DNA of 64,000 nt from Aridibaculum aurantiacum (GTDB lineage: Bacteria > Bacteroidota > Bacteroidia > Chitinophagales > Chitinophagaceae). Below are positions 1 to 64,000 of the stretch, piece after piece. The translations under genes and the position numbers were made by a program. The notes under the pieces are model-generated. The model searched no databases. It was not told the DNA's origin and was given only the letters and a program-made list of their open reading frames with translations. Position 1 is the stretch's first letter. The number at the start of each line of letters is the position of its first letter. The DNA lies in assembly GCF_017355875.1 (NCBI RefSeq), contig NZ_JAFEWC010000001.1, positions 2,294,001 to 2,358,000 of the forward strand. The letters are read 5' to 3'.

Positions 1-2784
1 TATCATAACTCTTGCTAAGTCATAATCATTTGCTACTATTTTTCTGATTTTGACACAATTTTCAAGTGTTAGCCATAGTATTGGTGTTATCAATTCAATA
101 ACGCCATTCTCCTTACAAATGTTGATTGAAAGTTCAACAAAGTATAAGTAAGCGTCAAACTTGTATTGGTATGACTTATAGTGTTCAGTAATGTACTTTT
201 TTTCAAAGGTGTTTAAACTTGTTCCATAAGGTGGATTGCCAATAATCACATCAAATCCAATGAAATCACCTTCATCATTCAGCACTTCAGGAAATTCAAA
301 CCGCCATTCAAATGCATTGTTGTAAATGGGGCTTTTCACATAGGCTTCCAAATCCTTATTCAGCTTTTCTATATCAGCTTCCAGTCTTTGCTTGTCTTTC
401 TTTTGTGCTGCGGTTAGGTTTTGCTCAAACAACTTGTTGTTAACATACTTGTTCAGAAACTCATTGGTTATTTTATTCAGCTTTTTCTTTACCGGGTTCT
501 GGTCGGTGATTTTAGAAAGAAATCCTTTCTTCAAATCGGTCATCAACTGCTGTATGCCACGCTTCTTATCCTTGTCAGCTTCATGCTTATAATCAGATAC
601 CCACTTTTTGTATTCCAGTATCTTCTTTTCAAAGTAAGGTGTGGCGGCTTTCAGGTCTTCATCCAGCCCAAACCTGCTAACTAAAGAATTACCTGTCTTA
701 ATGTTTATATCAATGTTTGGCAGGGTTTGCAACTCACCATTGCTGTTGCTGCCATCGGCAATGTAGTAGGCATTCTTCAGCAGTTCTATCCATAAGCGTA
801 AACGGCATATCTGTACGGATTTTGGGTTGATGTCCACACCAAATAAGCTGTTTTCTATCAGGCTTTGCTTTTCGTGAAAAAGCGTTTCCTGCACCCTTTG
901 TATTTCAGCATTGGGTATGGTTATATTATCACCTGCATCCTGCACATAGTACGTAAAGAAGTTGCGCTCCTTATCTGTTACAAGCAGTTCATCATTTTCT
1001 ACCGTTGCAATGTGGTCGGTTAATCGTTTGCCAGCCGCATCAGCCAAAATGCCTAACTCACTTTTAATGGCTATGAGTTCATTCAATGCAGAAACCAAAA
1101 AGTGACCGGAACCAACTGCCGGGTCGCAAATGGTGAGCGAATTAATCAGTGCATTGTATTCTTTGATGGCTTTGGCGGAACGGTCGTCTGAAATATAGTT
1201 GTGCAGGTCTTCAAAGCTGTCTGCCTTCCAGTTGTACTTTTCCTTAAACTTATTTACCACTGCCTGCCTGATAGCCTGCCGGCACATATACATGGTGATG
1301 AAGCCAGGTGTAAAGATGGAGCCGTCTTTGTAGCCGTTTATCTTTTCAAAGATGAGCCCCAGCACCGATGCATTGATAAGTGTCTTCCGCTCTTCCTGTA
1401 TCTCTTCGCTGCCTTCGCTGGCAAAGTCGTAGGCATTCAGGAAATCAAACAGGTATTGTAGTGTGTTGAGCTTTTGTGTTACCGGCTTGTTTTTATCATC
1501 CTTCAGCACTGTGTTAGCCAGTAATGGCATTTCTGCTGCATCATCCAGCATGTTAATGCGGATGGTCTGGTCTTCCAGTGGCGTTATATCAAACAAAGAA
1601 CTATTCAGGTAAGGAATGTGCTTGTATTTGGCTCTTACACGTTCTATACGTTCCTGTTGCTTACGTGCCAGTACCTGGAAGAAGAGTTTGTACAATTCAT
1701 CGTACTGTGGTAAGGTCTTGTAGTTCAGGAAACGGTAATTTTCGTTGCCTTTGTGGTATTTGAGTAACTGCGCTTCCAATAACTTCAGGAACAGCACACG
1801 GTTCACCCATGTAATACACAACTCGAGGGCTACACTGAAAAGCTGGTCTTCTGTGGTCTCTCCATACGACTGCCGGTCTGATACCTTGTGCAGGCAGTTT
1901 TCTGTTTCCAGTTGTACAATGGTGTTTTCCAGCAATGAGCCATCAAGGCGTTTGCCTTCCTGCCTGCGGCGAATGAGCTTCTTGTTTCCTTCCTTTACTT
2001 CTTCCAGACCAATGATGTACAAAAGCTCGTTGTAAAAACCTTTGTCTAAGGTGTTGCTGTCGTTGGCAAATGACAGCTTTAGCAGGTGTGTGGGTGACAA
2101 CACTTTGAATAAAGGAATGAGCTTGTTGTCGTTGTTCTTATCGCTGTCTTTTAGCGGCTTCTCGTACTCCCTTATGTCGAAGTAAGTATATTCTATCTCG
2201 TCGGCTAAACCGGCAAGGAATGGCTTTGCAATCTCATTGTAGAATAGGTCGTTATTGGTGCTCACCTTTTGCTTTGCCATCCATGCCTTATATTCCTTCA
2301 CCAAACTGCTGTTCTTGAAAAACAACCGCTCAAACTCCGGGGCATCAAAAACAAACCACTCGTAAATGTTGGTAATGACCAGGTACTTTATATCGTTGTT
2401 GTGGTGCTCAATACGTTCACGCAGGTAGTACAGAATGATTTCATGCATTGCCTTGCGGTTCAGGTCAGTGGTGGTCACCATTTCATGATTGGAAGGCTTT
2501 TTGGTCTCGAACAATACACCGGCAGGATGCGTAGCATCTTTGCCCGTATGAATAACAAAGTCAGTACGACCTTTAGTGGCTATATGGTAGCTGGGGCTGT
2601 ACCAGGTGTTTTTCAGGAAATCCATCACATGCCCCTTCATATTCTCTTCACTCTCGGCAGGGTTGATATGCCCTAAAAGGGTCTTGAAGTTCGCTTTGAA
2701 CTTCTCAATATCTGCCCGTTCAGGCTTAATGAGCCTGTAGGCTTTATTCAGGGATTGTTTTACGGTCAGTTGTTTGAGTTTCAT
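1..2784 (-). CDS. Single-chain (type IIG/Eco57I-like) restriction-modification enzyme, 3' end outside the window
   Basis: The frame is open on the minus strand from an ATG at 2784 to the window edge, about 928 residues, so the C-terminus is missing. The N-terminus has a PD-(D/E)XK nuclease pattern: D75, then E93-x-K95 within LFETKKP. The middle holds an N6-adenine methyltransferase core, with motif I DPAVGSGHFL at about 554 (nt 1098-1125) and motif IV NPPYG at about 850 (nt 226-237). This order of nuclease, helical region and gamma-class methylase is that of Eco57I-like enzymes, which cut and modify with one polypeptide. The target-recognition domain should lie near the missing end. The gene follows the polymerase-like gene on the same strand, so it is probably cargo of the tRNA-Ser element. 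Specificity cannot be read from the sequence. A BREX PglX-like role is a less likely alternative. Confidence 0.88.
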   Translation of the reverse strand, partial: MKLKQLTVKQSLNKAYRLIKPERADIEKFKANFKTLLGHINPAESEENMKGHVMDFLKNTWYSPSYHIATKGRTDFVIHTGKDATHPAGVLFETKKPSNHEMVTTTDLNRKAMHEIILYYLRERIEHHNNDIKYLVITNIYEWFVFDAPEFERLFFKNSSLVKEYKAWMAKQKVSTNNDLFYNEIAKPFLAGLADEIEYTYFDIREYEKPLKDSDKNNDNKLIPLFKVLSPTHLLKLSFANDSNTLDKGFYNELLYIIGLEEVKEGNKKLIRRRQEGKRLDGSLLENTIVQLETENCLHKVSDRQSYGETTEDQLFSVALELCITWVNRVLFLKLLEAQLLKYHKGNENYRFLNYKTLPQYDELYKLFFQVLARKQQERIERVRAKYKHIPYLNSSLFDITPLEDQTIRINMLDDAAEMPLLANTVLKDDKNKPVTQKLNTLQYLFDFLNAYDFASEGSEEIQEERKTLINASVLGLIFEKINGYKDGSIFTPGFITMYMCRQAIRQAVVNKFKEKYNWKADSFEDLHNYISDDRSAKAIKEYNALINSLTICDPAVGSGHFLVSALNELIAIKSELGILADAAGKRLTDHIATVENDELLVTDKERNFFTYYVQDAGDNITIPNAEIQRVQETLFHEKQSLIENSLFGVDINPKSVQICRLRLWIELLKNAYYIADGSNSNGELQTLPNIDINIKTGNSLVSRFGLDEDLKAATPYFEKKILEYKKWVSDYKHEADKDKKRGIQQLMTDLKKGFLSKITDQNPVKKKLNKITNEFLNKYVNNKLFEQNLTAAQKKDKQRLEADIEKLNKDLEAYVKSPIYNNAFEWRFEFPEVLNDEGDFIGFDVIIGNPPYGTSLNTFEKKYITEHYKSYQYKFDAYLYFVELSINICKENGVIELITPILWLTLENCVKIRKIVANDYDLARVMI

Positions 2785-2917
2785 TATCTGGCTGTCCTGT
2801 GGGTTGTATTGCGGCAAAATACGATTTAGAAGGCGTATTGGGAAAAATGGGCATATTTCATGGTAGCTGGTTATGCAATCCACGTAAGGGCTTGTGTGGG
2901 GCTTGGAAGGGGCTTAA

Positions 2918-4366
2918 TTACGCAGCCAGCAGTTCTTCTCCTACAAACAGCTTCTTATCATTGAAGCGTACATTCTCCGGCTTCCAATACTCTACTGAAA
3001 ACTTTGGCTTATGACCTATGGCTTTATATAGTTCTTCTGCCATTACCTTCTGTACATACTTCTCATTGCCTACTGTAGTAGCTATACTATCGTGAATAGT
3101 AAACAGAGGCACGTCGGGACGCTCTGCTGCAATACGGCGGGTAATAACCTTCAGCATCAGGTGGCTTTCTATCTGCTGCAATAGCCTGGGCAGCTTAGTC
3201 TTATCTCCCTTCTTAATTAAAGAGAAAAGGTGATAGACAGCCGGGAATATATCTTTAAAGAATTTCTTGGGTGCAGCTTCTGGTTTTGCTATAAATCTGT
3301 TGTCACTATAGAGCACCATAAACATTGCAGTCTTTACAGCTTTACGGGTTGCATAGTCAATACCCAACTCACTGCTCATCATCTTCTCAAGTTCTTCATA
3401 AAACATGCCTTGTGTTGCAATATCTGTATATCGCTCAAAGTCAATACCAGCTTGGATTACATCTGATTTTAGACACATAATGTAAGAAATATAATCCTGT
3501 GGTTGTAGGTTCTTGATGATTGATGTGTTCTTAATGGATTTGATATTGATTGTTTCACTGTTGTTACATAACCAAAAGCCTGTTAATAGTAAAACAGTAC
3601 TTAGATATGGCTGGCAATTTTTGACATCAATAGAGCAAAGCGGCAAACCATTATAATTAAGAAAGTGCCTAAGCTCCGAACGCATATTGGTTAGCGGTGT
3701 ATGTAAACGGTAAACATTATTATCCAGTTTAGCTGGCAGCTCGCCGTCGGCAATATTGTTTATGCTCAACTGGGCAGCCATATACTGTGTAACCGGGTCT
3801 TTGGCTTTGCCGGTTTTTAAATCAATATCCTGGAGCTCCGGATTTGCCAACTTACGGTCACGGTCGGCGGTGATGAACTTCATTGCCTGCTCATAATCAA
3901 TTTGCAGCCCGTCATCCAGCCACCGCAGCAGGTGTGCAACACTTTTCTTCATTTCCTTCGTGTATTTGCTGTCGGCTCTCTGATGTTTTATCAGCGTCCT
4001 GTTTGTTATAGTCACCGCCTGTAAACCGGTTCTGTATTTTGTTGTAAACCGATACCCTTTCGATTTACCACCAATATGTTTTTCATTAACTCCGGCTGGA
4101 ATATAACTGCCGTCAGTTTGCAGAATGCCGTTTTGTAGAAGGTATTTAAAGTAGCCGGGATAATCAGGCACCCGCTTTTTAAGAATGCGGGAATAGATGG
4201 GGACAAAACCGTCAACAATTTCAAGGTCTTTGTTGATGGCTGGTATATAGGATACCAGGTGAAGGATGTGGACTAACTTGTCTCTGTCAAATTTAGGAAT
4301 ATTGGATGGCGGGTTTTCTATCAGCAACTCGTCTATATCCAAGTTCTCTGGAATGTACTGCTTCAT
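2918..4366 (-). CDS. Family-A / single-subunit polymerase-like protein of the mobile element
   Basis: This 482-residue protein belongs to no family I can name with certainty. Three motifs match the palm and fingers of family-A DNA polymerases and T7-type RNA polymerases. A motif A-like LCSIDVKNCQPYL puts an acidic residue at D247. Motif B is R341-xxx-K345-x7-Y353, the same spacing as R627/K631/Y639 of T7 RNA polymerase and R754/K758/Y766 of Klenow. A motif C-like TIHDSIAT has H425-D426-S427, like the HDS of T7 RNA polymerase. The A-to-B spacing (94) is close to that of T7 (about 90), and motif C lies 56 residues from the end. The N-terminal 240 residues are much shorter than in T7 RNA polymerase, and no exonuclease motifs were seen. 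It sits between an excisionase-like gene and a restriction-modification gene. A role in element replication, priming or transcription is an inference. Confidence 0.6.
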   Translation of the reverse strand: MKQYIPENLDIDELLIENPPSNIPKFDRDKLVHILHLVSYIPAINKDLEIVDGFVPIYSRILKKRVPDYPGYFKYLLQNGILQTDGSYIPAGVNEKHIGGKSKGYRFTTKYRTGLQAVTITNRTLIKHQRADSKYTKEMKKSVAHLLRWLDDGLQIDYEQAMKFITADRDRKLANPELQDIDLKTGKAKDPVTQYMAAQLSINNIADGELPAKLDNNVYRLHTPLTNMRSELRHFLNYNGLPLCSIDVKNCQPYLSTVLLLTGFWLCNNSETINIKSIKNTSIIKNLQPQDYISYIMCLKSDVIQAGIDFERYTDIATQGMFYEELEKMMSSELGIDYATRKAVKTAMFMVLYSDNRFIAKPEAAPKKFFKDIFPAVYHLFSLIKKGDKTKLPRLLQQIESHLMLKVITRRIAAERPDVPLFTIHDSIATTVGNEKYVQKVMAEELYKAIGHKPKFSVEYWKPENVRFNDKKLFVGEELLAA

Positions 4367-4460
4367 AAATCTGGTGATGATGATTATTCATAATTGCTCG
4401 TCTTTTCATATAGCTGGTTTTGGAAAATGGTTATGGTTTCGATAATTAAGCACAGGCGAA

Positions 4461-4730
4461 TTAGGCAGCGTTGCGTTTATTGCCGTTCAGCACCTGCATA
4501 ACATCATTGTAGGAATAATAGATAGTGCCGCCCATTTTTGTAAATGGCAGTGTACCATTGATGCGCAGGTTTTGCAATGTGCCTGGAGAGCAATTGAGGA
4601 GCTTCATCACATCAGAACTCTTTAGCCACTCTTTCTGGTCGGATGCCGGTTGGATTATTCTTCTTATCTCTTCCAGCAGTTCCGTTTTAAAGTTTTTCAT
4701 GTCTTCCCGGGTCAGAATTTCTAAGTTCAT
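4461..4730 (-). CDS. Excisionase-like helix-turn-helix DNA-binding protein
   Basis: This 89-residue protein starts with a short charged helix (about residues 11-27). A MerR/HTH_17-type winged helix follows at about 34-82: EWLKSSDVMKLLNCSPGTL, then a wing with MGGTIYYSYNDVMQVL. Proteins of this size and fold next to tyrosine integrases in Bacteroidota elements usually act as excisionases or as element regulators. It lies 172 bp downstream of the integrase stop and 94 bp upstream of the polymerase-like gene, all on the minus strand. The upstream gap holds a perfect inverted repeat (4815-4831) that could be its binding site. An ATG at codon 11 is an alternative start. Confidence 0.75.
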   Translation of the reverse strand: MNLEILTREDMKNFKTELLEEIRRIIQPASDQKEWLKSSDVMKLLNCSPGTLQNLRINGTLPFTKMGGTIYYSYNDVMQVLNGNKRNAA

Positions 4731-4774
4731 TTAATTCAAATTTTCGTGCTTTAATTTAATTAATTTATACTACC

Positions 4775-4782
4775 CAAATTTA
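4775..4782 (-). promoter_or_regulatory. Candidate -7 box TAAATTTG for the HTH gene
   Basis: Read on the minus strand, TAAATTTG matches the Bacteroidota -7 consensus TAnnTTTG and lies 45 bp before the HTH start codon at 4730. No clear -33 TTTG was found at the usual distance, so this is tentative. Confidence 0.3.
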
Positions 4783-4814
4783 CCGATTTATGCTGCTAAA
4801 TAATTACGGATTTT

Positions 4815-4831
4815 ATGCACAATATGTGCAT
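4815..4831. promoter_or_regulatory. Perfect 7-bp inverted repeat, operator-like
   Basis: ATGCACA and TGTGCAT are perfect inverted repeats separated by ATA. The site lies between the integrase stop and the HTH gene, just upstream of the candidate -7 box. That is a natural place for an operator bound by the HTH protein or another element regulator. Confidence 0.4.
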
Positions 4832-4902
4832 AGTTTTCAACGTAAAACTTGCCAGAAACCGCTTTTTGCTAACGTTTTTTAGCATTGTAAACTATTATAA
4901 TA

Positions 4903-6150
4903 TCAAGACACTTTTTTGAGTGTTTTACCTTCCGATTTGCTCGCAAACTTTGCCTTCAATAATTGCATATCATCACTAACCTTTCTATCTACAATTTTTG
5001 CATAGTGCTGCGTGGTACGAACAGACTTGTGACCAAGCATCTTGCTGACACTTTCTAATGGCACCCCATTGGTTAGTGTAACGGTGGTGGCAAATGTGTG
5101 GCGGGCTAAATGTGATGTGATGTTTTTAGTGATGCCGCATAGGTCGGCAATCTCCTTCAGGTAACCGTTCATCTTCTGATTTGTCAGTACAGGTAACAGC
5201 CTGTTATCTGCCTGGCACTTTGGATTGTTTGCATACTTCTCAATAATGCCAGCCGGAATAGGTAACAAAGGAATGCTGGAACGGGTGTCTGTTTTGGTTC
5301 GGTTTATCTTAATCCACTTCTCGCCATCAATACCCATGATGATGTGGTCTTTTGATAGCTTCTTTACATCGGAATAAGCCAAGCCAGTGAAACAGCAAAA
5401 AAGGAAAATATCTCTCACCTGTTCCAGCCGCTGGGTCGGAAACTGCTTTGCTGCAACTGCATCCAGTTCAGCTTCTGACAGGCACTCTCTTTCTACTTCA
5501 CGCAACGTGATTTTGTAATTGGTGAACGGGTCTCTTTCTAACCAACCATTACCAATGCAGATGCGGATAATCTTCTTGAAGTTGGTAATGTACTTAATGG
5601 CGGTATTATGGCTGCACTTCCGGACAGTCTTTAGGTAGTATTCAAATTCTGTAATGAACTCGTAATTGATTTGCTTAATCTCCAGGTCCGAAACATTGTA
5701 CTTCCACTGAATGAACTCCTGTGTGTGGCTTAGTGCGGTGCAATACCGTTCGTAAGTGCCGAAAGAGAAATCTTTGTTCAGCAGTTCTTTTACCTGGTTG
5801 TTGTGGTACTGGAAAACTTCAATGATGGTTTTGCCTTTTTCGGTAATGCCGAGGTAAGCATTTTTCACCGTTTCGGCGGTGATTGGTTTGTTGGCTTCCA
5901 TCAGCAGCCGGTAGTGCTCATTGAGTTTCAAACGAACAGCAGCCAAGTAAGCATTGATGCTTTTGCTTTCTTCGGTAGTGCCTTTTACAACACCTGCATT
6001 TGATACCCACTTTTCAGGGTCAACGCTGCGTTTGATGGAAAACTCTGTGCGAATTTCATTGATTGTAATTCTGGCGTAGATGGGAGCTTTGCCAGTTTCA
6101 TCAGCTTTAGACTTTTTAAGCTGAAATGAGAGGTGCATTGGAGTGCTCAT
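4903..6150 (-). CDS. Tyrosine recombinase / integrase of a tRNA-Ser integrative element
   Basis: The frame can begin at a GTG at 6216, but the ATG at 6150 (or 6138) begins the recognisable arm-binding domain and gives 415 residues. Domains in order are an N-terminal arm-DNA-binding region (about 1-85), a SAM-like core-binding domain (about 100-200) and a C-terminal catalytic domain. The catalytic domain shows HLARH (H347, R350), LGH (H374) and nucleophile Y383 in TTQHYAKI. The usual first arginine of TGxR is replaced by alanine (FTGLAYSD), a variation known from Bacteroidota integrases such as IntDOT and NBU1-type enzymes. The gene begins about 245 bp from the 3' end of the tRNA-Ser gene, as expected for an integrase next to its attachment site. 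The element therefore extends leftward, beyond the window. Confidence 0.93.
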   Translation of the reverse strand: MSTPMHLSFQLKKSKADETGKAPIYARITINEIRTEFSIKRSVDPEKWVSNAGVVKGTTEESKSINAYLAAVRLKLNEHYRLLMEANKPITAETVKNAYLGITEKGKTIIEVFQYHNNQVKELLNKDFSFGTYERYCTALSHTQEFIQWKYNVSDLEIKQINYEFITEFEYYLKTVRKCSHNTAIKYITNFKKIIRICIGNGWLERDPFTNYKITLREVERECLSEAELDAVAAKQFPTQRLEQVRDIFLFCCFTGLAYSDVKKLSKDHIIMGIDGEKWIKINRTKTDTRSSIPLLPIPAGIIEKYANNPKCQADNRLLPVLTNQKMNGYLKEIADLCGITKNITSHLARHTFATTVTLTNGVPLESVSKMLGHKSVRTTQHYAKIVDRKVSDDMQLLKAKFASKSEGKTLKKVS

Positions 6151-6250
6151 TTGCTGGTGATTTTGTTCTTTAAATTTAAGAAAAAAAGGGCAAAAAAGCA
6201 AGGTGCAATTATCCACAATTAATTGAAAAACAGTGGATTAAGTTAGTTAC

Positions 6251-6284
6251 CGAGACCTGAAAAAGTGAATAACACGAGGTCTCG
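6251..6284. repeat. 8-bp inverted repeat between integrase and tRNA-Ser
   Basis: CGAGACCT (6251-6258) and AGGTCTCG (6277-6284) are perfect inverted repeats with an 18-nt spacer. A further GGTCT/AGACC pair begins inside the right arm and ends at about 6293. The position between integrase and tRNA 3' end suggests recombinase or excisionase arm sites, or the integrase promoter region. No function is demonstrated. Confidence 0.45.
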
Positions 6285-6332
6285 ATTTAGACCATTTTTT
6301 ATGCGAAAAATTGAATGATTTGGTGAGGGGCT

Positions 6333-6369
6333 AAAAACAAAAAACCCCGTAAACATTGAGTTTGACGGG
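6333..6369 (-). terminator. Rho-independent terminator downstream of tRNA-Ser
   Basis: On the minus strand CCCGT and AAAC pair with GTTT and ACGGG around a 5-nt loop, with one bulged base. A T-rich tract (TTTTTTGTTTTT) follows. It begins 26 nt past the tRNA CCA end, so it probably ends the tRNA transcript. It lies on the element side of the presumed junction. Confidence 0.7.
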
Positions 6370-6394
6370 ATTTAGTACCATTTGATATACTATC

Positions 6395-6482
<88 letters not shown>

Positions 6483-7018
6483 GGCGCAAAAGTACATTCT
6501 GAGATATATCTACCAAAAAATCTTTCAGATATTTTATTTCTTAATCCTAACGCGCCATGCACGCCCTGGAGAAGTATCAGGAATAGCCATACAGGAACAC
6601 TTGAATCAGTTTGAGTTTAGATGATGTTTATACGACCATATCACACACCAAGTCATCACTTACGACTTCTTATGATTGCAGTCAACCTATCACTTGCTTC
6701 ATAACAAAAATGATCGGCCTTGCAGTTAGTATTCTGTTTCAGATTGTTGTTCTGTCAGCATTGAAACAAGCGGATCCTTTCGTGTGTCAGGCATTGTATG
6801 CTTCATTTATAAAATGTCATTATTGCGGTGTTCTATCAAAACAAGTGGATGCTTTAATGATGAATTCGCAATAAATAGCCAGCCACTGTAGCTTTTGTTG
6901 AATATTATTCAAATATTAAAACTGCCAATAATCAGTGGCGGCAGTGTCGATTGTCATTTTACAGCAGCATATGTGTACATAGCTTGCACCAGAATTCTAA
7001 CGATAAAAAATTCGCAAT
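6483..7018. other. Gene-free stretch between tRNA-Ser and the WG-repeat gene
   Basis: The short open frames here show no signal peptide, family motif or convincing composition. I see no RNA gene, repeat or terminator. The right end presumably contains the promoters of the tRNA (minus strand) and the WG-repeat gene (plus strand). Confidence 0.6.
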
Positions 7019-7606
7019 ATGAAAAAGTATTTATTGGTGGCAGCGGTACTAGCCGTAACCACTTCCTATGGCCAAACCCCAAACCTTTATGACCATGTAC
7101 AAGGATATAACGAGGGACTGGCGAGGGTAGAAAAAAACAACAAAGCTGGCTTCATAAACCAGGAAGGCGACGTAGTGATAAGAATGCGTTTCCAGGATGC
7201 TCAGCCTTTTAGCGAAAACCTGGCTGCTGTAAGACTACGGGACAAATGGGGTTTTGTGAACAAGAATGGAAGGGTGGTAGTAAAACCAAAATATGACAAA
7301 GTATTTGCTTTTGAAGGAGGTCTGGCTAAAGTAATGATAGGAGATAAATATGGAGTAGTGAACACAAACGGGGATGTAGTAGTAGACACCTATTTCAATT
7401 ACATAGGCAAGTTTGTAAATGGTCTTGCACCCGTAACCAATGAAGAAGCCAAATGGGGATTTATAGACGAGGAAGGTAAAATAGTTATAGACTTCATCTA
7501 CAATTATGCTGATAATTTTAAAGATGGAGTTGCACGTGTGATGCGCAACTGCCGCTGGTATACAATAGATGTTTCCGGCCAGGAAAGGTTGGAGGAAATT
7601 TTCTAG
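7019..7606 (+). CDS. Secreted WG-repeat (KWG) protein
   Basis: This 195-residue protein has an N-terminal signal peptide (MKKYLLVAAVLAVTTSYGQ). It then has about five tandem WG repeats of some 32 residues, each with a core such as KWGFVNKNGRVVVKPKYD or KWGFIDEEGKIVIDFIYN. The last copy is degenerate, with RWYTIDVSG in place of WGFIN. WG repeats form beta-rich solenoids, and their molecular role is generally unknown. The ATG at 7019 directly begins the signal peptide. A terminator follows at 7670, so the gene is probably transcribed alone. Surface or periplasmic location is inferred from the signal peptide. Confidence 0.85.
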   Translation: MKKYLLVAAVLAVTTSYGQTPNLYDHVQGYNEGLARVEKNNKAGFINQEGDVVIRMRFQDAQPFSENLAAVRLRDKWGFVNKNGRVVVKPKYDKVFAFEGGLAKVMIGDKYGVVNTNGDVVVDTYFNYIGKFVNGLAPVTNEEAKWGFIDEEGKIVIDFIYNYADNFKDGVARVMRNCRWYTIDVSGQERLEEIF

Positions 7607-7669
7607 TAAATCATCATAGTGTTCTTATTGTAACTAACAAATTCAAACAACGTATTAGAAAATAGAAGC

Positions 7670-7712
7670 CCGGCTGTAACATTAAATTATAGCCGGTCTT
7701 ATTTATTTTTTT
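7670..7712 (+). terminator. Rho-independent terminator after the WG-repeat gene
   Basis: CCGGCTGTAA pairs with TTATAGCCGG (one G-T wobble) around a 7-nt loop. A T-rich tail follows at 7697-7712. Confidence 0.75.
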
Positions 7713-7841
7713 TAAATCAGCCGATATAAAAATTGAAATAGCAGCAATTCAATTCCTTGTAAGTGATCATTTATTGCACCGTTCATCAGCTAATCGAAGC
7801 AGCACTCAAACAACTTAAGGTGTCTTGAAAAAAACCTTTTG

Positions 7842-8297
7842 ATGCGACTGCTGCTCACTATTAGCGTTATCCTTGCCACCTTCTTTTCCTCCTGCGACCC
7901 TTGTAAAAATCTTGACTGCATTTCTGATAATTTTTTCGGGCAGTTCAGGATAACCAGTGCAAGTACTGGAAATGACCTGGTGTTCGGCTCCAACCGGGTT
8001 TACGATAAAGATCAAATCAGGTTCTATTCGCTAAAAGGTACTGATACCACTTTTTTGGACTACCAGCCTATAAGGTATGCAGGTACAGGGTATGACAGTG
8101 TTTTGTATGTTCACTTCTTTCCACCAACAGATGTTGCTTATATGCGACTAAGTAATGGCGACATTGATACTTTACATATATCGTACAATACAAGGACAAC
8201 GAAGTGTTGTGGTACTATCACCGAGATCACTAAATTTCGTTTCAACAACATGGTTGATATCCCCGTCGATAATTCTACACCAGAGTTAAAGAAGTAA
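7842..8297 (+). CDS. Small cysteine-containing lipoprotein of unknown function
   Basis: The start is taken as the ATG at 7842; a TTG one codon upstream is less likely. The protein has 151 residues. It starts with a lipoprotein signal, MRLLLTISVILATFFSSC, with C18 as the probable lipidation site, followed closely by further cysteines (DPCKNLDC). The rest is predicted beta-rich (NRVYDKDQIRFYSLKG, TLHISYNTRTTKCCG) and may form a small barrel. No family was recognised. Location in the cell envelope is inferred from the lipobox. Confidence 0.7.
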   Translation: MRLLLTISVILATFFSSCDPCKNLDCISDNFFGQFRITSASTGNDLVFGSNRVYDKDQIRFYSLKGTDTTFLDYQPIRYAGTGYDSVLYVHFFPPTDVAYMRLSNGDIDTLHISYNTRTTKCCGTITEITKFRFNNMVDIPVDNSTPELKK

Positions 8298-8675
8298 AAA
8301 TTCTCTTTTCTAAATAATCGAGTGCTACATATCTGCACTTGCTGTAAAGCAGTAAGTAGTAATGCTGCTATGCATTTATTTATACCAGCGTTGTTATACA
8401 CTTCACTCATCTTCGTTCTTCTACTTACAGATAAGGCGACATCCATACCATTACCTTTTTTATATAGTCTATACGCTCACACATCACCAACTACTAATTC
8501 CTTCTTTCGTCTAACTTCTCTCTATACCCGCTTAACAAACGTTTACAATTCCTTCATTGCCCATTAACTTTTCCTTAATACACCTTGGGCAATTTTGCTG
8601 CACGAACCAAAACCATTTGCTCACTACTTATCCTTCTCCAATCATCACTGGAATAGCTTAAAAACAGTACTTACT
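8298..8675 (+). other. Leader region of the SusC/SusD operon
   Basis: This 378-bp AT-rich gap shows no convincing gene. An in-frame TTG at 8595 would add 27 residues before the SusC signal peptide, but the ATG at 8676 is the natural start. The operon promoter must lie here, although no clear TTTG/TAnnTTTG pair stands out. No anti-sigma or sigma gene precedes the operon. Confidence 0.5.
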
Positions 8676-11600
8676 ATGCAAAAAATTTTACCATTTGCCC
8701 GACAGGCAATCATGGCAGTAATGCTATTGCTCTTGTTTCACCAATTGAATGCGCAAGCAAAGCAAGGCGCAGCAACCATTACCATTTCTGGTAGAGTTAC
8801 CGACTCTTTAAAAACACCATTAAGGGATGTTTCCATCACGCAAGGAAAAAGAATTTTAGGCCTTACAGATGATAATGGAAAGTTTACGGTTCAAGCATCT
8901 CCATCTGGCAAGATCTCATTCTCCTATGTTGGCTACCAGTTTCACCAGGTAAATCCTACAGCAAACAGCAACCTGCGTGTAACTCTTAAAAGATCAGGTG
9001 CTGCACTGCAAGAGGTAGTAGTAACTGCCTTGGGAATAACGCGTGAAGAAAGAGGTTTAGGTAATGCAACTACCGTTATTACCAATGAACAACTTACATC
9101 TGCACCTGCTGCCAACTGGACAGATGCCTTATCAGGTAAGGTAGCAGGATTGAACCTTATTCGTTCTAACAGTGGACCTACAGGTTCTAATAAGATCATA
9201 CTGCGTGGAGAGAATAATCTTACCGGTGATAATGAAGCATTGATAGTATTGGATGGCGTGGTGATGAAACGTAGTAGTGCCCGTCGTACCGCTATACAAG
9301 GCGAGTCTGTGTATGGTACTGGTAGCGATAACATGCCTGCTGATTATGGTAGCAGCCTGAATGATATTAATGCTGATGATATAGAATCGGTTACTGTTTT
9401 GAAAGGTCCAGGCGCTGCGGCATTGTACGGACAAGATGCAGCGAATGGTGCCATCATCATAACCACTAAATCTGGTAGTGCTAAGAGAAAAGGCTGGGGT
9501 GTAACAGTGAACTCTAATTTTTCTGTAGAACAAATAAACCGCTGGCCCGACCTGCAGTACGAGTATGGACAAGGACTGGGTGGTGCGGCACATTACTCTT
9601 ATGGTGCCAGTGCTGATGGCCCAAGCACCAGCGGTACAAGCTCTGCTTATGGACCAAGGTTCAACGGGCAAATGTTCTATCAATACGATCCTGTAACACA
9701 GGCGCAAGGCAAAGAGGGTACACCATGGGTACCTTACAAGAATACAACACGTGATTATTTTGAAACAGGTAAAACATTTACCAATACAGTAAGTGTAGAT
9801 GGTGGTACAGACAGAACTACTGCACGTTTATCGGTGACTAATGTAAACAATACATGGATCACACCAAACACCGGCTATAAGCGTAACACTGTTGCCCTGT
9901 CAGTTAATTCGAAGATCAATGATCTTTTGCAGGTTTCAGCTAAGGTTAACTACACCAACAAGTGGAGTGATAACTTACCAGGTGCAGGTTATGGTAACCA
10001 ATCTATCATGTACTGGTATATCTTCTGGATGCCCAATGCAGATGTAAATTGGCTAAAGAACTACTGGCAGCTGGGACAGGAGGGAAGAAGAATAAGATAT
10101 CCATTCAGTAGCTTTCCTGAAAACCCATATGCTATTGCTTACGAGTTCATCAATAGCAGTAACAGGAATGGTATCACTGGTAATGTACAGGCAACTTACA
10201 ACTTCAATAAAGACCTGAGCCTGCAGGTACGTAGCTCTATGGATATGACATACGAGCAGAGAGCGCAGAAGCGTCCTTACGATGCAGGTTCCCGCTACCA
10301 GAAAGGAAGCTACCGTACGCAGAACATCTTCGCACAGGAAGTAAGCACAGACTTCTTATTAAGGTATTCAAAGAAGATTAATAAGGATCTTGGTGTTACC
10401 ATTACAGCAGGTGGTAGCCAGGTAAGAAACCGTTACAACAGGGATGAACTTCGCGCTGACTCGCTTACCATACCTGGATTGTATTCAATGGCTAACTCGT
10501 TGGGAAGTGTGATCACATTGCCTTATAGCAGCAGGATGGCCATTAATAGTTTGTATGGCGTAATGACGACCACGTACAAGAATTTACTTTACCTGGATCT
10601 TACTGCACGTAAAGACTGGAACAGTGTACTGGCAACGCCTGAGCGTACGGAGAATACAGGTTTCTTTTTTCCATCAGCAAGTATGAGTTTCATCTTATCT
10701 GATGCGGTAAGGCTTCCACAAGACATCAACTTTGCGAAGCTTCGTTTATCTGCTTCTGGTGTAGGTAGTGGTTCTACTATTCCTTATCTCACTTCTTATA
10801 ACTATTCCAGGGTTGAAACATTTCCTGGTGGGTTACAAAATCCTTCACTGTTAACCAATCCTAACCTGCTTCCACTAAGAACGATCACCTATGAAGCGGG
10901 TGCAAATGTGAAGATGTTTAAGAGCCGTTTAGGAGTAGATGTAGCGGTGTATGTTGGTAATACCATTGATCAACATTTACAACGCGTACTTGATCGTGCA
11001 TCTGGTTATACACGAGTATTGATCAACGCTGGTAAAGTTGGCAACAAGGGTATAGAAGTAGCACTGAATGGCACACCTGTTTCTACCAAGAACTTCAAGT
11101 GGACAAGTAGCGTTGTATTCTCAGCAAACAGGAACAGGATAAAAGAATTGGCTGATAGTTCAGTGGTATTGCAAACAGGTCCTGTAGGTGGAGGTCAGCT
11201 GGTAGCGCAGGTTGGTGGCAGCATGGGCGACTTGTACGGAAGAGGTTACCTGCGTGCTCCTGACGGCCAAGTAGTCTATGATGGCACTACCGGCTTTGCA
11301 CAACTTACACAAGATGTAGTTTACCTGGGTAATACCATTCCTAAAGGAAAGATCGGATTCACCAACCAGTTTACCTACAAGCAGTTTCGTCTCAACCTGT
11401 TATTCGATGCACAATATGGTGCTGTGGCACACTCGCTCATGCACTACAAACTTTCTGAGCAAGGAAAAACAACCAATACATTACCCGGCAGGTATAACGG
11501 CATTATTGGTAATGGAGTAGTAATGGGTACGGATGGTAAATACGTTCCTAACACTGTAATAGCTACCGATATAGATGAATACTACCGTTCGCACTTTGGT

Positions 11601-11876
11601 ATTGATAATGCAGAAGGAAGCACGTTCAGCACCGACTTTATAAAATTCAGGGAAGCAAGGCTGGATTATACATTGAACCCGCGACTAACAAAGAAGCTGG
11701 GATTGCAACGTGCCACCTTTGGTATCTATGGTCGCGACCTGTTCATCTGGTCTCCATGGCCAATGTTCGATCCTGAATTTGGAACCCTCAGCGGTAGCGA
11801 TATCGTTCGCGGATTTGAAACAGCACAATTCCCTTCTACACGTACAATCGGGTGTAACCTGGTTATCGGACTATAA
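8676..11876 (+). CDS. SusC/RagA-type TonB-linked outer-membrane transporter
   Basis: The ATG at 8676 begins a signal peptide (MQKILPFARQAIMAVMLLLL) and gives 1066 residues. A carboxypeptidase-like regulatory domain (about 35-110) has ISGRVTDSLKTPLRDVSI and FSYVGYQ. A TonB-box-like EVVVTALGI comes next, then the plug (about 120-250) with LIVLDGVVM and VLKGPGAAALYGQDAANGAI. The 22-strand-type barrel runs to the C-terminus. SusC proteins import large nutrient ligands with a SusD lid, and a SusD gene begins 11 bp downstream. The operon partners (DUF5689 lipoprotein and metallophosphoesterase) suggest a phosphorylated substrate rather than a plain glycan, but this is inference. No adjacent glycan-degrading enzyme or sigma factor was seen. 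Confidence 0.95.
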   Translation: MQKILPFARQAIMAVMLLLLFHQLNAQAKQGAATITISGRVTDSLKTPLRDVSITQGKRILGLTDDNGKFTVQASPSGKISFSYVGYQFHQVNPTANSNLRVTLKRSGAALQEVVVTALGITREERGLGNATTVITNEQLTSAPAANWTDALSGKVAGLNLIRSNSGPTGSNKIILRGENNLTGDNEALIVLDGVVMKRSSARRTAIQGESVYGTGSDNMPADYGSSLNDINADDIESVTVLKGPGAAALYGQDAANGAIIITTKSGSAKRKGWGVTVNSNFSVEQINRWPDLQYEYGQGLGGAAHYSYGASADGPSTSGTSSAYGPRFNGQMFYQYDPVTQAQGKEGTPWVPYKNTTRDYFETGKTFTNTVSVDGGTDRTTARLSVTNVNNTWITPNTGYKRNTVALSVNSKINDLLQVSAKVNYTNKWSDNLPGAGYGNQSIMYWYIFWMPNADVNWLKNYWQLGQEGRRIRYPFSSFPENPYAIAYEFINSSNRNGITGNVQATYNFNKDLSLQVRSSMDMTYEQRAQKRPYDAGSRYQKGSYRTQNIFAQEVSTDFLLRYSKKINKDLGVTITAGGSQVRNRYNRDELRADSLTIPGLYSMANSLGSVITLPYSSRMAINSLYGVMTTTYKNLLYLDLTARKDWNSVLATPERTENTGFFFPSASMSFILSDAVRLPQDINFAKLRLSASGVGSGSTIPYLTSYNYSRVETFPGGLQNPSLLTNPNLLPLRTITYEAGANVKMFKSRLGVDVAVYVGNTIDQHLQRVLDRASGYTRVLINAGKVGNKGIEVALNGTPVSTKNFKWTSSVVFSANRNRIKELADSSVVLQTGPVGGGQLVAQVGGSMGDLYGRGYLRAPDGQVVYDGTTGFAQLTQDVVYLGNTIPKGKIGFTNQFTYKQFRLNLLFDAQYGAVAHSLMHYKLSEQGKTTNTLPGRYNGIIGNGVVMGTDGKYVPNTVIATDIDEYYRSHFGIDNAEGSTFSTDFIKFREARLDYTLNPRLTKKLGLQRATFGIYGRDLFIWSPWPMFDPEFGTLSGSDIVRGFETAQFPSTRTIGCNLVIGL

Positions 11877-11887
11877 TACTAAACATC

Positions 11888-13405
11888 ATGAAGAAGACAA
11901 TACTCATCATCAGTTCGGTGGTTATGCTTTGCAGCACATTGCTTAGCTCATGCACCAAGAACTTCGAGCAGATCAATACTGATCCAAATAATATTCCAGT
12001 AGCAGCGCCATCACAGTTGTTTGCTCCTGCGCTTATCCGCACCCTTACTTACAACATGATCAGGAACCGCAACTTCAACAACGAGTTGATGCAGGTGACT
12101 GTAAACATCAGCGATGCGGAAGGGCAGGTATCAAGATTTGACTTCAGGTCTAACTGGAGCGACTACCTGTACAATGGATTGTATTCGCAGCTTACCGATT
12201 TCAAAGACATCTACAAGCTTACCAGCGATAGTGGCGTAAACTACAACAGGTCGTACATGGGCATATCGCTCATCTGCCAATCGTGGATCTATTCTATACT
12301 TACTGATACTTATGGCGACATACCATATTTTGAAAGTAATCTTGGAAAAGACAAGCTCATTTTTGAACCTAAGTTCGACAGGCAAAAAGATATCTACCTC
12401 GACATATTTAAGAAGCTGGAAGAAGCGAATACACTGCTTAGCACCAATACTGCTTTTGCCGGTCCTGATCCTGTCTTCAACAACAACGTACTGAGGTGGA
12501 GAAAGTTTGGCAATTCCCTTTACCTGCGGTTACTGCTTCGTGTATCAGGTAAAGCAGACGTGGCAGACAGCGCTATAGCAAAAATCAAAGACATCGTAGA
12601 GATCAATCCTGGCAACTACCCAATCATTGCTAACAATGATGAATCGGCTATTCTAAAATGGACTGGTGTAGCACCTTATATCTCACCATATGTAGCTGGT
12701 GTAAGAGAGCAGGATTTCAGGGCGCCGGGTATAGCCAGTTTTTTCATCGATAACCTGGTGAACTGGAACGATCCGCGTATAGACATTCCAACCTATGGCG
12801 CTAATGGTATCAACCGCTGGGCTATTGCTCCATCAAGCGGAGCTTATGTAGGTGTGCCTAGTGGATATGCCCCGGGAAGCAGTGTTGCTAAAAGATCATA
12901 CTTCTATTCTAATACTTCTGCTTCATCGCTGCAAACAGAACCACTGACTGGTATGATGATGAACAATGCTGAAGTGAAATTCATTCTTGCAGAGGCAGCA
13001 TTGAAAGGCTGGATCAGCGGATCAGCAGAAACCTATTATAACGAAGGTGCTTTAAGTAGCATTACACTTTGGCTTCCTACATGGAATGTGCCTATAGCTA
13101 CACATCTTGCCAATGCTGATATACAGTGGATTCCTTCAGCAACATTGGAAGAAAAGATGGAGCGCATTCACTTGCAGAAATATTACGCGCTCTTTATTAA
13201 TGATATGCAGCAATGGTTTGAGTACAGGAGAACAGGCCATCCGAATTTACCTAAAGGACCAGGCTTGCGCAACAATGGTGTGATGCCTGCCCGTATGACC
13301 TATCCTGTATATGTTCAATCTACCAATCCTACCAATTATAAAAAGGCAATAGAAGCGCAGGGACCTGATCTTATCTCTACACAAGTTTGGTGGCAAAAAC
13401 CTTAA
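11888..13405 (+). CDS. SusD/RagB-type substrate-binding outer-membrane lipoprotein
   Basis: This 505-residue protein starts with a lipoprotein signal (MKKTILIISSVVMLCSTLLSSC, lipid on C22). FEQINTDPNN follows, the typical start of the SusD_2 branch. TPR-like helices are present, for example LTDTYGDIPYFES and FILAEAALKGW. A conserved C-terminal region reads LQKYYALFINDMQQWFEYRRTGHPNL. SusD proteins cap SusC transporters and hold the ligand at the cell surface. The gene starts 11 bp after the SusC stop and 44 bp before the DUF5689 gene, so it is co-transcribed. Confidence 0.95.
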   Translation: MKKTILIISSVVMLCSTLLSSCTKNFEQINTDPNNIPVAAPSQLFAPALIRTLTYNMIRNRNFNNELMQVTVNISDAEGQVSRFDFRSNWSDYLYNGLYSQLTDFKDIYKLTSDSGVNYNRSYMGISLICQSWIYSILTDTYGDIPYFESNLGKDKLIFEPKFDRQKDIYLDIFKKLEEANTLLSTNTAFAGPDPVFNNNVLRWRKFGNSLYLRLLLRVSGKADVADSAIAKIKDIVEINPGNYPIIANNDESAILKWTGVAPYISPYVAGVREQDFRAPGIASFFIDNLVNWNDPRIDIPTYGANGINRWAIAPSSGAYVGVPSGYAPGSSVAKRSYFYSNTSASSLQTEPLTGMMMNNAEVKFILAEAALKGWISGSAETYYNEGALSSITLWLPTWNVPIATHLANADIQWIPSATLEEKMERIHLQKYYALFINDMQQWFEYRRTGHPNLPKGPGLRNNGVMPARMTYPVYVQSTNPTNYKKAIEAQGPDLISTQVWWQKP

Positions 13406-13448
13406 TCCTATCCACGCTGTAAAGCGGTTCGTCAATAAAAACATTACA

Positions 13449-14984
13449 ATGAAAAAATTAGAAACCTACTTCATAATACTGCTGTGTTTGTCTTTCATCG
13501 CCGGATGCAAGAAGGACAAATATGGCAATTACCCGGGTGGAAGGATCGGTCCTTTCATCGCCATCTATGATGTACGCGACCTGTACCATGGAGAAGACAT
13601 TGCTCTTACAAAAGAAAGATTATATGGCTCTTCCAGTATCACGGGTGTGGTGGTGTCGGATCATTCAGGTAAGAATTTGCCTGAAGGTTTATTAGTGATA
13701 CAAGACAGGCGTCGTCTAAATGAGTTAAGAGGTATATCCATAGCACTGGGTGCCAGGGCAGCGGATTATGTGCCCGGTGATTCTGTTATTGTGAACATAG
13801 AAGGCGGTACCCTAAAAAGAGTAAACGATATCCTGCAGATCACAGGACTAAATGCAGCTGCTGTAAATAAGGTTTCATCTGGTAATGAGATACCGGTAAA
13901 CCGTGTACCTGCGCATCATATACTGGCCAATCCGGACAAATACGAAAGCGTATTATCTGTGATTGTAAAAGGAGGATTTAATCCTGTGCCTGGTCCTAAC
14001 GAAGTACTGGCAGGCAATAAATTATTGAACGATGGCTTTGGCGATCTTCCCTTTCATACAGAAGCTACAGCCACCTTCGCCAACAACAAACCGTTCTTTC
14101 TGGCCAATTACTATGGAATTGTTTTCAGTGTAATGGGTGCAGATAAACAACTAAAGCCACAGTTCAGGGTACGTACAGCTGACGACATCGTACTGCTCAG
14201 CTCTACAGTAAATGTGTCGCCAATTATCATCACAGGTTTTATAAGTGATGTAAAAGGTGGTGATGGCAATTACGAGTATGCGCAATTTATGGCTACACGC
14301 GAAATTGATTTTTCGGCTACACCTTTCTCTGTTGTTGTTACCAACAATGCCAACGCTTCTGTACCAACAGGCTTTCCTGTCAATGGTTGGGGTACCGGTG
14401 GTGCACGTACTTTCAAATTCAACCTTACATCAGGTACTGCCGCTAAAGGAACATTCTTTTATGTAGGTGGCGCCGCTAAAATGATCAATGGTGCAAACTC
14501 TACCAGCATTGCCAATGCCAACTGGATACGTTCATTCAATTATGTAAATACAGGTGGCGATGGTTTTGGTAATGCTACTTCTGGTTTGTTTGCCAACAGT
14601 GGCAATGCATCTGGCCTAGCAGTGTTTGAAGGAACAACCGTTAATGCTTCTACTACACCAATAGATGTATTGTTTGTAGCAACAGGCGGAAGTCTCTATA
14701 CACCAGGTCCTCCTGAGCGTGGCTACCGCATTGCCAATACGGATTTCTATGATATTAAAAACCCTATCACGCTGCAAGACCAGCCTTTCTACAGGCAAGG
14801 TTCAAACACACTGAACATGGTGTATACAACAGCCGACATGGGCTACTTCTACAAGATGGGTGGTGCATACAATGTAACACTCGGCAGGTGGATGCAGGCA
14901 AGAACGCAGACAAACGTACTGCTGGAAAAAACATCTACACTGGCTGAGATAGAAGGCGAAGGATCAACTGTTCTTCTTCAGTAG
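13449..14984 (+). CDS. DUF5689-type surface lipoprotein of the SusCD operon
   Basis: This 511-residue lipoprotein has the signal MKKLETYFIILLCLSFIAGC with C20 as lipid site. The first 250 residues contain an OB-fold-like DUF5689 region (SSSITGVVVSDHSGKNLPEGLLVIQD, and YVPGDSVIVNIEG). This domain occurs in SusCD-linked lipoproteins, often beside phosphoesterase or nuclease domains. The C-terminal half is Gly/Asn/Thr-rich beta sequence with no recognised catalytic motif. It lies between the SusD and phosphoesterase genes. A substrate-binding or accessory role at the surface is inferred; the family's function is not established. Confidence 0.8.
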   Translation: MKKLETYFIILLCLSFIAGCKKDKYGNYPGGRIGPFIAIYDVRDLYHGEDIALTKERLYGSSSITGVVVSDHSGKNLPEGLLVIQDRRRLNELRGISIALGARAADYVPGDSVIVNIEGGTLKRVNDILQITGLNAAAVNKVSSGNEIPVNRVPAHHILANPDKYESVLSVIVKGGFNPVPGPNEVLAGNKLLNDGFGDLPFHTEATATFANNKPFFLANYYGIVFSVMGADKQLKPQFRVRTADDIVLLSSTVNVSPIIITGFISDVKGGDGNYEYAQFMATREIDFSATPFSVVVTNNANASVPTGFPVNGWGTGGARTFKFNLTSGTAAKGTFFYVGGAAKMINGANSTSIANANWIRSFNYVNTGGDGFGNATSGLFANSGNASGLAVFEGTTVNASTTPIDVLFVATGGSLYTPGPPERGYRIANTDFYDIKNPITLQDQPFYRQGSNTLNMVYTTADMGYFYKMGGAYNVTLGRWMQARTQTNVLLEKTSTLAEIEGEGSTVLLQ

Positions 14985-15055
14985 TAATACTGTTAGATAA
15001 ACATCTTAATCCACTTATCCATTGACTTTAAGCTAATCGAACGAACACAAACACA

Positions 15056-16540
15056 ATGATCAACAGGAGAAACTTTTTAAAGAATTTTAGTTTAGCAGGC
15101 GCAGTGCTGGCAGTGCCGGCAGCAGTAACACATGCTGCAGATACAACCGTTGCAAAGAAAGATGTAGGAGCGCTAACATTACGCGGCAGGGTGCACAGCA
15201 ATGGAATTGCAATAGCTGGCGTTGCTGTTACTGATGGCATCAACGTAACCACTACTGATAAAAAGGGCAACTACGAATTGCAGAGCAACAACACCGCTGA
15301 GTTTGTATACATCAGCATACCTTCTGGTTATGCATTCACCAACGAAAAGAATATTGCTAAATATTACCAGCCTATCACTGCTAAGGGAACATTTAAAGCG
15401 GATTTCAATTTAGAGAAATTGACCACGGATGATAAGAAGCACAACTTCGTTGTTTGGGCCGATACGCAGATGATCTCTAAGAAAGATGCAGAGCTGCTAA
15501 AAACCCAAAGCGCACCTGACCTGAAAGCTTTGGTGCAATCATATCCTGCAGGTTCCTTGTTTCATGGCATCGGTTGTGGCGACCTGGTATGGGATAAGTT
15601 TGAACTGTTTGAAGATTACAAAGAGGCAATTGACATGACAGGTGTTACTTTCTTCAACGTGATCGGTAACCATGATATGGATCTTGATTCTCGTACCGAT
15701 GATTTTTCTGCCCAGACATTTAAGCAGCAATTTGGTCCTACCTACTACTCGTACAACAGGGGCGATATCCATTATGTAGTATTGGACGATGTATTCTTCA
15801 TTGGTACAGCAAAGAAATACATCGGGTATATAACCGAGAACCAGTTGCAATGGTTGCAGCAAGACCTTGCATTGGTAAAGCCAGGGAGCACCGTAGTGGT
15901 AAGCCTGCATATCCCAACTACCACCGGTCACGCACGTCGCTTGAAAAAAGATGAAGAACTGGGTGGTTCGGTTTCTAATCGTAAACAACTATATAAGATA
16001 TTGTCGCCTTACAAGGTGCATTTTATGTCAGGTCATACTCACTTTAACGAGAAGTGGGAGGACGGCAATATGATGGAACACAACCATGGTACTGTTTGCG
16101 GTGCATGGTGGACAGGACCTATATGTGGTGATGGTACACCAAATGGTTATGGTGTATACGAAGTAGATGGCAGTGATCTGAAATGGTATTACAAATCAAC
16201 GGGCAAGCCAAAGGAGCACCAGTTAACCGTTCATGCAAGGGGTGCATCAAAAGATTACCCTGATGAAGTAGTAGCGAATGTATGGAACTGGGATAGCCAA
16301 TGGAAAGTAGAATGGTTGGAAGATGGTGTTGCCAAGGGCGCCATGGAACAACGCACTTCTTACGATCCGCAGGCAGTGGAACTATATGCCGGCCCAACAC
16401 TTCCTAAAAAGCACAAGTTCGTAGAGCCTACACTAAACGATCACATGTTTTATGCTAAACCATCGGCCAATGCGAAGGAAATAACAGTGAGAGCAACCGA
16501 CAGGTTTGGTAATGTGTATACCGCAAGTCAGCAGGTATGA
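15056..16540 (+). CDS. Calcineurin-like metallophosphoesterase with N- and C-terminal accessory domains
   Basis: This 494-residue protein starts with MINRRNFLKNFSLAG, a twin-arginine-like signal (RRNFLK). An Ig-like N-terminal domain (about 40-115) precedes the phosphoesterase core. The metal-binding motifs are WADTQ (D136; Gln in the usual His position), GCGD (D176), GNHD (N205, H206), SLHIP (H285) and GHTH (H327, H329). The C-terminal 120 residues form a beta domain typical of MetallophosC proteins. The family hydrolyses phosphomonoesters or diesters with a dinuclear metal centre. As the last gene of the SusC/SusD/DUF5689 operon it probably removes phosphate from imported or surface-bound ligands. 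A terminator follows at 16572. Confidence 0.9.
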   Translation: MINRRNFLKNFSLAGAVLAVPAAVTHAADTTVAKKDVGALTLRGRVHSNGIAIAGVAVTDGINVTTTDKKGNYELQSNNTAEFVYISIPSGYAFTNEKNIAKYYQPITAKGTFKADFNLEKLTTDDKKHNFVVWADTQMISKKDAELLKTQSAPDLKALVQSYPAGSLFHGIGCGDLVWDKFELFEDYKEAIDMTGVTFFNVIGNHDMDLDSRTDDFSAQTFKQQFGPTYYSYNRGDIHYVVLDDVFFIGTAKKYIGYITENQLQWLQQDLALVKPGSTVVVSLHIPTTTGHARRLKKDEELGGSVSNRKQLYKILSPYKVHFMSGHTHFNEKWEDGNMMEHNHGTVCGAWWTGPICGDGTPNGYGVYEVDGSDLKWYYKSTGKPKEHQLTVHARGASKDYPDEVVANVWNWDSQWKVEWLEDGVAKGAMEQRTSYDPQAVELYAGPTLPKKHKFVEPTLNDHMFYAKPSANAKEITVRATDRFGNVYTASQQV

Positions 16541-16571
16541 TATGAAAAAACTTTTTGCAAGAGTTTGGTCT

Positions 16572-16603
16572 TAAGCATCCTTATTATTCAGGGTGCTTAT
16601 TTT
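16572..16603 (+). terminator. Rho-independent terminator ending the SusCD-phosphoesterase operon
   Basis: TAAGCATCC pairs with GGGTGCTTA (one wobble) around a 10-nt loop, followed by TTTT. It lies 31 bp after the phosphoesterase stop. Confidence 0.7.
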
Positions 16604-16766
16604 CCACGGGACAACATCAATGAAGTTAAAAAGCTTTGATGGTAGCAGTGTTTCTTTATGTAAAAATGTGACAAGACTGTATTGCTCAAACGCCCGTCTG
16701 TCCAGTTATCATCATTGAAGATTGCAATTAGAATAACTTTAAGCTTCATCATAAAAATCAACAATT

Positions 16767-17135
16767 ATGAAAAAGTTTTTGTTTCTGACTCTAATTTTCA
16801 GTGCAATAATTTCAACTACCATGTATGCGCAAGGTGGTAACGACCAGGCTATGCTACAGCAGGCTAAAGAGCGAATTAAGCCAATGATGGTGGAAAAAAC
16901 CGGATTAACCGAAGCGCAGGCTGATAAGGTGATTGAAATCAATTTTGAAATGCGCCAGTCAATGCGTGGCTTCCGTGAACTCAGTGAAGCTGATCGTGCT
17001 AAAAAGATGGAAGAATTCAAAGCAGCCAGGGATAAGAGATACAGTGAAATTCCTTTAACTGCAGATCAAATTAAAGCTGTAAAAACTTTTTACGAAGACC
17101 TTGGAAAGAATATGCCACCAAGGCCAAATAACTAG
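16767..17135 (+). CDS. Small Spy/CpxP-like periplasmic helical protein
   Basis: This 122-residue protein has a signal peptide (MKKFLFLTLIFSAIISTTMYAQ) and an all-helical, charged mature part. Two LTxxQ-like segments are present: GLTEAQADKVIEIN near 46 and PLTADQIKAVKTFY near 97. Both resemble the conserved repeats of Spy/CpxP periplasmic chaperone-like proteins. Bacteroidota often carry such short homologues, and their clients are unknown. The gene stands alone, with a strong terminator right after it. A chaperone role is inferred from the fold only. Confidence 0.65.
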   Translation: MKKFLFLTLIFSAIISTTMYAQGGNDQAMLQQAKERIKPMMVEKTGLTEAQADKVIEINFEMRQSMRGFRELSEADRAKKMEEFKAARDKRYSEIPLTADQIKAVKTFYEDLGKNMPPRPNN

Positions 17136-17153
17136 TTCATTCCTCAAGTAACT

Positions 17154-17182
17154 AAAAGCTGCCTAAAGGCAGCTTTTTTTTA
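17154..17182 (+). terminator. Rho-independent terminator after the Spy-like gene
   Basis: AAAAGCTGCC pairs with GGCAGCTTTT around loop TAAA, with a long T tract. The A-rich left flank may also let it work for the convergent antiporter gene. Confidence 0.85.
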
Positions 17183-17279
17183 TTTGAACAACATCCAGTG
17201 GTTTACTGTTGCTGGCTTTGAAAATTATTAGCAGGATTCAAGATTTAGATGCAGTAAATTCAATCAAGCTGTCATTACC

Positions 17280-18752
17280 TCATTGAGGCATTGGCATTTT
17301 TAGTGTGCTATAAGCAGCTTTCAAAGCATCATCATCTTCGGCTAGTATGTACAAAGTATCACCCGGCTGAAGCACCGTAGAGCCAACAGGTGTGATGAAA
17401 ACATTGTTTCTTTTTATTGCCATGATGTTGGCTGTTTTAGGAAAATCTATTTGTACAATTTTTTGCAAAGCCACACCTGAGTCAGCTGGTAGCGTCACCT
17501 GCTCCATCCGGGATTTTACTTTTTCTGAAAATTCAAAGTCTGTTCCTATTCTACGCTTTGCTTTGGCAGGAGCTATAAGGTGCAGCAGCTTTGCCATATA
17601 GGTAATGGTGGTTCCCTGGATGAGAATAGACGTTACTGCAATAAAGAAGACAATGTTGAAGATCATTTGAGATTTTTCAATTCCGGCTATCATTGGATAA
17701 GTGGCAAAAACAATAGGCACAGCACCACGCAGTCCCACCCATGATATAAATAGTTTAGAACGCCTGTTAAAACCGGAGAATGCCAGGCTTATGAAAACAC
17801 CTAAAGGCCTTGCTACCAGGATAAGGAAAAGTGCGACAATCAACCCAATGCCTGCTACTGGCAATATCTGCGAAGGAAATACCAGCAACCCCAGCGTAAG
17901 AAAAAGTATGATCTGCATGAGCCAAGCCTGTCCATCGAAAAACTTTATCAGCGTGCGCTTATGTATGATGTTGCTATTACCTAGTATAACAGCAGCAAGA
18001 TATACAGCAAGGAAACCGTTTCCACCTAAAAATTCGGTACCGGAATACGTGAATATTGCTAGCGCAAGCACAAGGACCGGGTAAAGGCCTTCACTATTTA
18101 AAACGATGGTGTTGATCATCAGCTTCATCAATTTTCCCATTACATACCCCAGTAAAGTACCAATGATAATTCCCTTGAAAAACAGCGGTACCAAATTCCA
18201 AAAGCCCATTTCAGGATGGGCAACAAAAGTGGTAAGAGAAATAGTGAGGAAATAAGCCATAGGGTCGTTACTGCCGCTTTCCAATTCAAGCAATGGTCTG
18301 TTGAATCCCTTAAGTGCAACGCCTTTACTTCTTAATATTGAAAACACAGCCGCGGCATCAGTGGAAGAAACAATGGCTCCAAGCAGCAAACCTTCGGCAA
18401 TGGTGAAGTCAAGTACAAGATGTACAAAAAGGCCTAGTGAGACTGCAGTAATGCATACACCTAAAGTAGATAGAAGGATGCCACTTCGAAGTATGGGCCT
18501 GATGCTTTTGAAATTAGTATCAAGCCCACCAGAAAAGAGAATGAAGTTTAAGGCAGAGATACCTACGAACTGTGCAATTTTGGGATCTTCAAAATGAATA
18601 CCTCCCAAGCCTTCGGATCCTGCTAATATGCCAACAAACAAGAAAAATATTAGCGTAGGAATGCCGAACCTGCTGCTGGTAGTACCGGTCAGAATACTTA
18701 GTAACAATAGGATAGAACCCGTTAATAAAAGATTGTCAATGTTAATGCTCAT
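17280..18752 (-). CDS. K+/H+ antiporter of the CPA1/NhaP2 type with C-terminal RCK_C domain
   Basis: This 490-residue protein has about 12 hydrophobic segments in the first 390 residues. Characteristic stretches are FFLFVGILAGSEGLGG, FILFSGGLDTN, the ion-site region GAIVSSTDAAAVFSILRS and ELESGSNDPMAYFLT. The last 90 or so residues form a TrkA-C/RCK_C-like domain (ANIMAIKRNNVFITPVGST, LQPGDTLYILAEDD). This layout is that of potassium/proton antiporters of the NhaP2/CvrA group, which exchange cytoplasmic K+ for H+ at the inner membrane. The ATG at 18752 begins the first membrane helix. The gene is monocistronic on the minus strand. Na+ selectivity cannot be excluded. Confidence 0.9.
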   Translation of the reverse strand: MSINIDNLLLTGSILLLLSILTGTTSSRFGIPTLIFFLFVGILAGSEGLGGIHFEDPKIAQFVGISALNFILFSGGLDTNFKSIRPILRSGILLSTLGVCITAVSLGLFVHLVLDFTIAEGLLLGAIVSSTDAAAVFSILRSKGVALKGFNRPLLELESGSNDPMAYFLTISLTTFVAHPEMGFWNLVPLFFKGIIIGTLLGYVMGKLMKLMINTIVLNSEGLYPVLVLALAIFTYSGTEFLGGNGFLAVYLAAVILGNSNIIHKRTLIKFFDGQAWLMQIILFLTLGLLVFPSQILPVAGIGLIVALFLILVARPLGVFISLAFSGFNRRSKLFISWVGLRGAVPIVFATYPMIAGIEKSQMIFNIVFFIAVTSILIQGTTITYMAKLLHLIAPAKAKRRIGTDFEFSEKVKSRMEQVTLPADSGVALQKIVQIDFPKTANIMAIKRNNVFITPVGSTVLQPGDTLYILAEDDDALKAAYSTLKMPMPQ

Positions 18753-18974
18753 GCTTTCCTTCTATAAGTAAAATTTGTTGTAATACCGGCAACTGCAATT
18801 GGTAAAAAAACAATGCTAAGGCGCCTAAGATACAGTAATGGTATTTGGAGCGTGAGTGATCGATGGGAAAATGCACCATGAATGCATGCTGCAGCTTTAC
18901 AGGCTGGACCAAAACACTTTTATCCAGCACAACTACCACTCATCAAATTTTAAGGAATAATCAGCAGTAAGAAC

Positions 18975-19003
18975 TTGTTCGTACGAAAACTTTCCTACCT
19001 TTA
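18975..19003 (+). promoter_or_regulatory. Promoter with central palindrome, probable BlaI-type operator
   Basis: TTG (18975-18977), an 18-nt spacer and TACCTTTA (18996-19003) resemble the Bacteroidota -33/-7 pair. The first ten spacer bases, TTCGTACGAA (18978-18987), form a perfect palindrome between the two elements. It lies directly before the BlaI-type gene, which would fit autorepression. The implied start of transcription falls almost on the ATG at 19008, so a very short leader is implied. Confidence 0.5.
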
Positions 19004-19007
19004 ATAC

Positions 19008-19412
19008 ATGAAGAAAAAGGGTGATAAACACACACACGTCGAACCAACAAAATCTGAACTTGAGATACTACAGGTGCTTTGGCTGCATGGGCCCTCAACC
19101 GTGCGTTTTGTGAACGATGCATTGAACGAACAGTTAAGAGAAGTTCAATACACATCTACACTTAAGCTGATGCAAATAATGTTTGATAAAGGTTTGCTCC
19201 AAAGGGACGATTCCCAGATGAAACATGTGTACAGCGCGGCTATAGAAGAGAATAAGACCAAAGGATTTTTATTGGATCGGTTTATTTCATCAATGTACAA
19301 TGGATCGGCGACTAAGCTTATGCAGCAATTACTGGGTAATAAAAAAACATCGAAGGAAGAACTGGATGCGATAAGAGAGCTACTTAAAGAGGCAGAAAAG
19401 AAAAATAAATAA
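19008..19412 (+). CDS. BlaI/MecI/CopY-family transcriptional repressor
   Basis: This 134-residue protein has an N-terminal winged-helix domain (about 12-85). It shows PTKSELEILQVLWLHGPSTV, then LREVQYTSTLKLMQIMFDKGLL, the recognition helix region of BlaI/MecI proteins, and HVYSAAIEE for the wing. The C-terminal helices form the dimerisation part. Such repressors are cleaved or released when the partner M56 membrane protease is activated. The partner gene begins 6 bp downstream. A palindrome in the promoter is the likely operator. The true inducer is unknown: the partner lacks a penicillin-binding sensor, so beta-lactam resistance should not be assumed. Confidence 0.93.
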   Translation: MKKKGDKHTHVEPTKSELEILQVLWLHGPSTVRFVNDALNEQLREVQYTSTLKLMQIMFDKGLLQRDDSQMKHVYSAAIEENKTKGFLLDRFISSMYNGSATKLMQQLLGNKKTSKEELDAIRELLKEAEKKNK

Positions 19413-19418
19413 AATCCT

Positions 19419-21371
19419 ATGCAGGTAACATGGATCAACGAATGGTTAGCAAATGAATTTACTCGTGCATTAGCCTGGACGCTCATTCATTCATTATGGC
19501 AGGGTCTTGCAGCTGCTATCATTACAGGGATAATCATTCTCTGCACCAAACGTTCTACAGCTGCTTTGCGATACAACTTGCTTTCGGCAGTGTTCATATT
19601 ATTCATGGCAACTGCTTTTATTACATTTTTTATAAAATACAATTCATACAATGAAATTGCTGCTGGTACGCCACAAGCAATTGTGCAATTAGAAGGATCA
19701 AAAGAAAATATTTCAGCATCAAAATACAATGTTCATCTATACTATGGAAGCTTTACAGATAGTATCAGTTCCTGGTTCGATCAGAATGCGCCGCTTGTTG
19801 TTTTGACCTGGTTCATGGTTTTTGTTTTTCAATGCCTTAAAATTTTTAGCGGCTTCTACTATATACAACGGATGCGGAGGAAAGGATTGGCTGCACCAGG
19901 CGATGCGTGGAAAGAGAGACTGCAATTACTCTGCAGCAAACTAGGCATCAGGCAAAGCGTACAGTTCATGCAGTCACATTTGGTAAGCATGCCCTTAGTA
20001 GTGGGGTATCTTAAGCCTATTATATTGGTGCCGGTTGGTATGCTGAACAACCTGCCGGTGGAGCAGGTAGAAACCATCCTGTTGCACGAGCTGGCACATA
20101 TACGCAGGAAAGATTACCTGGTAAACCTCCTGCAAACTTGTGCTGAAACGATTTTCTTTTTCAATCCAGCTACCAGGTGGATGTCAGCACTTATCAGGGA
20201 AGAAAGAGAAGCATGTTGTGATGATATTGTTGTAGCCAGTACCACTAATAAAACCACCTACCTGCAGGCTCTTGTAAATTTCAATGACCCTGCAATCAAT
20301 AAAAATGGTTATGCAATGGCATTGGCCGGCAAGCAAAATTCTTTGCTTAATCGTGTAAAGCGAATGCTGAATTATGAAAACAAAAAACTGAATATCATGG
20401 AAAAATTAATTCTCGTTTCCGGCCTCGTAGTATTTACCGCATTTGGTATGGTTAACGCCAAAGAAACCAGGGAGCTAACAGCACCTGCTATTTTACATTC
20501 ACCAGCGCAGCCAATGCAAGTTGATGAGGAGGATGAACAGCAAATTGTTTTGCCAGCGGCTGTGGTAGCTCAGCAGGGAGAGGTGCCGGTTATAGCAGGT
20601 GCTGAAGTTGTGTACCAGGATACAACCCGTAAAACCAGGAAGACTACTTATGAGCATGTATCTACTAAAGTGTCTACTGATGGAAATTCCAGCAATGGTG
20701 AAGCCATAGAGATATTGATAAAAGATGAAAATGGTGAGAAGACGTATAAAGCAAAGAAAGTTGGAAATAAGATAACTGACTTGCATGTAAATGGAGTGCG
20801 TATTGCTGACGCTGAGATGGGTGCTTATAAAGATGTAATACAGGAAATAGAAGACGCTATACAAAAAGGTGAAGAAGCCCGCAAAAGAGGCGAAGAGGCC
20901 TGGCTAAGAGGTGAAGAAGCAAGAGCACGAGGTGAGGAAGCAAGGAAGCGTGGTGAAGAGGCCAGGGTAAGAGGTGAAGAAGCACGAAAGTTGGGCGAAG
21001 AAGCAAGAATACGCGGAGAGGAAGCACGTAAAAGAGGCGAGGAAGCGATGAAGCGAGGTGAAGAGGCTAGGAAAAGAGAAGAAGCAAGAGCTAGAGGTGA
21101 AGAAGCCAGGAAAAGGGGAGAGGAAGCAAGAATAAGAGGTGAAGAAAGCAGGAAAATGATTGAAGATATTGTAGATGAACTTGTAAAAGAAAAGGTGATC
21201 ACGGACAAAAACAATCTTCGCTTTACACTCAGCAATTCTTCGCTTGAAGTGAACGGCGTTAAACAAAGCGCGGCATTGCACAATAAGTTGAAAAAGTTTG
21301 TAGAGGATGGAAATACGATCACTTATTCAACCTCTGATAGTTCAACCAGGGTGTCAATAAATAAGAACTAA
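19419..21371 (+). CDS. BlaR1-like M56 membrane metallopeptidase with a long charged helical tail
   Basis: This 650-residue protein has membrane segments near 30-42, 50-72, 125-148 and 328-345. The M56 protease site is HELAH (H223, E224, H227), with EEREACCDD downstream supplying a likely third ligand. The family relays a signal by cleaving a BlaI-type repressor, encoded just upstream. The last 300 residues should lie outside the cytoplasm. Instead of a beta-lactam-binding domain they carry a linker, a tract of 14 heptad-like units of the form GEEARKR (484-580) and a short C-terminal domain (KVITDKNNLRFTL onward). The sensor ligand is therefore unknown. A terminator follows. Confidence 0.92.
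   Translation: MQVTWINEWLANEFTRALAWTLIHSLWQGLAAAIITGIIILCTKRSTAALRYNLLSAVFILFMATAFITFFIKYNSYNEIAAGTPQAIVQLEGSKENISASKYNVHLYYGSFTDSISSWFDQNAPLVVLTWFMVFVFQCLKIFSGFYYIQRMRRKGLAAPGDAWKERLQLLCSKLGIRQSVQFMQSHLVSMPLVVGYLKPIILVPVGMLNNLPVEQVETILLHELAHIRRKDYLVNLLQTCAETIFFFNPATRWMSALIREEREACCDDIVVASTTNKTTYLQALVNFNDPAINKNGYAMALAGKQNSLLNRVKRMLNYENKKLNIMEKLILVSGLVVFTAFGMVNAKETRELTAPAILHSPAQPMQVDEEDEQQIVLPAAVVAQQGEVPVIAGAEVVYQDTTRKTRKTTYEHVSTKVSTDGNSSNGEAIEILIKDENGEKTYKAKKVGNKITDLHVNGVRIADAEMGAYKDVIQEIEDAIQKGEEARKRGEEAWLRGEEARARGEEARKRGEEARVRGEEARKLGEEARIRGEEARKRGEEAMKRGEEARKREEARARGEEARKRGEEARIRGEESRKMIEDIVDELVKEKVITDKNNLRFTLSNSSLEVNGVKQSAALHNKLKKFVEDGNTITYSTSDSSTRVSINKN
20868..21158 (+). repeat. In-gene 21-bp tandem repeat encoding a charged helix
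   Basis: There are about 14 in-frame copies of a degenerate 21-bp unit coding GEEARKR-type heptads. One copy is 18 bp and lacks the glycine codon. The encoded segment alternates EE and R/K at helical spacing and should form a single alpha-helix or coiled coil of roughly 97 residues. Codon-level divergence between copies suggests it is not a very recent expansion. Confidence 0.85.
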
Positions 21372-21413
21372 CAGGGAAAAATGGATACACTAGAAGTGTG
21401 TCAGCTATAAAAA

Positions 21414-21444
21414 AATAAAAGAGGCTATAGCAGCCTCTTTTATT
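21414..21444. terminator. Bidirectional terminator between convergent genes
   Basis: AATAAAAGAGGCT pairs with AGCCTCTTTTATT around loop ATAGC, with T-rich DNA on the right and A-rich DNA on the left. It serves the M56 gene (+) and the secreted protein gene (-). Confidence 0.85.
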
Positions 21445-21472
21445 TTTATTGAACAAAGTCTAAATAATAATT

Positions 21473-23017
21473 CTATTTCACTACCCGTGTTTGTACTCGC
21501 TCAGTACCATTACTGATCATTACGACAAGTACACCTGTGTTTAGTTTGGTGGTAGGCACCATAAAGTTGTTGGTTCCAACAGCTGCTTGTTGCGTATTAG
21601 TAGAAAGCCTCTTACCACTCATATCAAATACTTCCAAGGTCACTTTACCTGCAACAGGATTGTGATATACTACATTTAGGTTATCACCTCTTACAAACGA
21701 AGTTTCGATGTTCAAACCACCCTTGCCGGAAAATCTTACTACAACAATGTCGCTATAGCTAAATGTTACGTCTTTGTCTATCATCTTTAGCCTATAAAAC
21801 AGCGTGCTGGCCTTGATGTTGTTGTCTCCAAACTCATAACCACTGCCGTTACTGCTTGAACCTCTCGCCTGCACATTACCAATTACTGCAAAGTTTCTTC
21901 CGTCCAGTGACCTTTCAATTTCAAAATGTGAGAAACCCACTTCACTTGCAGTAGTCCATACTACCCGTGCGGCACCATTTGCTTTTATAACATCAAAACT
22001 TGTAAGTTTTACAGGCAGGGAGTTTTGAATAGCTATCGTACTGGAAGAGTCGCTATTGCATGTAGTATAATAACCAGCTATCTGACCCGCCAGGTTCACC
22101 GTATATGTTCCAGGTGAGGTGTAGCTGTGAGAGCCGTTGCGAGTATACGACAATGCCGAGTTATCTCCATAGTTCCACCTAAAGGTTGAGTCTGCAGGTG
22201 TAATGTCAAAATAGTCGTTGAACACGTGTAGATTATACATCCTGTTGCTAAACAAATTGGATGATGTGTTATTGAACTGTATCGTATTATCCACATTGCC
22301 TGTTGTTGGCGCAGTAAAGGTGGTAGACACGCTATAGTTCACTATTGGAAAGATCATGTACTCAAGATCTTGTCCAAAAAATGCCTCAGAGGAGTTCCAG
22401 GTACCGCTGCCAAACCTTCTCCAGGCAAGGCCTTCACCATAATCGGTCATTTGCCAGCCAGCACCTGCATTGTTCGTTACCACAGCTAACGTGTCAGAAT
22501 TGTTAGATGCCCGTACAGATACAGCATAATTATTCGACACTTGAACCGGTGAAGGAAAAATTGCTTTATAAAACTCATAATTGGAGCTAATGTTCACAGT
22601 GGTAGATGCAATTTCTGTAGTAGGACGATATTGCGCATCCACTGACCAAACTGATACAACTACAGGAATACTTTTGTTGGCCACACCATTAGTGTACGTG
22701 GCTGCCCAAAATTGTACACCTACGATATTGACATTTTCGGAAGTAATATAAGCTTGCGAAGCTGTGCGTACATTGCCTACCATTGCATCTAAAAAAAAGC
22801 TGTCATTTGTTGCTGAAAATGAAAGCTCTTTATAATATGGGTAAAGCAAAGTGTCTGTACCGCACGTTACCCGCTGCAAAGCAGACTTAGAGGAAGCAAC
22901 CCCGTTTTTAGTGGCTTGCTTTGAAGCATCAGGAAGTAGTGAAGTCATCCGTTTTTCCTGCCCGAAATGGATAATGCTGATCAATAGTAAGAAAAAGAGA
23001 ATAGATGTTTTTTTCAT
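21473..23017 (-). CDS. Secreted multidomain protein with PKD-like domain and probable T9SS sorting tail
   Basis: The ATG at 23017 begins a clear signal peptide (MKKTSILFFLLLISIIHFGQ) and gives 514 residues; an upstream ATG at 23053 would add 12. The N-terminal half is beta-rich and of unknown family. A PKD-like segment follows (FRWNYGDNSALSYTRNGSHSY, SPGTYTVNL). Next is an FN3-like stretch common before the tail in this phylum (LPVKLTSFDVIKANG to FYRLKMIDKD). The C-terminal 80 residues (GKVTLEVFDMSGKRL, ending VQTRVVK) look like a type A T9SS sorting signal. The protein is probably exported and attached to the cell surface. No catalytic motif was seen. Confidence 0.78.
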   Translation of the reverse strand: MKKTSILFFLLLISIIHFGQEKRMTSLLPDASKQATKNGVASSKSALQRVTCGTDTLLYPYYKELSFSATNDSFFLDAMVGNVRTASQAYITSENVNIVGVQFWAATYTNGVANKSIPVVVSVWSVDAQYRPTTEIASTTVNISSNYEFYKAIFPSPVQVSNNYAVSVRASNNSDTLAVVTNNAGAGWQMTDYGEGLAWRRFGSGTWNSSEAFFGQDLEYMIFPIVNYSVSTTFTAPTTGNVDNTIQFNNTSSNLFSNRMYNLHVFNDYFDITPADSTFRWNYGDNSALSYTRNGSHSYTSPGTYTVNLAGQIAGYYTTCNSDSSSTIAIQNSLPVKLTSFDVIKANGAARVVWTTASEVGFSHFEIERSLDGRNFAVIGNVQARGSSSNGSGYEFGDNNIKASTLFYRLKMIDKDVTFSYSDIVVVRFSGKGGLNIETSFVRGDNLNVVYHNPVAGKVTLEVFDMSGKRLSTNTQQAAVGTNNFMVPTTKLNTGVLVVMISNGTERVQTRVVK

Positions 23018-23387
23018 AAAATGGTTGTTTGTTTTTTTGAAGACTTTGTTCACGATGCTAGACCAAGAAGTATACCTTTTGAAGGAGGCAAACTGCTACA
23101 ATTCCTGAATTCGAAGAAATACGTTTACCTGTTCAAAATGTTCAATTCTTCTCTTGAAAAAGCACGGTGTACTTTCTACAGAACCTCAACGTAAAACCAC
23201 GTTCTTTATTACATGAAATGCGTAAAAACATCAGTTGCATTTGGAAAAAAGAAAAAACAATACATGAACCTAAAGTGCACGGCAGTTTCCATCTTTGTTT
23301 TGTTTTAAGAAAGAAGCTGTACACTTAAAGCCAGGAGTAAAAACAAAATTTAAATGAGTAGAGCAGGAGTTATAACCGATACCTTGC
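23018..23387. other. Gene-free stretch
   Basis: This 370-bp AT-rich gap lies between two minus-strand genes. No coding signal, hairpin or repeat stood out. It should contain the promoter of the secreted protein gene to its left and the 3' end of the TMEM220-like transcript to its right. Confidence 0.5.
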
Positions 23388-23789
23388 CTATTCTGTACCA
23401 ATAGCTAAATGGAGCTTTTGACTTTTCCGTGAAAGCCAAATCATATTTGCTGTTAACGCAATAATCAGCAGCAGGAGACCAAAGAATTCTCTCGTTTCTT
23501 CAATCCATGGTTTTGTTGCTTTCATAGATTGAACTATGTTTTCAGCAGCATGATCATTCATCCAGCTGAGTACGCCGTCTTTTTCAAAAAATAAATAGAT
23601 GGCAAACGGAATGTAAACTGCCAGGCCAATAATAAAGAGTGTTCTGTTGTACCTGTTCTGCAGTGCCCTAAAGCAAAGAAACGCTCCATACAAGTAAAGC
23701 GGCATCCACAAAAAAGGATCAGGATCGTTGTACTGTAAGGCAGCCGACAATACAAACAGTATTAAAAAGACAATATTGAATAGTCGCAT
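23388..23789 (-). CDS. TMEM220-like small membrane protein
   Basis: The ATG at 23789 gives 133 residues starting MRLFNIVFLILFVLSAALQYNDPDP; a longer frame from 23873 overlaps the upstream gene and is unlikely. Four hydrophobic segments are visible. The QYNDPDPFLWMPLYLYGAF block is typical of TMEM220-family proteins, whose function is unknown. It starts 2 bp after the stop of the sugar dehydrogenase gene, so both are made from one transcript. Inner-membrane location is inferred from hydropathy. Confidence 0.78.
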   Translation of the reverse strand: MRLFNIVFLILFVLSAALQYNDPDPFLWMPLYLYGAFLCFRALQNRYNRTLFIIGLAVYIPFAIYLFFEKDGVLSWMNDHAAENIVQSMKATKPWIEETREFFGLLLLIIALTANMIWLSRKSQKLHLAIGTE

Positions 23790-23791
23790 AG

Positions 23792-25393
23792 CTATTTCTT
23801 GTATTGTGGAGGCAGCGGAGAAAGATTGGCAGGCGGCCGAGAACTTGTACTTCCTTCTTTTGTAATGCGCCATATAACACCTGTACCCGGCGAAGGCACA
23901 GGAAACGGGCCAGCACCAGCCAGGGCAAATCCAATAACACCTATATCCACTACATATAATGCTGTTCCATCAGTTGAGAACTTTGCCTCAACAGGATGTC
24001 TTGGTCCTTCTGTGGATACGTATTCTTTTCCTGTCGGACCTTTTATCTTATTGCTTAGGAAGGGAAAGGTTTCTTTGGTTGCAGGATCAATGCGCGAAAC
24101 GGTATAGCCATTCAGGTTTTTATCTTCACCCGTTAGGGGTGTTCCTGATCCGAATTCTGCTAGGAACATATGTCCTTTAAATCCGAATGAAGAGTTAGTG
24201 CTGAAATCAAATTGCGTGGCCGCTGCATTCTCAGGACGAATAAGCCACGGCTGTTCTACAGGTGGATGATCAGCCATCAGGAATTTTATTTTAGGTCCAC
24301 GTGCAGATCTGAATTGTGGTGCTGTAACGGGTATTCCGCTGGAGAAGTCAGGAAAGCCATAGAAACCACCTTGCTTTACCTGGAAAATATTATCCTTAGC
24401 ATTTGCTATCGGGCGGCTTCCTCTTTCATCGTATGCATTATCTGTTACGTATAGTTGCCCATCAGGTCCCCACTGCACACCATAAGGATTACGCAGCCCC
24501 CATGCATACACCTCCAGCCCAGATCCATCCGGGTTCATTCTCAGGATGGTGCCGCTGGCTTTTACCTGTCCCTTCACATCACGGCTCTTTTCTCCAAAAG
24601 GTTGATATGCCCGTGTACGTACCAGCATCGAAGTATTTTTACTTCGGTTGAAGACACTGCTGACAGCGTACGAAACATCTCTGCCGAAACTTATTAGCCG
24701 CCCTTGCCGCGCCAAAACATTATTTGGCTGAGGCGTTAGAAAGCTTTCCCTGCTCAACCTCATATCACGCGCCGGTACATCATGCACATCCGGGTGTAGA
24801 AGCAACCATACATAAGGATATGCATTGTCAAGACCAACAACACCTGAGTTAGTTGCCGTGCCTTGTCCGAAGTATATCTTGCCGTCAGGTCCCACACTCA
24901 TTTCATTATTAAAATGATCACCATGGCTTGGCAGTCCTGTTACCAGGTCTACAACAGCACCATCATTACCTACTGCTGATATCTTTCCCTTATGCGAAAC
25001 ATATAGCCGCCCCTTATGCCACAGCAGATCAGTGATGGGTCCATTAAAACCTTCAGCAAAGCGCGTGATCTGGCCATTAGGATTGATGCGTAGTACTTGC
25101 GCTGGCGCAAAAGGATCTCCATATACATAGCCCGCTTCAGCTACGTATACATTTTCATTTTCATCAAATTCGATACTGGATGGCCAGATCAGGTCTTTCA
25201 TGAAAACCTCTACTTTGTAACCTGCCGGCACCCATGCTGCCGCTGCATTTGGCTCAGGCACTTTGGTCATTTCTTTAGGATAAATTCCAGTCGGGAAACT
25301 TGTTTTTTTGACTGCACAGCCAGAAAGAATGGAAAAGAAAAACAGTGAAAGGCAGACAACTTGCACACGTAGCGAAGTGACTAATGTTCTCAT
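23792..25393 (-). CDS. PQQ-dependent sugar (glucose/sorbosone-type) dehydrogenase lipoprotein
   Basis: The ATG at 25393 begins a lipoprotein signal (MRTLVTSLRVQVVCLSLFFF, lipobox LSGC, C26) and gives 533 residues. The longer frame from 25570 lacks such a start. The mature part is a beta-propeller of the GSDH/sorbosone dehydrogenase type. It shows LIWPSSIEFDENENVYVAE, LPSHGDHFNNEMSVGPDGKI, GLRNPYGVQWGPDGQLYVTD and FLAEFGSG. These enzymes oxidise sugars in the periplasm with PQQ, and the conserved His in SHGDH is a typical active-site position. Many Bacteroidota members have unproved substrates and may use other cofactors. The small TMEM220-like gene follows at 2 bp. Confidence 0.85.
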   Translation of the reverse strand: MRTLVTSLRVQVVCLSLFFFSILSGCAVKKTSFPTGIYPKEMTKVPEPNAAAAWVPAGYKVEVFMKDLIWPSSIEFDENENVYVAEAGYVYGDPFAPAQVLRINPNGQITRFAEGFNGPITDLLWHKGRLYVSHKGKISAVGNDGAVVDLVTGLPSHGDHFNNEMSVGPDGKIYFGQGTATNSGVVGLDNAYPYVWLLLHPDVHDVPARDMRLSRESFLTPQPNNVLARQGRLISFGRDVSYAVSSVFNRSKNTSMLVRTRAYQPFGEKSRDVKGQVKASGTILRMNPDGSGLEVYAWGLRNPYGVQWGPDGQLYVTDNAYDERGSRPIANAKDNIFQVKQGGFYGFPDFSSGIPVTAPQFRSARGPKIKFLMADHPPVEQPWLIRPENAAATQFDFSTNSSFGFKGHMFLAEFGSGTPLTGEDKNLNGYTVSRIDPATKETFPFLSNKIKGPTGKEYVSTEGPRHPVEAKFSTDGTALYVVDIGVIGFALAGAGPFPVPSPGTGVIWRITKEGSTSSRPPANLSPLPPQYKK

Positions 25394-25605
25394 ATAGCTC
25401 GTTTGGTTGATTGTAATGTACTTTATTGACTTAAGCGATGTATAGCAGTAACAGACAGGTAACAAGTACGAATCAAAAAAGATGTGCCACAGGCGGTTAT
25501 AGGAAAATGTTCCCTGTTTAGAGAAGCAATTACACCCAAAACAACTGCTTATAGTTAGCATATTGTGCAAAGCAATGTTTTACATTGCAACCCCATGTAA
25601 AATCA

Positions 25606-26361
25606 ATGTGTATAATGAGAGCAGTTTTTCTTTCACTATGGTTATTGTTGATCGGACCTTTAACACCCAATGTTGCGGCAGCCCAGGAAACACATGTTTA
25701 CCTACTGCCTACAATACATAGGTTTCACCAATCCAACCCAAGATATTCCTACGAACACTTGCAAACGCTTATTGCCAATTATAATCCTGGTATCATAGCG
25801 CTGGAAATACGCCCGGAGGATATGGATAAAGACACCAACTACCTGAAGAAGTTTTACCCACCTGAAATAATAATGGTGAGAGACTTGTTTCCTGGTACCA
25901 GGAAAGCAGGGATTGATGACTATGGCCCCGAGATGCGAGGGAAGCTGCTGCATGCAGATGTGTTCAAAGACACAAGCCTTGAACTAGGAAGGTACAAACT
26001 GGAAGAACGGAAAATGAATGCAGACTCATTCATCCAGCAGTTAAGAACTAAAGAAGGTATCCCTGCTATCATTTCTCAACATGTAGAACTGCTAAAAACA
26101 TCAAGTGCAGAAGAGCTGGTGGACGGGAGGTACGACGAACTAACGGATAGTCTTGATCAAAAGCTGCAACGGGTGTTAGCAAGCTCACCGTATGCGTTTT
26201 ACCACCAGTTCAATAAGGACAGGGACATAAAGATCACGGCCAATATTGAAAAACTCATTAAAGAAAATCCCGGCAAAAGGATAGTGGTTTTAATTGGTGC
26301 TAATCATCACAACCGTGCAAAGAAGATGGTGCTTAAAATGCCAGGCGTAGTGCTGGATTAG
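25606..26361 (+). CDS. Secreted TraB/GumN-like protein
   Basis: ATGs at 25606 and 25615 both precede the signal-like segment MRAVFLSLWLLLIGPL; a TTG at 25585 is less likely. The protein has about 251 residues. VYLLPTIHRFHQSNPRYSY and IIALEIRPEDM resemble the TraB/PrgY/GumN fold, with the conserved early histidines and a later GIPAIISQHVEL. KRIVVLIGANHHNRAKKM matches the C-terminal GANH motif of that group. Related TIKI proteins are metalloproteases, but activity is not proved for bacterial members. It is divergently placed from the sugar dehydrogenase. Confidence 0.68.
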   Translation: MCIMRAVFLSLWLLLIGPLTPNVAAAQETHVYLLPTIHRFHQSNPRYSYEHLQTLIANYNPGIIALEIRPEDMDKDTNYLKKFYPPEIIMVRDLFPGTRKAGIDDYGPEMRGKLLHADVFKDTSLELGRYKLEERKMNADSFIQQLRTKEGIPAIISQHVELLKTSSAEELVDGRYDELTDSLDQKLQRVLASSPYAFYHQFNKDRDIKITANIEKLIKENPGKRIVVLIGANHHNRAKKMVLKMPGVVLD

Positions 26362-26420
26362 GAAAGACATATGCTGGCAGATGTTGGGTTATGACTAATC
26401 TCCTTTTACCCGCGTCCATT

Positions 26421-26456
26421 AAAAAAGCTGCAGTTGATGAAGCATCAACTGCAGCT
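26421..26456 (-). terminator. Strong terminator for the minus-strand gene at 26491
   Basis: AGCTGCAGTTGATG pairs perfectly with CATCAACTGCAGCT around a 3-nt loop. On the minus strand it is followed by TTTTTT. It may also slow plus-strand transcripts from 26361. Confidence 0.85.
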
Positions 26457-26490
26457 CTTATTGCCTTTACAGCAAAGTGTAACGAAGTTT

Positions 26491-26967
26491 TTATTTCACA
26501 GTAACAGTAAGCGTAGCCATAGGCAGGTTCTTTTTGCCAAAGCCACCACCATTTCTTTCTATGTACATCTTGTTATTGCCAAACACTGTATTCGTAGCTG
26601 ATGTTTCGGAAGTACATGATTTTACTTTGTCAACCAGTTCGGCGTAAAGCGCATCAATATTATCTGACAGGGAAACAACTTTGAATGAACTAATGGTATA
26701 CACCGTAGCCATTGCACCGTTCACCAGCATTTTCTTAGGCTTTAGCCAAACTTTTATCTGCCCCAGCTCATTATCATCACGCATTTCCTGGATGTTAGCA
26801 GTTTCTGAAGGGACAAGCTTTGTCTGTAACTGCAGGTGTTTTTCAGCAAGCTGTTTTATGCTGCTGGTAGATTCTGATACTTCACCAAGCCAAAGGTTGC
26901 ACTTACTATCCTGTGCCATGGCTACACTTCCCACTAAGAGGAAGCAAAAAAGAAAAATGTTTTTCAT
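26491..26967 (-). CDS. Secreted protein of unknown function
   Basis: This 158-residue protein has a signal peptide (MKNIFLFCFLLVGSVAMAQ). The mature part has two cysteines (C23, and one in VKSCTSETS), an N-terminal helical segment (EVSESTSSIKQLAEKHLQLQ) and several short beta stretches. No family was recognised. It is monocistronic, with its own strong terminator. Periplasmic or secreted location follows from the signal peptide only. Confidence 0.65.
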   Translation of the reverse strand: MKNIFLFCFLLVGSVAMAQDSKCNLWLGEVSESTSSIKQLAEKHLQLQTKLVPSETANIQEMRDDNELGQIKVWLKPKKMLVNGAMATVYTISSFKVVSLSDNIDALYAELVDKVKSCTSETSATNTVFGNNKMYIERNGGGFGKKNLPMATLTVTVK

Positions 26968-27444
26968 AAAAATTTTTAGTTGAATAAGAAAGGATGGGCG
27001 CTAAAGTAGGTGATTGTAGCGATGTGAAACGGAGGTAAAAGCTTAAAATTTTGCATATGCAGGAGTTCATAACAACAACCTTGGATATGCGAGTATTTGC
27101 TGCCCATAGCAGGTCTTACAGGGCAGAATAACAAGCTTAGGTGACAGCACCAAATTGTGAGTATTTTACAATCATACCATTTCTATTATCGTTATCCAAT
27201 TAGCATGCTTTATAATGAGAAAGAACACCAACACCGGCTATTAGTAGTAGAATGGTCCATTGACATAGTAAAAGATGACATTGTTCTGGGGCACTTCTCT
27301 CGCTACTTTCGGCATGTAATTGTCTGTTACTGATGACGGTTGTCACACTTGCCAATGCGAAAACAACTGCTCAGGCTTTTTTGTAGCCGACTATCTCCAT
27401 TACCAGCCCTATATAATGATACTGGGCAGAAATACTAACGAAAT
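26968..27444. other. Gene-free stretch upstream of the pectate lyase
   Basis: This 477-bp gap lies between divergent genes. No reading frame with a credible start and composition was seen, and no hairpin or repeat stands out. It should hold both divergent promoters, but no clear -33/-7 pair was found. Confidence 0.5.
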
Positions 27445-28974
27445 ATGAAAAGATCTTTTCAAAATGTTGCCACTAGCTTGCTTTTATTCGCATTCTTAGG
27501 AACCAACCAGGTTGCAGATGCACAAAACACAAATGGTGCTGCCGGGCAACCTGAAGTCGGACAAATACCTCCACATCCAGTACGATTACCAGAAGGAGCT
27601 ATTCCTGCTTTTCCAGGCGCATGGGGAGCTGGTATGTTTACCACAGGCGGACGGGGAGGTAAAGTGATTGCCGTTACCAACCTGAATGATGATGGTGCCG
27701 GTAGCCTGCGTGCCGCACTTGAAACAGAAGGCCCACGTATCATCGTGTTTCGTGTGGCAGGAACAATAAAGGTGAATAAGGATCTTAATATCAATCATCC
27801 TGACATCACCATTGCAGGTCAATCTGCTCCCGGCGATGGTATCTGTATTGCCGGTACACTCAACATCAATACACACAATGTGATCATCCGCCACCTGCGT
27901 GTTCGTCGTGGTGTTCCTACGGGCGGTCAAGGTGATGATAACATAGGTGGTAATCCTGACCACCACATCATCATCGACCATTGTTCTACCAGCTGGGGAA
28001 TGGATGAGAACATTTCGCTTTACCGCCACATGCGGCCATCTTTAGATAAGACGACGCAGATAAAAGATGCTGCAGAACATATCACCGTACAATGGACAAT
28101 TTCGAGCGAGGCGCTCGATGCAAGGGGTCATGCTTTTGGCGGTACATGGGGAGGGAATCCATCTACCTTTCATCACAACCTATTTGCCAGCAACACTGCC
28201 CGTAATCCTTCGATTGGTATGTCTGGTCCATTTGACTTCCGGTACAATGTTATTTTCAACTGGCGTCATCGTACCATGGATGGCGGCGACGAAACTTCAA
28301 TGATCAATGTGATCAACAACTATTACAAACCAGGACCTGCTACCAATGAGAACATGCGCGCCGTATTTGCACGTATTGAAGAACGTAGTATGTACTCTCC
28401 AGGTAGTGCATGGAGAGAAGGAGATTGGTATCTTAAAGCCGCCAATCGTCCGGGTAAATGGTATGTTGCCGGAAATATCATGCACGACAACCAAACACTT
28501 AACAACAATAACTGGGCGGGTATGCGCGGTCCTGAAAACCTTGCACGGGTGAACACACCATTTGTAGGCTGGCCGGTAGCTCCTCACCATAAAGCTGAAG
28601 TTGCTTTCGAGTCAGTATTGGCCAAAGCAGGCGCTACCTTGCCTAAACGTGATGCTGTTGATGCTCGTGTTACAGAAATGGTCCGCACAGGAAAGACAAT
28701 GACACAAACCGGTATCATTAAAGATATTGCTGAAGTGGGGGGGTATCCTAACCTTACGTTCAATCCTGCACAAGTACCTGTGGACAGCGACGGCGATGGT
28801 ATGCCTGATGCATGGGAGATCAAACACAAGCTCGACCCTAAGAACCCGAACGACGGTGCTATGGACACTGACGGCGATGGTTATACCAATGTGGAAGAAT
28901 TCTTGAATGGCACCAATCCACAGGAAAAGATCAATTACCGCAATCTTGGAAACAACATTGACACTATCAGTTAA
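27445..28974 (+). CDS. Secreted pectate lyase (PL1-like) with C-terminal calcium-binding repeats
   Basis: This 509-residue protein has a signal peptide ending near VADAQ. The PL1-type right-handed beta-helix begins at AIPAFPGAWGAGMFTTGGRGG and continues through VTNLNDDGAGSLRAALE, PRIIVFRVAGTI, ITIAGQSAPGDGICIAG, VIIRHLRVRRG and IIIDHCSTSWGMDEN. Pectate lyases cleave polygalacturonate by calcium-dependent beta-elimination. The last 65 residues contain two acidic loops, VDSDGDGMPDAWE and MDTDGDGYTNVEEFLNGT, of the EF-hand/thrombospondin-3 type, which may bind calcium. No other pectin genes adjoin it, so the usual locus partners are missing here. Confidence 0.9.
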   Translation: MKRSFQNVATSLLLFAFLGTNQVADAQNTNGAAGQPEVGQIPPHPVRLPEGAIPAFPGAWGAGMFTTGGRGGKVIAVTNLNDDGAGSLRAALETEGPRIIVFRVAGTIKVNKDLNINHPDITIAGQSAPGDGICIAGTLNINTHNVIIRHLRVRRGVPTGGQGDDNIGGNPDHHIIIDHCSTSWGMDENISLYRHMRPSLDKTTQIKDAAEHITVQWTISSEALDARGHAFGGTWGGNPSTFHHNLFASNTARNPSIGMSGPFDFRYNVIFNWRHRTMDGGDETSMINVINNYYKPGPATNENMRAVFARIEERSMYSPGSAWREGDWYLKAANRPGKWYVAGNIMHDNQTLNNNNWAGMRGPENLARVNTPFVGWPVAPHHKAEVAFESVLAKAGATLPKRDAVDARVTEMVRTGKTMTQTGIIKDIAEVGGYPNLTFNPAQVPVDSDGDGMPDAWEIKHKLDPKNPNDGAMDTDGDGYTNVEEFLNGTNPQEKINYRNLGNNIDTIS

Positions 28975-29187
28975 CCGATTTACTTACAGTTCTTTTTTAA
29001 GCCTTCTGAGCCACAGCAAAATTTAAAAAACCTTGTTACTCATTTGCAGTGTTGATCTGTCTGTTAACATCAAAAACCAAAGAAGAATAAGCAAAGGGAG
29101 CATAAGGTTATGTTTTGTTTAAGATGTAAGTATTTCTATAAATCCGGAGTTCTCTCGAACTAACACTTCGCGCAACGAGATTTTGAT

Positions 29188-29232
29188 AAGGCAGCAGAGA
29201 ATGAGATGTACTCATTCTCTGCTGCCTTTTTT
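29188..29232 (+). terminator. Strong Rho-independent terminator
   Basis: GGCAGCAGAGAATGAG pairs perfectly with CTCATTCTCTGCTGCC around a 5-nt loop, and TTTTTT follows. It is the longest perfect stem noted in the window. Confidence 0.9.
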
Positions 29233-29479
29233 CTTCCTCCTAAAACATCAGATTGTTCATTTTACCGTAATTAAAGAAGAGCAAAGAATTGAAGTAACTA
29301 CTTCCCTGTAATACATTCTTAATGCACCCAACAAAGTGCACGTTCAAAAACAAGGTATCGTCAATAAAATAAAACGCAGTGTAGCACAGGGAGGAGCTCA
29401 ATTATTTTATATCAAATTCCTGCATGTGTTAAAACCTCTGGCATGTAGCCTAACTACACCAACCACGGCCAAATAAGAC

Positions 29480-29487
29480 TACATTTG
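29480..29487 (+). promoter_or_regulatory. Candidate -7 box TACATTTG for the NfeD-SPFH operon
   Basis: TACATTTG matches the Bacteroidota TAnnTTTG consensus and lies 32 bp before the NfeD start codon. The -33 element is not clear. Confidence 0.45.
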
Positions 29488-29518
29488 ATGCCTACCACCA
29501 AAACGCTTAAGAAACATC

Positions 29519-29968
29519 ATGGAAAGTTTTAAAAACCCACAAGTCATTTGGTTTGTGTTGGGCTTCCTCTTTTTCCTGTTAGAATTTGCTATCCCCGGTT
29601 TCATCCTTTTCTTTTTTGGCGTTGGAGCCTGGGTTGTTGCCATCATCTTACTTTTTGTAGATGTTTCTATCAATACGCAATTGCTCATCTTTTTAATCAG
29701 CTCAGTTATTACCACGCTACTTTTTCGCAAGTGGGTAAAGCAAATGGTTTTTACACGCAAACATACCAGCGAGTTAGAAGACGAATTCATAGGTAAGACG
29801 GGCAAAGCAGAAACCAATATTGGTCCTGGCAGCGATGGTAAAGTAGCATTTAGAGGAACTGTATGGGATGCAAGATCACACGATACCATTGCCAAAGGCG
29901 AAACAGTAGTTATAACTGGCAACGAAAGCATATTATTAATTGTAAAATCAACTAAACAAGCACTATGA
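29519..29968 (+). CDS. NfeD-like membrane protein
   Basis: This 149-residue protein has two or three membrane helices in the first 65 residues (VIWFVLGFLFFLLEFAIPGF, VVAIILLFVDV, LLIFLISSVITTLLF). A C-terminal OB-fold domain follows (FIGKTGKAETNIGPGSDGKV, WDARSHDTIAKGETVVITG). This is the short NfeD type, without the ClpP-like protease. NfeD proteins work with SPFH/stomatin-family proteins in membrane organisation. The next gene encodes such a partner and overlaps this one by 4 bp (ATGA), which implies translational coupling. Confidence 0.9.
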   Translation: MESFKNPQVIWFVLGFLFFLLEFAIPGFILFFFGVGAWVVAIILLFVDVSINTQLLIFLISSVITTLLFRKWVKQMVFTRKHTSELEDEFIGKTGKAETNIGPGSDGKVAFRGTVWDARSHDTIAKGETVVITGNESILLIVKSTKQAL

Positions 29969-30906
29969 CAGCAGGCACTATAATTCTTATTGTTTTTATT
30001 CTCTTTCTTTTGGTTGCATTTCTATCCACTTTCAAAGTGGTGCCGCAGCGGTCGGTGTATATAGTAGAGCGACTTGGAAAATACAGCCGCACATTAGAAG
30101 CTGGCTTCCATATTCTTATTCCTTTTATCGACAAGATCGCTTATCGCCAAAATCAAAAAGAGCAAGCTATAGATGTGGCTTCGCAAACATGTATCACCAA
30201 AGACAATATAGCCGTAGAGGTTGATGGTATTCTTTACCTGCAGGTGGTAGATCCGCAAAAAGCATCGTACGGTATCGACAACTACAAGTTTGCCGTAGTG
30301 CAGATATCGCAGACAACCATGCGTAGCATCATTGGCAAAATGGAACTGGACAAAACTTTTGAAGAACGCGAAACAGTAAATGCCAGTATAGTAGAGGCAG
30401 TGGATAAAGCAAGCGGACCGTGGGGTATTAAAGTTTCACGTTATGAAGTGAAGAACATTTCGCCGCCCCAGAGTATAAAAGACGCCATGGAAAAGCAGAT
30501 GCGTGCAGAACGTGAGAAGCGTGCATTGATTGCAGAGTCCGAAGGTGATAAACAAGCAAAGATCAACCGCGCGGAAGGTGATAAACAAGAAGCCATTGCA
30601 CGCTCCGAAGGTGAAAAGCAGCGCCGTATGAATGAAGCTGCCGGTACTGCTTCCGAGATAGAATTGGTGGCCGTGGCTACCGCTAAAGGTATCCGCGAAA
30701 TTGCACAATCTATAAATGCAGAAGGTGGAATGAATGCTGTAAACCTGCGCATTGCCGAGCAGTATCTTACAGAGTTTGGCAAGCTTGCAAAAGTGAATAA
30801 CAGCATGATCGTTCCTGCTGATCTATCTGACATAGCAGGCGTTATTTCAAGCATCACTTCCGTTATTGGAAAATCAAAATTGGAGACGCCAAGAATAGGT
30901 AAATAG
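29965..30906 (+). CDS. SPFH/band 7 membrane protein (QmcA/stomatin-like)
   Basis: This 313-residue protein has one N-terminal membrane helix (IILIVFILFLLVAFLSTF). The SPFH domain follows: VPQRSVYIVERLGKYSRTLE, GFHILIPFIDKIAYRQNQKE, then VDGILYLQVVDP and YEVKNISPPQSIKDAMEKQM. A long helical region has repeats of the AESEGDKQAKINRAEGDKQEA type, typical of the coiled-coil part. SPFH proteins form large membrane assemblies and are partners of NfeD proteins, whose gene precedes and overlaps it. The specific process in this organism is not shown. Confidence 0.93.
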   Translation: MTAGTIILIVFILFLLVAFLSTFKVVPQRSVYIVERLGKYSRTLEAGFHILIPFIDKIAYRQNQKEQAIDVASQTCITKDNIAVEVDGILYLQVVDPQKASYGIDNYKFAVVQISQTTMRSIIGKMELDKTFEERETVNASIVEAVDKASGPWGIKVSRYEVKNISPPQSIKDAMEKQMRAEREKRALIAESEGDKQAKINRAEGDKQEAIARSEGEKQRRMNEAAGTASEIELVAVATAKGIREIAQSINAEGGMNAVNLRIAEQYLTEFGKLAKVNNSMIVPADLSDIAGVISSITSVIGKSKLETPRIGK

Positions 30907-30927
30907 GTTTCTATTCCCAATATTATC

Positions 30928-30959
30928 AAGCCTTCACTTTTAATAGTGAAGGCTTTTTT
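30928..30959 (+). terminator. Rho-independent terminator after the NfeD-SPFH operon
   Basis: AAGCCTTCACT pairs perfectly with AGTGAAGGCTT around a 6-nt loop, with a T tract after it. Confidence 0.88.
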
Positions 30960-31187
30960 ATAACACCTTTTTGTTCAAGTAATGCATTATGTTACCAGCA
31001 GAGAATCTACTAGCAGCATCGTTGCCACGCTCGGTTGAAAAGGTAGTTTTCCATAGCAGCTGCAGTTTTAGTTAAAGTCTTCCTTCCAAATATTGCAGTG
31101 GCTTGAATAAGATATATGTGAGGTCAACACACGGGAACATTTTTATATTCTCGCAAAACCTTCATTGCTTAGCTAGCCATAAATTAT

Positions 31188-32786
31188 TTACTTCTGCCTT
31201 ACCAGCGATACATCGTCTACATAACAAAAGGCATTGGCTGCACCATTGGCCATAAAACCTATTTCCACTTTACCATTCCTGATGTTTACATTCTTGATGG
31301 TGATGGTATTCCAGCCTGCATTTTCAGTATTAATATTATAGCGATGCATCTTACCATTGGAAAGCGCATACATGTGGAGGTCAGTAAAGTTGATGCTGTT
31401 CTTTACCCTGGCGGTTAAGGTATATTTACCACTTTCCAGTTTCGCATAAGGTGAAGATTCAATCACCTGGAATACCTTCCTTTTAAAGTTAATGCGGTCA
31501 CTGATTGCAAGGGTTTTTTCACCTACAACAACTTTTCTATCCTCCTGTGTATTCATGTAGTTCAGGGTTGGAGAAAGCGCACTGTCAAGGCTTATCTCAT
31601 TTCCTTCCAGCACCTGGCTGGTCCAGCCGGTGAGTTGTAGCTGCACTGGTTTTACGGTACTTGGTATCTTTTTGCGGTCAGCTTCAAAGCTTCCATTATT
31701 TACCCAGTTGTTATCTTTTGCCACATTCCATTCACCCGTTCTTGCATTCAAATTCCATGAATGAAGTGAGTTGAAATAAGGCGTTTGACCATCAAAAGAA
31801 AGGGGCGTCCATTGGTTATAACCCAATCCATTTCCAGCAAAGTTGGCCCAGCGATCGCCGCAGTAAACCACTGTTTCTTTTTTGCTGCCCTTTACGTTAA
31901 AGAAGAACCCGGTTTGCGTAATATGGGCATAGTCTTCTTCACTTCCTTTTATCACCTCCATATTGTTTTTAGGCAAGTATGGACCTCTAATATCATCAGC
32001 TACAAGATAATATGCCAGCGAGGCATCCCAGCCATATAAGTTGGAAGCAAACATATAATACTTGCCCTTGTATTTAAACATGCAATTACCCTCACGGCCT
32101 GCACCTTCAAATATCTTAGTGCAATCCAGCAGGTTCACCTTGCCATCTTTCATTCCAATTTCAGAGATATAGATCTTGTTTCTTCCCTGGCCATACGAGT
32201 ACACCAGGTAAGACTTACCATTATCTTCATCAGTAAATACTGTCTGGTCGCCGGTGTTGGTAGTGCCTATCATCTCCTTCATGCTTATTCTTTGGTGCCA
32301 TGAAAATGACCCGTTAGGAGTAGGCGAAGTAAGTATCAGCACCTGGCTTCCATGCTGCACAATCATGGCATATTGATTGGTCTCTTTGATAAAAGCAACA
32401 CCTAACCGACCAACCCATGTCCTGCGTTCACCATCATGTTTCTTCAGTTCTTCACGGGTTAGTACATCACCTTCAAACTTCCAGTTAACAGCATCAGTAG
32501 AACTATAACAGGTTACTGTTTCAAAGGTAGCTGTGGGAAGTGTTACCGACGGATCATTACGATAAGTGTCAGCTTCTTTGTATTGCACGCCATACCAGTA
32601 ATACTTAATTTCTCCTGTGGCAGGGTCAGGAAACCTGAATATGCCACCACCCTGGCTGTAGATCGGGCGACCATCTTTGGTGTTCCAAAATTGATCATTC
32701 TTTATGTTGTGCGGCTGGGCTTTCAAGTTAGTGTTGCTGCCAGTGAGGATTGCCAGCACAATCATAAGAAGGGTAGGGAGTTTCAT
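31188..32786 (-). CDS. GH43-like glycoside hydrolase with C-terminal carbohydrate-binding-type domain
   Basis: The ATG at 32786 begins the signal peptide MKLPTLLMIVLAILTG and gives 532 residues; ATGs at 32798 and 32852 are alternatives. The N-terminal 350 residues resemble the five-bladed propeller of GH43-type enzymes: PIYSQGGGIFRFPDPATGE, KYYWYGVQY, GNCMFKYKGKYYMFASNLYGWD and GDRWANFAGNGLGYNQWTPL. This branch often acts on galactans or arabinogalactan side chains. The last 180 residues form a beta-sandwich like a carbohydrate-binding module (ENAGWNTITIKNVNIRNGK, then AFCYVDDVSLVRQ). The catalytic acids were not assigned with certainty, so the substrate remains open. It stands alone on the minus strand. 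Confidence 0.75.
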   Translation of the reverse strand: MKLPTLLMIVLAILTGSNTNLKAQPHNIKNDQFWNTKDGRPIYSQGGGIFRFPDPATGEIKYYWYGVQYKEADTYRNDPSVTLPTATFETVTCYSSTDAVNWKFEGDVLTREELKKHDGERRTWVGRLGVAFIKETNQYAMIVQHGSQVLILTSPTPNGSFSWHQRISMKEMIGTTNTGDQTVFTDEDNGKSYLVYSYGQGRNKIYISEIGMKDGKVNLLDCTKIFEGAGREGNCMFKYKGKYYMFASNLYGWDASLAYYLVADDIRGPYLPKNNMEVIKGSEEDYAHITQTGFFFNVKGSKKETVVYCGDRWANFAGNGLGYNQWTPLSFDGQTPYFNSLHSWNLNARTGEWNVAKDNNWVNNGSFEADRKKIPSTVKPVQLQLTGWTSQVLEGNEISLDSALSPTLNYMNTQEDRKVVVGEKTLAISDRINFKRKVFQVIESSPYAKLESGKYTLTARVKNSINFTDLHMYALSNGKMHRYNINTENAGWNTITIKNVNIRNGKVEIGFMANGAANAFCYVDDVSLVRQK

Positions 32787-33153
32787 TGCTGATTGCATTG
32801 CTACATATTTGCTACAAACATAAGGGGAGTAACATTCCCTTGATCTTTCCATATATTCAATTAATGTGCACCACTAGAAGTCGCTGGTGGTCATGATCCA
32901 AAATAATAAACAGTCTACATGTATCTTCACCAGTTTAGTGGATGGTGAAGAACCCAACAATGGGAAGAAAGATTGGATTGTCCTAACGATAATAGAAAAA
33001 TATATGCTGCCTAACCTTTAATCGCATCAACTATTGCTTATTTACCAGCATTAGCCATTCAAGATATTCCTGTGGTTCAACAGCACCCAATACGTAGATT
33101 CATTTAATCAGCTTCAACCTGGTTGAAACAACTAGCGAGTCTCCAACACTCCA
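32787..33153. other. Gene-free stretch
   Basis: This 367-bp gap lies between two minus-strand genes. It presumably contains the promoter of the GH43-like gene. No hairpin, repeat or coding signal was noted. Confidence 0.5.
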
Positions 33154-35607
33154 CTAAAACTCTACAATAAATCCAATGGTAGGCAAGGTGAAGGCACTTG
33201 CATTATCAATCCTTACAGGTATTGCATTGCTGCCATTCAACTGTACTGGCTGACCATCGGTGGTTTCAAAAGCAGTATTGTTCGCGTTGCGTTTAAAGGT
33301 GTATGAATCAACCGCAGGTGCCTTTGCTGCCCACCAGTTGGTAATGTCAAGGTATACATCAAGTGTCAACTTCCTGAAATTCCACTTTTTGTCAATGCGA
33401 ATATCGCTTGCGCTAAAGTTGCCTAACCGCAGTGTATTGAAGCGTGCGTTATCTTCTATACCTCGCCCAAGGGAAAGGTAGTTGGCGCGGCTGGCCACTT
33501 CATCATATGGTGTATACGGATTTCCTCCCTGGAAGCGGTACTTCAATCCCAATTCCCAGTTGCGGTTGAACTTATAGCCTCCAACCAGGCTCAGCAAATG
33601 CCGGCTGTCCCAGGCACTCGGTGCATATTTACCATCAGCATTGGTATAGCGGCTATAAAAAAAGGTATAACTAGCGGTGCCAAAGAAACGCTGCGTAAGT
33701 TTTTGCTGTGCAAACAGCTCCACGCCATAGCTGTTGCCCTTTCCATTGGTTACCACCGCTTCATTTCCTATAAAGCCAAATCCTGCTCCCTGGTTGCTGA
33801 GGCTAATGCCATCTTTTACAGAAATGGGTGCATTATTGTAATGCTTATAAAAAGCTTCCACAGTAAAGCGCGTAGTTGGTACAGGTAAATATTCTACACC
33901 TGTTACATAATGGGTGCTAACGAGGTAGTCACTATTTCTGTTAGCGAAAGCGCCGTTGTTACTTTGAAAACCTAAAATTGTGTACGGTGGTATCTTGGTA
34001 TAGCTGCCTGCACTTGCATTCAATGTAACCTTATCTGATAGTAAATAGCTAAATGCTATACGTGGCGATAGAGTAGCCAATGCATTAGTTCCGTTGGTAG
34101 TAAATGAATTCATGTCAGTACGCAGTCCTGCACTAATACCCAGTCGTTCTTCAAAAAAACGTTTACCCACCTGGACAAATGCACCATACTTCCAAAAGTC
34201 AAGACCAGATGCGAAATTGATAATATCGGCAGGTTGTACAATGCTTCCATTGTTGTCAACAAGAGCAGCTCTCCGCCTGATGAAGGAGGAAGTTTGATAT
34301 TGCACCAGCTGCGTCATTATTCCGTAAGTTGTTTTCCATCCACTCACTGTTGTGCTGATGTCGGCGCGTACTTTATTCTCCGTTTCACGAAAGGCAGTGT
34401 TTAGCCTAAGGTTAGAAGATGATGACTCATCGTTGTTATCATATTTCACCAAAGCATTGTCGAAGGCATTCCTGCTTATAGCTATATTCAATATGCCATT
34501 GTTCAGAGATCTTTTGTAAGAAACACCACCGGTGTAATTCCACTGGTTCACATTAGGAACGCTTTCTAATGTGTATAGTTTCTCGGGTGTCGGTTCTTTA
34601 GGCGCTACGAACGAAAATTCATCTATAGCACCTATACCTAAAAATGTAAGGGTACTTTTCGCATCAGGCTTGTACGTTATTTTGTACTGAAAGTCCCAAT
34701 AGTTGGGTCGGATAGGCAGGTCGATCAGCTTGAACAGTACCTGCAAATAACTCCTGCGGGCAGAAGCAAGAAAGGTCAGGTTCTTCTTATTGTTCAGCGG
34801 ACCTTCCAGTGTGGCAGCCAGTTCAGATGCACTCAATCTTACGTTACCCTGAACACGGTTTGGATTGCCTTGTTTTTGTTTGAATTCAAATACACCACTC
34901 AGCGCATTATCGAACCGGGCATCAAATGCACTGCTGCTAAGCTTTACATCTTCTATAAAAGAAACATTTAAAATGCCTTGCGGTCCACCTGCGCTTCCCT
35001 GCGTGCTAAAGTGATTGATCACCGGTATCTCTATTCCATCCAGGTAATAAACATTCTCATTGGGTGCACCGCCCCTGATTATGATATCATTCCTGGGTCC
35101 GCCGCCGGTACTGGCACCTCCGCCTACACCTGGCAGTGATTGCACTACTTTGCTAATGTCAAAGTTCCCTCCAGGGAAAGCTTTGATCTCTTCAGTGGTC
35201 AGGCGCTGTACACTCAAAGGAGTTTCCAGCGTAGCCACTTTGGCTACCTGTCTCCGTGTACTCACCACCACACCTTGTAGTTGTGCTGATACAGGCAGCA
35301 GTTCAAATGATACTTCGTTCTCATTACCACTTGTTACTACAATATTGAATTTGCTGAGGCTATCGTATCCTATAGCAGAAACTGTAATGGTATATGCTCC
35401 TGGTGCTATGCCCTGCACCCGGTACCTACCAAGAGAGTCTGTAGTGGTAGCATTACCAACTTCTTTAACCAAAACTGTTGCTGCACCTATAGATTTAAGC
35501 GTCGTGCCATTGGTAACGGAGCCTGTAATGCTCCCGGCATTTTGAGCGGAAACCAGTGTAGGTAGTAAGAACAGGAAGAAGTAAAAAAGCTGCGTTGTTA
35601 GTTTCAT
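33154..35607 (-). CDS. TonB-dependent outer-membrane receptor with N-terminal carboxypeptidase-like domain
   Basis: This 817-residue protein has the signal peptide MKLTTQLFYFFLFLLPTLVSAQ. A CarboxypepD_reg domain (about 25-105) includes GSITGSVTNGTTLKSIGAA and DSLGRYRVQGIAPGAYTI. The plug (about 125-235) has FDISKVVQSLPGVGGGAST and NDIIIRGGAPNENVYYLDGI. The barrel ends in aromatic TLPTIGFIVEF. It lacks the SusC-type hallmarks and has no SusD next to it. The likely role is energy-dependent uptake of a small ligand such as a siderophore or peptide; the ligand is not evident. A LytTR response regulator gene lies just upstream on the same strand, and an inverted repeat sits before its start. Confidence 0.9.
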   Translation of the reverse strand: MKLTTQLFYFFLFLLPTLVSAQNAGSITGSVTNGTTLKSIGAATVLVKEVGNATTTDSLGRYRVQGIAPGAYTITVSAIGYDSLSKFNIVVTSGNENEVSFELLPVSAQLQGVVVSTRRQVAKVATLETPLSVQRLTTEEIKAFPGGNFDISKVVQSLPGVGGGASTGGGPRNDIIIRGGAPNENVYYLDGIEIPVINHFSTQGSAGGPQGILNVSFIEDVKLSSSAFDARFDNALSGVFEFKQKQGNPNRVQGNVRLSASELAATLEGPLNNKKNLTFLASARRSYLQVLFKLIDLPIRPNYWDFQYKITYKPDAKSTLTFLGIGAIDEFSFVAPKEPTPEKLYTLESVPNVNQWNYTGGVSYKRSLNNGILNIAISRNAFDNALVKYDNNDESSSSNLRLNTAFRETENKVRADISTTVSGWKTTYGIMTQLVQYQTSSFIRRRAALVDNNGSIVQPADIINFASGLDFWKYGAFVQVGKRFFEERLGISAGLRTDMNSFTTNGTNALATLSPRIAFSYLLSDKVTLNASAGSYTKIPPYTILGFQSNNGAFANRNSDYLVSTHYVTGVEYLPVPTTRFTVEAFYKHYNNAPISVKDGISLSNQGAGFGFIGNEAVVTNGKGNSYGVELFAQQKLTQRFFGTASYTFFYSRYTNADGKYAPSAWDSRHLLSLVGGYKFNRNWELGLKYRFQGGNPYTPYDEVASRANYLSLGRGIEDNARFNTLRLGNFSASDIRIDKKWNFRKLTLDVYLDITNWWAAKAPAVDSYTFKRNANNTAFETTDGQPVQLNGSNAIPVRIDNASAFTLPTIGFIVEF

Positions 35608-35637
35608 GGTTGAACAGTTGCTAAAGTAACAAAGTAC

Positions 35638-35655
35638 TGTTCATATTGTTGAACA
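35638..35655. promoter_or_regulatory. TGTTCA-N6-TGAACA inverted repeat upstream of the TonB receptor
   Basis: A perfect 6-bp inverted repeat, TGTTCA/TGAACA, lies 31 bp upstream of the receptor ATG at 35607. A third TGAACA copy occurs at about 35611, next to the start codon. The arrangement resembles a regulator site. The neighbouring LytTR regulator is a candidate binder, but LytTR sites are usually direct repeats. Confidence 0.35.
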
Positions 35656-35732
35656 TTGCAGCTTTTCTATTACCAGGTTGCTTTTCCTGTAACAGCATCA
35701 AATTATTCACTGCTTATCGGTATCATCCATTT

Positions 35733-36413
35733 CTATTTCTTCAGCGCAGCCGACAGCTGATCATAGTAAGCCTCGCTTACTGGTAACAGCGCTTTGCCAA
35801 TTGTCACCTGGTTTCGTTCCAGCTTATCTATTTTATTGGTGCTCACTATAAAAGATCTATGGATCCTGGTGAACTTATCGTGTGGTAGCAGGTTGGCTGC
35901 TTCAGCAAATGTTATGCGTGACAGAACGTTTTTTTCTTTGGTAACAAAGGTGACATAGTTGCCTGTTGCCTCTAAATACAAGATGTCATCATACATCACT
36001 TTCACCTGTTCGTATCCCGTTTTCAGGTAAATGAAATCTTCTGTTTCCGGGCCGTTTCTATAGTTGTACAATTCAAATGCTTTGTTACATCCTTTCAGAA
36101 AACGCGCTAATGAAAATGGCTTTAGCAGGTAATCAACAGCATCCAATTCAAAGCTTGTAACTGCATGCTCGGTATACGCTGTAGTGAATATAACGAGTGG
36201 CTTTTTACGCAGGCTGTTTAAGAATTCAATACCGGATATATCAGGCATTTTTATATCAAGAAAAAGCAGGTCAACATTCTCCTTTTGCAGGTATTCCATC
36301 GCTTCAAACGCATCGGTGAAGGTGGCCACCAGGTTGATAAAAGGCACCTTGGAAGCATGCGATTGTATGATAGTAAGTGCTATTGGTTCGTCATCTATGG
36401 CTATAGCTTTCAT
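35733..36413 (-). CDS. LytTR-family response regulator
   Basis: The ATG at 36413 gives 226 residues; a TTG one codon earlier is ignored. The receiver domain has the acidic pair D7-D8, phospho-acceptor D53 in LLFLDIKMPD, T at IFTTAYTEHA and K at YLLKPFS. The C-terminal LytTR domain (about 125-225) shows DFIYLKTGYEQVKVMYDDIL, LEATGNYVTF and FTRIHRSFIVS. These regulators bind DNA through the LytTR domain after phosphorylation by a LytS-like kinase, encoded 13 bp upstream. The TonB receptor 125 bp downstream is a plausible target, but this is inference. Confidence 0.95.
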   Translation of the reverse strand: MKAIAIDDEPIALTIIQSHASKVPFINLVATFTDAFEAMEYLQKENVDLLFLDIKMPDISGIEFLNSLRKKPLVIFTTAYTEHAVTSFELDAVDYLLKPFSLARFLKGCNKAFELYNYRNGPETEDFIYLKTGYEQVKVMYDDILYLEATGNYVTFVTKEKNVLSRITFAEAANLLPHDKFTRIHRSFIVSTNKIDKLERNQVTIGKALLPVSEAYYDQLSAALKK

Positions 36414-36426
36414 CAATGGCTGTTAA

Positions 36427-37956
36427 TTATGCAAGCTGTAAGATAAGATGAACAAAGTATTCTTTGCTGGTCTCTCTTATAGTCAATTCGTGCTTGTTTG
36501 GATACAATAGTTGTAACCGCTGGCGCACGTTTTCTAAACCAATGCCGCTCTTGAATTTTTCCGGGTCGTTTGCCGACTTTGGATGAATGGTATTATACAC
36601 ATCAAAGTAAAGTGTATCATTTTTCACTTCCAGGCTTATGCTAATGCGCGATGCTTCGCGAAAACTGATGCCGTGCTTGAATGCATTTTCTACAAAAGGT
36701 ATGAGCAGCATAGGTGCTACATGGTAAACGGCTTCGGTTTCTTGTATCTGTGTTTCTACCTGCACCCTAGGATTAGCATCCGTCCGCAGGTTTTGAAGGC
36801 CGATGTAATTGTTCAGGTAATTGATTTCGCTTGAAAGCGGTATGCGTTCCTGCATATTTTCCTGCAGCATAAAACGCATCATGTCCGATAGCTTTTGAAC
36901 AGCTTCACTGGTTCGTTCTGCATTTTCCATGATGGCCATTCCATAAATATTATTTAGTGCATTGAATAAGAAATGCGGGTTGATCTGCGAACGAAGAAAA
37001 TCAAGGCTAGCGGTTGACTGTGTCAGTTCTTTTTCCAATACATGAATCTCTTCGCGACCTTTTTGTTGTCGTTTGTACAGCACCCACGAAAGTGGCGCAG
37101 TGATCAATATTTGTATAGTAACATTCAGAGATGCAATGGAGGTTGCCAGGTCTTCGCTTCTTGTGGTAAGAACAGCAAAAAGGAACAATGGAAAGAATAA
37201 GATAATCATCAGCAACACAACCCTCACCATGTAATAAACCGAAGGCCTGCGTTTTTTTAATGCAGCAGGTATCAGTGTATAAGAGGAATACATGTAAAGC
37301 AAAATACCAAGTGGAGCCACCAGCCCCCAACCCACAAGAAATCCATGGCCAGCTTCGGCAATAGCTAAAATAAACATGCTCATCAGCCAGAGCACAAGTG
37401 CATCTGTTCCGTTGCGCTGTATTGACCTGTATTTACCTTCAGTAGCTTTTCGTTGAGTAATAAAATAAAGCGCTGTGTATTTCAGCATCGTATAGATCAC
37501 TACCAGTACGACAAACTGGAAAGTCTCCATGGCCACATTTTCCAGGATAGTCAAAGTAGTTGCTGCACTGTCTTTGCTCTGTGGATATAAGTAAGCCAAC
37601 CGTAAGCAATCTGAGCCAAAATCAATAGCTGCAACACCGAGAAAAAGAAGCCCGACAAAGAACAGGTGCTTAAGAGTTTTGTCCTTCGCTACTATTTTAG
37701 GAACCAGGAAAAAGTTGATGACCCAGAAAGCCGCATACCACGAAAGGTAATCTACAAGTGTAGGTAAGAACAGTTGAAGATGATAATTGAACGGAAGACC
37801 TGCTTTGCTGAACAAGTCTTTGTACTTGGTATAATATTCTTCATTGCCCGTAGCGTTTTCCATTATCCAGAAAAACAGGAAAAAAACATATAGCGTGGTG
37901 ATTGCCCAAAATTCAAAACGGATAATATTCTCTCTTCTTTTATTTATATCGGTCAT
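36427..37956 (-). CDS. LytS-type membrane sensor histidine kinase
   Basis: The ATG at 37956 (MTDINKRRENIIRFEFWAI) gives 509 residues; the frame from 38136 adds 60 residues of poor composition. About eight membrane segments occupy the first 270 residues. The His_kinase domain has LDFLRSQINPHFLFNALNNI with H328. The ATPase motifs are VENAFKHGIS (N box) and GIGLENVRQRLQLLYP (G box). The partner is the LytTR regulator 13 bp downstream. The membrane part carries no recognised ligand domain, so the signal is unknown. It is divergent from the outer-membrane receptor gene at 38212, which it may control. Confidence 0.92.
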   Translation of the reverse strand: MTDINKRRENIIRFEFWAITTLYVFFLFFWIMENATGNEEYYTKYKDLFSKAGLPFNYHLQLFLPTLVDYLSWYAAFWVINFFLVPKIVAKDKTLKHLFFVGLLFLGVAAIDFGSDCLRLAYLYPQSKDSAATTLTILENVAMETFQFVVLVVIYTMLKYTALYFITQRKATEGKYRSIQRNGTDALVLWLMSMFILAIAEAGHGFLVGWGLVAPLGILLYMYSSYTLIPAALKKRRPSVYYMVRVVLLMIILFFPLFLFAVLTTRSEDLATSIASLNVTIQILITAPLSWVLYKRQQKGREEIHVLEKELTQSTASLDFLRSQINPHFLFNALNNIYGMAIMENAERTSEAVQKLSDMMRFMLQENMQERIPLSSEINYLNNYIGLQNLRTDANPRVQVETQIQETEAVYHVAPMLLIPFVENAFKHGISFREASRISISLEVKNDTLYFDVYNTIHPKSANDPEKFKSGIGLENVRQRLQLLYPNKHELTIRETSKEYFVHLILQLA

Positions 37957-38211
37957 AGCCTGTGTTTGAACTGCAATGCTACTTGATAAGCAAGTAAAGC
38001 ATACGAGGAAGTGATGAATTGGCCATTTTATGTGACGACTTCCTGCTTTCATCAAACCTGCTTTGTCTCTTAGGCAAATCACTAAACTGAATCCTAGTGA
38101 GCAGCCGGTTTTTCCTGTTCCGTCACATATATCCAACTGCCCGTCACATGCAGATTCAATGCGCTACAAGGTTGGCTAATCTTGCTCATCAACAATCAAA
38201 AATTACCAGCT

Positions 38212-40653
38212 ATGCAATTAATTAAACACGCTACTATTCTTTTACTCGCTTGTATAAGTATGGGGCATTCAAGTTTCGCACAAAGCGCAGGAAAAATTTC
38301 TGGAACCATATTGGCCAATGGTGAGAAAGCCATTGGTGCTACAGTGGCTTTGCTCAATGTAAAAGATTCTTCATTAGTAAAGCGAACGGCTACAAACAAT
38401 CTTGGCGAGTTTGTTTTTGAACAGGTAGCCGAAGGAAAATACAGGGTAGGTGCTACTGCAGTAGGTTTTCAAAAAGTGATGTCACCAATGATTGAGATAA
38501 CTTCCCAGCAGAAAACGATTGCCGTTCCTGCTATCACCTTAACACCTGCTGCTTCAAAGCTGAATGATGTGAAGGTTACAACCAATCGGCCAATGATAGA
38601 GCAACGCATTGACAGGACGATTATAAATGTAGAAGCTGCTATTACCAATGCCGGCTCATCAGCTTTTGAAGTATTGGAAAAGGCGCCAGGTGTAAGTATA
38701 GACCGGGAAGGGAACATTAGCCTGAAAGGTAAAGAAGGTGTACTGGTGATGGTAGATGGCAGGCCAACTGAAATGGCTGCTGCAGACCTTGCCAATATGC
38801 TTCGCAATATGAATGCATCGCAGTTAGATCAAATAGAAATTATGACCAATCCGCCGGCACGCTATGATGCTGCCGGTAATGCAGGTATCATCAATATCAA
38901 GACAAAGAAGATTGTTACTGCTGGTTATAATGGAACCGGTTCAGTAAACTATATGCAGGGCAGGTATCCTAAAGCAAATACAGGTTTCAATTTTAATTAC
39001 AGGGAGCAAAAGGTAAATGTGTTTGCCAACTTTGGCCATAACTATCGCAAGAGCTACGAGGATAATACCATACGCCGCAATATTCGCAACAGCAGTAACA
39101 ACATTATAAATTTCTTCGACCTGGAGGCTAACAAAATAACGGAAGCCAATGGCTTTAGCAGCAAGGTTGGTATTGACTTTTTCGTGGATAAAAAAACAAC
39201 CGTAGGATTGGCTGTTAACGGTGCGACCAATCATAACACGTTAAGCAACTTCAACAACACAAACATATATACAGCCTCGAAGGAACTGGAAAGTATTACC
39301 ACTGCAAGTGGAGCTAATACCAACAACTGGAACAGGATCAGCACCAACCTTTTTTTCAGAAGAGTGCTGAATAAGAAAGGCAGCGAAATAAGCGGCGATG
39401 TTGATTTTATTGATCACCGCTCAAAGTTTAGTATGGACATGGTGAACAACTACCCGTATAACAATGGCAGTGGACAGACAACGGCCGACACACTGTTGGG
39501 TAACCTACCACAAAATGTACAAGTGTATAGTGGAAGGATTGACTACTCATTGCCTTTTGGTAAAAATTCAAAATTGGAGGCTGGCGCAAAGAGCAGTATA
39601 GTTCGTACAGATAATAATGCGCAGTATGATAGCCTGCAGAATGGAGCATTGTTGCGTGATATCAACCGCAGTAATCATTTCATTTACCAGGAGAACATCA
39701 ATGCTGCTTATGTAAATGTGGTACAGCCAATCAGCAAAAAACTAAATGCGCAGCTAGGTTTGCGCCTGGAGAACACCAATGCCACCGGCAGGCAATTAAC
39801 TACCGGTAAAGATTTTGACAGGCATTATACGCAACTGTTTCCAACCGCTTACCTGCAGTACAAGCTAAACGACAAACACACACTGGCAGCAAACCTTGGC
39901 AGGAGAGTGCAGCGTCCGAACTATCAAAGCCTGAACCCGTTTATCCGCTTCATAGATCGTTACACATATAGTGAAGGCAATCCCAATCTAAGACCATCCG
40001 TAAGTAATAATGTGGAGTTCACCCATATGTTTAAGAATATGTTTACCACCACCCTTAACTATACCGCAACCAATGATATCATTAACTCGGTATTAGAACA
40101 ACAGGGCAGGGAAGTTTACCACCGGCCTACTAATATCGCATCGCTAAGGCAGGTAGGCATTGCAGTAAATGCGAACAACAATATCACAAAATGGTGGAGC
40201 AGCAATATCATGGTCAATGCTTTTTATAACCGTTATAAGGGTGTGGTGAATAATAATGCTGTTGACCTATCGGCAACTAGTTGCATTTTGATGGCCATGC
40301 AACAGTTCAAGCTTAGCAAAACGGTTTCGGCAGAACTAAGTGGCAGGTATCGCACTGGCTGGCTGGAAGGAATATTTGAAGCACAACCGCTAGGTATAGT
40401 ATGGGCAGGAGTAAGCAAGCAGGTGATGAAAAACCAGGGAACCGTTCGCCTGACTGTTCGTGATATCTTCCATTCACAAGTATTTAAAGGAACAGCCAGG
40501 TATAGCAATGTTGACGTGTTCATGCAGGAAGTGAACGATACAAGGATGGTGATGCTCGGCTTTACTTATCGCTTTAGCAAAGGAAAAAAAGTTGCACCCG
40601 TTAAACGAACTGCAGGCAGTGCCAATGAAGAGGAGGGAAGAATAGAACAATAA
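38212..40653 (+). CDS. TonB-dependent / outer-membrane beta-barrel family receptor (first paralogue)
   Basis: The ATG at 38212 begins the signal peptide MQLIKHATILLLACISMGHS and gives 813 residues; an upstream TTG is rejected. An N-terminal carboxypeptidase-like domain (about 23-100) is followed by the plug, which has FEVLEKAPGVSIDREGNISL, KGKEGVLVMVDGRPTEM and PARYDAAGNAGIINIKTKK. The barrel runs to the end (TRMVMLGFTYRFSKGKK). A paralogue lies at 44904. Proteins of this type are common in Bacteroidota and usually have unknown ligands. The two-component genes are divergently transcribed from it, which fits local control. A terminator follows at 40681. Confidence 0.9.
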   Translation: MQLIKHATILLLACISMGHSSFAQSAGKISGTILANGEKAIGATVALLNVKDSSLVKRTATNNLGEFVFEQVAEGKYRVGATAVGFQKVMSPMIEITSQQKTIAVPAITLTPAASKLNDVKVTTNRPMIEQRIDRTIINVEAAITNAGSSAFEVLEKAPGVSIDREGNISLKGKEGVLVMVDGRPTEMAAADLANMLRNMNASQLDQIEIMTNPPARYDAAGNAGIINIKTKKIVTAGYNGTGSVNYMQGRYPKANTGFNFNYREQKVNVFANFGHNYRKSYEDNTIRRNIRNSSNNIINFFDLEANKITEANGFSSKVGIDFFVDKKTTVGLAVNGATNHNTLSNFNNTNIYTASKELESITTASGANTNNWNRISTNLFFRRVLNKKGSEISGDVDFIDHRSKFSMDMVNNYPYNNGSGQTTADTLLGNLPQNVQVYSGRIDYSLPFGKNSKLEAGAKSSIVRTDNNAQYDSLQNGALLRDINRSNHFIYQENINAAYVNVVQPISKKLNAQLGLRLENTNATGRQLTTGKDFDRHYTQLFPTAYLQYKLNDKHTLAANLGRRVQRPNYQSLNPFIRFIDRYTYSEGNPNLRPSVSNNVEFTHMFKNMFTTTLNYTATNDIINSVLEQQGREVYHRPTNIASLRQVGIAVNANNNITKWWSSNIMVNAFYNRYKGVVNNNAVDLSATSCILMAMQQFKLSKTVSAELSGRYRTGWLEGIFEAQPLGIVWAGVSKQVMKNQGTVRLTVRDIFHSQVFKGTARYSNVDVFMQEVNDTRMVMLGFTYRFSKGKKVAPVKRTAGSANEEEGRIEQ

Positions 40654-40680
40654 AAAAAAATCCAACATTTATATCAAAAA

Positions 40681-40710
40681 GGCTATGGTGAAGTATACTA
40701 TAGCTCTTTT
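40681..40710 (+). terminator. Probable terminator after the receptor gene at 38212
   Basis: GGCTATGGT pairs with ACTATAGCT (two G-U pairs) around a 7-nt loop, followed by CTTTT. A five-A run precedes it. Confidence 0.6.
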
Positions 40711-40872
40711 CATATTGTAGAGAAGGTAGAAAAATATCATCCTTTACCACAGTTTAATCCACACGAAGTACGCTTAGTTTCCCCAATTGTTTATTAGCCA
40801 AAGCAGCTTGCGGAAGAGCCGGTTTAACAACTATCACGCATGATATTTGAACTAGTATAAAAAACTATTAAT

Positions 40873-41397
40873 ATGTCATCCATAAACATAAGTAGATCAT
40901 TTGAGGTGCCTGTTGAGAAACTGTTTGCTGCCTGGACCGAACCGGCATTATTAAAACAATGGTGGAAACCATTGGGTAATCAACTAAAAGACGTGGTGAA
41001 TGACCTGAACGAGTCAGGAACAGTTCGATATGAATTTCAGGACGGGCTGGTAATAAAAGGGAAATATGAAACAGTGAAGCCCACCGAAATACTTGTATAC
41101 ACCTGGAAGTGGAGCTTACAAGAGGCTGCCGTTGATGATTCTAACTATAAATTGCATATTCATTTCAGCCAGGAAGGAACAGGAAGTATAATAAAAATAG
41201 AACAGGAAGGATTTGAAACGGAAGAACATGTAAAGCCTCATACAAAAGGTTGGGAGGAAGGCCTTGATCAACTGGCAGCGTTTGTACAACAACAAAGTGA
41301 AGGTGGAAGCGGTGATGGGGAACAACATGAAGTTGGCAAGCCTCCTGTGACAGGTTATAATGAAACGCCCGAACAACAAAAAGTGGGAGGAGGATAA
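40873..41397 (+). CDS. SRPBCC/AHSA1-like domain protein
   Basis: This 174-residue cytoplasmic protein has an AHSA1-type START-like fold: INISRSFEVPVEKLFAAWTEPALLKQWWKP at the start, YEFQDGLVIKGKYETVKP in the middle and HTKGWEEGLDQLAAFV near 140. Such proteins bind hydrophobic ligands in a helix-grip cavity, and some help Hsp90; the bacterial roles are diverse. The last 30 residues (EGGSGDGEQHEVGKPPV onward) form a Gly/Gln-rich tail beyond the usual domain end. No operon partner is evident. Confidence 0.85.
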   Translation: MSSINISRSFEVPVEKLFAAWTEPALLKQWWKPLGNQLKDVVNDLNESGTVRYEFQDGLVIKGKYETVKPTEILVYTWKWSLQEAAVDDSNYKLHIHFSQEGTGSIIKIEQEGFETEEHVKPHTKGWEEGLDQLAAFVQQQSEGGSGDGEQHEVGKPPVTGYNETPEQQKVGGG

Positions 41398-41596
41398 GAA
41401 GGCGGTTGTTATTTGAAATCGTAACAGGCTTCTTAAAGGGAATCTTTCAAAGAATGAGCAATAGCTGCATAATGTGCAAACGTACAAGTGTGCGACGCAA
41501 CAACAGCATCATAGTAGTTGTGTCGCTTGGAACATAACCATAGATAATATGTTCAAACATTCATTGCCTTGCATGGAGCATTCAAACCAGGCTGTG

Positions 41597-42505
41597 TTAT
41601 TCAGTTTTTTGAATTTTAATAACAGCATTTTTATGCATGTCAGCTGATGCACTGATCACATGTGTTTTACCGTCAGCATTGATTTCTATCATGGCTGTGT
41701 TTGGTGGAATAGAACCCAGGTTGTGTGCCACCAGTGTTATTACATGCTCTCCTGGCTCATTGTTCAGCAACAATTGAAATACGATTGGTTTTACCCGGAC
41801 TGCCACGTGATGTTGAACAATTTTATCGTTGTGCAGGATACTGATGCTGTCTCCATCTTCTACACCATTATCATACATTTTCACCACCAGCATACTTGCC
41901 GAAGTCGTTATGGTTTCAACAATATTATTGGTTCTCTCATGCCTGGCAGCAATCAGTGCCAGCGTATCAGTTTCACTGGCCCCTGTTATTTCCATTGTAC
42001 CTGCTGTGGTAGAATAATCATTATGAGCATGTGCAAACCTGCTGCCACTGTTGGCTTGTTTGGTAAGTGCTGAGAGCATAAAAGAAGTAGTATCTGTATC
42101 GCTGGAGAGTTTGGTGAGCATGACAGGCATGGCGATGCCGAAGCTCATGATCTTTACGGCAGCCGATTTTGGTACTGCATGGCCCTTCAGTATTTCCTCG
42201 TCACCATCAACTGAATACCTCAGGTTGTAATTGGTTTGTGCATGCATGAAAGAATGATCAATAAAACCTACACTCTTTCCCCTGAACCGTTTGCTGGCTG
42301 TATCAAAATTTGCTGTGAAGTTGGTCTTGCAGAAACCCATGCCGTCGCGGTCGTAGGTGTATCCTATATATTGATCGCCGTGTTTTACCAATACAATTTT
42401 TACTTCAGTGCTGCCACCTCCACCTTTCCATGTTCCAGTAAGATCCTGGCTAAAGGTGCTCAAGTGGATTAGTAATAATACGGCTATGGCAGTGATAGTT
42501 TTCAT
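41597..42505 (-). CDS. Secreted protein of unknown function
   Basis: The ATG at 42505 begins the signal peptide MKTITAIAVLLLIHLSTFSQ and gives 302 residues. The first 110 mature residues resemble small lipocalin-like TGTWKGGGG proteins (DLTGTWKGGGGSTEVKIVLV, YIGYTYDRDG). The C-terminal half is beta-rich (MLVVKMYDNGVEDGDSISILHN, GEHVITLVAHNLGSIPPNTA), like domains often seen near the end of Bacteroidota surface proteins. No enzyme motif was recognised. It is monocistronic. Confidence 0.65.
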   Translation of the reverse strand: MKTITAIAVLLLIHLSTFSQDLTGTWKGGGGSTEVKIVLVKHGDQYIGYTYDRDGMGFCKTNFTANFDTASKRFRGKSVGFIDHSFMHAQTNYNLRYSVDGDEEILKGHAVPKSAAVKIMSFGIAMPVMLTKLSSDTDTTSFMLSALTKQANSGSRFAHAHNDYSTTAGTMEITGASETDTLALIAARHERTNNIVETITTSASMLVVKMYDNGVEDGDSISILHNDKIVQHHVAVRVKPIVFQLLLNNEPGEHVITLVAHNLGSIPPNTAMIEINADGKTHVISASADMHKNAVIKIQKTE

Positions 42506-42669
42506 GCAGGTAATTTTATTGGAATGTACAAAGGATTGCATTCATATAGAAGTTGATAGCAAGAAGCAGTTTTACGAAGGCTAGTGGAATGTGGATTGGA
42601 AACATTAGCTGAAAATGGTTGTAAAGATGATGATGGATGTTAGCAGCACTACCTTATTTTGCGGCACTT

Positions 42670-42924
42670 ATGACTTTACAATCATTCGATGAACTAGGTT
42701 GGGAAGAGCAACTGCAGGTTATAAAAGAGGAGGGTGCAATGGTTGGCACCAGGGACGATTCCATTCATTATATGCACTTGTACCAATTGCATAGTTTTTA
42801 TGTGGAACTAACCTACAACAAAGAAGATAAGGAGCTATGGCGGATTGGGCCGTTTGATCACCCGGTTTTCCTGCATCCTTACTTAGAACAAATTGATATC
42901 TCGAAATTGCAGCTTGGCGAATAA
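42670..42924 (+). CDS. Small conserved-type cytoplasmic protein of unknown function
   Basis: The ATG at 42670 gives 84 residues starting MTLQSFDELGWEEQLQVIKEEG; an ATG at 42637 would add 11. The start resembles a group of short Bacteroidota proteins that begin with a helix of the type LxxFDxLxxEEQ. The rest is SIHYMHLYQLHSFYVELTYN and a C-terminal LEQIDISKLQL. No function is known to me. It lies 51 bp before the YwbE-like gene and may be co-transcribed. Confidence 0.6.
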   Translation: MTLQSFDELGWEEQLQVIKEEGAMVGTRDDSIHYMHLYQLHSFYVELTYNKEDKELWRIGPFDHPVFLHPYLEQIDISKLQLGE

Positions 42925-42975
42925 GGGAATGATACTTGTGAAACCATATTGGTTACATCAATAACAACATACAAA

Positions 42976-43176
42976 ATGGACGGAACAATAAGAGCGAATA
43001 TAAAACCAGGAATGTTGGTAAATATTGTACTAAAGAAAGATCAGCGTACAGGCACACTTACAGAAGGTATTGTAAAGGATCTGCTCACCAGTGCTCCCAA
43101 GCACCACCGCGGCATAAAAGTGCGTTTAGAAGATGGACAAATAGGAAGGGTGCAGGAGATCCTGGAGGAGGAATAG
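42976..43176 (+). CDS. YwbE-family small protein
   Basis: The ATG at 42976 gives 66 residues. MDGTIRANIKPGMLVNIVLK, RTGTLTEGIVKDLLT and HHRGIKVRLEDGQIGRVQEI match the YwbE/DUF2196 family throughout, at the usual family length. The fold is a small KOW-like beta barrel of unknown role. It is convergent with the DUF808 gene, whose stop is 14 bp away. Confidence 0.9.
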   Translation: MDGTIRANIKPGMLVNIVLKKDQRTGTLTEGIVKDLLTSAPKHHRGIKVRLEDGQIGRVQEILEEE

Positions 43177-43190
43177 CATGGGCTATGCAC

Positions 43191-44132
43191 TCACTCGGCA
43201 ACTGCACCAGGTTTTTTCTTTTTGAATAAGGGCTTTAGCAGGATCACTAACTTCTCTACCAGAAAACCAACCAGCAAACCTGCAATAGCACAGGACAAGG
43301 CTTTTACAGCCCATGCAACTACAGGCAGGTGCGCTAAGGATTCTTCTATAACGTGTAGCAGGTGACTGGTAAAAGGTATGCCATGCGCAATGATTTCGGC
43401 GCCTACCCATAACATTGCTGCTGTACCCACATAACTCAAGAACCTTAGAAAATGCGGCATGAACGTAACGATACCACGCCCGAACTTACGCGTAGTAGGG
43501 TTGAATCTTTCCTGCGCCAGGTGTACACCTATATCATCCGCTTTTACAATTAGTCCTACAAACCCATACACCGCGACAGTTATAAAAATTGCTACCGCCA
43601 GCATCACCACTACTTGGTTTACAAACGGCTGGTCAGTAACCTGGCTATAAGCAATTGCCATTATTTCTGCTGATAAAATGATATCAGTGCGTACAGCACC
43701 CGTCACACGTTCTTTCTCCAATTCTTCCGGCGTTATCACTTTCACGTTTTCTACTTCCACATCCGCAGCATGGTGCTTGCTAAACATTGAATGCACCTTT
43801 TCGTAGCCTTCAAAACATAAGTAGGCACCACCCAACATCAGCACAGGAGTGATAACCCACGGCGCAAAATAACCAAGTAACAATGCAGCAGGACTTAGGA
43901 TAAGCAGTTTATTGAACAACGACTTTTTGGCTATGCGAAAAATGATAGAAAGCTCCCTTGATGGATCGAGGCCTACAACATACTTAGGTGTAACAGCGGT
44001 GTCATCTATCACTATCCCCGACACTTTCCCTGTAGTTTTTGCCACCTGTGCAGGCACATCATCTATACTAGCGGCGCTTGCTTTCACCAATGCTGATATA
44101 TCATCTAATAGAGCAAAAAAACCTGAAGCCAT
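43191..44132 (-). CDS. DUF808/YedI-like membrane protein
   Basis: This 313-residue protein starts with MASGFFALLDDISALVKASAAS, the signature beginning of the DUF808/YedI family. KVSGIVIDDTAVTPKYVVG, then PSRELSIIFRIAKKSLFNKL and GGAYLCFEGYEKV follow. Several membrane segments are present (LLILSPAALLLGYF, VVMLAVAIFITVAVYGFVGLI, LSCAIAGLLVGFLVEKLVIL). The function is unknown, and inner-membrane location is inferred. The C-terminus is basic (KPLFKKKKPGAVAE). Confidence 0.93.
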   Translation of the reverse strand: MASGFFALLDDISALVKASAASIDDVPAQVAKTTGKVSGIVIDDTAVTPKYVVGLDPSRELSIIFRIAKKSLFNKLLILSPAALLLGYFAPWVITPVLMLGGAYLCFEGYEKVHSMFSKHHAADVEVENVKVITPEELEKERVTGAVRTDIILSAEIMAIAYSQVTDQPFVNQVVVMLAVAIFITVAVYGFVGLIVKADDIGVHLAQERFNPTTRKFGRGIVTFMPHFLRFLSYVGTAAMLWVGAEIIAHGIPFTSHLLHVIEESLAHLPVVAWAVKALSCAIAGLLVGFLVEKLVILLKPLFKKKKPGAVAE

Positions 44133-44311
44133 TGCTAATGTTGTTATTACTGTAAGTATGTACTGGAAAATCTATACCAGGCGAAAGCAAGTTAAGCGAG
44201 TGGTGCAAATAAACAAGCTTGTGTATAAATTCGTCCCTGATCCATTGTTGACGTTAATGTTTTTGTTGCCAGTCTTAGTAAATCAATATTAAATTCAATT
44301 TCTACCATTCA

Positions 44312-44770
44312 ATGAATATAAGAGAAGCCGTTTCGGCAGACATTCCGCAAATGCAGGTAATCAGGAATTCGGTAAAGGAAAATATTCTTTCCGATCCAAG
44401 CCTGGTTACAGAAAAAGACTATGAAGAATTCATGAACAACAGGGGCAAGGGGTGGGTGTGCGAGATTGATGAAAAGATTGTAGGATTTGCCATTGCGGAT
44501 CTACGGGAACAAAATATTTGGGCGCTTTTTATTGACCCGGCCTTTGAAAAGCACGGCATTGGACGGCGCCTCCACGACACCATGCTAGACTGGTATTTCA
44601 GCCAGGAGCAACATATTGTATGGCTGGGCACTACTCCAAAAACCAGGGCTGAAGCTTTTTACCGGAAGGCCGGGTGGCAGGAAAAAGGAACACATGGAAA
44701 AGACGAAATAAGGTTTGAGATGACACACGAAAGATGGAAAAGAATGAAAACCGGTGACCATAATAGTTGA
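44312..44770 (+). CDS. GNAT-family N-acetyltransferase
   Basis: This 152-residue protein fits a single GNAT domain. It begins MNIREAVSADIPQMQVIRNSV. The beta-4/motif A region is IWALFIDPAFEKHGIGRRLH, with the acetyl-CoA pyrophosphate loop KHGIGR. The C-terminus shows AEAFYRKAGWQEKG. These enzymes move an acetyl group from acetyl-CoA to an amine; the acceptor cannot be inferred. No operon partner is evident. Confidence 0.92.
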   Translation: MNIREAVSADIPQMQVIRNSVKENILSDPSLVTEKDYEEFMNNRGKGWVCEIDEKIVGFAIADLREQNIWALFIDPAFEKHGIGRRLHDTMLDWYFSQEQHIVWLGTTPKTRAEAFYRKAGWQEKGTHGKDEIRFEMTHERWKRMKTGDHNS

Positions 44771-44903
44771 AATGATAAAGCCTCATCAACAGTACCCATA
44801 GCCTCACAAATACAGGTTGCCGATCATCAAAAAGGACTTTCAATCAAATTCATCATGATGTACTTTTCTCTGCTACTTTTCCCTCATTTGTCAAAATCGC
44901 ATA

Positions 44904-47354
44904 ATGCACCGGTTAATCTTAATAATACTCTTGTTTTCCAGCTTTTCATTCCAGGCATCTTTTGCACAAGTAGGTACAGCTAGCATTTCCGGCAAAATAG
45001 TCTCTGGAAATGAAGGTGTGAATGGTGCTACTATAGCTGTTTTAAAACTTAAGGATAGTAGTGTTGTAAAAATGGCTGTCGGCGACAAAACCGGAGCCTT
45101 TGAATTAGAGAAACTGGCACCAGGAGAATACCTGTTGCGGGCTTCAGCCATCAGTTATGCAAATTATCTATCTGAGGCTATTGTGTTGCAGCCAAACCAA
45201 AAGCTGGTTATTGCCCCTATAGAACTAGCAAAAGTTGCTTCTGGATTAGAAGGTGTAAGAGTTACAGCTACCCGGCCATTGGTAGAAAATAAGATCGATA
45301 AGCTGGTTGTAAATGTAGAGGCTGCTATTTCTAATGCAGGCAGCACGGCCTTAGATGTTTTAGAAAGATCACCCGGAGTAACAGTAGACAGGGATGGAAA
45401 TATTTCATTGAAAGGGAAGCAGGGAGTGATCATTTTGATTGATGGCAAACAAACTTATTTATCTGCCGCTGATCTTGGTAATTTACTGAAGAACATGCCG
45501 GCAAACCAACTGGACCAGGTAGAGATCATGTCGCAGCCTTCGGCTAAATATGATGCTGCAGGCAACAGCGGTATCATCAATATTAAGACAAAGAAAAACC
45601 AGGTGCTTGGCTACAACGGGAATCTTTCTTTGAGTTATACGCAAGGCAGGTTACCAAAAACAAACAACAGTTTTGCATTTAACAGGAGGGAAGGGCGTGT
45701 GAATTTATTTGCTACAGGCGCCGTTTCATATAATCGCAACTTCTTCAATGTTGATCTGTTACGGAATATTAGCAGTGGACCCAATACTCCTATTACATCA
45801 GTATTTGATCAACATAGCTACAACGAACGCCACAACCAGGCTAATTCATTGAAAGTCGGTATTGATTTTTTTGCTAACCGCAAAACAACATTGGGGGCTG
45901 CTGCAAGTTTCACCTTTATCAATGCCGGCGGCAGTGGTACCAGCAGCACAGATATCTTCAATGGATCAAATCAATTAAAAGCAGTCAACAAGGCGGTTAC
46001 TGATTTTGATTTTGGCTGGAATAACTATACGGGGAATGTCAATTTCAGGCATTTGCTAGACACCAGTGGAAAAGAATTAACAGCTGATGTTGATGTTATT
46101 AGTTACCGTAAAACCAATCCTGGCACAACAGATAATTTTACGTACGATGCTAACCAGCAACTATCGGATCTGCCTTTCCTGCTACAGATGTCCACTCCAA
46201 GTACAATCAATATTTATACAGCTAAAGTAGATTATGTTCATCCTATAAAGAAGGTTTTAAAACTTGAGGCCGGGGTAAAAAGCAGTTATGTACAAACAGA
46301 TAACCTTGCAGATTACAAATATTTTGATCATGGAGCAGCAAGATGGAAAACTGACAGCAGGACCAATCATTTTTTGTACGATGAAAACATAAACGCCGCA
46401 TACCTGAATGCAAGCAAGCAACTAAAGAAATGGGGAATACAAGCGGGGCTGAGGGTAGAGAACACGATAGCGAAAGGAACACAGATCACGAATAACAAGA
46501 GCTTTCTAAAGAACTACACGCAGGTGTTCCCAACCAGCTATATTACTTATGCAGCAAACCGCCTCAATACCTTTGCTCTGTCGTTTGGTAGAAGAATTGA
46601 CCGGCCGAACTACCAGGATATGAACCCTTTTGTATACTTCCTGGATAAATTCAGCTACCGCGAAGGGAATCCAAATCTCGACCCCCAGTTTACACACAAT
46701 ATAGAGCTGAGCCACAATTACAAGGGGCAGCTTAATTCATCTATCAACTATACACGAACCACGGATGTGATCAGCGATATCTTTATTCAAAATAACTCAG
46801 ACAGTTCTCTTGCTTATAGCAAACAAAATATAGCCACCCGCAGAAATATTGGCTTAGCTGTCAATTACAACAAAGCGATCAGCAAAACCTGGACACTCAG
46901 TTTTTTCGCCAATGTATTCAACAATCACTTCAGCGGAATGATCAATAATGCGCTACTGGATGTAACCTATAACAGCTTTCAGATAAACACCAGTAGCCAG
47001 TTTAAATTTAAAAAAGGATGGAGTGCAGAAATAAGTGCTTTGTATAATCATCGGAATATAGAAGGATCGTCTTTAGCAGAACCAAATGGGATGCTCGCAT
47101 TTGGAGGAGCCAAACAAATTCTAAAAAACAAAGGGACGATCAGGCTGAACGTCAGAGATGTTCTATACACCCAAATCTATAGGAGTACCACCAAGTTTGA
47201 TAATCTTGATATGAGATCAAGCTTTAGAGCTGATAGCCGTACAATAGCCATTGCATTTACCTACCGCTTTGGCAAAAACCAAAATAATGTGCCGCAGCGG
47301 CAACGAACCAATGCATCACAAGATGAGCTCAAGAGGACCGGGCAGGGTGGGTAA
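44904..47354 (+). CDS. TonB-dependent / outer-membrane beta-barrel family receptor (second paralogue)
   Basis: This 816-residue protein has the signal peptide MHRLILIILLFSSFSFQASF. It shares its layout with the 38212 protein: carboxypeptidase-like domain, then plug motifs ALDVLERSPGVTVDRDGNIS, KGKQGVIILIDGKQTYL and PSAKYDAAGNSGIINIKTKK, and a barrel ending TIAIAFTYRFGKN. The two appear to be diverged paralogues about 4.3 kb apart. A basic, Gln-rich tail follows the barrel (QRQRTNASQDELKR), as in the paralogue. The ligand is unknown. Confidence 0.9.
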   Translation: MHRLILIILLFSSFSFQASFAQVGTASISGKIVSGNEGVNGATIAVLKLKDSSVVKMAVGDKTGAFELEKLAPGEYLLRASAISYANYLSEAIVLQPNQKLVIAPIELAKVASGLEGVRVTATRPLVENKIDKLVVNVEAAISNAGSTALDVLERSPGVTVDRDGNISLKGKQGVIILIDGKQTYLSAADLGNLLKNMPANQLDQVEIMSQPSAKYDAAGNSGIINIKTKKNQVLGYNGNLSLSYTQGRLPKTNNSFAFNRREGRVNLFATGAVSYNRNFFNVDLLRNISSGPNTPITSVFDQHSYNERHNQANSLKVGIDFFANRKTTLGAAASFTFINAGGSGTSSTDIFNGSNQLKAVNKAVTDFDFGWNNYTGNVNFRHLLDTSGKELTADVDVISYRKTNPGTTDNFTYDANQQLSDLPFLLQMSTPSTINIYTAKVDYVHPIKKVLKLEAGVKSSYVQTDNLADYKYFDHGAARWKTDSRTNHFLYDENINAAYLNASKQLKKWGIQAGLRVENTIAKGTQITNNKSFLKNYTQVFPTSYITYAANRLNTFALSFGRRIDRPNYQDMNPFVYFLDKFSYREGNPNLDPQFTHNIELSHNYKGQLNSSINYTRTTDVISDIFIQNNSDSSLAYSKQNIATRRNIGLAVNYNKAISKTWTLSFFANVFNNHFSGMINNALLDVTYNSFQINTSSQFKFKKGWSAEISALYNHRNIEGSSLAEPNGMLAFGGAKQILKNKGTIRLNVRDVLYTQIYRSTTKFDNLDMRSSFRADSRTIAIAFTYRFGKNQNNVPQRQRTNASQDELKRTGQGG

Positions 47355-47826
47355 AATTTACTGCGAAAGAAAATCTAGTTTTTTCTTCTGTTTAAAATTA
47401 TTATTTATGCACAAATCGCTGATGCTGCAGGAATGATTATATGATAAATGAACTCCATTTATACATCCTATAGTGTCATCACTTTCAAATAAAGGAAAAG
47501 CACTCACACCAACTCATAGTGACATATCGATACATTAAGCTTTATTAAGTATTTTATCTCTCGTTGCTGACTGAAAAATACATTCAAGAATTATTTCACA
47601 GCATAGAACCCGTCACACTTTCAGCCATTTACAAAGAATCTGCTGTACCTGTATCAGACATAGTTGTGTACAACAAAGACACTATTCAAATACATGATGG
47701 TTGTCAGTTTTTAAGGAAAATATTAAGCAGACTTTGCCCCGGTTCTCCATAGTCTTTTTCACCAATAGATGTGGGTTCATTCAATAAATATGCTGGTTTT
47801 AATATTTATAAATTCATAATGATTAT
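47355..47826 (+). other. Intergenic region before the multi-PAS kinase
   Basis: This 472-bp AT-rich gap contains a 62-codon open frame from a TTG at 47564 that shows no recognisable family. No terminator with a clear T tract or other structure was found. It should hold the kinase promoter. Confidence 0.45.
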
Positions 47827-50800
47827 ATGATATCTCATGAAATCAGTTACACAAGCCCCGCCTTCAACCCGGTGGGCCTGTTTGAAGCAATCTATAATCA
47901 GACAAATGATGCCATCTTAGTAGCAGATGACAAAGGGCGTTATGTGCATGTAAATCCTGCAGCTACAAAAATTCTCGGCTACACCAAAGAAGAATTTCTT
48001 AGTAAATCTACATCTGATCTGATACTAGACGTTCATCCTGACGTGGTAGTGGTAGAAAGCTGGAGTAGCTTTTTACATAAAGGACAACAGAGCGGAGTAG
48101 TGGAGCTAAAAAAGAAAAATGGTGGTATTGCTATTTGCCATTATAACGCATCTGCTAATATTCTTCCTGGTGCGCATGTTTCCATTCTAACTGACATAAC
48201 AGCCAGGGAACAAGTAAAACGTGAGGCTGAAGAAAAAGGCAAAAAGGTAGAAGCGATTTTAGAAAGAATTACAGATTGTTTTTTTTCGGTTGATAAAAAT
48301 TGGGTAGTCACTTATTGGAACAAAGCAACTGAACAGTTATTAGGAAAGAAGCGTGAAGAGGTGCTGGGGAAAGTGATATGGGATGTATATCAAGATGCTA
48401 CTAACCTGTACTTGTATAAGCAATACTATAAGGCTATGCATGAACAGGTAACGCTGCATTTTGAGGACTACTATCCAACTTTAGAATTATGGGGAGCAAT
48501 TTCAGTTTATCCATCACCAGAAGGATTATCAATATATTTTAAAGACATCACAAATTGCAAAACGAGTCAATTAGAATTATTAGAAACAAAAACAAATTAT
48601 GCTACTTTAATTAATTCCTCGTACGAAAGAGTTTGGTCAGTAAGTAAAGATCTTAAACTCATACTTGCTAATAATGCTTATAAGGAATACATACATTCCA
48701 TAACGGGAGTAGCTCCCAATGTTGGTGATAATGTGCTGCTAGTGGAATTTGGTGAGGAGCAGGTAAATAAATGGAGAACAAGATATTTAACTGTATTGGC
48801 AGGTAATACACTTCAATTTGAAGAAGAATTTTTAAATCCTGTAACAAATAAAGAAGAATACGTAGAACTAAGCCTGCATCCAATTATTGCACCGGATGGC
48901 AAAGAAATAACGGGAATTGCATGTACATCAAGAGATATTACTGCGAGAAAGAACAATGAAAAATTGATTCAGATACAAACCAGGAAACTGGAAGAAAGTG
49001 GGAGGTATGTTGAGCGGGTATTCAGGGAACTCAAGAATATCATGGATTCTTCTTTAGATGTAATATGTTCTACAGATAGTAAAGGAAGATTTTTACAAAA
49101 AAGTGCAGCATGCAAAAAATTGTGGGGGTATGAACCGGCAGAATTATTAGGACTTCCATATCTGGATCTTGTACATCCTGATGATATAGAAAAGACCAAT
49201 ATGATGGCTGAAAGAATATTGGGAGGAGAAAGCGTATTTGACTTTGAGAACAGGTTTATAAGAAAGGATGGATCTATTGTGAACCTGGTATGGTCTGCAA
49301 GATGGGATGAAAAACAGATGACCATGTTCTCGGTAGCGAAAGATGCTACTTCGATGGTAGAAGCAAAAAGAGTGAAAGCAGAGAGCGAAAACAGGTTCAG
49401 TGCGCTTGTAGAAAATAGCATTGATGTCATTACCATCATGGATGAGAACTTCATATACAAGTATGAAAGTCCTTCTATATACCAGATCACAGGTTATAAA
49501 CCTGAAGAATTGATATCAACCAGTGCTGTTGCGCATGTACATCCTGATGATGTAAATGAGGCGATCAACCAAATCAGGTCATTGAAAGCAGATGGCGAAA
49601 CCGTATTTCTTACCTATAGGCTAAAAACTGTAACAGGTGACTGGAAATGGTTTGAAGCATATATAGCCAGGCACCTTGATAATCCTTCCATCAAAGGTTA
49701 TGTAGTAAATAAACGAGATACAACACAACGGCGGGAGTATGAAATTGTAATAGAAAAGCAGAACCGATATCTAAAAGACCAGGCATATCAACTTAACCAG
49801 CTGGCTAAAAAGCTAAAGAGGATAATGGACTTTTCGGTGGATACTATTTGTACAATTGATAAAGACCAAAAGTTTGTTCAGGTTAGTGAAGCAGCCTTAG
49901 AAATGTGGGGCTATCCACCAGAAGAGTTGATAGGTACCGCCTATATGGATTATGTAGCTGATGATTTTAAAGAAATAACTATTGCAGCAGCAAAGGAAAT
50001 CATTTCAGGCTCAGATGTTACAAATTTTCAGAATGTTTACATTCATAAGGATGGTTCCCGGGTTCCGGTTATCTGGTCTGCAACATGGGATCCTGAGGAG
50101 AATTTGATGTATTGTATTGCAAAAGACGCTACTGCAATTTTAGAATCTGAAAATATTAAATACGAAACAGAAAAGAAATACAGCACCCTGCTTCAAAAAG
50201 GATCTGATGTAGTTAGTATTATAGATAGAAATGCCAATTTCATTTTTGTGTCCTCCAACTTGGAGAGAATATTTGGGATGAAACCGGAAGAACTTCTTGG
50301 AAATAATTCGTTTGAAAGGCTTCATAAGGATGACGTTGAAATTGTAAAAGAGGAACTTTACCAGCTCCTGAATTTCAGTAACACCCGGTCAACCGTTGTT
50401 CGTTTTCTTGATGCAAATAATAAATACAGATGGATAGAAATAATTGGTAGAAACCTATTAGATGATCCGGCTATAAAAGGTATTGTTTTAAATAGCAGGG
50501 ATATTACAGATAGAATAAATAAAGACAGGGAGTTGCGGTCAGCCAATGAGCGCTTTGAACTGGTTCTTGAAGCTACCAACGAAGTGATCTATGACTGGAA
50601 CCTTGCTTCAGGCGAAATTTACTGGAATAGCAATTTTCCGCAGGTATTTGGCTATACACAAAGCCATATCACCGACTTTGAATTTAGAAAGTCCTGTGTT
50701 CATCCTGAGGATCAGCCACGGGTATTTGACAGCTTATACAAGATATTATCGAGCAAGCACAAGAACAGGTGGCAGGAAGAATACCGGATGATACGGCAAG

Positions 50801-51630
50801 ATGGATCCATTGCGCATGTATTTGAACATGGCTATTTGCAGGTAGATGAAAATAAAGAGCCTATTCGATTTGTGGGTGCCATACGGGATATAACAGAACA
50901 AATAACTAAGCAGCAAGAAAGGGAATTGATCATTAAGGAATTGACCAAAAGCAACAGCGACCTGAAGCAATTCTCATTCATAACTTCGCATAACCTACGT
51001 GCACCACTTTCTAATATCATTGGTATACTTTCCATTTTAGATAAAACCAAACTGGATGATGAGAATTTCAACCTCATCAACTTGCTTGAACAAGCTGCGG
51101 CTCAGCTTAATCAAACTTTGGATGACCTGGGAAGGATTTTGTTGATCAGGAATAATTCAAATGTTGAAATAGCTAAACTGTCGGTACCGAAAGTTTTTTC
51201 GGATGTCAAAAAGGTTTTCTTCATCTCGTTAAAAGAAATTGGAGCATCCATTAATGATGATTTTTTAGTTGAAGAAATAATGTTTAATTCAGCTTATTTG
51301 GAAAGTATATTTCTCAATTTATTCTCCAATTCAATTAAATACCGTTCTACAAAGAGACCATTAACCATCAATGTATCCACACATAACTCCGCAGATTTCA
51401 CCACGATTACATGGGAGGATAATGGTACCGGCTTCAACCTTGACAAGTACAAGGATAGGGTATGCGGAATGTACCAGCGTTTCCATGATGGTATAGAAGG
51501 CAAAGGTTTAGGATTATTTATCATGAAATCACAGGTAACTTCTTTAGGTGGTAAAATGGAAATAGATAGCGAGGTGGATAAAGGAACCAGGTTTGTGATC
51601 TATATCAAAAGGATCCATGATCATAGATAG
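47827..51630 (+). CDS. Soluble sensor histidine kinase with eight PAS domains
   Basis: This 1267-residue protein has no clear membrane helix. Eight PAS-type units can be read, each beginning with a pattern such as IYNQTNDAILVADDKGRYVH, ITDCFFSVDKNWVV, SSLDVICSTDSKGRF or SVDTICTIDKDQKF, most followed by GY.PEEL and HPDD motifs. Units 4 and 6 are especially alike, with the same WSA(R/T)WD and KDAT ends, which suggests internal duplication. The kinase core has H1055 in SFITSHNLRAPLSNIIG, then LNLFSNSIKYRS (N box), EDNGTGFNLD and GKGLGLFIMKSQ (G boxes). It lacks a receiver domain, so it must phosphorylate a separate regulator that is not encoded nearby. Cytoplasmic location is inferred from the missing signal or membrane segment. 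Confidence 0.92.
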   Translation: MISHEISYTSPAFNPVGLFEAIYNQTNDAILVADDKGRYVHVNPAATKILGYTKEEFLSKSTSDLILDVHPDVVVVESWSSFLHKGQQSGVVELKKKNGGIAICHYNASANILPGAHVSILTDITAREQVKREAEEKGKKVEAILERITDCFFSVDKNWVVTYWNKATEQLLGKKREEVLGKVIWDVYQDATNLYLYKQYYKAMHEQVTLHFEDYYPTLELWGAISVYPSPEGLSIYFKDITNCKTSQLELLETKTNYATLINSSYERVWSVSKDLKLILANNAYKEYIHSITGVAPNVGDNVLLVEFGEEQVNKWRTRYLTVLAGNTLQFEEEFLNPVTNKEEYVELSLHPIIAPDGKEITGIACTSRDITARKNNEKLIQIQTRKLEESGRYVERVFRELKNIMDSSLDVICSTDSKGRFLQKSAACKKLWGYEPAELLGLPYLDLVHPDDIEKTNMMAERILGGESVFDFENRFIRKDGSIVNLVWSARWDEKQMTMFSVAKDATSMVEAKRVKAESENRFSALVENSIDVITIMDENFIYKYESPSIYQITGYKPEELISTSAVAHVHPDDVNEAINQIRSLKADGETVFLTYRLKTVTGDWKWFEAYIARHLDNPSIKGYVVNKRDTTQRREYEIVIEKQNRYLKDQAYQLNQLAKKLKRIMDFSVDTICTIDKDQKFVQVSEAALEMWGYPPEELIGTAYMDYVADDFKEITIAAAKEIISGSDVTNFQNVYIHKDGSRVPVIWSATWDPEENLMYCIAKDATAILESENIKYETEKKYSTLLQKGSDVVSIIDRNANFIFVSSNLERIFGMKPEELLGNNSFERLHKDDVEIVKEELYQLLNFSNTRSTVVRFLDANNKYRWIEIIGRNLLDDPAIKGIVLNSRDITDRINKDRELRSANERFELVLEATNEVIYDWNLASGEIYWNSNFPQVFGYTQSHITDFEFRKSCVHPEDQPRVFDSLYKILSSKHKNRWQEEYRMIRQDGSIAHVFEHGYLQVDENKEPIRFVGAIRDITEQITKQQERELIIKELTKSNSDLKQFSFITSHNLRAPLSNIIGILSILDKTKLDDENFNLINLLEQAAAQLNQTLDDLGRILLIRNNSNVEIAKLSVPKVFSDVKKVFFISLKEIGASINDDFLVEEIMFNSAYLESIFLNLFSNSIKYRSTKRPLTINVSTHNSADFTTITWEDNGTGFNLDKYKDRVCGMYQRFHDGIEGKGLGLFIMKSQVTSLGGKMEIDSEVDKGTRFVIYIKRIHDHR

Positions 51631-51696
51631 AGGATCGACAGGCAATTCTTCAGAAAATGAGCGGCGGTACAATTTCCTTTTTATCTTCCGTTCTAT

Positions 51697-53745
51697 ATGA
51701 AGAATTACCTGGTTACAGTCCTTATCGTTGTCGCTTTATTTAACTCGGCTGTTGGTATCAGTCAAACAAACCAACCTGCATGGTTGCAGCAAAAGCGCGT
51801 ACCCAACCAACCCCTGTTTCGTATAGCTGATCCTGATTACAAGTTGAGCCCTCAAACAGGTATGACAAGAAAGCACTGGAAGCAGGCTGCTCTATATCTA
51901 CTGAATGGCGCTTTCAGCTACATCAATACCTTAGATGACCCGATGCAATTTCCAAAGCAGGTTGGAAAAAGTTACCCGCACAGGAAGGAGCAGGTGCCAA
52001 CTGAAAAATTGGAAGGTTTGTGCCGCACGTTATTTATTGCAGCGCCACTTCTGAAAGAAGATCCCGAGTTGACCATCAACAATATCAAAGTAGCGGATTA
52101 TTATCGTTACCAACTTTCAAAATTGATTGATCCTTCAAGTCCTTCTTTTATAAAACCTCGTGCAAAAAATGGTGGTGCTAACCAGGTGCTGGTAGAATTC
52201 GGTGCTCTTGCGTTATCGTTCTTCGCAGCTCCGGATGTTCTTTGGCAGCCGCTTCCGCAAACACAAAAAGATGCGCTTGCGGCTACTATGATCAGTTACG
52301 GAGATGGACCTACTGTTCCTTCTAACTGGAAGTTCTTCAACATTTTTGTCCTTAGCTTTTTCAAAACACAAGGCTATCCTATAAATGAAAAGCTACTGGT
52401 TGAATACCTTGATAAATCGCTGGAGCACTACCGAGGCAGTGGCTGGTACAATGATGCGCCTGCATATGACTATTACAGTATGTGGGCCTTCCAGATGTAC
52501 GGGCCATTGTGGGCTAAATTGATAGGAGAGAAGTATTACCCTGAGCATGCTGCTAAGTTCATGGCTAATTACCAGCCGGTAAAGGATAATTATCCTTATA
52601 TGTTTGGGCGCATTGGCGAAATGATCATGTGGGGACGAAGTATGCCGTACCGTTTTGCTTCGGTTATTCCACATGCACTGGTAGGACTTATCAATGACGC
52701 CTCTGCAAATTATGGTTGGATGCGCAGGATCGCCTCTGGAAGCTTATTACAGTTTTTAACTGATCCGAATTTCCTGGAAGACAATATTCCCACGCTTGGC
52801 TTCTACGGCTCATTTGAACCCGCAGTGCAACCCTATAGTTGCAGGGGAAGTGTTTTTTGGATGGGCAAAGCCTTCTTCGCTTTGATGCTGGATGAGAATA
52901 ATCCGTTCTGGACAGCAAAAGAAAATGAAGGTGCATGGAAAACAGAATTGGCAAAAGGTAAAGTTTACAACAAGTTCCAGGACAGCTCTTCCATTCTTAT
53001 TACGGATTATCCAAACATAGGTGCAGCAGAGGTAAGAGCGTGGTGTCACGTAAAGGCTATAGATGCCAGGGAACCTTTTCGCGCAAGTGAAAATTATAAT
53101 CGCCTCTCATATAATAGCGCATTTCCATGGCAGGCTGATAGTGTGCCTGGCGTAGTAGCCATGAACTATATCATCAAAAACAAGAAGCAGGAGTGGGAGC
53201 CTTTGCGCTTATACACGTTCAAAAAATTTGAGAACGAAACCTACTATCGCAATGCTGTTTTAGAAACCAATCCTGCTATCAAATTACATCTTGCAGATAT
53301 TCCTTTACCCAATGGAATATTGCGAGTAGACAAGGTAAGATCCAGTGATACTACCGAAATAAGATTGGGACATTACGCCTTGCCCCAGTTGAATAAGCCT
53401 ATTAAAAACACGCAGAGAAAAGTTGATGGTTATCAGCTGAACACTATTGATAATGGACAATATCAACTAGCCATGGTTCCACTAATGGGATGGAAGGAAA
53501 CAAGATCTATAGCAACAAAAGGAGTGCATCCGCAGAGTGAATGGAGTACGGTTATCAATAGTAGTGATACCAAATTACCTGGCGAACAGGAAAAGGTTTA
53601 CATCACTTTACTGCTTTGGAAAAAAGCAGGTGAAAAGTGGAGGAAAGATGAACTGGTGCCTGTAAAAAAAGTATCTATAGATGCAGGGACGATAATTGTA
53701 GAAATGAAGAATAGAGAAAAGAAACTCATAAAATACGAAGAATAG
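51697..53745 (+). CDS. Secreted DUF2264 protein
   Basis: This 682-residue protein has the signal peptide MKNYLVTVLIVVALFNSAVG. The N-terminal DUF2264 domain (about 45-400) has LEGLCRTLFIAAPLLKED, ALSFFAAPDVLWQPLPQTQK, GDGPTVPSNWKFFNIFVLSF and MFGRIGEMIMWGRSMPYRFA. The fold is an (alpha/alpha)-barrel like those of some glycan-active enzymes, but no catalytic activity is established to my knowledge. The C-terminal 250 residues form a beta-rich domain (EVRAWCHVKAIDAREPF onward). The gene follows the multi-PAS kinase by 66 bp and precedes the DUF6263 lipoprotein by 57 bp. Confidence 0.88.
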   Translation: MKNYLVTVLIVVALFNSAVGISQTNQPAWLQQKRVPNQPLFRIADPDYKLSPQTGMTRKHWKQAALYLLNGAFSYINTLDDPMQFPKQVGKSYPHRKEQVPTEKLEGLCRTLFIAAPLLKEDPELTINNIKVADYYRYQLSKLIDPSSPSFIKPRAKNGGANQVLVEFGALALSFFAAPDVLWQPLPQTQKDALAATMISYGDGPTVPSNWKFFNIFVLSFFKTQGYPINEKLLVEYLDKSLEHYRGSGWYNDAPAYDYYSMWAFQMYGPLWAKLIGEKYYPEHAAKFMANYQPVKDNYPYMFGRIGEMIMWGRSMPYRFASVIPHALVGLINDASANYGWMRRIASGSLLQFLTDPNFLEDNIPTLGFYGSFEPAVQPYSCRGSVFWMGKAFFALMLDENNPFWTAKENEGAWKTELAKGKVYNKFQDSSSILITDYPNIGAAEVRAWCHVKAIDAREPFRASENYNRLSYNSAFPWQADSVPGVVAMNYIIKNKKQEWEPLRLYTFKKFENETYYRNAVLETNPAIKLHLADIPLPNGILRVDKVRSSDTTEIRLGHYALPQLNKPIKNTQRKVDGYQLNTIDNGQYQLAMVPLMGWKETRSIATKGVHPQSEWSTVINSSDTKLPGEQEKVYITLLLWKKAGEKWRKDELVPVKKVSIDAGTIIVEMKNREKKLIKYEE

Positions 53746-53802
53746 ATACTGTAGGAAACCCTGATAAAGACTTGTATATTTTCAACCCATAGCTAACCTT
53801 CA

Positions 53803-54570
53803 ATGAGACGTTTCGTTTACCTGTTATGTATTCTTTTTGTGTTCTCGTGTAGTCAACCTGCAGGCGAGGCTTACGATCTACAATTGCTGCTGAAGAAAGG
53901 CGAACAATTCGATCTTACTGTTTCTAATACAGTAAAGACAGAAGATGAGTCCGTAGATTATGAATCCCGGTTGTTATTCACTGTGGATTCTGTTAGTGCA
54001 GACAAAAGTAAATACCTTCTAACCTTGAAGGTGGACTACATACAATTGGAGAGCAAAGGGATGTTTGGAGACAAGGTAAAATACCATTCTAACCGATCTA
54101 GCTCAAGCATGAACGAACAACAACAACTCATGCACCAGGCGTTCAAGCCTGTACTGGATTCTTCCTTACAAATATCCATTGATAAATATGGTCGTCTTGT
54201 AAAACCCTATGCTTATAAAAGCAATATCCGTTTACCCAAAGGCACCGACCCGGTGGATATACAGGTATGTTTTCTTCCACTTGCAGGAAAACCTGTAGCT
54301 GTTGGGGAAGAATGGCAGAGCGAAAGAACAAATGAAGTGACAGGAGGGAAGGTTCATTCTACCTATTCAATTACTAATATCAAGAACGAAGTTGTACGCA
54401 TTAGCTATAACGGCATTGTTAAAGGAGTTCCTGGTTATGGTAAAGACTCAGAAGTATATGGCTACTACCAGCTCAATAAATCCACCGGAAAAGTTGAAAT
54501 GGCTGATATGGAAATGGAAGTCTCTACCCGATTTGGAGGAGAAGGTAAAATGAGAATGCTGGTGCATTAA
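53803..54570 (+). CDS. DUF6263-like lipoprotein
   Basis: This 255-residue protein has a lipoprotein signal (MRRFVYLLCILFVFSC, C16). It is beta-rich: YDLQLLLKKGEQFDLTVSN, LLFTVDSVSADKSKYLLTLK, and the characteristic VAVGEEWQSERTNEVTGGK with a later STYSITNIKNEVVRISYNG. It matches the pattern of DUF6263 proteins, which are envelope lipoproteins of unknown role. A convergent isocitrate dehydrogenase gene and a terminator follow. Confidence 0.78.
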   Translation: MRRFVYLLCILFVFSCSQPAGEAYDLQLLLKKGEQFDLTVSNTVKTEDESVDYESRLLFTVDSVSADKSKYLLTLKVDYIQLESKGMFGDKVKYHSNRSSSSMNEQQQLMHQAFKPVLDSSLQISIDKYGRLVKPYAYKSNIRLPKGTDPVDIQVCFLPLAGKPVAVGEEWQSERTNEVTGGKVHSTYSITNIKNEVVRISYNGIVKGVPGYGKDSEVYGYYQLNKSTGKVEMADMEMEVSTRFGGEGKMRMLVH

Positions 54571-54627
54571 CTAATTTATCTAGTACGATAATCAGCCAGG
54601 GAAAGTTTTCAACTTGAAAACTGCAAT

Positions 54628-54655
54628 AAAAAGGTGCAGCTTTCACTGCACCTTT
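54628..54655 (-). terminator. Terminator between convergent genes
   Basis: AAAGGTGCAG pairs with CTGCACCTTT around a 6-nt loop. On the minus strand it runs into TTTTTATTG, so it ends the isocitrate dehydrogenase transcript. It can also act on the plus-strand DUF6263 transcript. Confidence 0.8.
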
Positions 54656-54711
54656 CCATTCATTTATTTTCTCTGCAATGTAGATACCTACATGTGTTAG
54701 TCTCTTAATGC

Positions 54712-55713
54712 TTACAAATTGCTGATCACGCTTTCGGTAAACTGTGCTGTAGAAGCTTTGCCACCAAGGTCACCTGTTCTTAGCTCAGGCTGCGTTAAAG
54801 TAGTATGAAGTGCATTTTCAATTTTAGCTGCAATAGCTTTTTCACCCATGTACTCCAGCATCATGATAGCCGACTTCAACAATGCAGTTGGGTTGGCTAT
54901 TCCTTTACCTGCAATATCTGGCGCTGTTCCATGAACGGCTTCAAATATGGCTACATCTTTTCCAATGTTTGCACCTGGCACCACACCCAAACCGCCTACA
55001 AGACCTGCACAAAGATCAGATATGATATCGCCAAAAAGATTGGTTGTAACTAGTATGTCAAAACGCTCTGGCCTAACCACCAATTGCATACACATATTGT
55101 CGATGATGATGTCATCCATTTGTATCTGTGGGTAATCAGCAGCAACAGACTTAGCCGCACGAAGCAAAGCAGCACCAGCCATTTTCAACACATTCGCTTT
55201 GTGAACCACAGTAACTTTTTTACGATCATTTTTCACAGCATACTCAAATGCAGCGCGTACTATTCTTTCGCATCCTTCGTCTGTTATGCGTGCAATGGTA
55301 TCGGTGATCTTTAGCCTGTCATCATAAAACTCCAGTCCTGCATACAGCCCTTCAGTATTTTCCCTGAAGAGAACAATGTCTACATTCTCAAACCTGGTTG
55401 CTACGCCTGGTATATTCTTAGCCGGGCGAACATTAGCATACAAGTCGAAGTATTGCCTCAGCTGGATGTTCACACTTTTAAAACCTCTGCCAACTGGTGT
55501 AGTTATAGGACCTTTCAGGCCAATCTTGGTGCGTTCAAGAGATTGCAATAGCGTTTTCGGAATTAGCTCTCCCTGCGAATCAAGGGTGGTTTGTCCTGCG
55601 TTCTCTTCTTCCCACTCCACTGGAGCACCAGCAGCTGAAAAAATTTCCTTTACGGCATCTACAATCTCTGGGCCTATACCATCTCCGGCAATGAGTGTCA
55701 CTGTCGTGTTCAT
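54712..55713 (-). CDS. NAD-type isocitrate dehydrogenase (IDH/IMDH family)
   Basis: The ATG at 55713 (MNTTVTLIAGDGIGPEIVDAV) gives 333 residues; the longer frame from 55899 is not needed. SVNIQLRQYFDLYANVRPAKNIPG is typical of the IDH3-like NAD-dependent isocitrate dehydrogenases, as opposed to the LRPE-type loop of isopropylmalate dehydrogenases. NTEGLYAG, then VTVVHKANVLK and the metal-binding NLFGDIISDLCAGLVGG follow, and EAVHGTAPDIAGKGIANPTA forms the nucleotide site. The enzyme oxidises isocitrate to 2-oxoglutarate in the citric acid cycle. Homoisocitrate dehydrogenase is a less likely alternative. Confidence 0.88.
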   Translation of the reverse strand: MNTTVTLIAGDGIGPEIVDAVKEIFSAAGAPVEWEEENAGQTTLDSQGELIPKTLLQSLERTKIGLKGPITTPVGRGFKSVNIQLRQYFDLYANVRPAKNIPGVATRFENVDIVLFRENTEGLYAGLEFYDDRLKITDTIARITDEGCERIVRAAFEYAVKNDRKKVTVVHKANVLKMAGAALLRAAKSVAADYPQIQMDDIIIDNMCMQLVVRPERFDILVTTNLFGDIISDLCAGLVGGLGVVPGANIGKDVAIFEAVHGTAPDIAGKGIANPTALLKSAIMMLEYMGEKAIAAKIENALHTTLTQPELRTGDLGGKASTAQFTESVISNL

Positions 55714-56284
55714 AAATAATTGATTTTGTTCTCCTTGTTTGAAAATTTTGATAAAGGAATGGACTAAATCGTTTAAGACAAAATTTTCTTGCCATACCAG
55801 CAAAAAATTGTGAGATACCTGCTCAAAAGCTTCTTTTAAAAACGTTTTAATACAATTACCTATAACTACCTGCATTTCTCCTTCATAATTAGATAACACT
55901 ATTTAATAATATCAACATTGCTTTAAAAACCATTTAGAATATACAATTAGCTGAAACCTTTATGGATGCAGCGTTTCAGCAGAATTTAAGCCTGTAGAAA
56001 ATATTTGTACAGGCTTTGATTCGTTCACTATTGGTTACAGGTAACCCTTCCAAAAAAAGTTTTTGTTTCCATAGAAATATATACTTTGCACGCCGATGTG
56101 TAAAACATACACATTGTAAAAAGGCTTACTCAATCAGCAGAAACTGTGCATGTAAAAGGCTGCTAATAAAAAAATAATACAGCCAGGCAGCAACATGATG
56201 AAGATTATTTCCCTCACAGGATGAAGCTGATAGATGTTGGCTATTCTAAATTTTATAACCCTTTATTTTAAAAAATATATCAAG
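55714..56284. other. Divergent intergenic region with two inverted repeats
   Basis: This 571-bp gap separates the isocitrate dehydrogenase (-) and the 56285 gene (+). It holds an inverted repeat AAGCCTGTA/TACAGGCTT at 55988-56016 with an 11-nt loop and no T tract. A second one, ATGTGTA/TACACAT, lies at 56096-56114 with a 5-nt loop. A TTTTTG and a TATACTTTG about 20 bp apart just before the second repeat resemble a promoter, so that repeat may be an operator. Confidence 0.45.
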
Positions 56285-56563
56285 ATGAGAACTACATATG
56301 CCGGAGTAATAGGTTGCAATATGTCTGAAGATTTTTTTCATTTACTTTCAACTAATATTGTTGAGAATTACCATTGGAAGAAAGTTTTTAATTGCGGAGA
56401 TTCTGCACCTATTAAACACAAAGAAATACAGACTGAAGTAGTAACCAATGTTGGTTCTATATTAGAGGATAATGATATAACCGTGGTTTTTCTATCAAAC
56501 GATTATTTACACATGGCGCCGCAGTTTATTAATGCGGGCAAATGTGTTCGAACAGTTCAATAA
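56285..56563 (+). CDS. Short Rossmann-like protein, possibly a Gfo/Idh/MocA N-terminal fragment
   Basis: The ATG at 56285 (MRTTYAGVIGCNMSEDFF) gives 92 residues; a start at 56234 would add 17. The pattern AGVIGCN near the start and LEDNDITVVFLSNDYLHMAPQFINAGKCV near the end matches the N-terminal NAD-binding half of Gfo/Idh/MocA oxidoreductases. In those, DIDVVFIAT.N..H and AGKHV occur at similar spacing. The catalytic half is missing, so it is either a remnant or a small stand-alone protein. The frame ends 14 bp before the aldolase start. Confidence 0.5.
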   Translation: MRTTYAGVIGCNMSEDFFHLLSTNIVENYHWKKVFNCGDSAPIKHKEIQTEVVTNVGSILEDNDITVVFLSNDYLHMAPQFINAGKCVRTVQ

Positions 56564-56577
56564 AAAACAAACCTTTT

Positions 56578-57645
56578 ATGGCTAAGTACAAACCAGGAGT
56601 TCTATTCGGAGAAGAATTAGCAGACCTGCTGCAATCGGCAAAACAAAATGAATTTGCCTTGCCTGCAGTTAATACCATTGGTACCAACACGATCAATGCA
56701 ACATTAGAAGCGGCTGCAAAAGTCAATTCACCTGTCATCATTCAGTTTTCCAATAGTGGAGCCCAGTTTATAGCCGGTAAAGGAATGCCGAACGACCAGT
56801 TACAAGGAAATATCTCTGGTGCCATATCAGGTGCTTTGCATGTACATAATGTAGCAAAATACTACGGCGTGCCTGTTGTATTGCATACTGACCATGCTGC
56901 TAAAAAGTGGCTTCCATGGGTTAGCGGATTAATAGATGCTGGCGAACAATTCTATAAAGAAAAAGGTCAGCCTTTGTTTAGCTCGCACATGCTCGACCTG
57001 TCCGAAGAAACAGTAGAAGAGAACATTGAAACATCCGTTCAGTTTTACAAGCGCATGCAGCCATTGGGCATGGGTATAGAAATAGAACTTGGCGTAACAG
57101 GTGGTGAAGAAGACGGTGTAGACAACAGTGATGTTGAAAATTCGAAATTGTATACACAGCCTGAAGATGTGGCTTATGCATTTGAGCACCTGCGCCAGGT
57201 GGGTGACCTGTTTACCGTAGCAGCTGCTTTTGGTAATGTGCATGGTGTATACAGCCCGGGTAATGTGGAGCTGCGCCCTGAGATCTTAAAGAATAGCCAG
57301 GACTTCATAAAAGAAAAATATGCAACCGGCGATAAGCCTGTGTTCTTTGTATTCCATGGTGGAAGTGGCTCGCCACAGCACCAGATACGCGAAGCAATAG
57401 GATATGGTGCTATTAAGATGAATATTGATACGGATCTGCAGTGGTCGTTCTGGGAAGGTGTGCTGAACAATTACAAAAAGAGCGAAGCTTACCTGCAAGC
57501 TCAATTAGGTAACCCTGAAGGAGACGACAAGCCAAACAAGAAATATTACGATCCGCGTGTTTGGTTGCGCAAAGGCGAAGAGAACTTCATCAAACGTTTG
57601 GAAGTTGCTTTTGAAGACTTGAACTGCATCAACCGCAATAGCTAA
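56578..57645 (+). CDS. fba: Class II fructose-bisphosphate aldolase
   Basis: The ATG at 56578 (MAKYKPGVLFGEELADLL) gives 355 residues; an upstream ATG at 56542 is rejected. The zinc-binding positions are in VVLHTDHAAKKW, in GNVHGVY and in FVFHGGSGSP. IEIELGVTGGEEDGVDN is typical of class IIA enzymes, and the C-terminal NIDTDLQWSFWEGV holds the substrate phosphate loop. The enzyme interconverts fructose 1,6-bisphosphate with glyceraldehyde 3-phosphate and dihydroxyacetone phosphate in glycolysis and gluconeogenesis. A strong terminator follows. Confidence 0.97.
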   Translation: MAKYKPGVLFGEELADLLQSAKQNEFALPAVNTIGTNTINATLEAAAKVNSPVIIQFSNSGAQFIAGKGMPNDQLQGNISGAISGALHVHNVAKYYGVPVVLHTDHAAKKWLPWVSGLIDAGEQFYKEKGQPLFSSHMLDLSEETVEENIETSVQFYKRMQPLGMGIEIELGVTGGEEDGVDNSDVENSKLYTQPEDVAYAFEHLRQVGDLFTVAAAFGNVHGVYSPGNVELRPEILKNSQDFIKEKYATGDKPVFFVFHGGSGSPQHQIREAIGYGAIKMNIDTDLQWSFWEGVLNNYKKSEAYLQAQLGNPEGDDKPNKKYYDPRVWLRKGEENFIKRLEVAFEDLNCINRNS

Positions 57646-57651
57646 TTACAA

Positions 57652-57690
57652 AAAACGAGAATGGGTAAATGCCCATTCTCGTTTTCTTTT
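57652..57690. terminator. Bidirectional terminator between aldolase and coaE
   Basis: AAAACGAGAATGGG pairs with CCCATTCTCGTTTT around loop TAAATG. T-rich DNA lies to the right and A-rich DNA to the left, so it can end both convergent transcripts. Confidence 0.88.
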
Positions 57691-57706
57691 ATAGAAATTG
57701 GTTTAG

Positions 57707-58312
57707 CTAACCATCACCTTTTCTTTCTATTGCTAGTTGTAAGAACTGCTTGTGTAGTGCCAGTACCTGTGGTATCACCAGTTGCTGTTCATCGTTTACT
57801 ACTACATGATCGCATAGCCTCATTTTTACCGTTTCCTGTATTTGCCTGTTCATACGGGCTATCACTTCATCGCGTGTCACACCATCACGATCCATAACCC
57901 GTTTCATCCGCAGGTGTTGGGGAGCATACACCCCGATTATCAAATCTAAATGTCCCGCCGAACCTGCTTCAAAAAGTAAAGCGGCTTCTTTTATAACATA
58001 GGGAGCCTTTTGCTCAGCCATCCATGCATCTGCAGCACGTATAGTAGCAGGATGAACTATGGCATTTAACTTCTCCAGTTTAAATGGATCATTGAAAACT
58101 ACATTCGCTAGGTATGGGCGGTTTAGCACTCCATCGGTATACACCTCTGCACCAAATTCTCCTGTTATAGCAGCTACCAGTGCTTTATCCTTTGTCATTA
58201 TTTCTTTTGCCTGTGCATCAGCATAAAATACTGGTATGCCCAGGACTTCAAAAATTTTAGCTACGGCAGTTTTACCACTTCCAATTCCACCGGTAAGGCC
58301 AATCTTTAGCAT
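57707..58312 (-). CDS. coaE: Dephospho-CoA kinase
   Basis: The ATG at 58312 (MLKIGLTGGIGSGKT) gives 201 residues; the frame from 58351 adds 13 hydrophobic residues and is unlikely. The P-loop is GGIGSGKT. PVFYADAQAKEIM, VIKEAALLFEAG and later IARMNRQIQETVKMRLCDHVVVND are typical of CoaE. The enzyme phosphorylates dephospho-CoA at the 3' hydroxyl, the last step of coenzyme A synthesis. It is the last gene of the nusB-DUF1573-yajC-coaE set. Confidence 0.96.
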   Translation of the reverse strand: MLKIGLTGGIGSGKTAVAKIFEVLGIPVFYADAQAKEIMTKDKALVAAITGEFGAEVYTDGVLNRPYLANVVFNDPFKLEKLNAIVHPATIRAADAWMAEQKAPYVIKEAALLFEAGSAGHLDLIIGVYAPQHLRMKRVMDRDGVTRDEVIARMNRQIQETVKMRLCDHVVVNDEQQLVIPQVLALHKQFLQLAIERKGDG

Positions 58313-58396
58313 AATGATTATTAGAAATAAAAAAATCCGAAACCCGAACAAGATACTTCTTATTCAAGTTTCGGAAATAAGTAAAGAGATGGTTGA

Positions 58397-58741
58397 CTAT
58401 TTAGTAGGAGTAACAGTAGTAGCTGCTGCTTTATTGATCTGCTGGCTCCATTCAAGGCTAATGGCAGATCTTTCAATCTTCAGGTAGCTACCTGGGCTTG
58501 TTTGAAGCTCAAGTGTACCATCATCATTTATTTTGTTGATGGTGCCATGTATACCAGCAATGGTAACTACACGGTCGCCTTTCTTCATATCGTTGATAAA
58601 CTGCTTTTGTTGCTTAGCTTTCTTAGCTTGAGGACGGATCATGAATAACCAGAAAACAAGAATGATGGCACCCATCATCAACAATTGCATCTCGCCACCT
58701 TTTCCTCCACCGGCAGCTAAAAAAATAGATAGTTGGTTCAT
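58397..58741 (-). CDS. yajC: Sec preprotein translocase accessory subunit YajC
   Basis: This 114-residue protein has one N-terminal membrane helix (MQLLMMGAIILVFWLFMIRPQ). The conserved YajC core follows: RPQAKKAKQQKQFINDMKKGDRVV, then TIAGIHGTINKINDDGTLEL. YajC associates with SecDF and YidC at the inner membrane. The gene lies between the DUF1573 lipoprotein and coaE on the minus strand. The C-terminal extension (AAATTVTPTK) is short and variable. Confidence 0.96.
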   Translation of the reverse strand: MNQLSIFLAAGGGKGGEMQLLMMGAIILVFWLFMIRPQAKKAKQQKQFINDMKKGDRVVTIAGIHGTINKINDDGTLELQTSPGSYLKIERSAISLEWSQQINKAAATTVTPTK

Positions 58742-58789
58742 TGAAACTTGATTTAAAAAATAAAAACTTTTATCAGGATAGTGATCTTA

Positions 58790-59263
58790 CTAATGTTTCT
58801 GCTGTTCGTTCTCTTTGGTGATTATTTCACCAGAAAACACCAGCGTATGGTTCATATTACCTTTTGTATTGGTAACCACAGAAATGCTTTTATGAAACGC
58901 ACCTACATGTTGGTTTTCTGTATCATAACCTGCTTTTATAACAGCCTCTTCACCAGGCGCTATGGCCTCTTTAGGATAATCAGCCACAGTACATCCACAA
59001 CCAGGCGTTGCTGAAATGATGAATAAAGGTTTATCACCTGCATTCCTGAAGCGGTAATTGATGTCAGCCTTTTCTCCTTTTGTCAGCACCCCCAGGTTAT
59101 GCACTGAATCGATCCATTGAATGAACGTGTAGTTCGTGGTATCATTCATCTTTTTCTGTGGGTTCTCCACTAAATTCTCATCGTTACTCGTATTTGTTGC
59201 TTGTTCATTTTGCTGGCACGAAGCAACACAAAATAGCAGGTACAATCCTATGATATATTTCAT
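58790..59263 (-). CDS. DUF1573 lipoprotein
   Basis: This 157-residue protein has a lipoprotein signal (MKYIIGLYLLFCVASC, C16) and a Ser/Asn-rich linker. The DUF1573 domain shows DSVHNLGVLTKGEKADINYRF, the conserved PLFIISATPGCGCTVADYPKE, and IAPGEEAVIKAGYDT. The fold is an Ig-like/ASH-type beta sandwich of unknown molecular role. It sits between nusB and yajC, a conserved order in related genomes as far as I recall. Envelope location is inferred from the lipobox. Confidence 0.93.
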   Translation of the reverse strand: MKYIIGLYLLFCVASCQQNEQATNTSNDENLVENPQKKMNDTTNYTFIQWIDSVHNLGVLTKGEKADINYRFRNAGDKPLFIISATPGCGCTVADYPKEAIAPGEEAVIKAGYDTENQHVGAFHKSISVVTNTKGNMNHTLVFSGEIITKENEQQKH

Positions 59264-59295
59264 GTAAAATATTTTGGTGGCAAAAATAGCTACTA

Positions 59296-60225
59296 CTATT
59301 TGTTCTTGAAATTCACCTTGTGGATCTTATTCTGAGACATCAGGTCTTTGTGGATGTTATCAAGAATACCATTTATAAATTGGCCGCTCTGCGGTGTGCT
59401 ATAAGCTTTTGCCAGGTCTATGTATTCATTGATTGTCACCTTGGTTGGAATGGTTTCAAAATACAACAACTCGCATACGCCCATCTCCATCAAGATCATA
59501 TCCAGTACGGCGATACGCTCTGCGTCCCAATTTTTGAGCTTAGGCTTGATGAGTTCTAAAGCATATTCTCTTTTTTCGCGGCTGGTGGCAAGCAGGTTCT
59601 TGGCAAACAACCACTTTTCCTCGCCAACCATTTCCTGCAGGTTATAGCTGCCGGGCTTTTGCAGGTAATTCAGCATAAGCTGCTCCATCATTTCTGCATC
59701 GTCGTCCCAATTTGTAAAATGCTCTTCAACGTGGCTGATATAATCCTCGTTTGGCAGCATCATATTGGTAAATATAAAAACGAAGATGTCCTTCTCAGAT
59801 TTCTTCTCCCTTGACTGTGTGCTGATGTATTCTTTATATTCCGGTGTCTCAACCAGTTGATTGTAGATGTTCTTAACCTGCGTTTTGCTATCCTCCACCA
59901 GGTGTGGCTTCTCGCTCTCTACAGCCTTTTGAAATGAAGCACTTTCCAATATCTTCCACAGGTATTCGTTGCCTGACAACTTGGTGTTCACATTCAGATC
60001 CTGGGCAGAAGGCAGGTTTTTAGAAGCGCGTTTCAATGAATCAGTCTCGGCATAGCGAGCCACTTCAGTAAGCGTATATAGTAAGTAAATGAAAAGTTGT
60101 CTTGATGAATCCAGTTGTTTTTGTAATAGTTTCACCGGATCCATATTTTTTATTTCCCCATCCACTGTATTCAGGGTATATAGTGTTTGCATCACCTTTA
60201 CCCTGATATTTCTTCTACTGATCAT
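59296..60225 (-). CDS. nusB: Transcription antitermination factor NusB (long Bacteroidota form)
   Basis: The ATG at 60225 (MISRRNIRVKVMQTLYTLNT) gives 309 residues; the longer frame from 60306 adds 27. Typical NusB is about 140 residues. The Bacteroidota form has an extra N-terminal half, and the NusB core is at the C-terminus: LIKPKLKNWDAERIAVLDMIL, EMGVCELLYFETIPTKVTIN, and EYIDLAKAYSTPQSGQFING. NusB binds boxA RNA with S10 (NusE) in rRNA antitermination. It begins the minus-strand set that continues with DUF1573, yajC and coaE. Confidence 0.95.
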   Translation of the reverse strand: MISRRNIRVKVMQTLYTLNTVDGEIKNMDPVKLLQKQLDSSRQLFIYLLYTLTEVARYAETDSLKRASKNLPSAQDLNVNTKLSGNEYLWKILESASFQKAVESEKPHLVEDSKTQVKNIYNQLVETPEYKEYISTQSREKKSEKDIFVFIFTNMMLPNEDYISHVEEHFTNWDDDAEMMEQLMLNYLQKPGSYNLQEMVGEEKWLFAKNLLATSREKREYALELIKPKLKNWDAERIAVLDMILMEMGVCELLYFETIPTKVTINEYIDLAKAYSTPQSGQFINGILDNIHKDLMSQNKIHKVNFKNK

Positions 60226-60505
60226 GTTCCTAAAGAGCTTTTTTTTATTTGGCGGCGAAGATAGGGAATAATGGGGCGACCACTTTAGTGTTTTAACGGA
60301 TTGCAAAGGGTGGGAGAGGGCTTTAACTATACTTGTACGTTCTTTTTCTGAGCTAATAAAGAGATGGATGCATCATTTGAAGCCGCTGAAACTTTGTCAC
60401 CTGCTCTTGTTTTAAAAAACTTGAAAAGATGACACTGCTGACAAACATTCAACAGGATGCGGCAATTACCTGCCAGTTTCTGAAAAATTGACTTTTTTTA
60501 ACAAG

Positions 60506-60522
60506 TGGCACAGAAATCGTTC
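60506..60522 (+). promoter_or_regulatory. Candidate sigma-54-type -24/-12 promoter of groESL
   Basis: TGGCACAGAAATCGTTC resembles the sigma-54 consensus TGGCACG-N4-TTGCA. The -24 half is nearly perfect and the -12 half is weaker. It lies 50 bp before the groES start codon. No CIRCE-like inverted repeat was seen, so this is the best promoter candidate in the gap. Confidence 0.4.
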
Positions 60523-60571
60523 TATAGGGTGACAAAACCAATTCTTTTACTAAAACAAAAAATAAAGAAGT

Positions 60572-60853
60572 ATGGCTGAGAATTTAAAAGTTACCCCTCT
60601 GCACGACAGGGTGATAGTGAAGCCCGCTGCGGCTGAAGAAAAAACTGCTGGTGGTATCATCATCCCAGACACTGCTAAGGAAAAACCTCAAAGAGGTGTG
60701 GTAGTTGCTGCCGGTCCAGGTAAAAAGGACGAGCCAGTGACAGTAAAAGCAGGTGACACAGTATTGTACGGTAAATACGCCGGTACAGAGATCCAGGTAG
60801 AAGGTGGTGATTACCTGATCATGAGAGAGAGCGATATCCTCGCGATCGTTTAA
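60572..60853 (+). CDS. groS: Co-chaperonin GroES
   Basis: This 93-residue protein has the full GroES length and motifs: [29 protein letters not shown] with the mobile loop, [10 protein letters not shown], and [20 protein letters not shown]. GroES caps the GroEL cavity during ATP-dependent protein folding. groEL follows after an 85-bp gap that contains a tandem repeat and hairpin. A possible sigma-54 promoter lies upstream. Confidence 0.98.
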
Positions 60854-60854
60854 T

Positions 60855-60916
60855 GCAAAATGTAAAAGGCAAAATGTAAAAGCCTCAACATTTCTTACTT
60901 TTTAATTTTACATTTT
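60855..60916 (+). repeat. Tandem 14-bp repeat and hairpin between groES and groEL
   Basis: GCAAAATGTAAAAG occurs twice in tandem (60855-60868, 60869-60882). AAAATGTAAAA in the second copy can pair with TTTTACATTTT at 60906-60916, which would form an RNA hairpin in the groES-groEL spacer. It may affect processing or the relative amounts of the two proteins, or it may simply be a common AT-rich spacer motif. Confidence 0.6.
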
Positions 60917-60938
60917 TAATTTTTAATTGAAAAATACT

Positions 60939-62582
60939 ATGGCTAAGCAAATCTTCTTCGACATTGAAGCAAGAAATAAAATGAAAAAAGGTGTTGACAC
61001 TCTTGCCAACGCTGTGAAGGTGACCCTTGGACCTAAAGGTCGTAACGTGGTTATCGAGAAGAAATTCGGTGCTCCTTCAGTTACTAAAGACGGTGTTACC
61101 GTTGCTAAAGAAATTGAACTGGAAGATGCTATCGAGAACATGGGTGCACAAATGGTGAAAGAAGTAGCATCTAAGACTGCTGACATTGCAGGTGATGGTA
61201 CTACTACTGCTACTGTATTGGCACAAGCTATCATTGGCGAAGGTTTGAAAAACGTAGCTGCTGGTGCTAACCCAATGGACCTGAAGCGTGGTATTGACAA
61301 AGCTGTTGCAGCTGTAGTTGAAAACCTGCGTTCTCAAAGCCAGCAAGTTGGTAGCGATAGCAACAAGATTGAGCAAGTTGCTACTATCTCTGCTAACAGC
61401 GACGAGACTATCGGTAAGCTGATAGCTGAAGCAATGCAGAAAGTAGGTAAAGAAGGTGTTATCACTGTAGAAGAAGCAAAAGGAACTGATACTACTGTAG
61501 ATGTAGTAGAAGGTATGCAATTCGATCGTGGTTACATTAGCCCATATTTCGTTACTAACAGCGAAAAAATGGAAGCTGAATTGCAGAACCCATTCATCCT
61601 TATCTACGATAAGAAGATCTCTGCAATGAAGGACATCCTTCACATTTTGGAGAAAGTAGCTCAAAGTGGTCGTCCATTGGTTATCATTTCTGAAGACCTG
61701 GAAGGTGAAGCACTGGCTACACTGGTGGTAAACAAACTGCGTGGTACACTAAAAGTTGCTGCTGTAAAAGCGCCAGGCTTTGGTGACCGTCGTAAAGAAA
61801 TGCTACAGGATATCGCTATTCTTACAAAAGGTATCGTTATCAGCGAAGAGCAAGGTTACAAATTAGATAATGCTGACCTGACTTATCTTGGTCAAGCTGA
61901 CAGCATCACTATCAATAAGGATAACACAACCATCGTAGGTGGTAAAGGTGAGAAAGAAGCCATTACTGCTCGTGTTAACCAGATCAAATCTCAGATCGAA
62001 AATACAACTTCTGACTACGATCGCGAAAAACTACAAGAGCGTCTTGCTAAGTTGAGCGGTGGTGTTGCAGTTCTTTATGTAGGTGCTGCTACCGAAGTAG
62101 AAATGAAGGAAAAGAAAGATCGCGTAGACGACGCATTACACGCTACACGTGCTGCTGTTGAAGAAGGTATCGTACCTGGTGGTGGTGTTGCTTATGTACG
62201 TGCTATTGAATCTTTAGAGAACCTGAAAGGTGCAAACGAAGATGAGACCACAGGTATCCAGATCGTTAAGCGTGCTATTGAAGAGCCAATTCGCCAGATC
62301 GTTGTAAACAGCGGTATCGAAGGTTCTATCGTGGTACAGAAGATCAAAGAAGGTAAAGCTGATTTTGGTTTCAATGCTCGTACTGAAGTTTACGAAAACT
62401 TGCTTGCTGCAGGTGTTATCGACCCAACTAAAGTAAGCCGCGTTGCTCTTGAAAATGCTGCTTCTATCGCTGGTATGTTGTTGACTACTGAATGTGTAGT
62501 TGCTGACAAACCAGAGCCTAAGTCTGCCGGTGCAGGTATGCCAGGTGGAATGCCAGGCGGTATGGGTGGAATGGATTATTAA
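60939..62582 (+). CDS. groL: Chaperonin GroEL
   Basis: The ATG at 60939 ([18 protein letters not shown]) gives 547 residues; a TTG at 60927 is rejected. Key motifs are [25 protein letters not shown] (ATP site), [18 protein letters not shown] (apical domain), [23 protein letters not shown] and the C-terminal [12 protein letters not shown] tail. GroEL folds proteins in a double-ring cavity with GroES. The length and tail match typical bacterial GroEL, and it forms a two-gene operon with groES. Confidence 0.99.
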
Positions 62583-62630
62583 TCCAACACACGTAGAGGT
62601 AGATAATACCTTTACACCTAATGATAAAAG

Positions 62631-62661
62631 AAAACCCGTTAGAACTTCTAACGGGTTTTTC
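62631..62661 (+). terminator. Rho-independent terminator after groEL
   Basis: AAAACCCGTTAG pairs with CTAACGGGTTTT around a small loop, followed by a T tract. It lies 48 bp after the groEL stop. Confidence 0.9.
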
Positions 62662-62715
62662 TATTTAACAATGAGATCAAATGAAGATGACAACTTGAGC
62701 AAGCCAGTTACAGCT

Positions 62716-63399
62716 CTACCTCAAATGTTTTACAAATCCGCGAGCTAAATAGAATTGTGCACCACAATAGGTTGCCATAATTGCTATTCCTACAAATGCC
62801 TCTTTGAAATAAAACATATTGGCTGCCAGTATAAGATCTGATAGAACGAATAAAGCAGCACCAGGTATAAATGCCTTTAGCGCCAGGCTTTTGGATATCC
62901 TGTAGTGATATACGTTTACAGCAGTTGTAAACATCAGGGCAAGGAAAAAGGAATAGATTATCAAAGGAACCCTGTAATCTCCCAATGCATTCCATAACAG
63001 GTAGGTAAGAGTGGCGGCTACAAATGCAATCAGTAAGAAGCTAGCGCTTATTGATACAAGATGTCTCCACCTGAATGGCTTTATCCGCAGGAAGTAAACC
63101 GAGTACAACAACTGCATTAGAAGAAAGCTTACCAATCCAGCCAGGAAAAGATTTTGATTGGCAGAACCTAACAGCAATATATCACCAGCTGTAGCAAGCG
63201 CAAGTGCAGCAGCTAATATGATCTTACTCGTTTTGTGCTTGTCAAAACCAGTCCTTGCAAAAATGGTAACCATAAGTATGGGTACCAGCAAAGGCTTCGT
63301 AAATACGCGGTAAGTTTCTAATTCGGCTATGATAAGCGCAATATCAGCAAGAGCTAGCATCCAGAATATTGCTGAGCCATACCTGGTAAAGAACTTCAT
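62716..63399 (-). CDS. YhhN-family lysoplasmalogenase-like membrane protein
   Basis: This 227-residue protein has seven or eight membrane segments. It shows the YhhN family pattern: YRVFTKPLLVPILMVTIF near the start, LALATAGDILLLG, VSFLLMQLLYSVYFLRI, and FIPGAALFVLSDLILAANMF with the conserved SD near 190. Members hydrolyse the vinyl-ether bond of lysoplasmalogens in animals. In bacteria the substrate is less certain. It is convergent with groEL and lies 19 bp after the stop of the membrane protein gene at the window edge. Confidence 0.9.
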   Translation of the reverse strand: MKFFTRYGSAIFWMLALADIALIIAELETYRVFTKPLLVPILMVTIFARTGFDKHKTSKIILAAALALATAGDILLLGSANQNLFLAGLVSFLLMQLLYSVYFLRIKPFRWRHLVSISASFLLIAFVAATLTYLLWNALGDYRVPLIIYSFFLALMFTTAVNVYHYRISKSLALKAFIPGAALFVLSDLILAANMFYFKEAFVGIAIMATYCGAQFYLARGFVKHLR

Positions 63400-63418
63400 G
63401 GTGTAGGGTATATGTAGG

Positions 63419-64000
63419 TTATTGTTTCTCTACAAAAACCTTCCTCAGGAAAAACCTCGATATCGAATCCCTCACTCTCGTTGTATCGGAAGGCATTAAA
63501 CGTTTGGTAACATAAATACGATATTGCTTAGCATCGGCTGAACCAAGGCTATCGTATTGAGCTTTTATGTTCAAAGTTTGAAGCTGTGCTGTCCTGTTCA
63601 CTGCTCTTGAACGGAGCCTCGTAACCTCGAATATCATTTTATAAGCCGTTGTGTCAGACGTAGGTGTTTCTGCTACAGCAGCAGCACTATTAGTATCCAC
63701 TACCGGACTTTCAGTAACAAGCGAATCAACCGGTGGCGGCATACGCTGTTCAGTAGGTTTATTATTTACTACCAATGTATATACGCCCCATCCCATTCCG
63801 GCAAGTGCAGCAAGTGAAGCCAGTACGATCAATACCATCAGGAATACTTTGCCCGCAGAAGAATTCTTATCCTTTTGCGGGTAGTTATGATCCGGGTTCT
63901 CACGCCATGGGTTCAATTCTTCTTTTACAGGAAGAAAATTACCGGGTGTAAATTCGTACGTGCCGCTATTGTTGATGTGCAAAGTTCCTACACCTTCAAT
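63419..64000 (-). CDS. Single-pass membrane protein, 5' end outside the window
   Basis: The frame is open to the window edge and reads IEGVGTL just inside it, so the N-terminus is missing. At least 193 residues are present. IEGVGTLHINNSGTYEFTPG resembles the second half of the HU/CCDC81-like domain of Bacteroidota SPOR-type proteins. A membrane helix follows (VFLMVLIVLASLAALAGMGWGVYTLVV), then a Pro/Thr/Ser-rich linker and a C-terminal segment (QLQTLNIKAQYDSLGSADAK to FFLRKVFVEKQ). A full SPOR domain is not evident. The assignment is tentative. Confidence 0.65.
   Translation of the reverse strand: MEGVGTLHINNSGTYEFTPGNFLPVKEELNPWRENPDHNYPQKDKNSSAGKVFLMVLIVLASLAALAGMGWGVYTLVVNNKPTEQRMPPPVDSLVTESPVVDTNSAAAVAETPTSDTTAYKMIFEVTRLRSRAVNRTAQLQTLNIKAQYDSLGSADAKQYRIYVTKRLMPSDTTRVRDSISRFFLRKVFVEKQ

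Follow-up and report, generated by a model that had tools for sequence, protein, structure and literature searches.

The window, a stretch of 64,000 nucleotides from the genome of Aridibaculum aurantiacum, contains part of an integrative element with the following features (negative positions lie outside the window):

1 to 2883, ending at -917 outside the window, minus strand: type IIG restriction-modification enzyme, 1266 aa in full (PADLOC REase_MTase_IIG, E 4.9e-248)
2918 to 4366, minus strand: gene for an A-family polymerase filed as TV-Pol type, 482 aa, ATG start (ORF, alignment A4, AlphaFold, Foldseek)
4461 to 4730, minus strand: HTH_17 excisionase-like protein, 89 aa (PF12728, E 4e-9; excisionase PHROGs among the matches)
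4903 to 6216, minus strand: tyrosine integrase (Pfam domains Arm-DNA-bind_5, Phage_int_SAM_5 and Phage_integrase)
6391 to 6409, no strand: 19-bp att-like direct repeat at the 3' end of the tRNA gene, with an exact second copy at -20315
6395 to 6482, minus strand: tRNA-Ser (TGA), the integration target

The original prediction had noted an integrase and a restriction-modification gene near the polymerase gene; both are present, together with the HTH_17 gene. The two 19-bp repeats enclose an element of 26,706 bp, the core of which consists, in order, of the integrase, the HTH_17 protein and the polymerase. Since the G+C content of the element (0.41) is like that of its flanks (0.414 and 0.423), the composition gives no support for a recent arrival. 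The cargo comprises the type IIG restriction enzyme, HipA_2, a Crp regulator, rhodaneses, sulphur transport proteins and TauE as well as a metallo-beta-lactamase-fold protein, a DUF4118 sensor kinase, a response regulator, an SNase and a Kup-like transporter, the last of which was named by eye. A sulphur-related block extends from -9444 to -2664 and encodes rhodaneses, Sulf_transp, TauE, the metallo-beta-lactamase-fold protein and regulators of the ArsR and Crp types. A Pfam scan of 17 element proteins, which left out two ORFs of the element, revealed neither a helicase nor a relaxase among the 25 families listed (of 33). An empty site was not found in the genus; both flanks were matched in four draft genomes, on different contigs.

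At the far end of the element a protein of 267 aa without Pfam match is encoded (-19626 to -18823; L060:13374-14177). It is 57% identical to a protein in locus L062 and 30-34% identical to others in L062, L063, L065, L068 and L089, and several of these loci encode a relative of it in the ORF immediately upstream of the polymerase. Elsewhere in the host genome two full matches to DNA_pol_A were identified (G000:C1:245250 and C1:1255820); 28 of the 29 other genomes of the family that were searched have one such match, and in the remaining genome a single match is split into two pieces.

Conserved residues and predicted structure of the polymerase

The polymerase family comprises 82 ORFs in 76 loci. 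Residue counts refer to alignment A4 with its 57 rows, namely 56 family ORFs and the window protein. Outside A4 stand 21 ORFs of less than 430 aa that are not in the main frames of the A4 loci, a second fragment in L128, the protein of L093, which is identical to that of L054, and three long ORFs (L053, L075 and L078). The relevant parts of the polymerase, all on the minus strand, are:

4001 to 4366: N-terminal domain, residues 1-122, with a strand, helices and a two-strand wing (winged-helix-like in the AlphaFold model)
3707 to 3709: R220, invariant Arg upstream of motif A (57/57), in a position like that of the TGRLSS Arg of PolA
3608 to 3628: motif A, D247-V-K-N-C-Q252-P253 (D 57/57, Q252 56/57), with the catalytic Asp at the end of a strand
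3308 to 3346: motif B helix (341-353), R341-x3-K345-x7-Y353 (K 57/57, R 47/57, F or Y 56/57)
3167 to 3178: Q397-x-x-E400 motif (LLQxxES; Q 56/57, E 57/57), common to four TV-Pol-like proteins
3086 to 3094: motif C, H425-D426-S427, in a beta-hairpin with strands 422-424 and 427-431 (D 57/57)

The residues that had been singled out from the sequence, D247, R341-K345-Y353 and H425-D426-S427, occupy these positions with a distance of 94 between D247 and R341, which is far beyond chance. Comparison with the homologues, proposed as a check, confirmed D247, K345 and D426, which together with R220, Y323 and E400 form the invariant columns of A4 (each 57/57). At the two remaining motif B positions, a basic residue at R341 and an aromatic one at Y353 are each kept in 56 of the 57 rows; Arg itself occurs in 47 (Lys in 9, Met in 1) and Tyr itself in 15 (Phe in 41, Asn in 1). 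Q252, Q397, H425, T423 and K385 were found in 56 rows each, R233 in 55 and S427 in 54. The three long ORFs outside A4 also keep R220, D247, Q252, Y323, K345, E400 and D426. Among the 57 homologues with invariant catalytic residues the identity falls to about 20%. Judged from the alignment, this conservation is the pattern of a putatively working A-family active site with a pre-palm Arg, the motif A Asp, the motif B Lys and the motif C Asp.

Five positions after the motif A Asp the family has Gln in 56 of 57 members (Q252), whereas 25 of 25 PolA proteins have Glu. At the position of Pol I F762, Phe occurs in 35 of the 57 rows of A4 and mostly Leu or Met in the others; both correspondences to Pol I are inferred from spacing. 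Judged from these two positions, the first of which is the apparent steric gate, the choice of sugar may be relaxed.

The polymerase did not match any family in Pfam (E up to 10) or NCBIfam, and the DNA_pol_A profile (PF00476) gave no match at E up to 10 either. The single PHROGs match below 0.1 was phrog_4756 (function unknown, E 3.6e-5). A phmmer search against the PDB chains returned five matches at chance level, the A1 profile one and the A4 profile none. Nuclease domains are not fused to the 482-aa polymerase.

The AlphaFold model obtained with A4 reached a pLDDT of 88.1 and a pTM of 0.87. It contains strand 241-248 with D247 near its end and helix 251-260, followed by helix 341-353 with motif B, a long helix at 391-415 and finally the hairpin with H425-D426-S427. 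A Foldseek search of the PDB yielded 72 matches at E<=0.001 (best E 2.6e-5), and the 50 of these 72 that are listed all belong to the A-family DNA polymerases of Pol I type, including Taq and its mutants, Bst, M. smegmatis, Aquifex and apicoplast enzymes, with low query TM-scores (0.27-0.39) and large rmsd. The original assignment of a compact A-family palm protein on an integrative element is supported. The best viral Foldseek match was A0A516L5C2 (TM 0.67 and 0.77, 24% identity), followed by a “putative DNA polymerase I” from a marine phage. In the model, helices 158-174 and 191-206 lie at the expected site of the thumb and may correspond to the bihelical antiparallel thumb module of TV-Pols.

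In the N-terminal part, for which alignment A5 covers 39 of 43 N-terminal pieces, the original prediction had seen no evident promoter-recognition domain; this part is nevertheless not without features. Modelled alone, residues 1-122 gave a pLDDT of 89.7, with strands and helices ordered much as in a winged helix. The 50 Foldseek matches listed for this domain include many winged-helix proteins, and since none of the matches is significant (best E 0.13) the winged-helix identity is a suggestion.

Distribution and gene neighbourhoods of the homologues

The distribution of the polymerase is sporadic. A protein search found a homologue in 13 of 196 relatives, and a profile search in 36 of 396 genomes of the order and 17 of 296 genomes of the phylum, the own genome being counted in each case. 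Single-protein scans of genome and viral contigs returned nothing and alignment-based scans found homologues. In a species-level collection (one genome per species, 84,980 bacteria and archaea) 68 polymerase loci were detected, the titles of which name Bacteroidota with the exception of L084 (no lineage in the title); because the query patterns were drawn from members of the Bacteroidota, a wider spread is possible. Some of the genera among these 68 loci are ones that we take to belong to the Bacteroidota. Named strains of many Bacteroidota genera carry the polymerase. Homologues also occur on viral contigs (L051-L056 and L129-L131), and eight phage records were matched, six of them uncultured (595-735 kb) at E 6e-6 or better and the other two at E 6. 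A further homologue resides on a 35-kb Hymenobacter plasmid. The idea that it serves as the sole replication protein of the H. qilianensis plasmid was rejected, since this plasmid also encodes an annotated “replication initiation protein” of its own.

The nearest relative, L061, has the same order of integrase, HTH_17 protein and polymerase beside the same tRNA-Ser (TGA), with identities of 70%, 66% and 45%, respectively, and the two polymerases are paired in the tree with a support of 99/91. In L101, L103, L107, L124 and L129 the polymerase frame is split into two pieces, so the gene is either decaying or misread there. The genome G529 of the phylum search showed matches at four separate places with seven matched pieces, which suggests that it may carry several copies of such elements.

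Neighbourhoods were counted in those 47 of 75 loci that have at least 4 kb on both sides. An integrase is encoded within 6 kb of the polymerase in 32 of the 47, in 18 of these 32 with a tRNA gene within 1 kb of the integrase; in the other 15 loci no integrase cluster was found within 6 kb. HTH_17 occurs in 15 loci and AAA_24 with DUF3871 in 12; HTH_17 and AAA_24 never occur together (0/47), and 18 of the 47 loci have neither context. In some loci the polymerase gene is preceded by one for a UvrD helicase or for a large protein which appears helicase-like by eye and has no Pfam match. A recurrent module in L078, L081, L085 and L094 consists of an integrase, a UvrD or large helicase-like protein, the polymerase, an AAA_24 ATPase and DUF3871, and is partially present in L054 and L073. 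Two Bacteroidales loci that are sisters in the tree contain a gene for a DnaQ-type exonuclease directly 3' of the polymerase gene (L064:11386-12150 and L066:11374-12192; RNase_T, PF00929, E 1.9e-27 and 8.4e-26), which possibly provides proofreading in trans.

Relationship to TV-Pols and other mobile-element polymerases

According to the original prediction, no function had been described for this architecture. This does not hold, as the TV-Pol family, A-family polymerases of transposons and viruses with 400-600 residues, was described by Iyer, Abhiman and Aravind in 2008 (PMC2579912), and a proposed member primes DNA when paired with a partner protein (PMC7581432). TV-Pols have an absolutely conserved Arg in a hairpin, two Asp in the palm, RxxxK and a conserved Asp in the fingers and no links to nucleases; they adjoin lambda-type integrases and restriction-modification operons, were predicted to act as primase and polymerase, and occur in hosts that include Bacteroidetes, the members of which were not singled out (PMC2579912). 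The window polymerase is similar with respect to its A-family core without nucleases, its stand-alone organisation and size, its integrase and restriction-modification neighbours and its Bacteroidetes host. Both the conserved Arg before the palm (R220) and the two palm Asp (D247 and D426) are invariant in A4, and the integrases within 6 kb in 32/47 loci, the att-like repeat and the tRNA gene agree with carriage by mobile elements. Within the fingers RxxxK, K345 is invariant and R341 is mostly kept as Arg or Lys; a near-invariant fingers Asp was not seen in A4.

The cyanophage Ma-LMM01 is named as a holder of a TV-Pol, with no gene number in the text (PMC2579912). Its TV-Pol is presumably gp030, a protein of 506 aa encoded beside transposases. 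By tblastn three plasmid proteins related to gp030 were detected (two Polaromonas plasmids and one Calothrix plasmid), and these four TV-Pol-like proteins have the motifs LLQxxE and D[IVL]xx[SC][QH] in common with the window protein. The ordered motif R..R..D[IV]xx[SC][QH]..K..LQxxE..HD[SG], which was loosened after the sequences had been seen, is present in 54 of the 57 family members and in 4/4 TV-Pol-like proteins; its first version matched 52/57 and 1/4, respectively. The loosened motif was absent from 25 PolA proteins, from T7 RNA polymerase (RNAP) and T7 DNA polymerase (DNAP), from the 463 other ORFs in the same loci that reach 300 aa or more and from 3050 shuffles. Profile E-values against the single TV-Pol-like proteins ranged from 0.0078 to 0.072, each not significant alone, with ranks of 1/94, 2/25, 1/5 and 1/15 among the ORFs of their records. 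In 395 genomes of the phylum gp030 had no match; among the viral contigs it matched 16 loci with 84-94% identity, and its plasmid kin matched none. Because of the ordered motifs shared with gp030 and its plasmid relatives and the high profile ranks, each of them weak singly, the polymerase fits the TV-Pol type and is filed as such, with a tentative sequence kinship. The Bacteroidota polymerase is a new, clade-level member of a kind that is already known and has barely been tested. In the titles and opening abstracts of the literature on TV-Pol or on family A polymerases of mobile elements and plasmids this Bacteroidota clade was not found described as such.

Several features differ from those of the TV-Pols. 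The N-terminal domain is winged-helix-like, whereas an all-helical one was predicted for a TV-Pol subset, and the D5-like helicase that is fused or adjacent in a TV-Pol subset does not lie beside the polymerase (PMC2579912). Motif C reads HDS, in contrast to HDG in 4/4 TV-Pol-like proteins compared. Finally, a nuclease gene is linked to the polymerase in L064 and L066, although TV-Pols were reported never to show such linkage (PMC2579912).

The proposed TV-Pol mentioned above is CCPol of SCCmec. Paired with the small protein MP, this enzyme starts DNA strands de novo, an activity that mutants in the catalytic Asp lose (PMC7581432, PMC10061031); without MP it extends primers only (PMC10061031). 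CCPol-MP and the PolA-SSB primases of SCC and related elements share with the present system an A-family polymerase on a mobile element with a site-specific recombinase close by. The last thumb helix is described as shorter in CCPol (151-156, predicted) and T7 RNAP than in Pol I (684-692), which may leave space for the first triphosphate (PMC7581432). In our model the helix ahead of motif A (230-235) has six residues, the same length as CCPol 151-156, and probably represents the counterpart of the short thumb helix. Unlike the CCPol systems, the window polymerase is flanked only by the HTH_17 protein (89 aa) and the type IIG enzyme, without an adjoining MP-like partner, OB-fold SSB or helicase gene; it has Gln where CCPol has E174, a Glu that contributes to the exclusion of ribonucleotides in Pol I; and it lacks the part of the 3'-5' exonuclease domain that CCPol retains. 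The N-terminal winged-helix-like domain could take the role of MP. In another branch of the family, proteins of 110-141 aa (cluster 8) are encoded near the polymerase in L076, L097, L101 and L103 and about 9 kb off in L082 and L090. They are beta-rich and possibly of OB-fold by eye, with no Pfam match in the one member scanned, and are possibly a candidate for an MP-like partner in that branch.

Two other systems offer further parallels. The pipolins of E. coli (PMC7385651) likewise encode their own polymerase, are bounded by att-like direct repeats overlapping a tRNA gene and contain a recombinase with an excisionase-like neighbour and restriction-modification components, but their polymerase (piPolB) belongs to family B rather than family A. 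The divPolA2 of barbaviruses (PMC11348598) combines an A-family palm with an N-terminal domain of non-standard type and lacks a 3'-5' exonuclease, but differs in being phage-borne beside a regular PolB. A 435-aa Barba31A entry was among the viral Foldseek matches, a weak one with TM 0.29 and 0.31.

Proposed role and alternative explanations

We consider it probable that the polymerase is an A-family enzyme of the TV-Pol type and the replication enzyme of the 26.7-kb element inserting in tRNA-Ser, in which case it most likely primes and copies the element DNA. Among the roles suggested originally, replication or priming is possible, and the lean towards the T7 type is not upheld. The computed basis consists of the predicted fold, the conserved catalytic set, the lack of nuclease domains, the mobile context and the short helix before motif A, from which we infer that the enzyme is catalytically active and primes, that its N-terminal domain binds DNA and that its purpose is to replicate the element. 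The integrase and the excisionase-like HTH protein would free the element as a circle, or the element would enter the cell in single-stranded form. Template or origin DNA would then be held by the winged-helix-like domain at the N-terminus, and in the Pol I type palm D247 and D426 would be the metal ligands, with K345 and R220 at the substrate and template. The palm would then make a primer de novo and extend it, and helicase, replicase and repair enzymes of the host would complete the replication. In favour of this reading are also the ordered motif shared with the TV-Pol-like proteins, the shorter distance between R220 and D247 than its equivalent in PolA, the sporadic distribution and the gene order that L061 has in common with the element. 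Against it stand the missing Pfam and NCBIfam matches, the profile comparisons below significance, the low Foldseek TM-scores, the 15 of 47 loci lacking an integrase cluster within 6 kb, the separate initiator of the H. qilianensis plasmid and the failure to find an empty site in the genus. In addition, no helicase was seen among the 25 families listed (of 33) for the element, whereas CCPol works with a helicase.

Alternatively, the enzyme might be a primer-dependent DNA polymerase only, which fills gaps or makes second strands from host primers during excision, entry or repair. The behaviour of CCPol without MP (PMC10061031) would be in line with this, as no MP-like gene adjoins the window polymerase, and the DnaQ-type exonuclease downstream in L064 and L066 fits longer, proofread synthesis. 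However, the helix ahead of motif A seems to be short, like that of CCPol and T7 RNAP, which both start de novo (PMC7581432), and the N-terminal domain could replace MP. A purely primer-dependent enzyme seems unlikely.

An element-specific single-subunit RNA polymerase of the T7 kind appears very improbable. The original prediction had placed the protein closer to T7-type RNA polymerases than to DNA polymerase I on account of HDS in motif C and the spacing between motifs A and B. The value of 94 is correct, but this spacing is not diagnostic, because the distance between D247 and K345 varies from 55 to 176 within the family (53 in 25/25 PolA). Apart from HDS, the replacement of Glu by Gln at the apparent steric gate (56/57 members), a weak match of one of the 57 members to PF00940 (RNA_pol, E 0.003) and the profile comparison, in which the motif C stretch had a lower E-value against T7 RNAP (0.058) than PolA had (0.3; T7 DNAP 0.064; none significant), would agree with a T7-like enzyme. 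On the other hand, the distance between the Asp of motifs A and C is 179, close to the 177 of 25/25 PolA and far from the 275 of T7 RNAP, only A-family DNA polymerases stand among the 50 PDB matches listed (of 72), and the TV-Pol-like proteins have HDG in 4/4. Kinship with T7 RNAP was therefore rejected, although motif C alone aligns to it. The polymerase shares with bacterial DNA polymerase I the motif order, the D-to-D spacing and the fold, and differs from it by the lack of exonuclease domains, a shorter stretch before motif A (27 between R220 and D247; equivalent 38 in 25/25 PolA) and Gln instead of the apparent steric-gate Glu of motif A, which reads DYSQIELR in 25/25 PolA. On balance, it is Pol I-like with features of its own.

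A part in a defence system with the adjoining restriction-modification gene could be suspected from the type IIG enzyme immediately downstream, from the 16/47 loci in which clusters of type I restriction, or cluster 21, lie no further than 10 kb from the polymerase and from Rice 2023, where defence is raised for PolA-SSB primases, but is highly unlikely given that PADLOC did not match the polymerase at E<=0.001, that its downstream gene changes between loci and that AAA_24 and DUF3871 are its partners in other loci instead.

Returning to the replication enzyme of the element, a more far-reaching version would regard it as an A-family counterpart of the pipolin polymerase, a single polypeptide that would find the element DNA by its winged helix, prime without helicase or SSB and accept both rNTPs and dNTPs owing to the Gln steric gate, on tRNA-inserted elements throughout the Bacteroidota. 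We regard this version as conceivable, though rather doubtful.

According to a statement in the CCPol paper of 2020, its authors knew of no other biochemically characterised TV-Pol (PMC7581432). With a compact protein, a confident model and no partner protein, the Bacteroidota clade is well suited to test cleanly whether enzymes of family A can prime by themselves. It likewise bears on the question of why a polymerase should be carried by an integrative element that shows neither phage nor conjugation genes in view, and it may yield a small primase-polymerase for DNA amplification.
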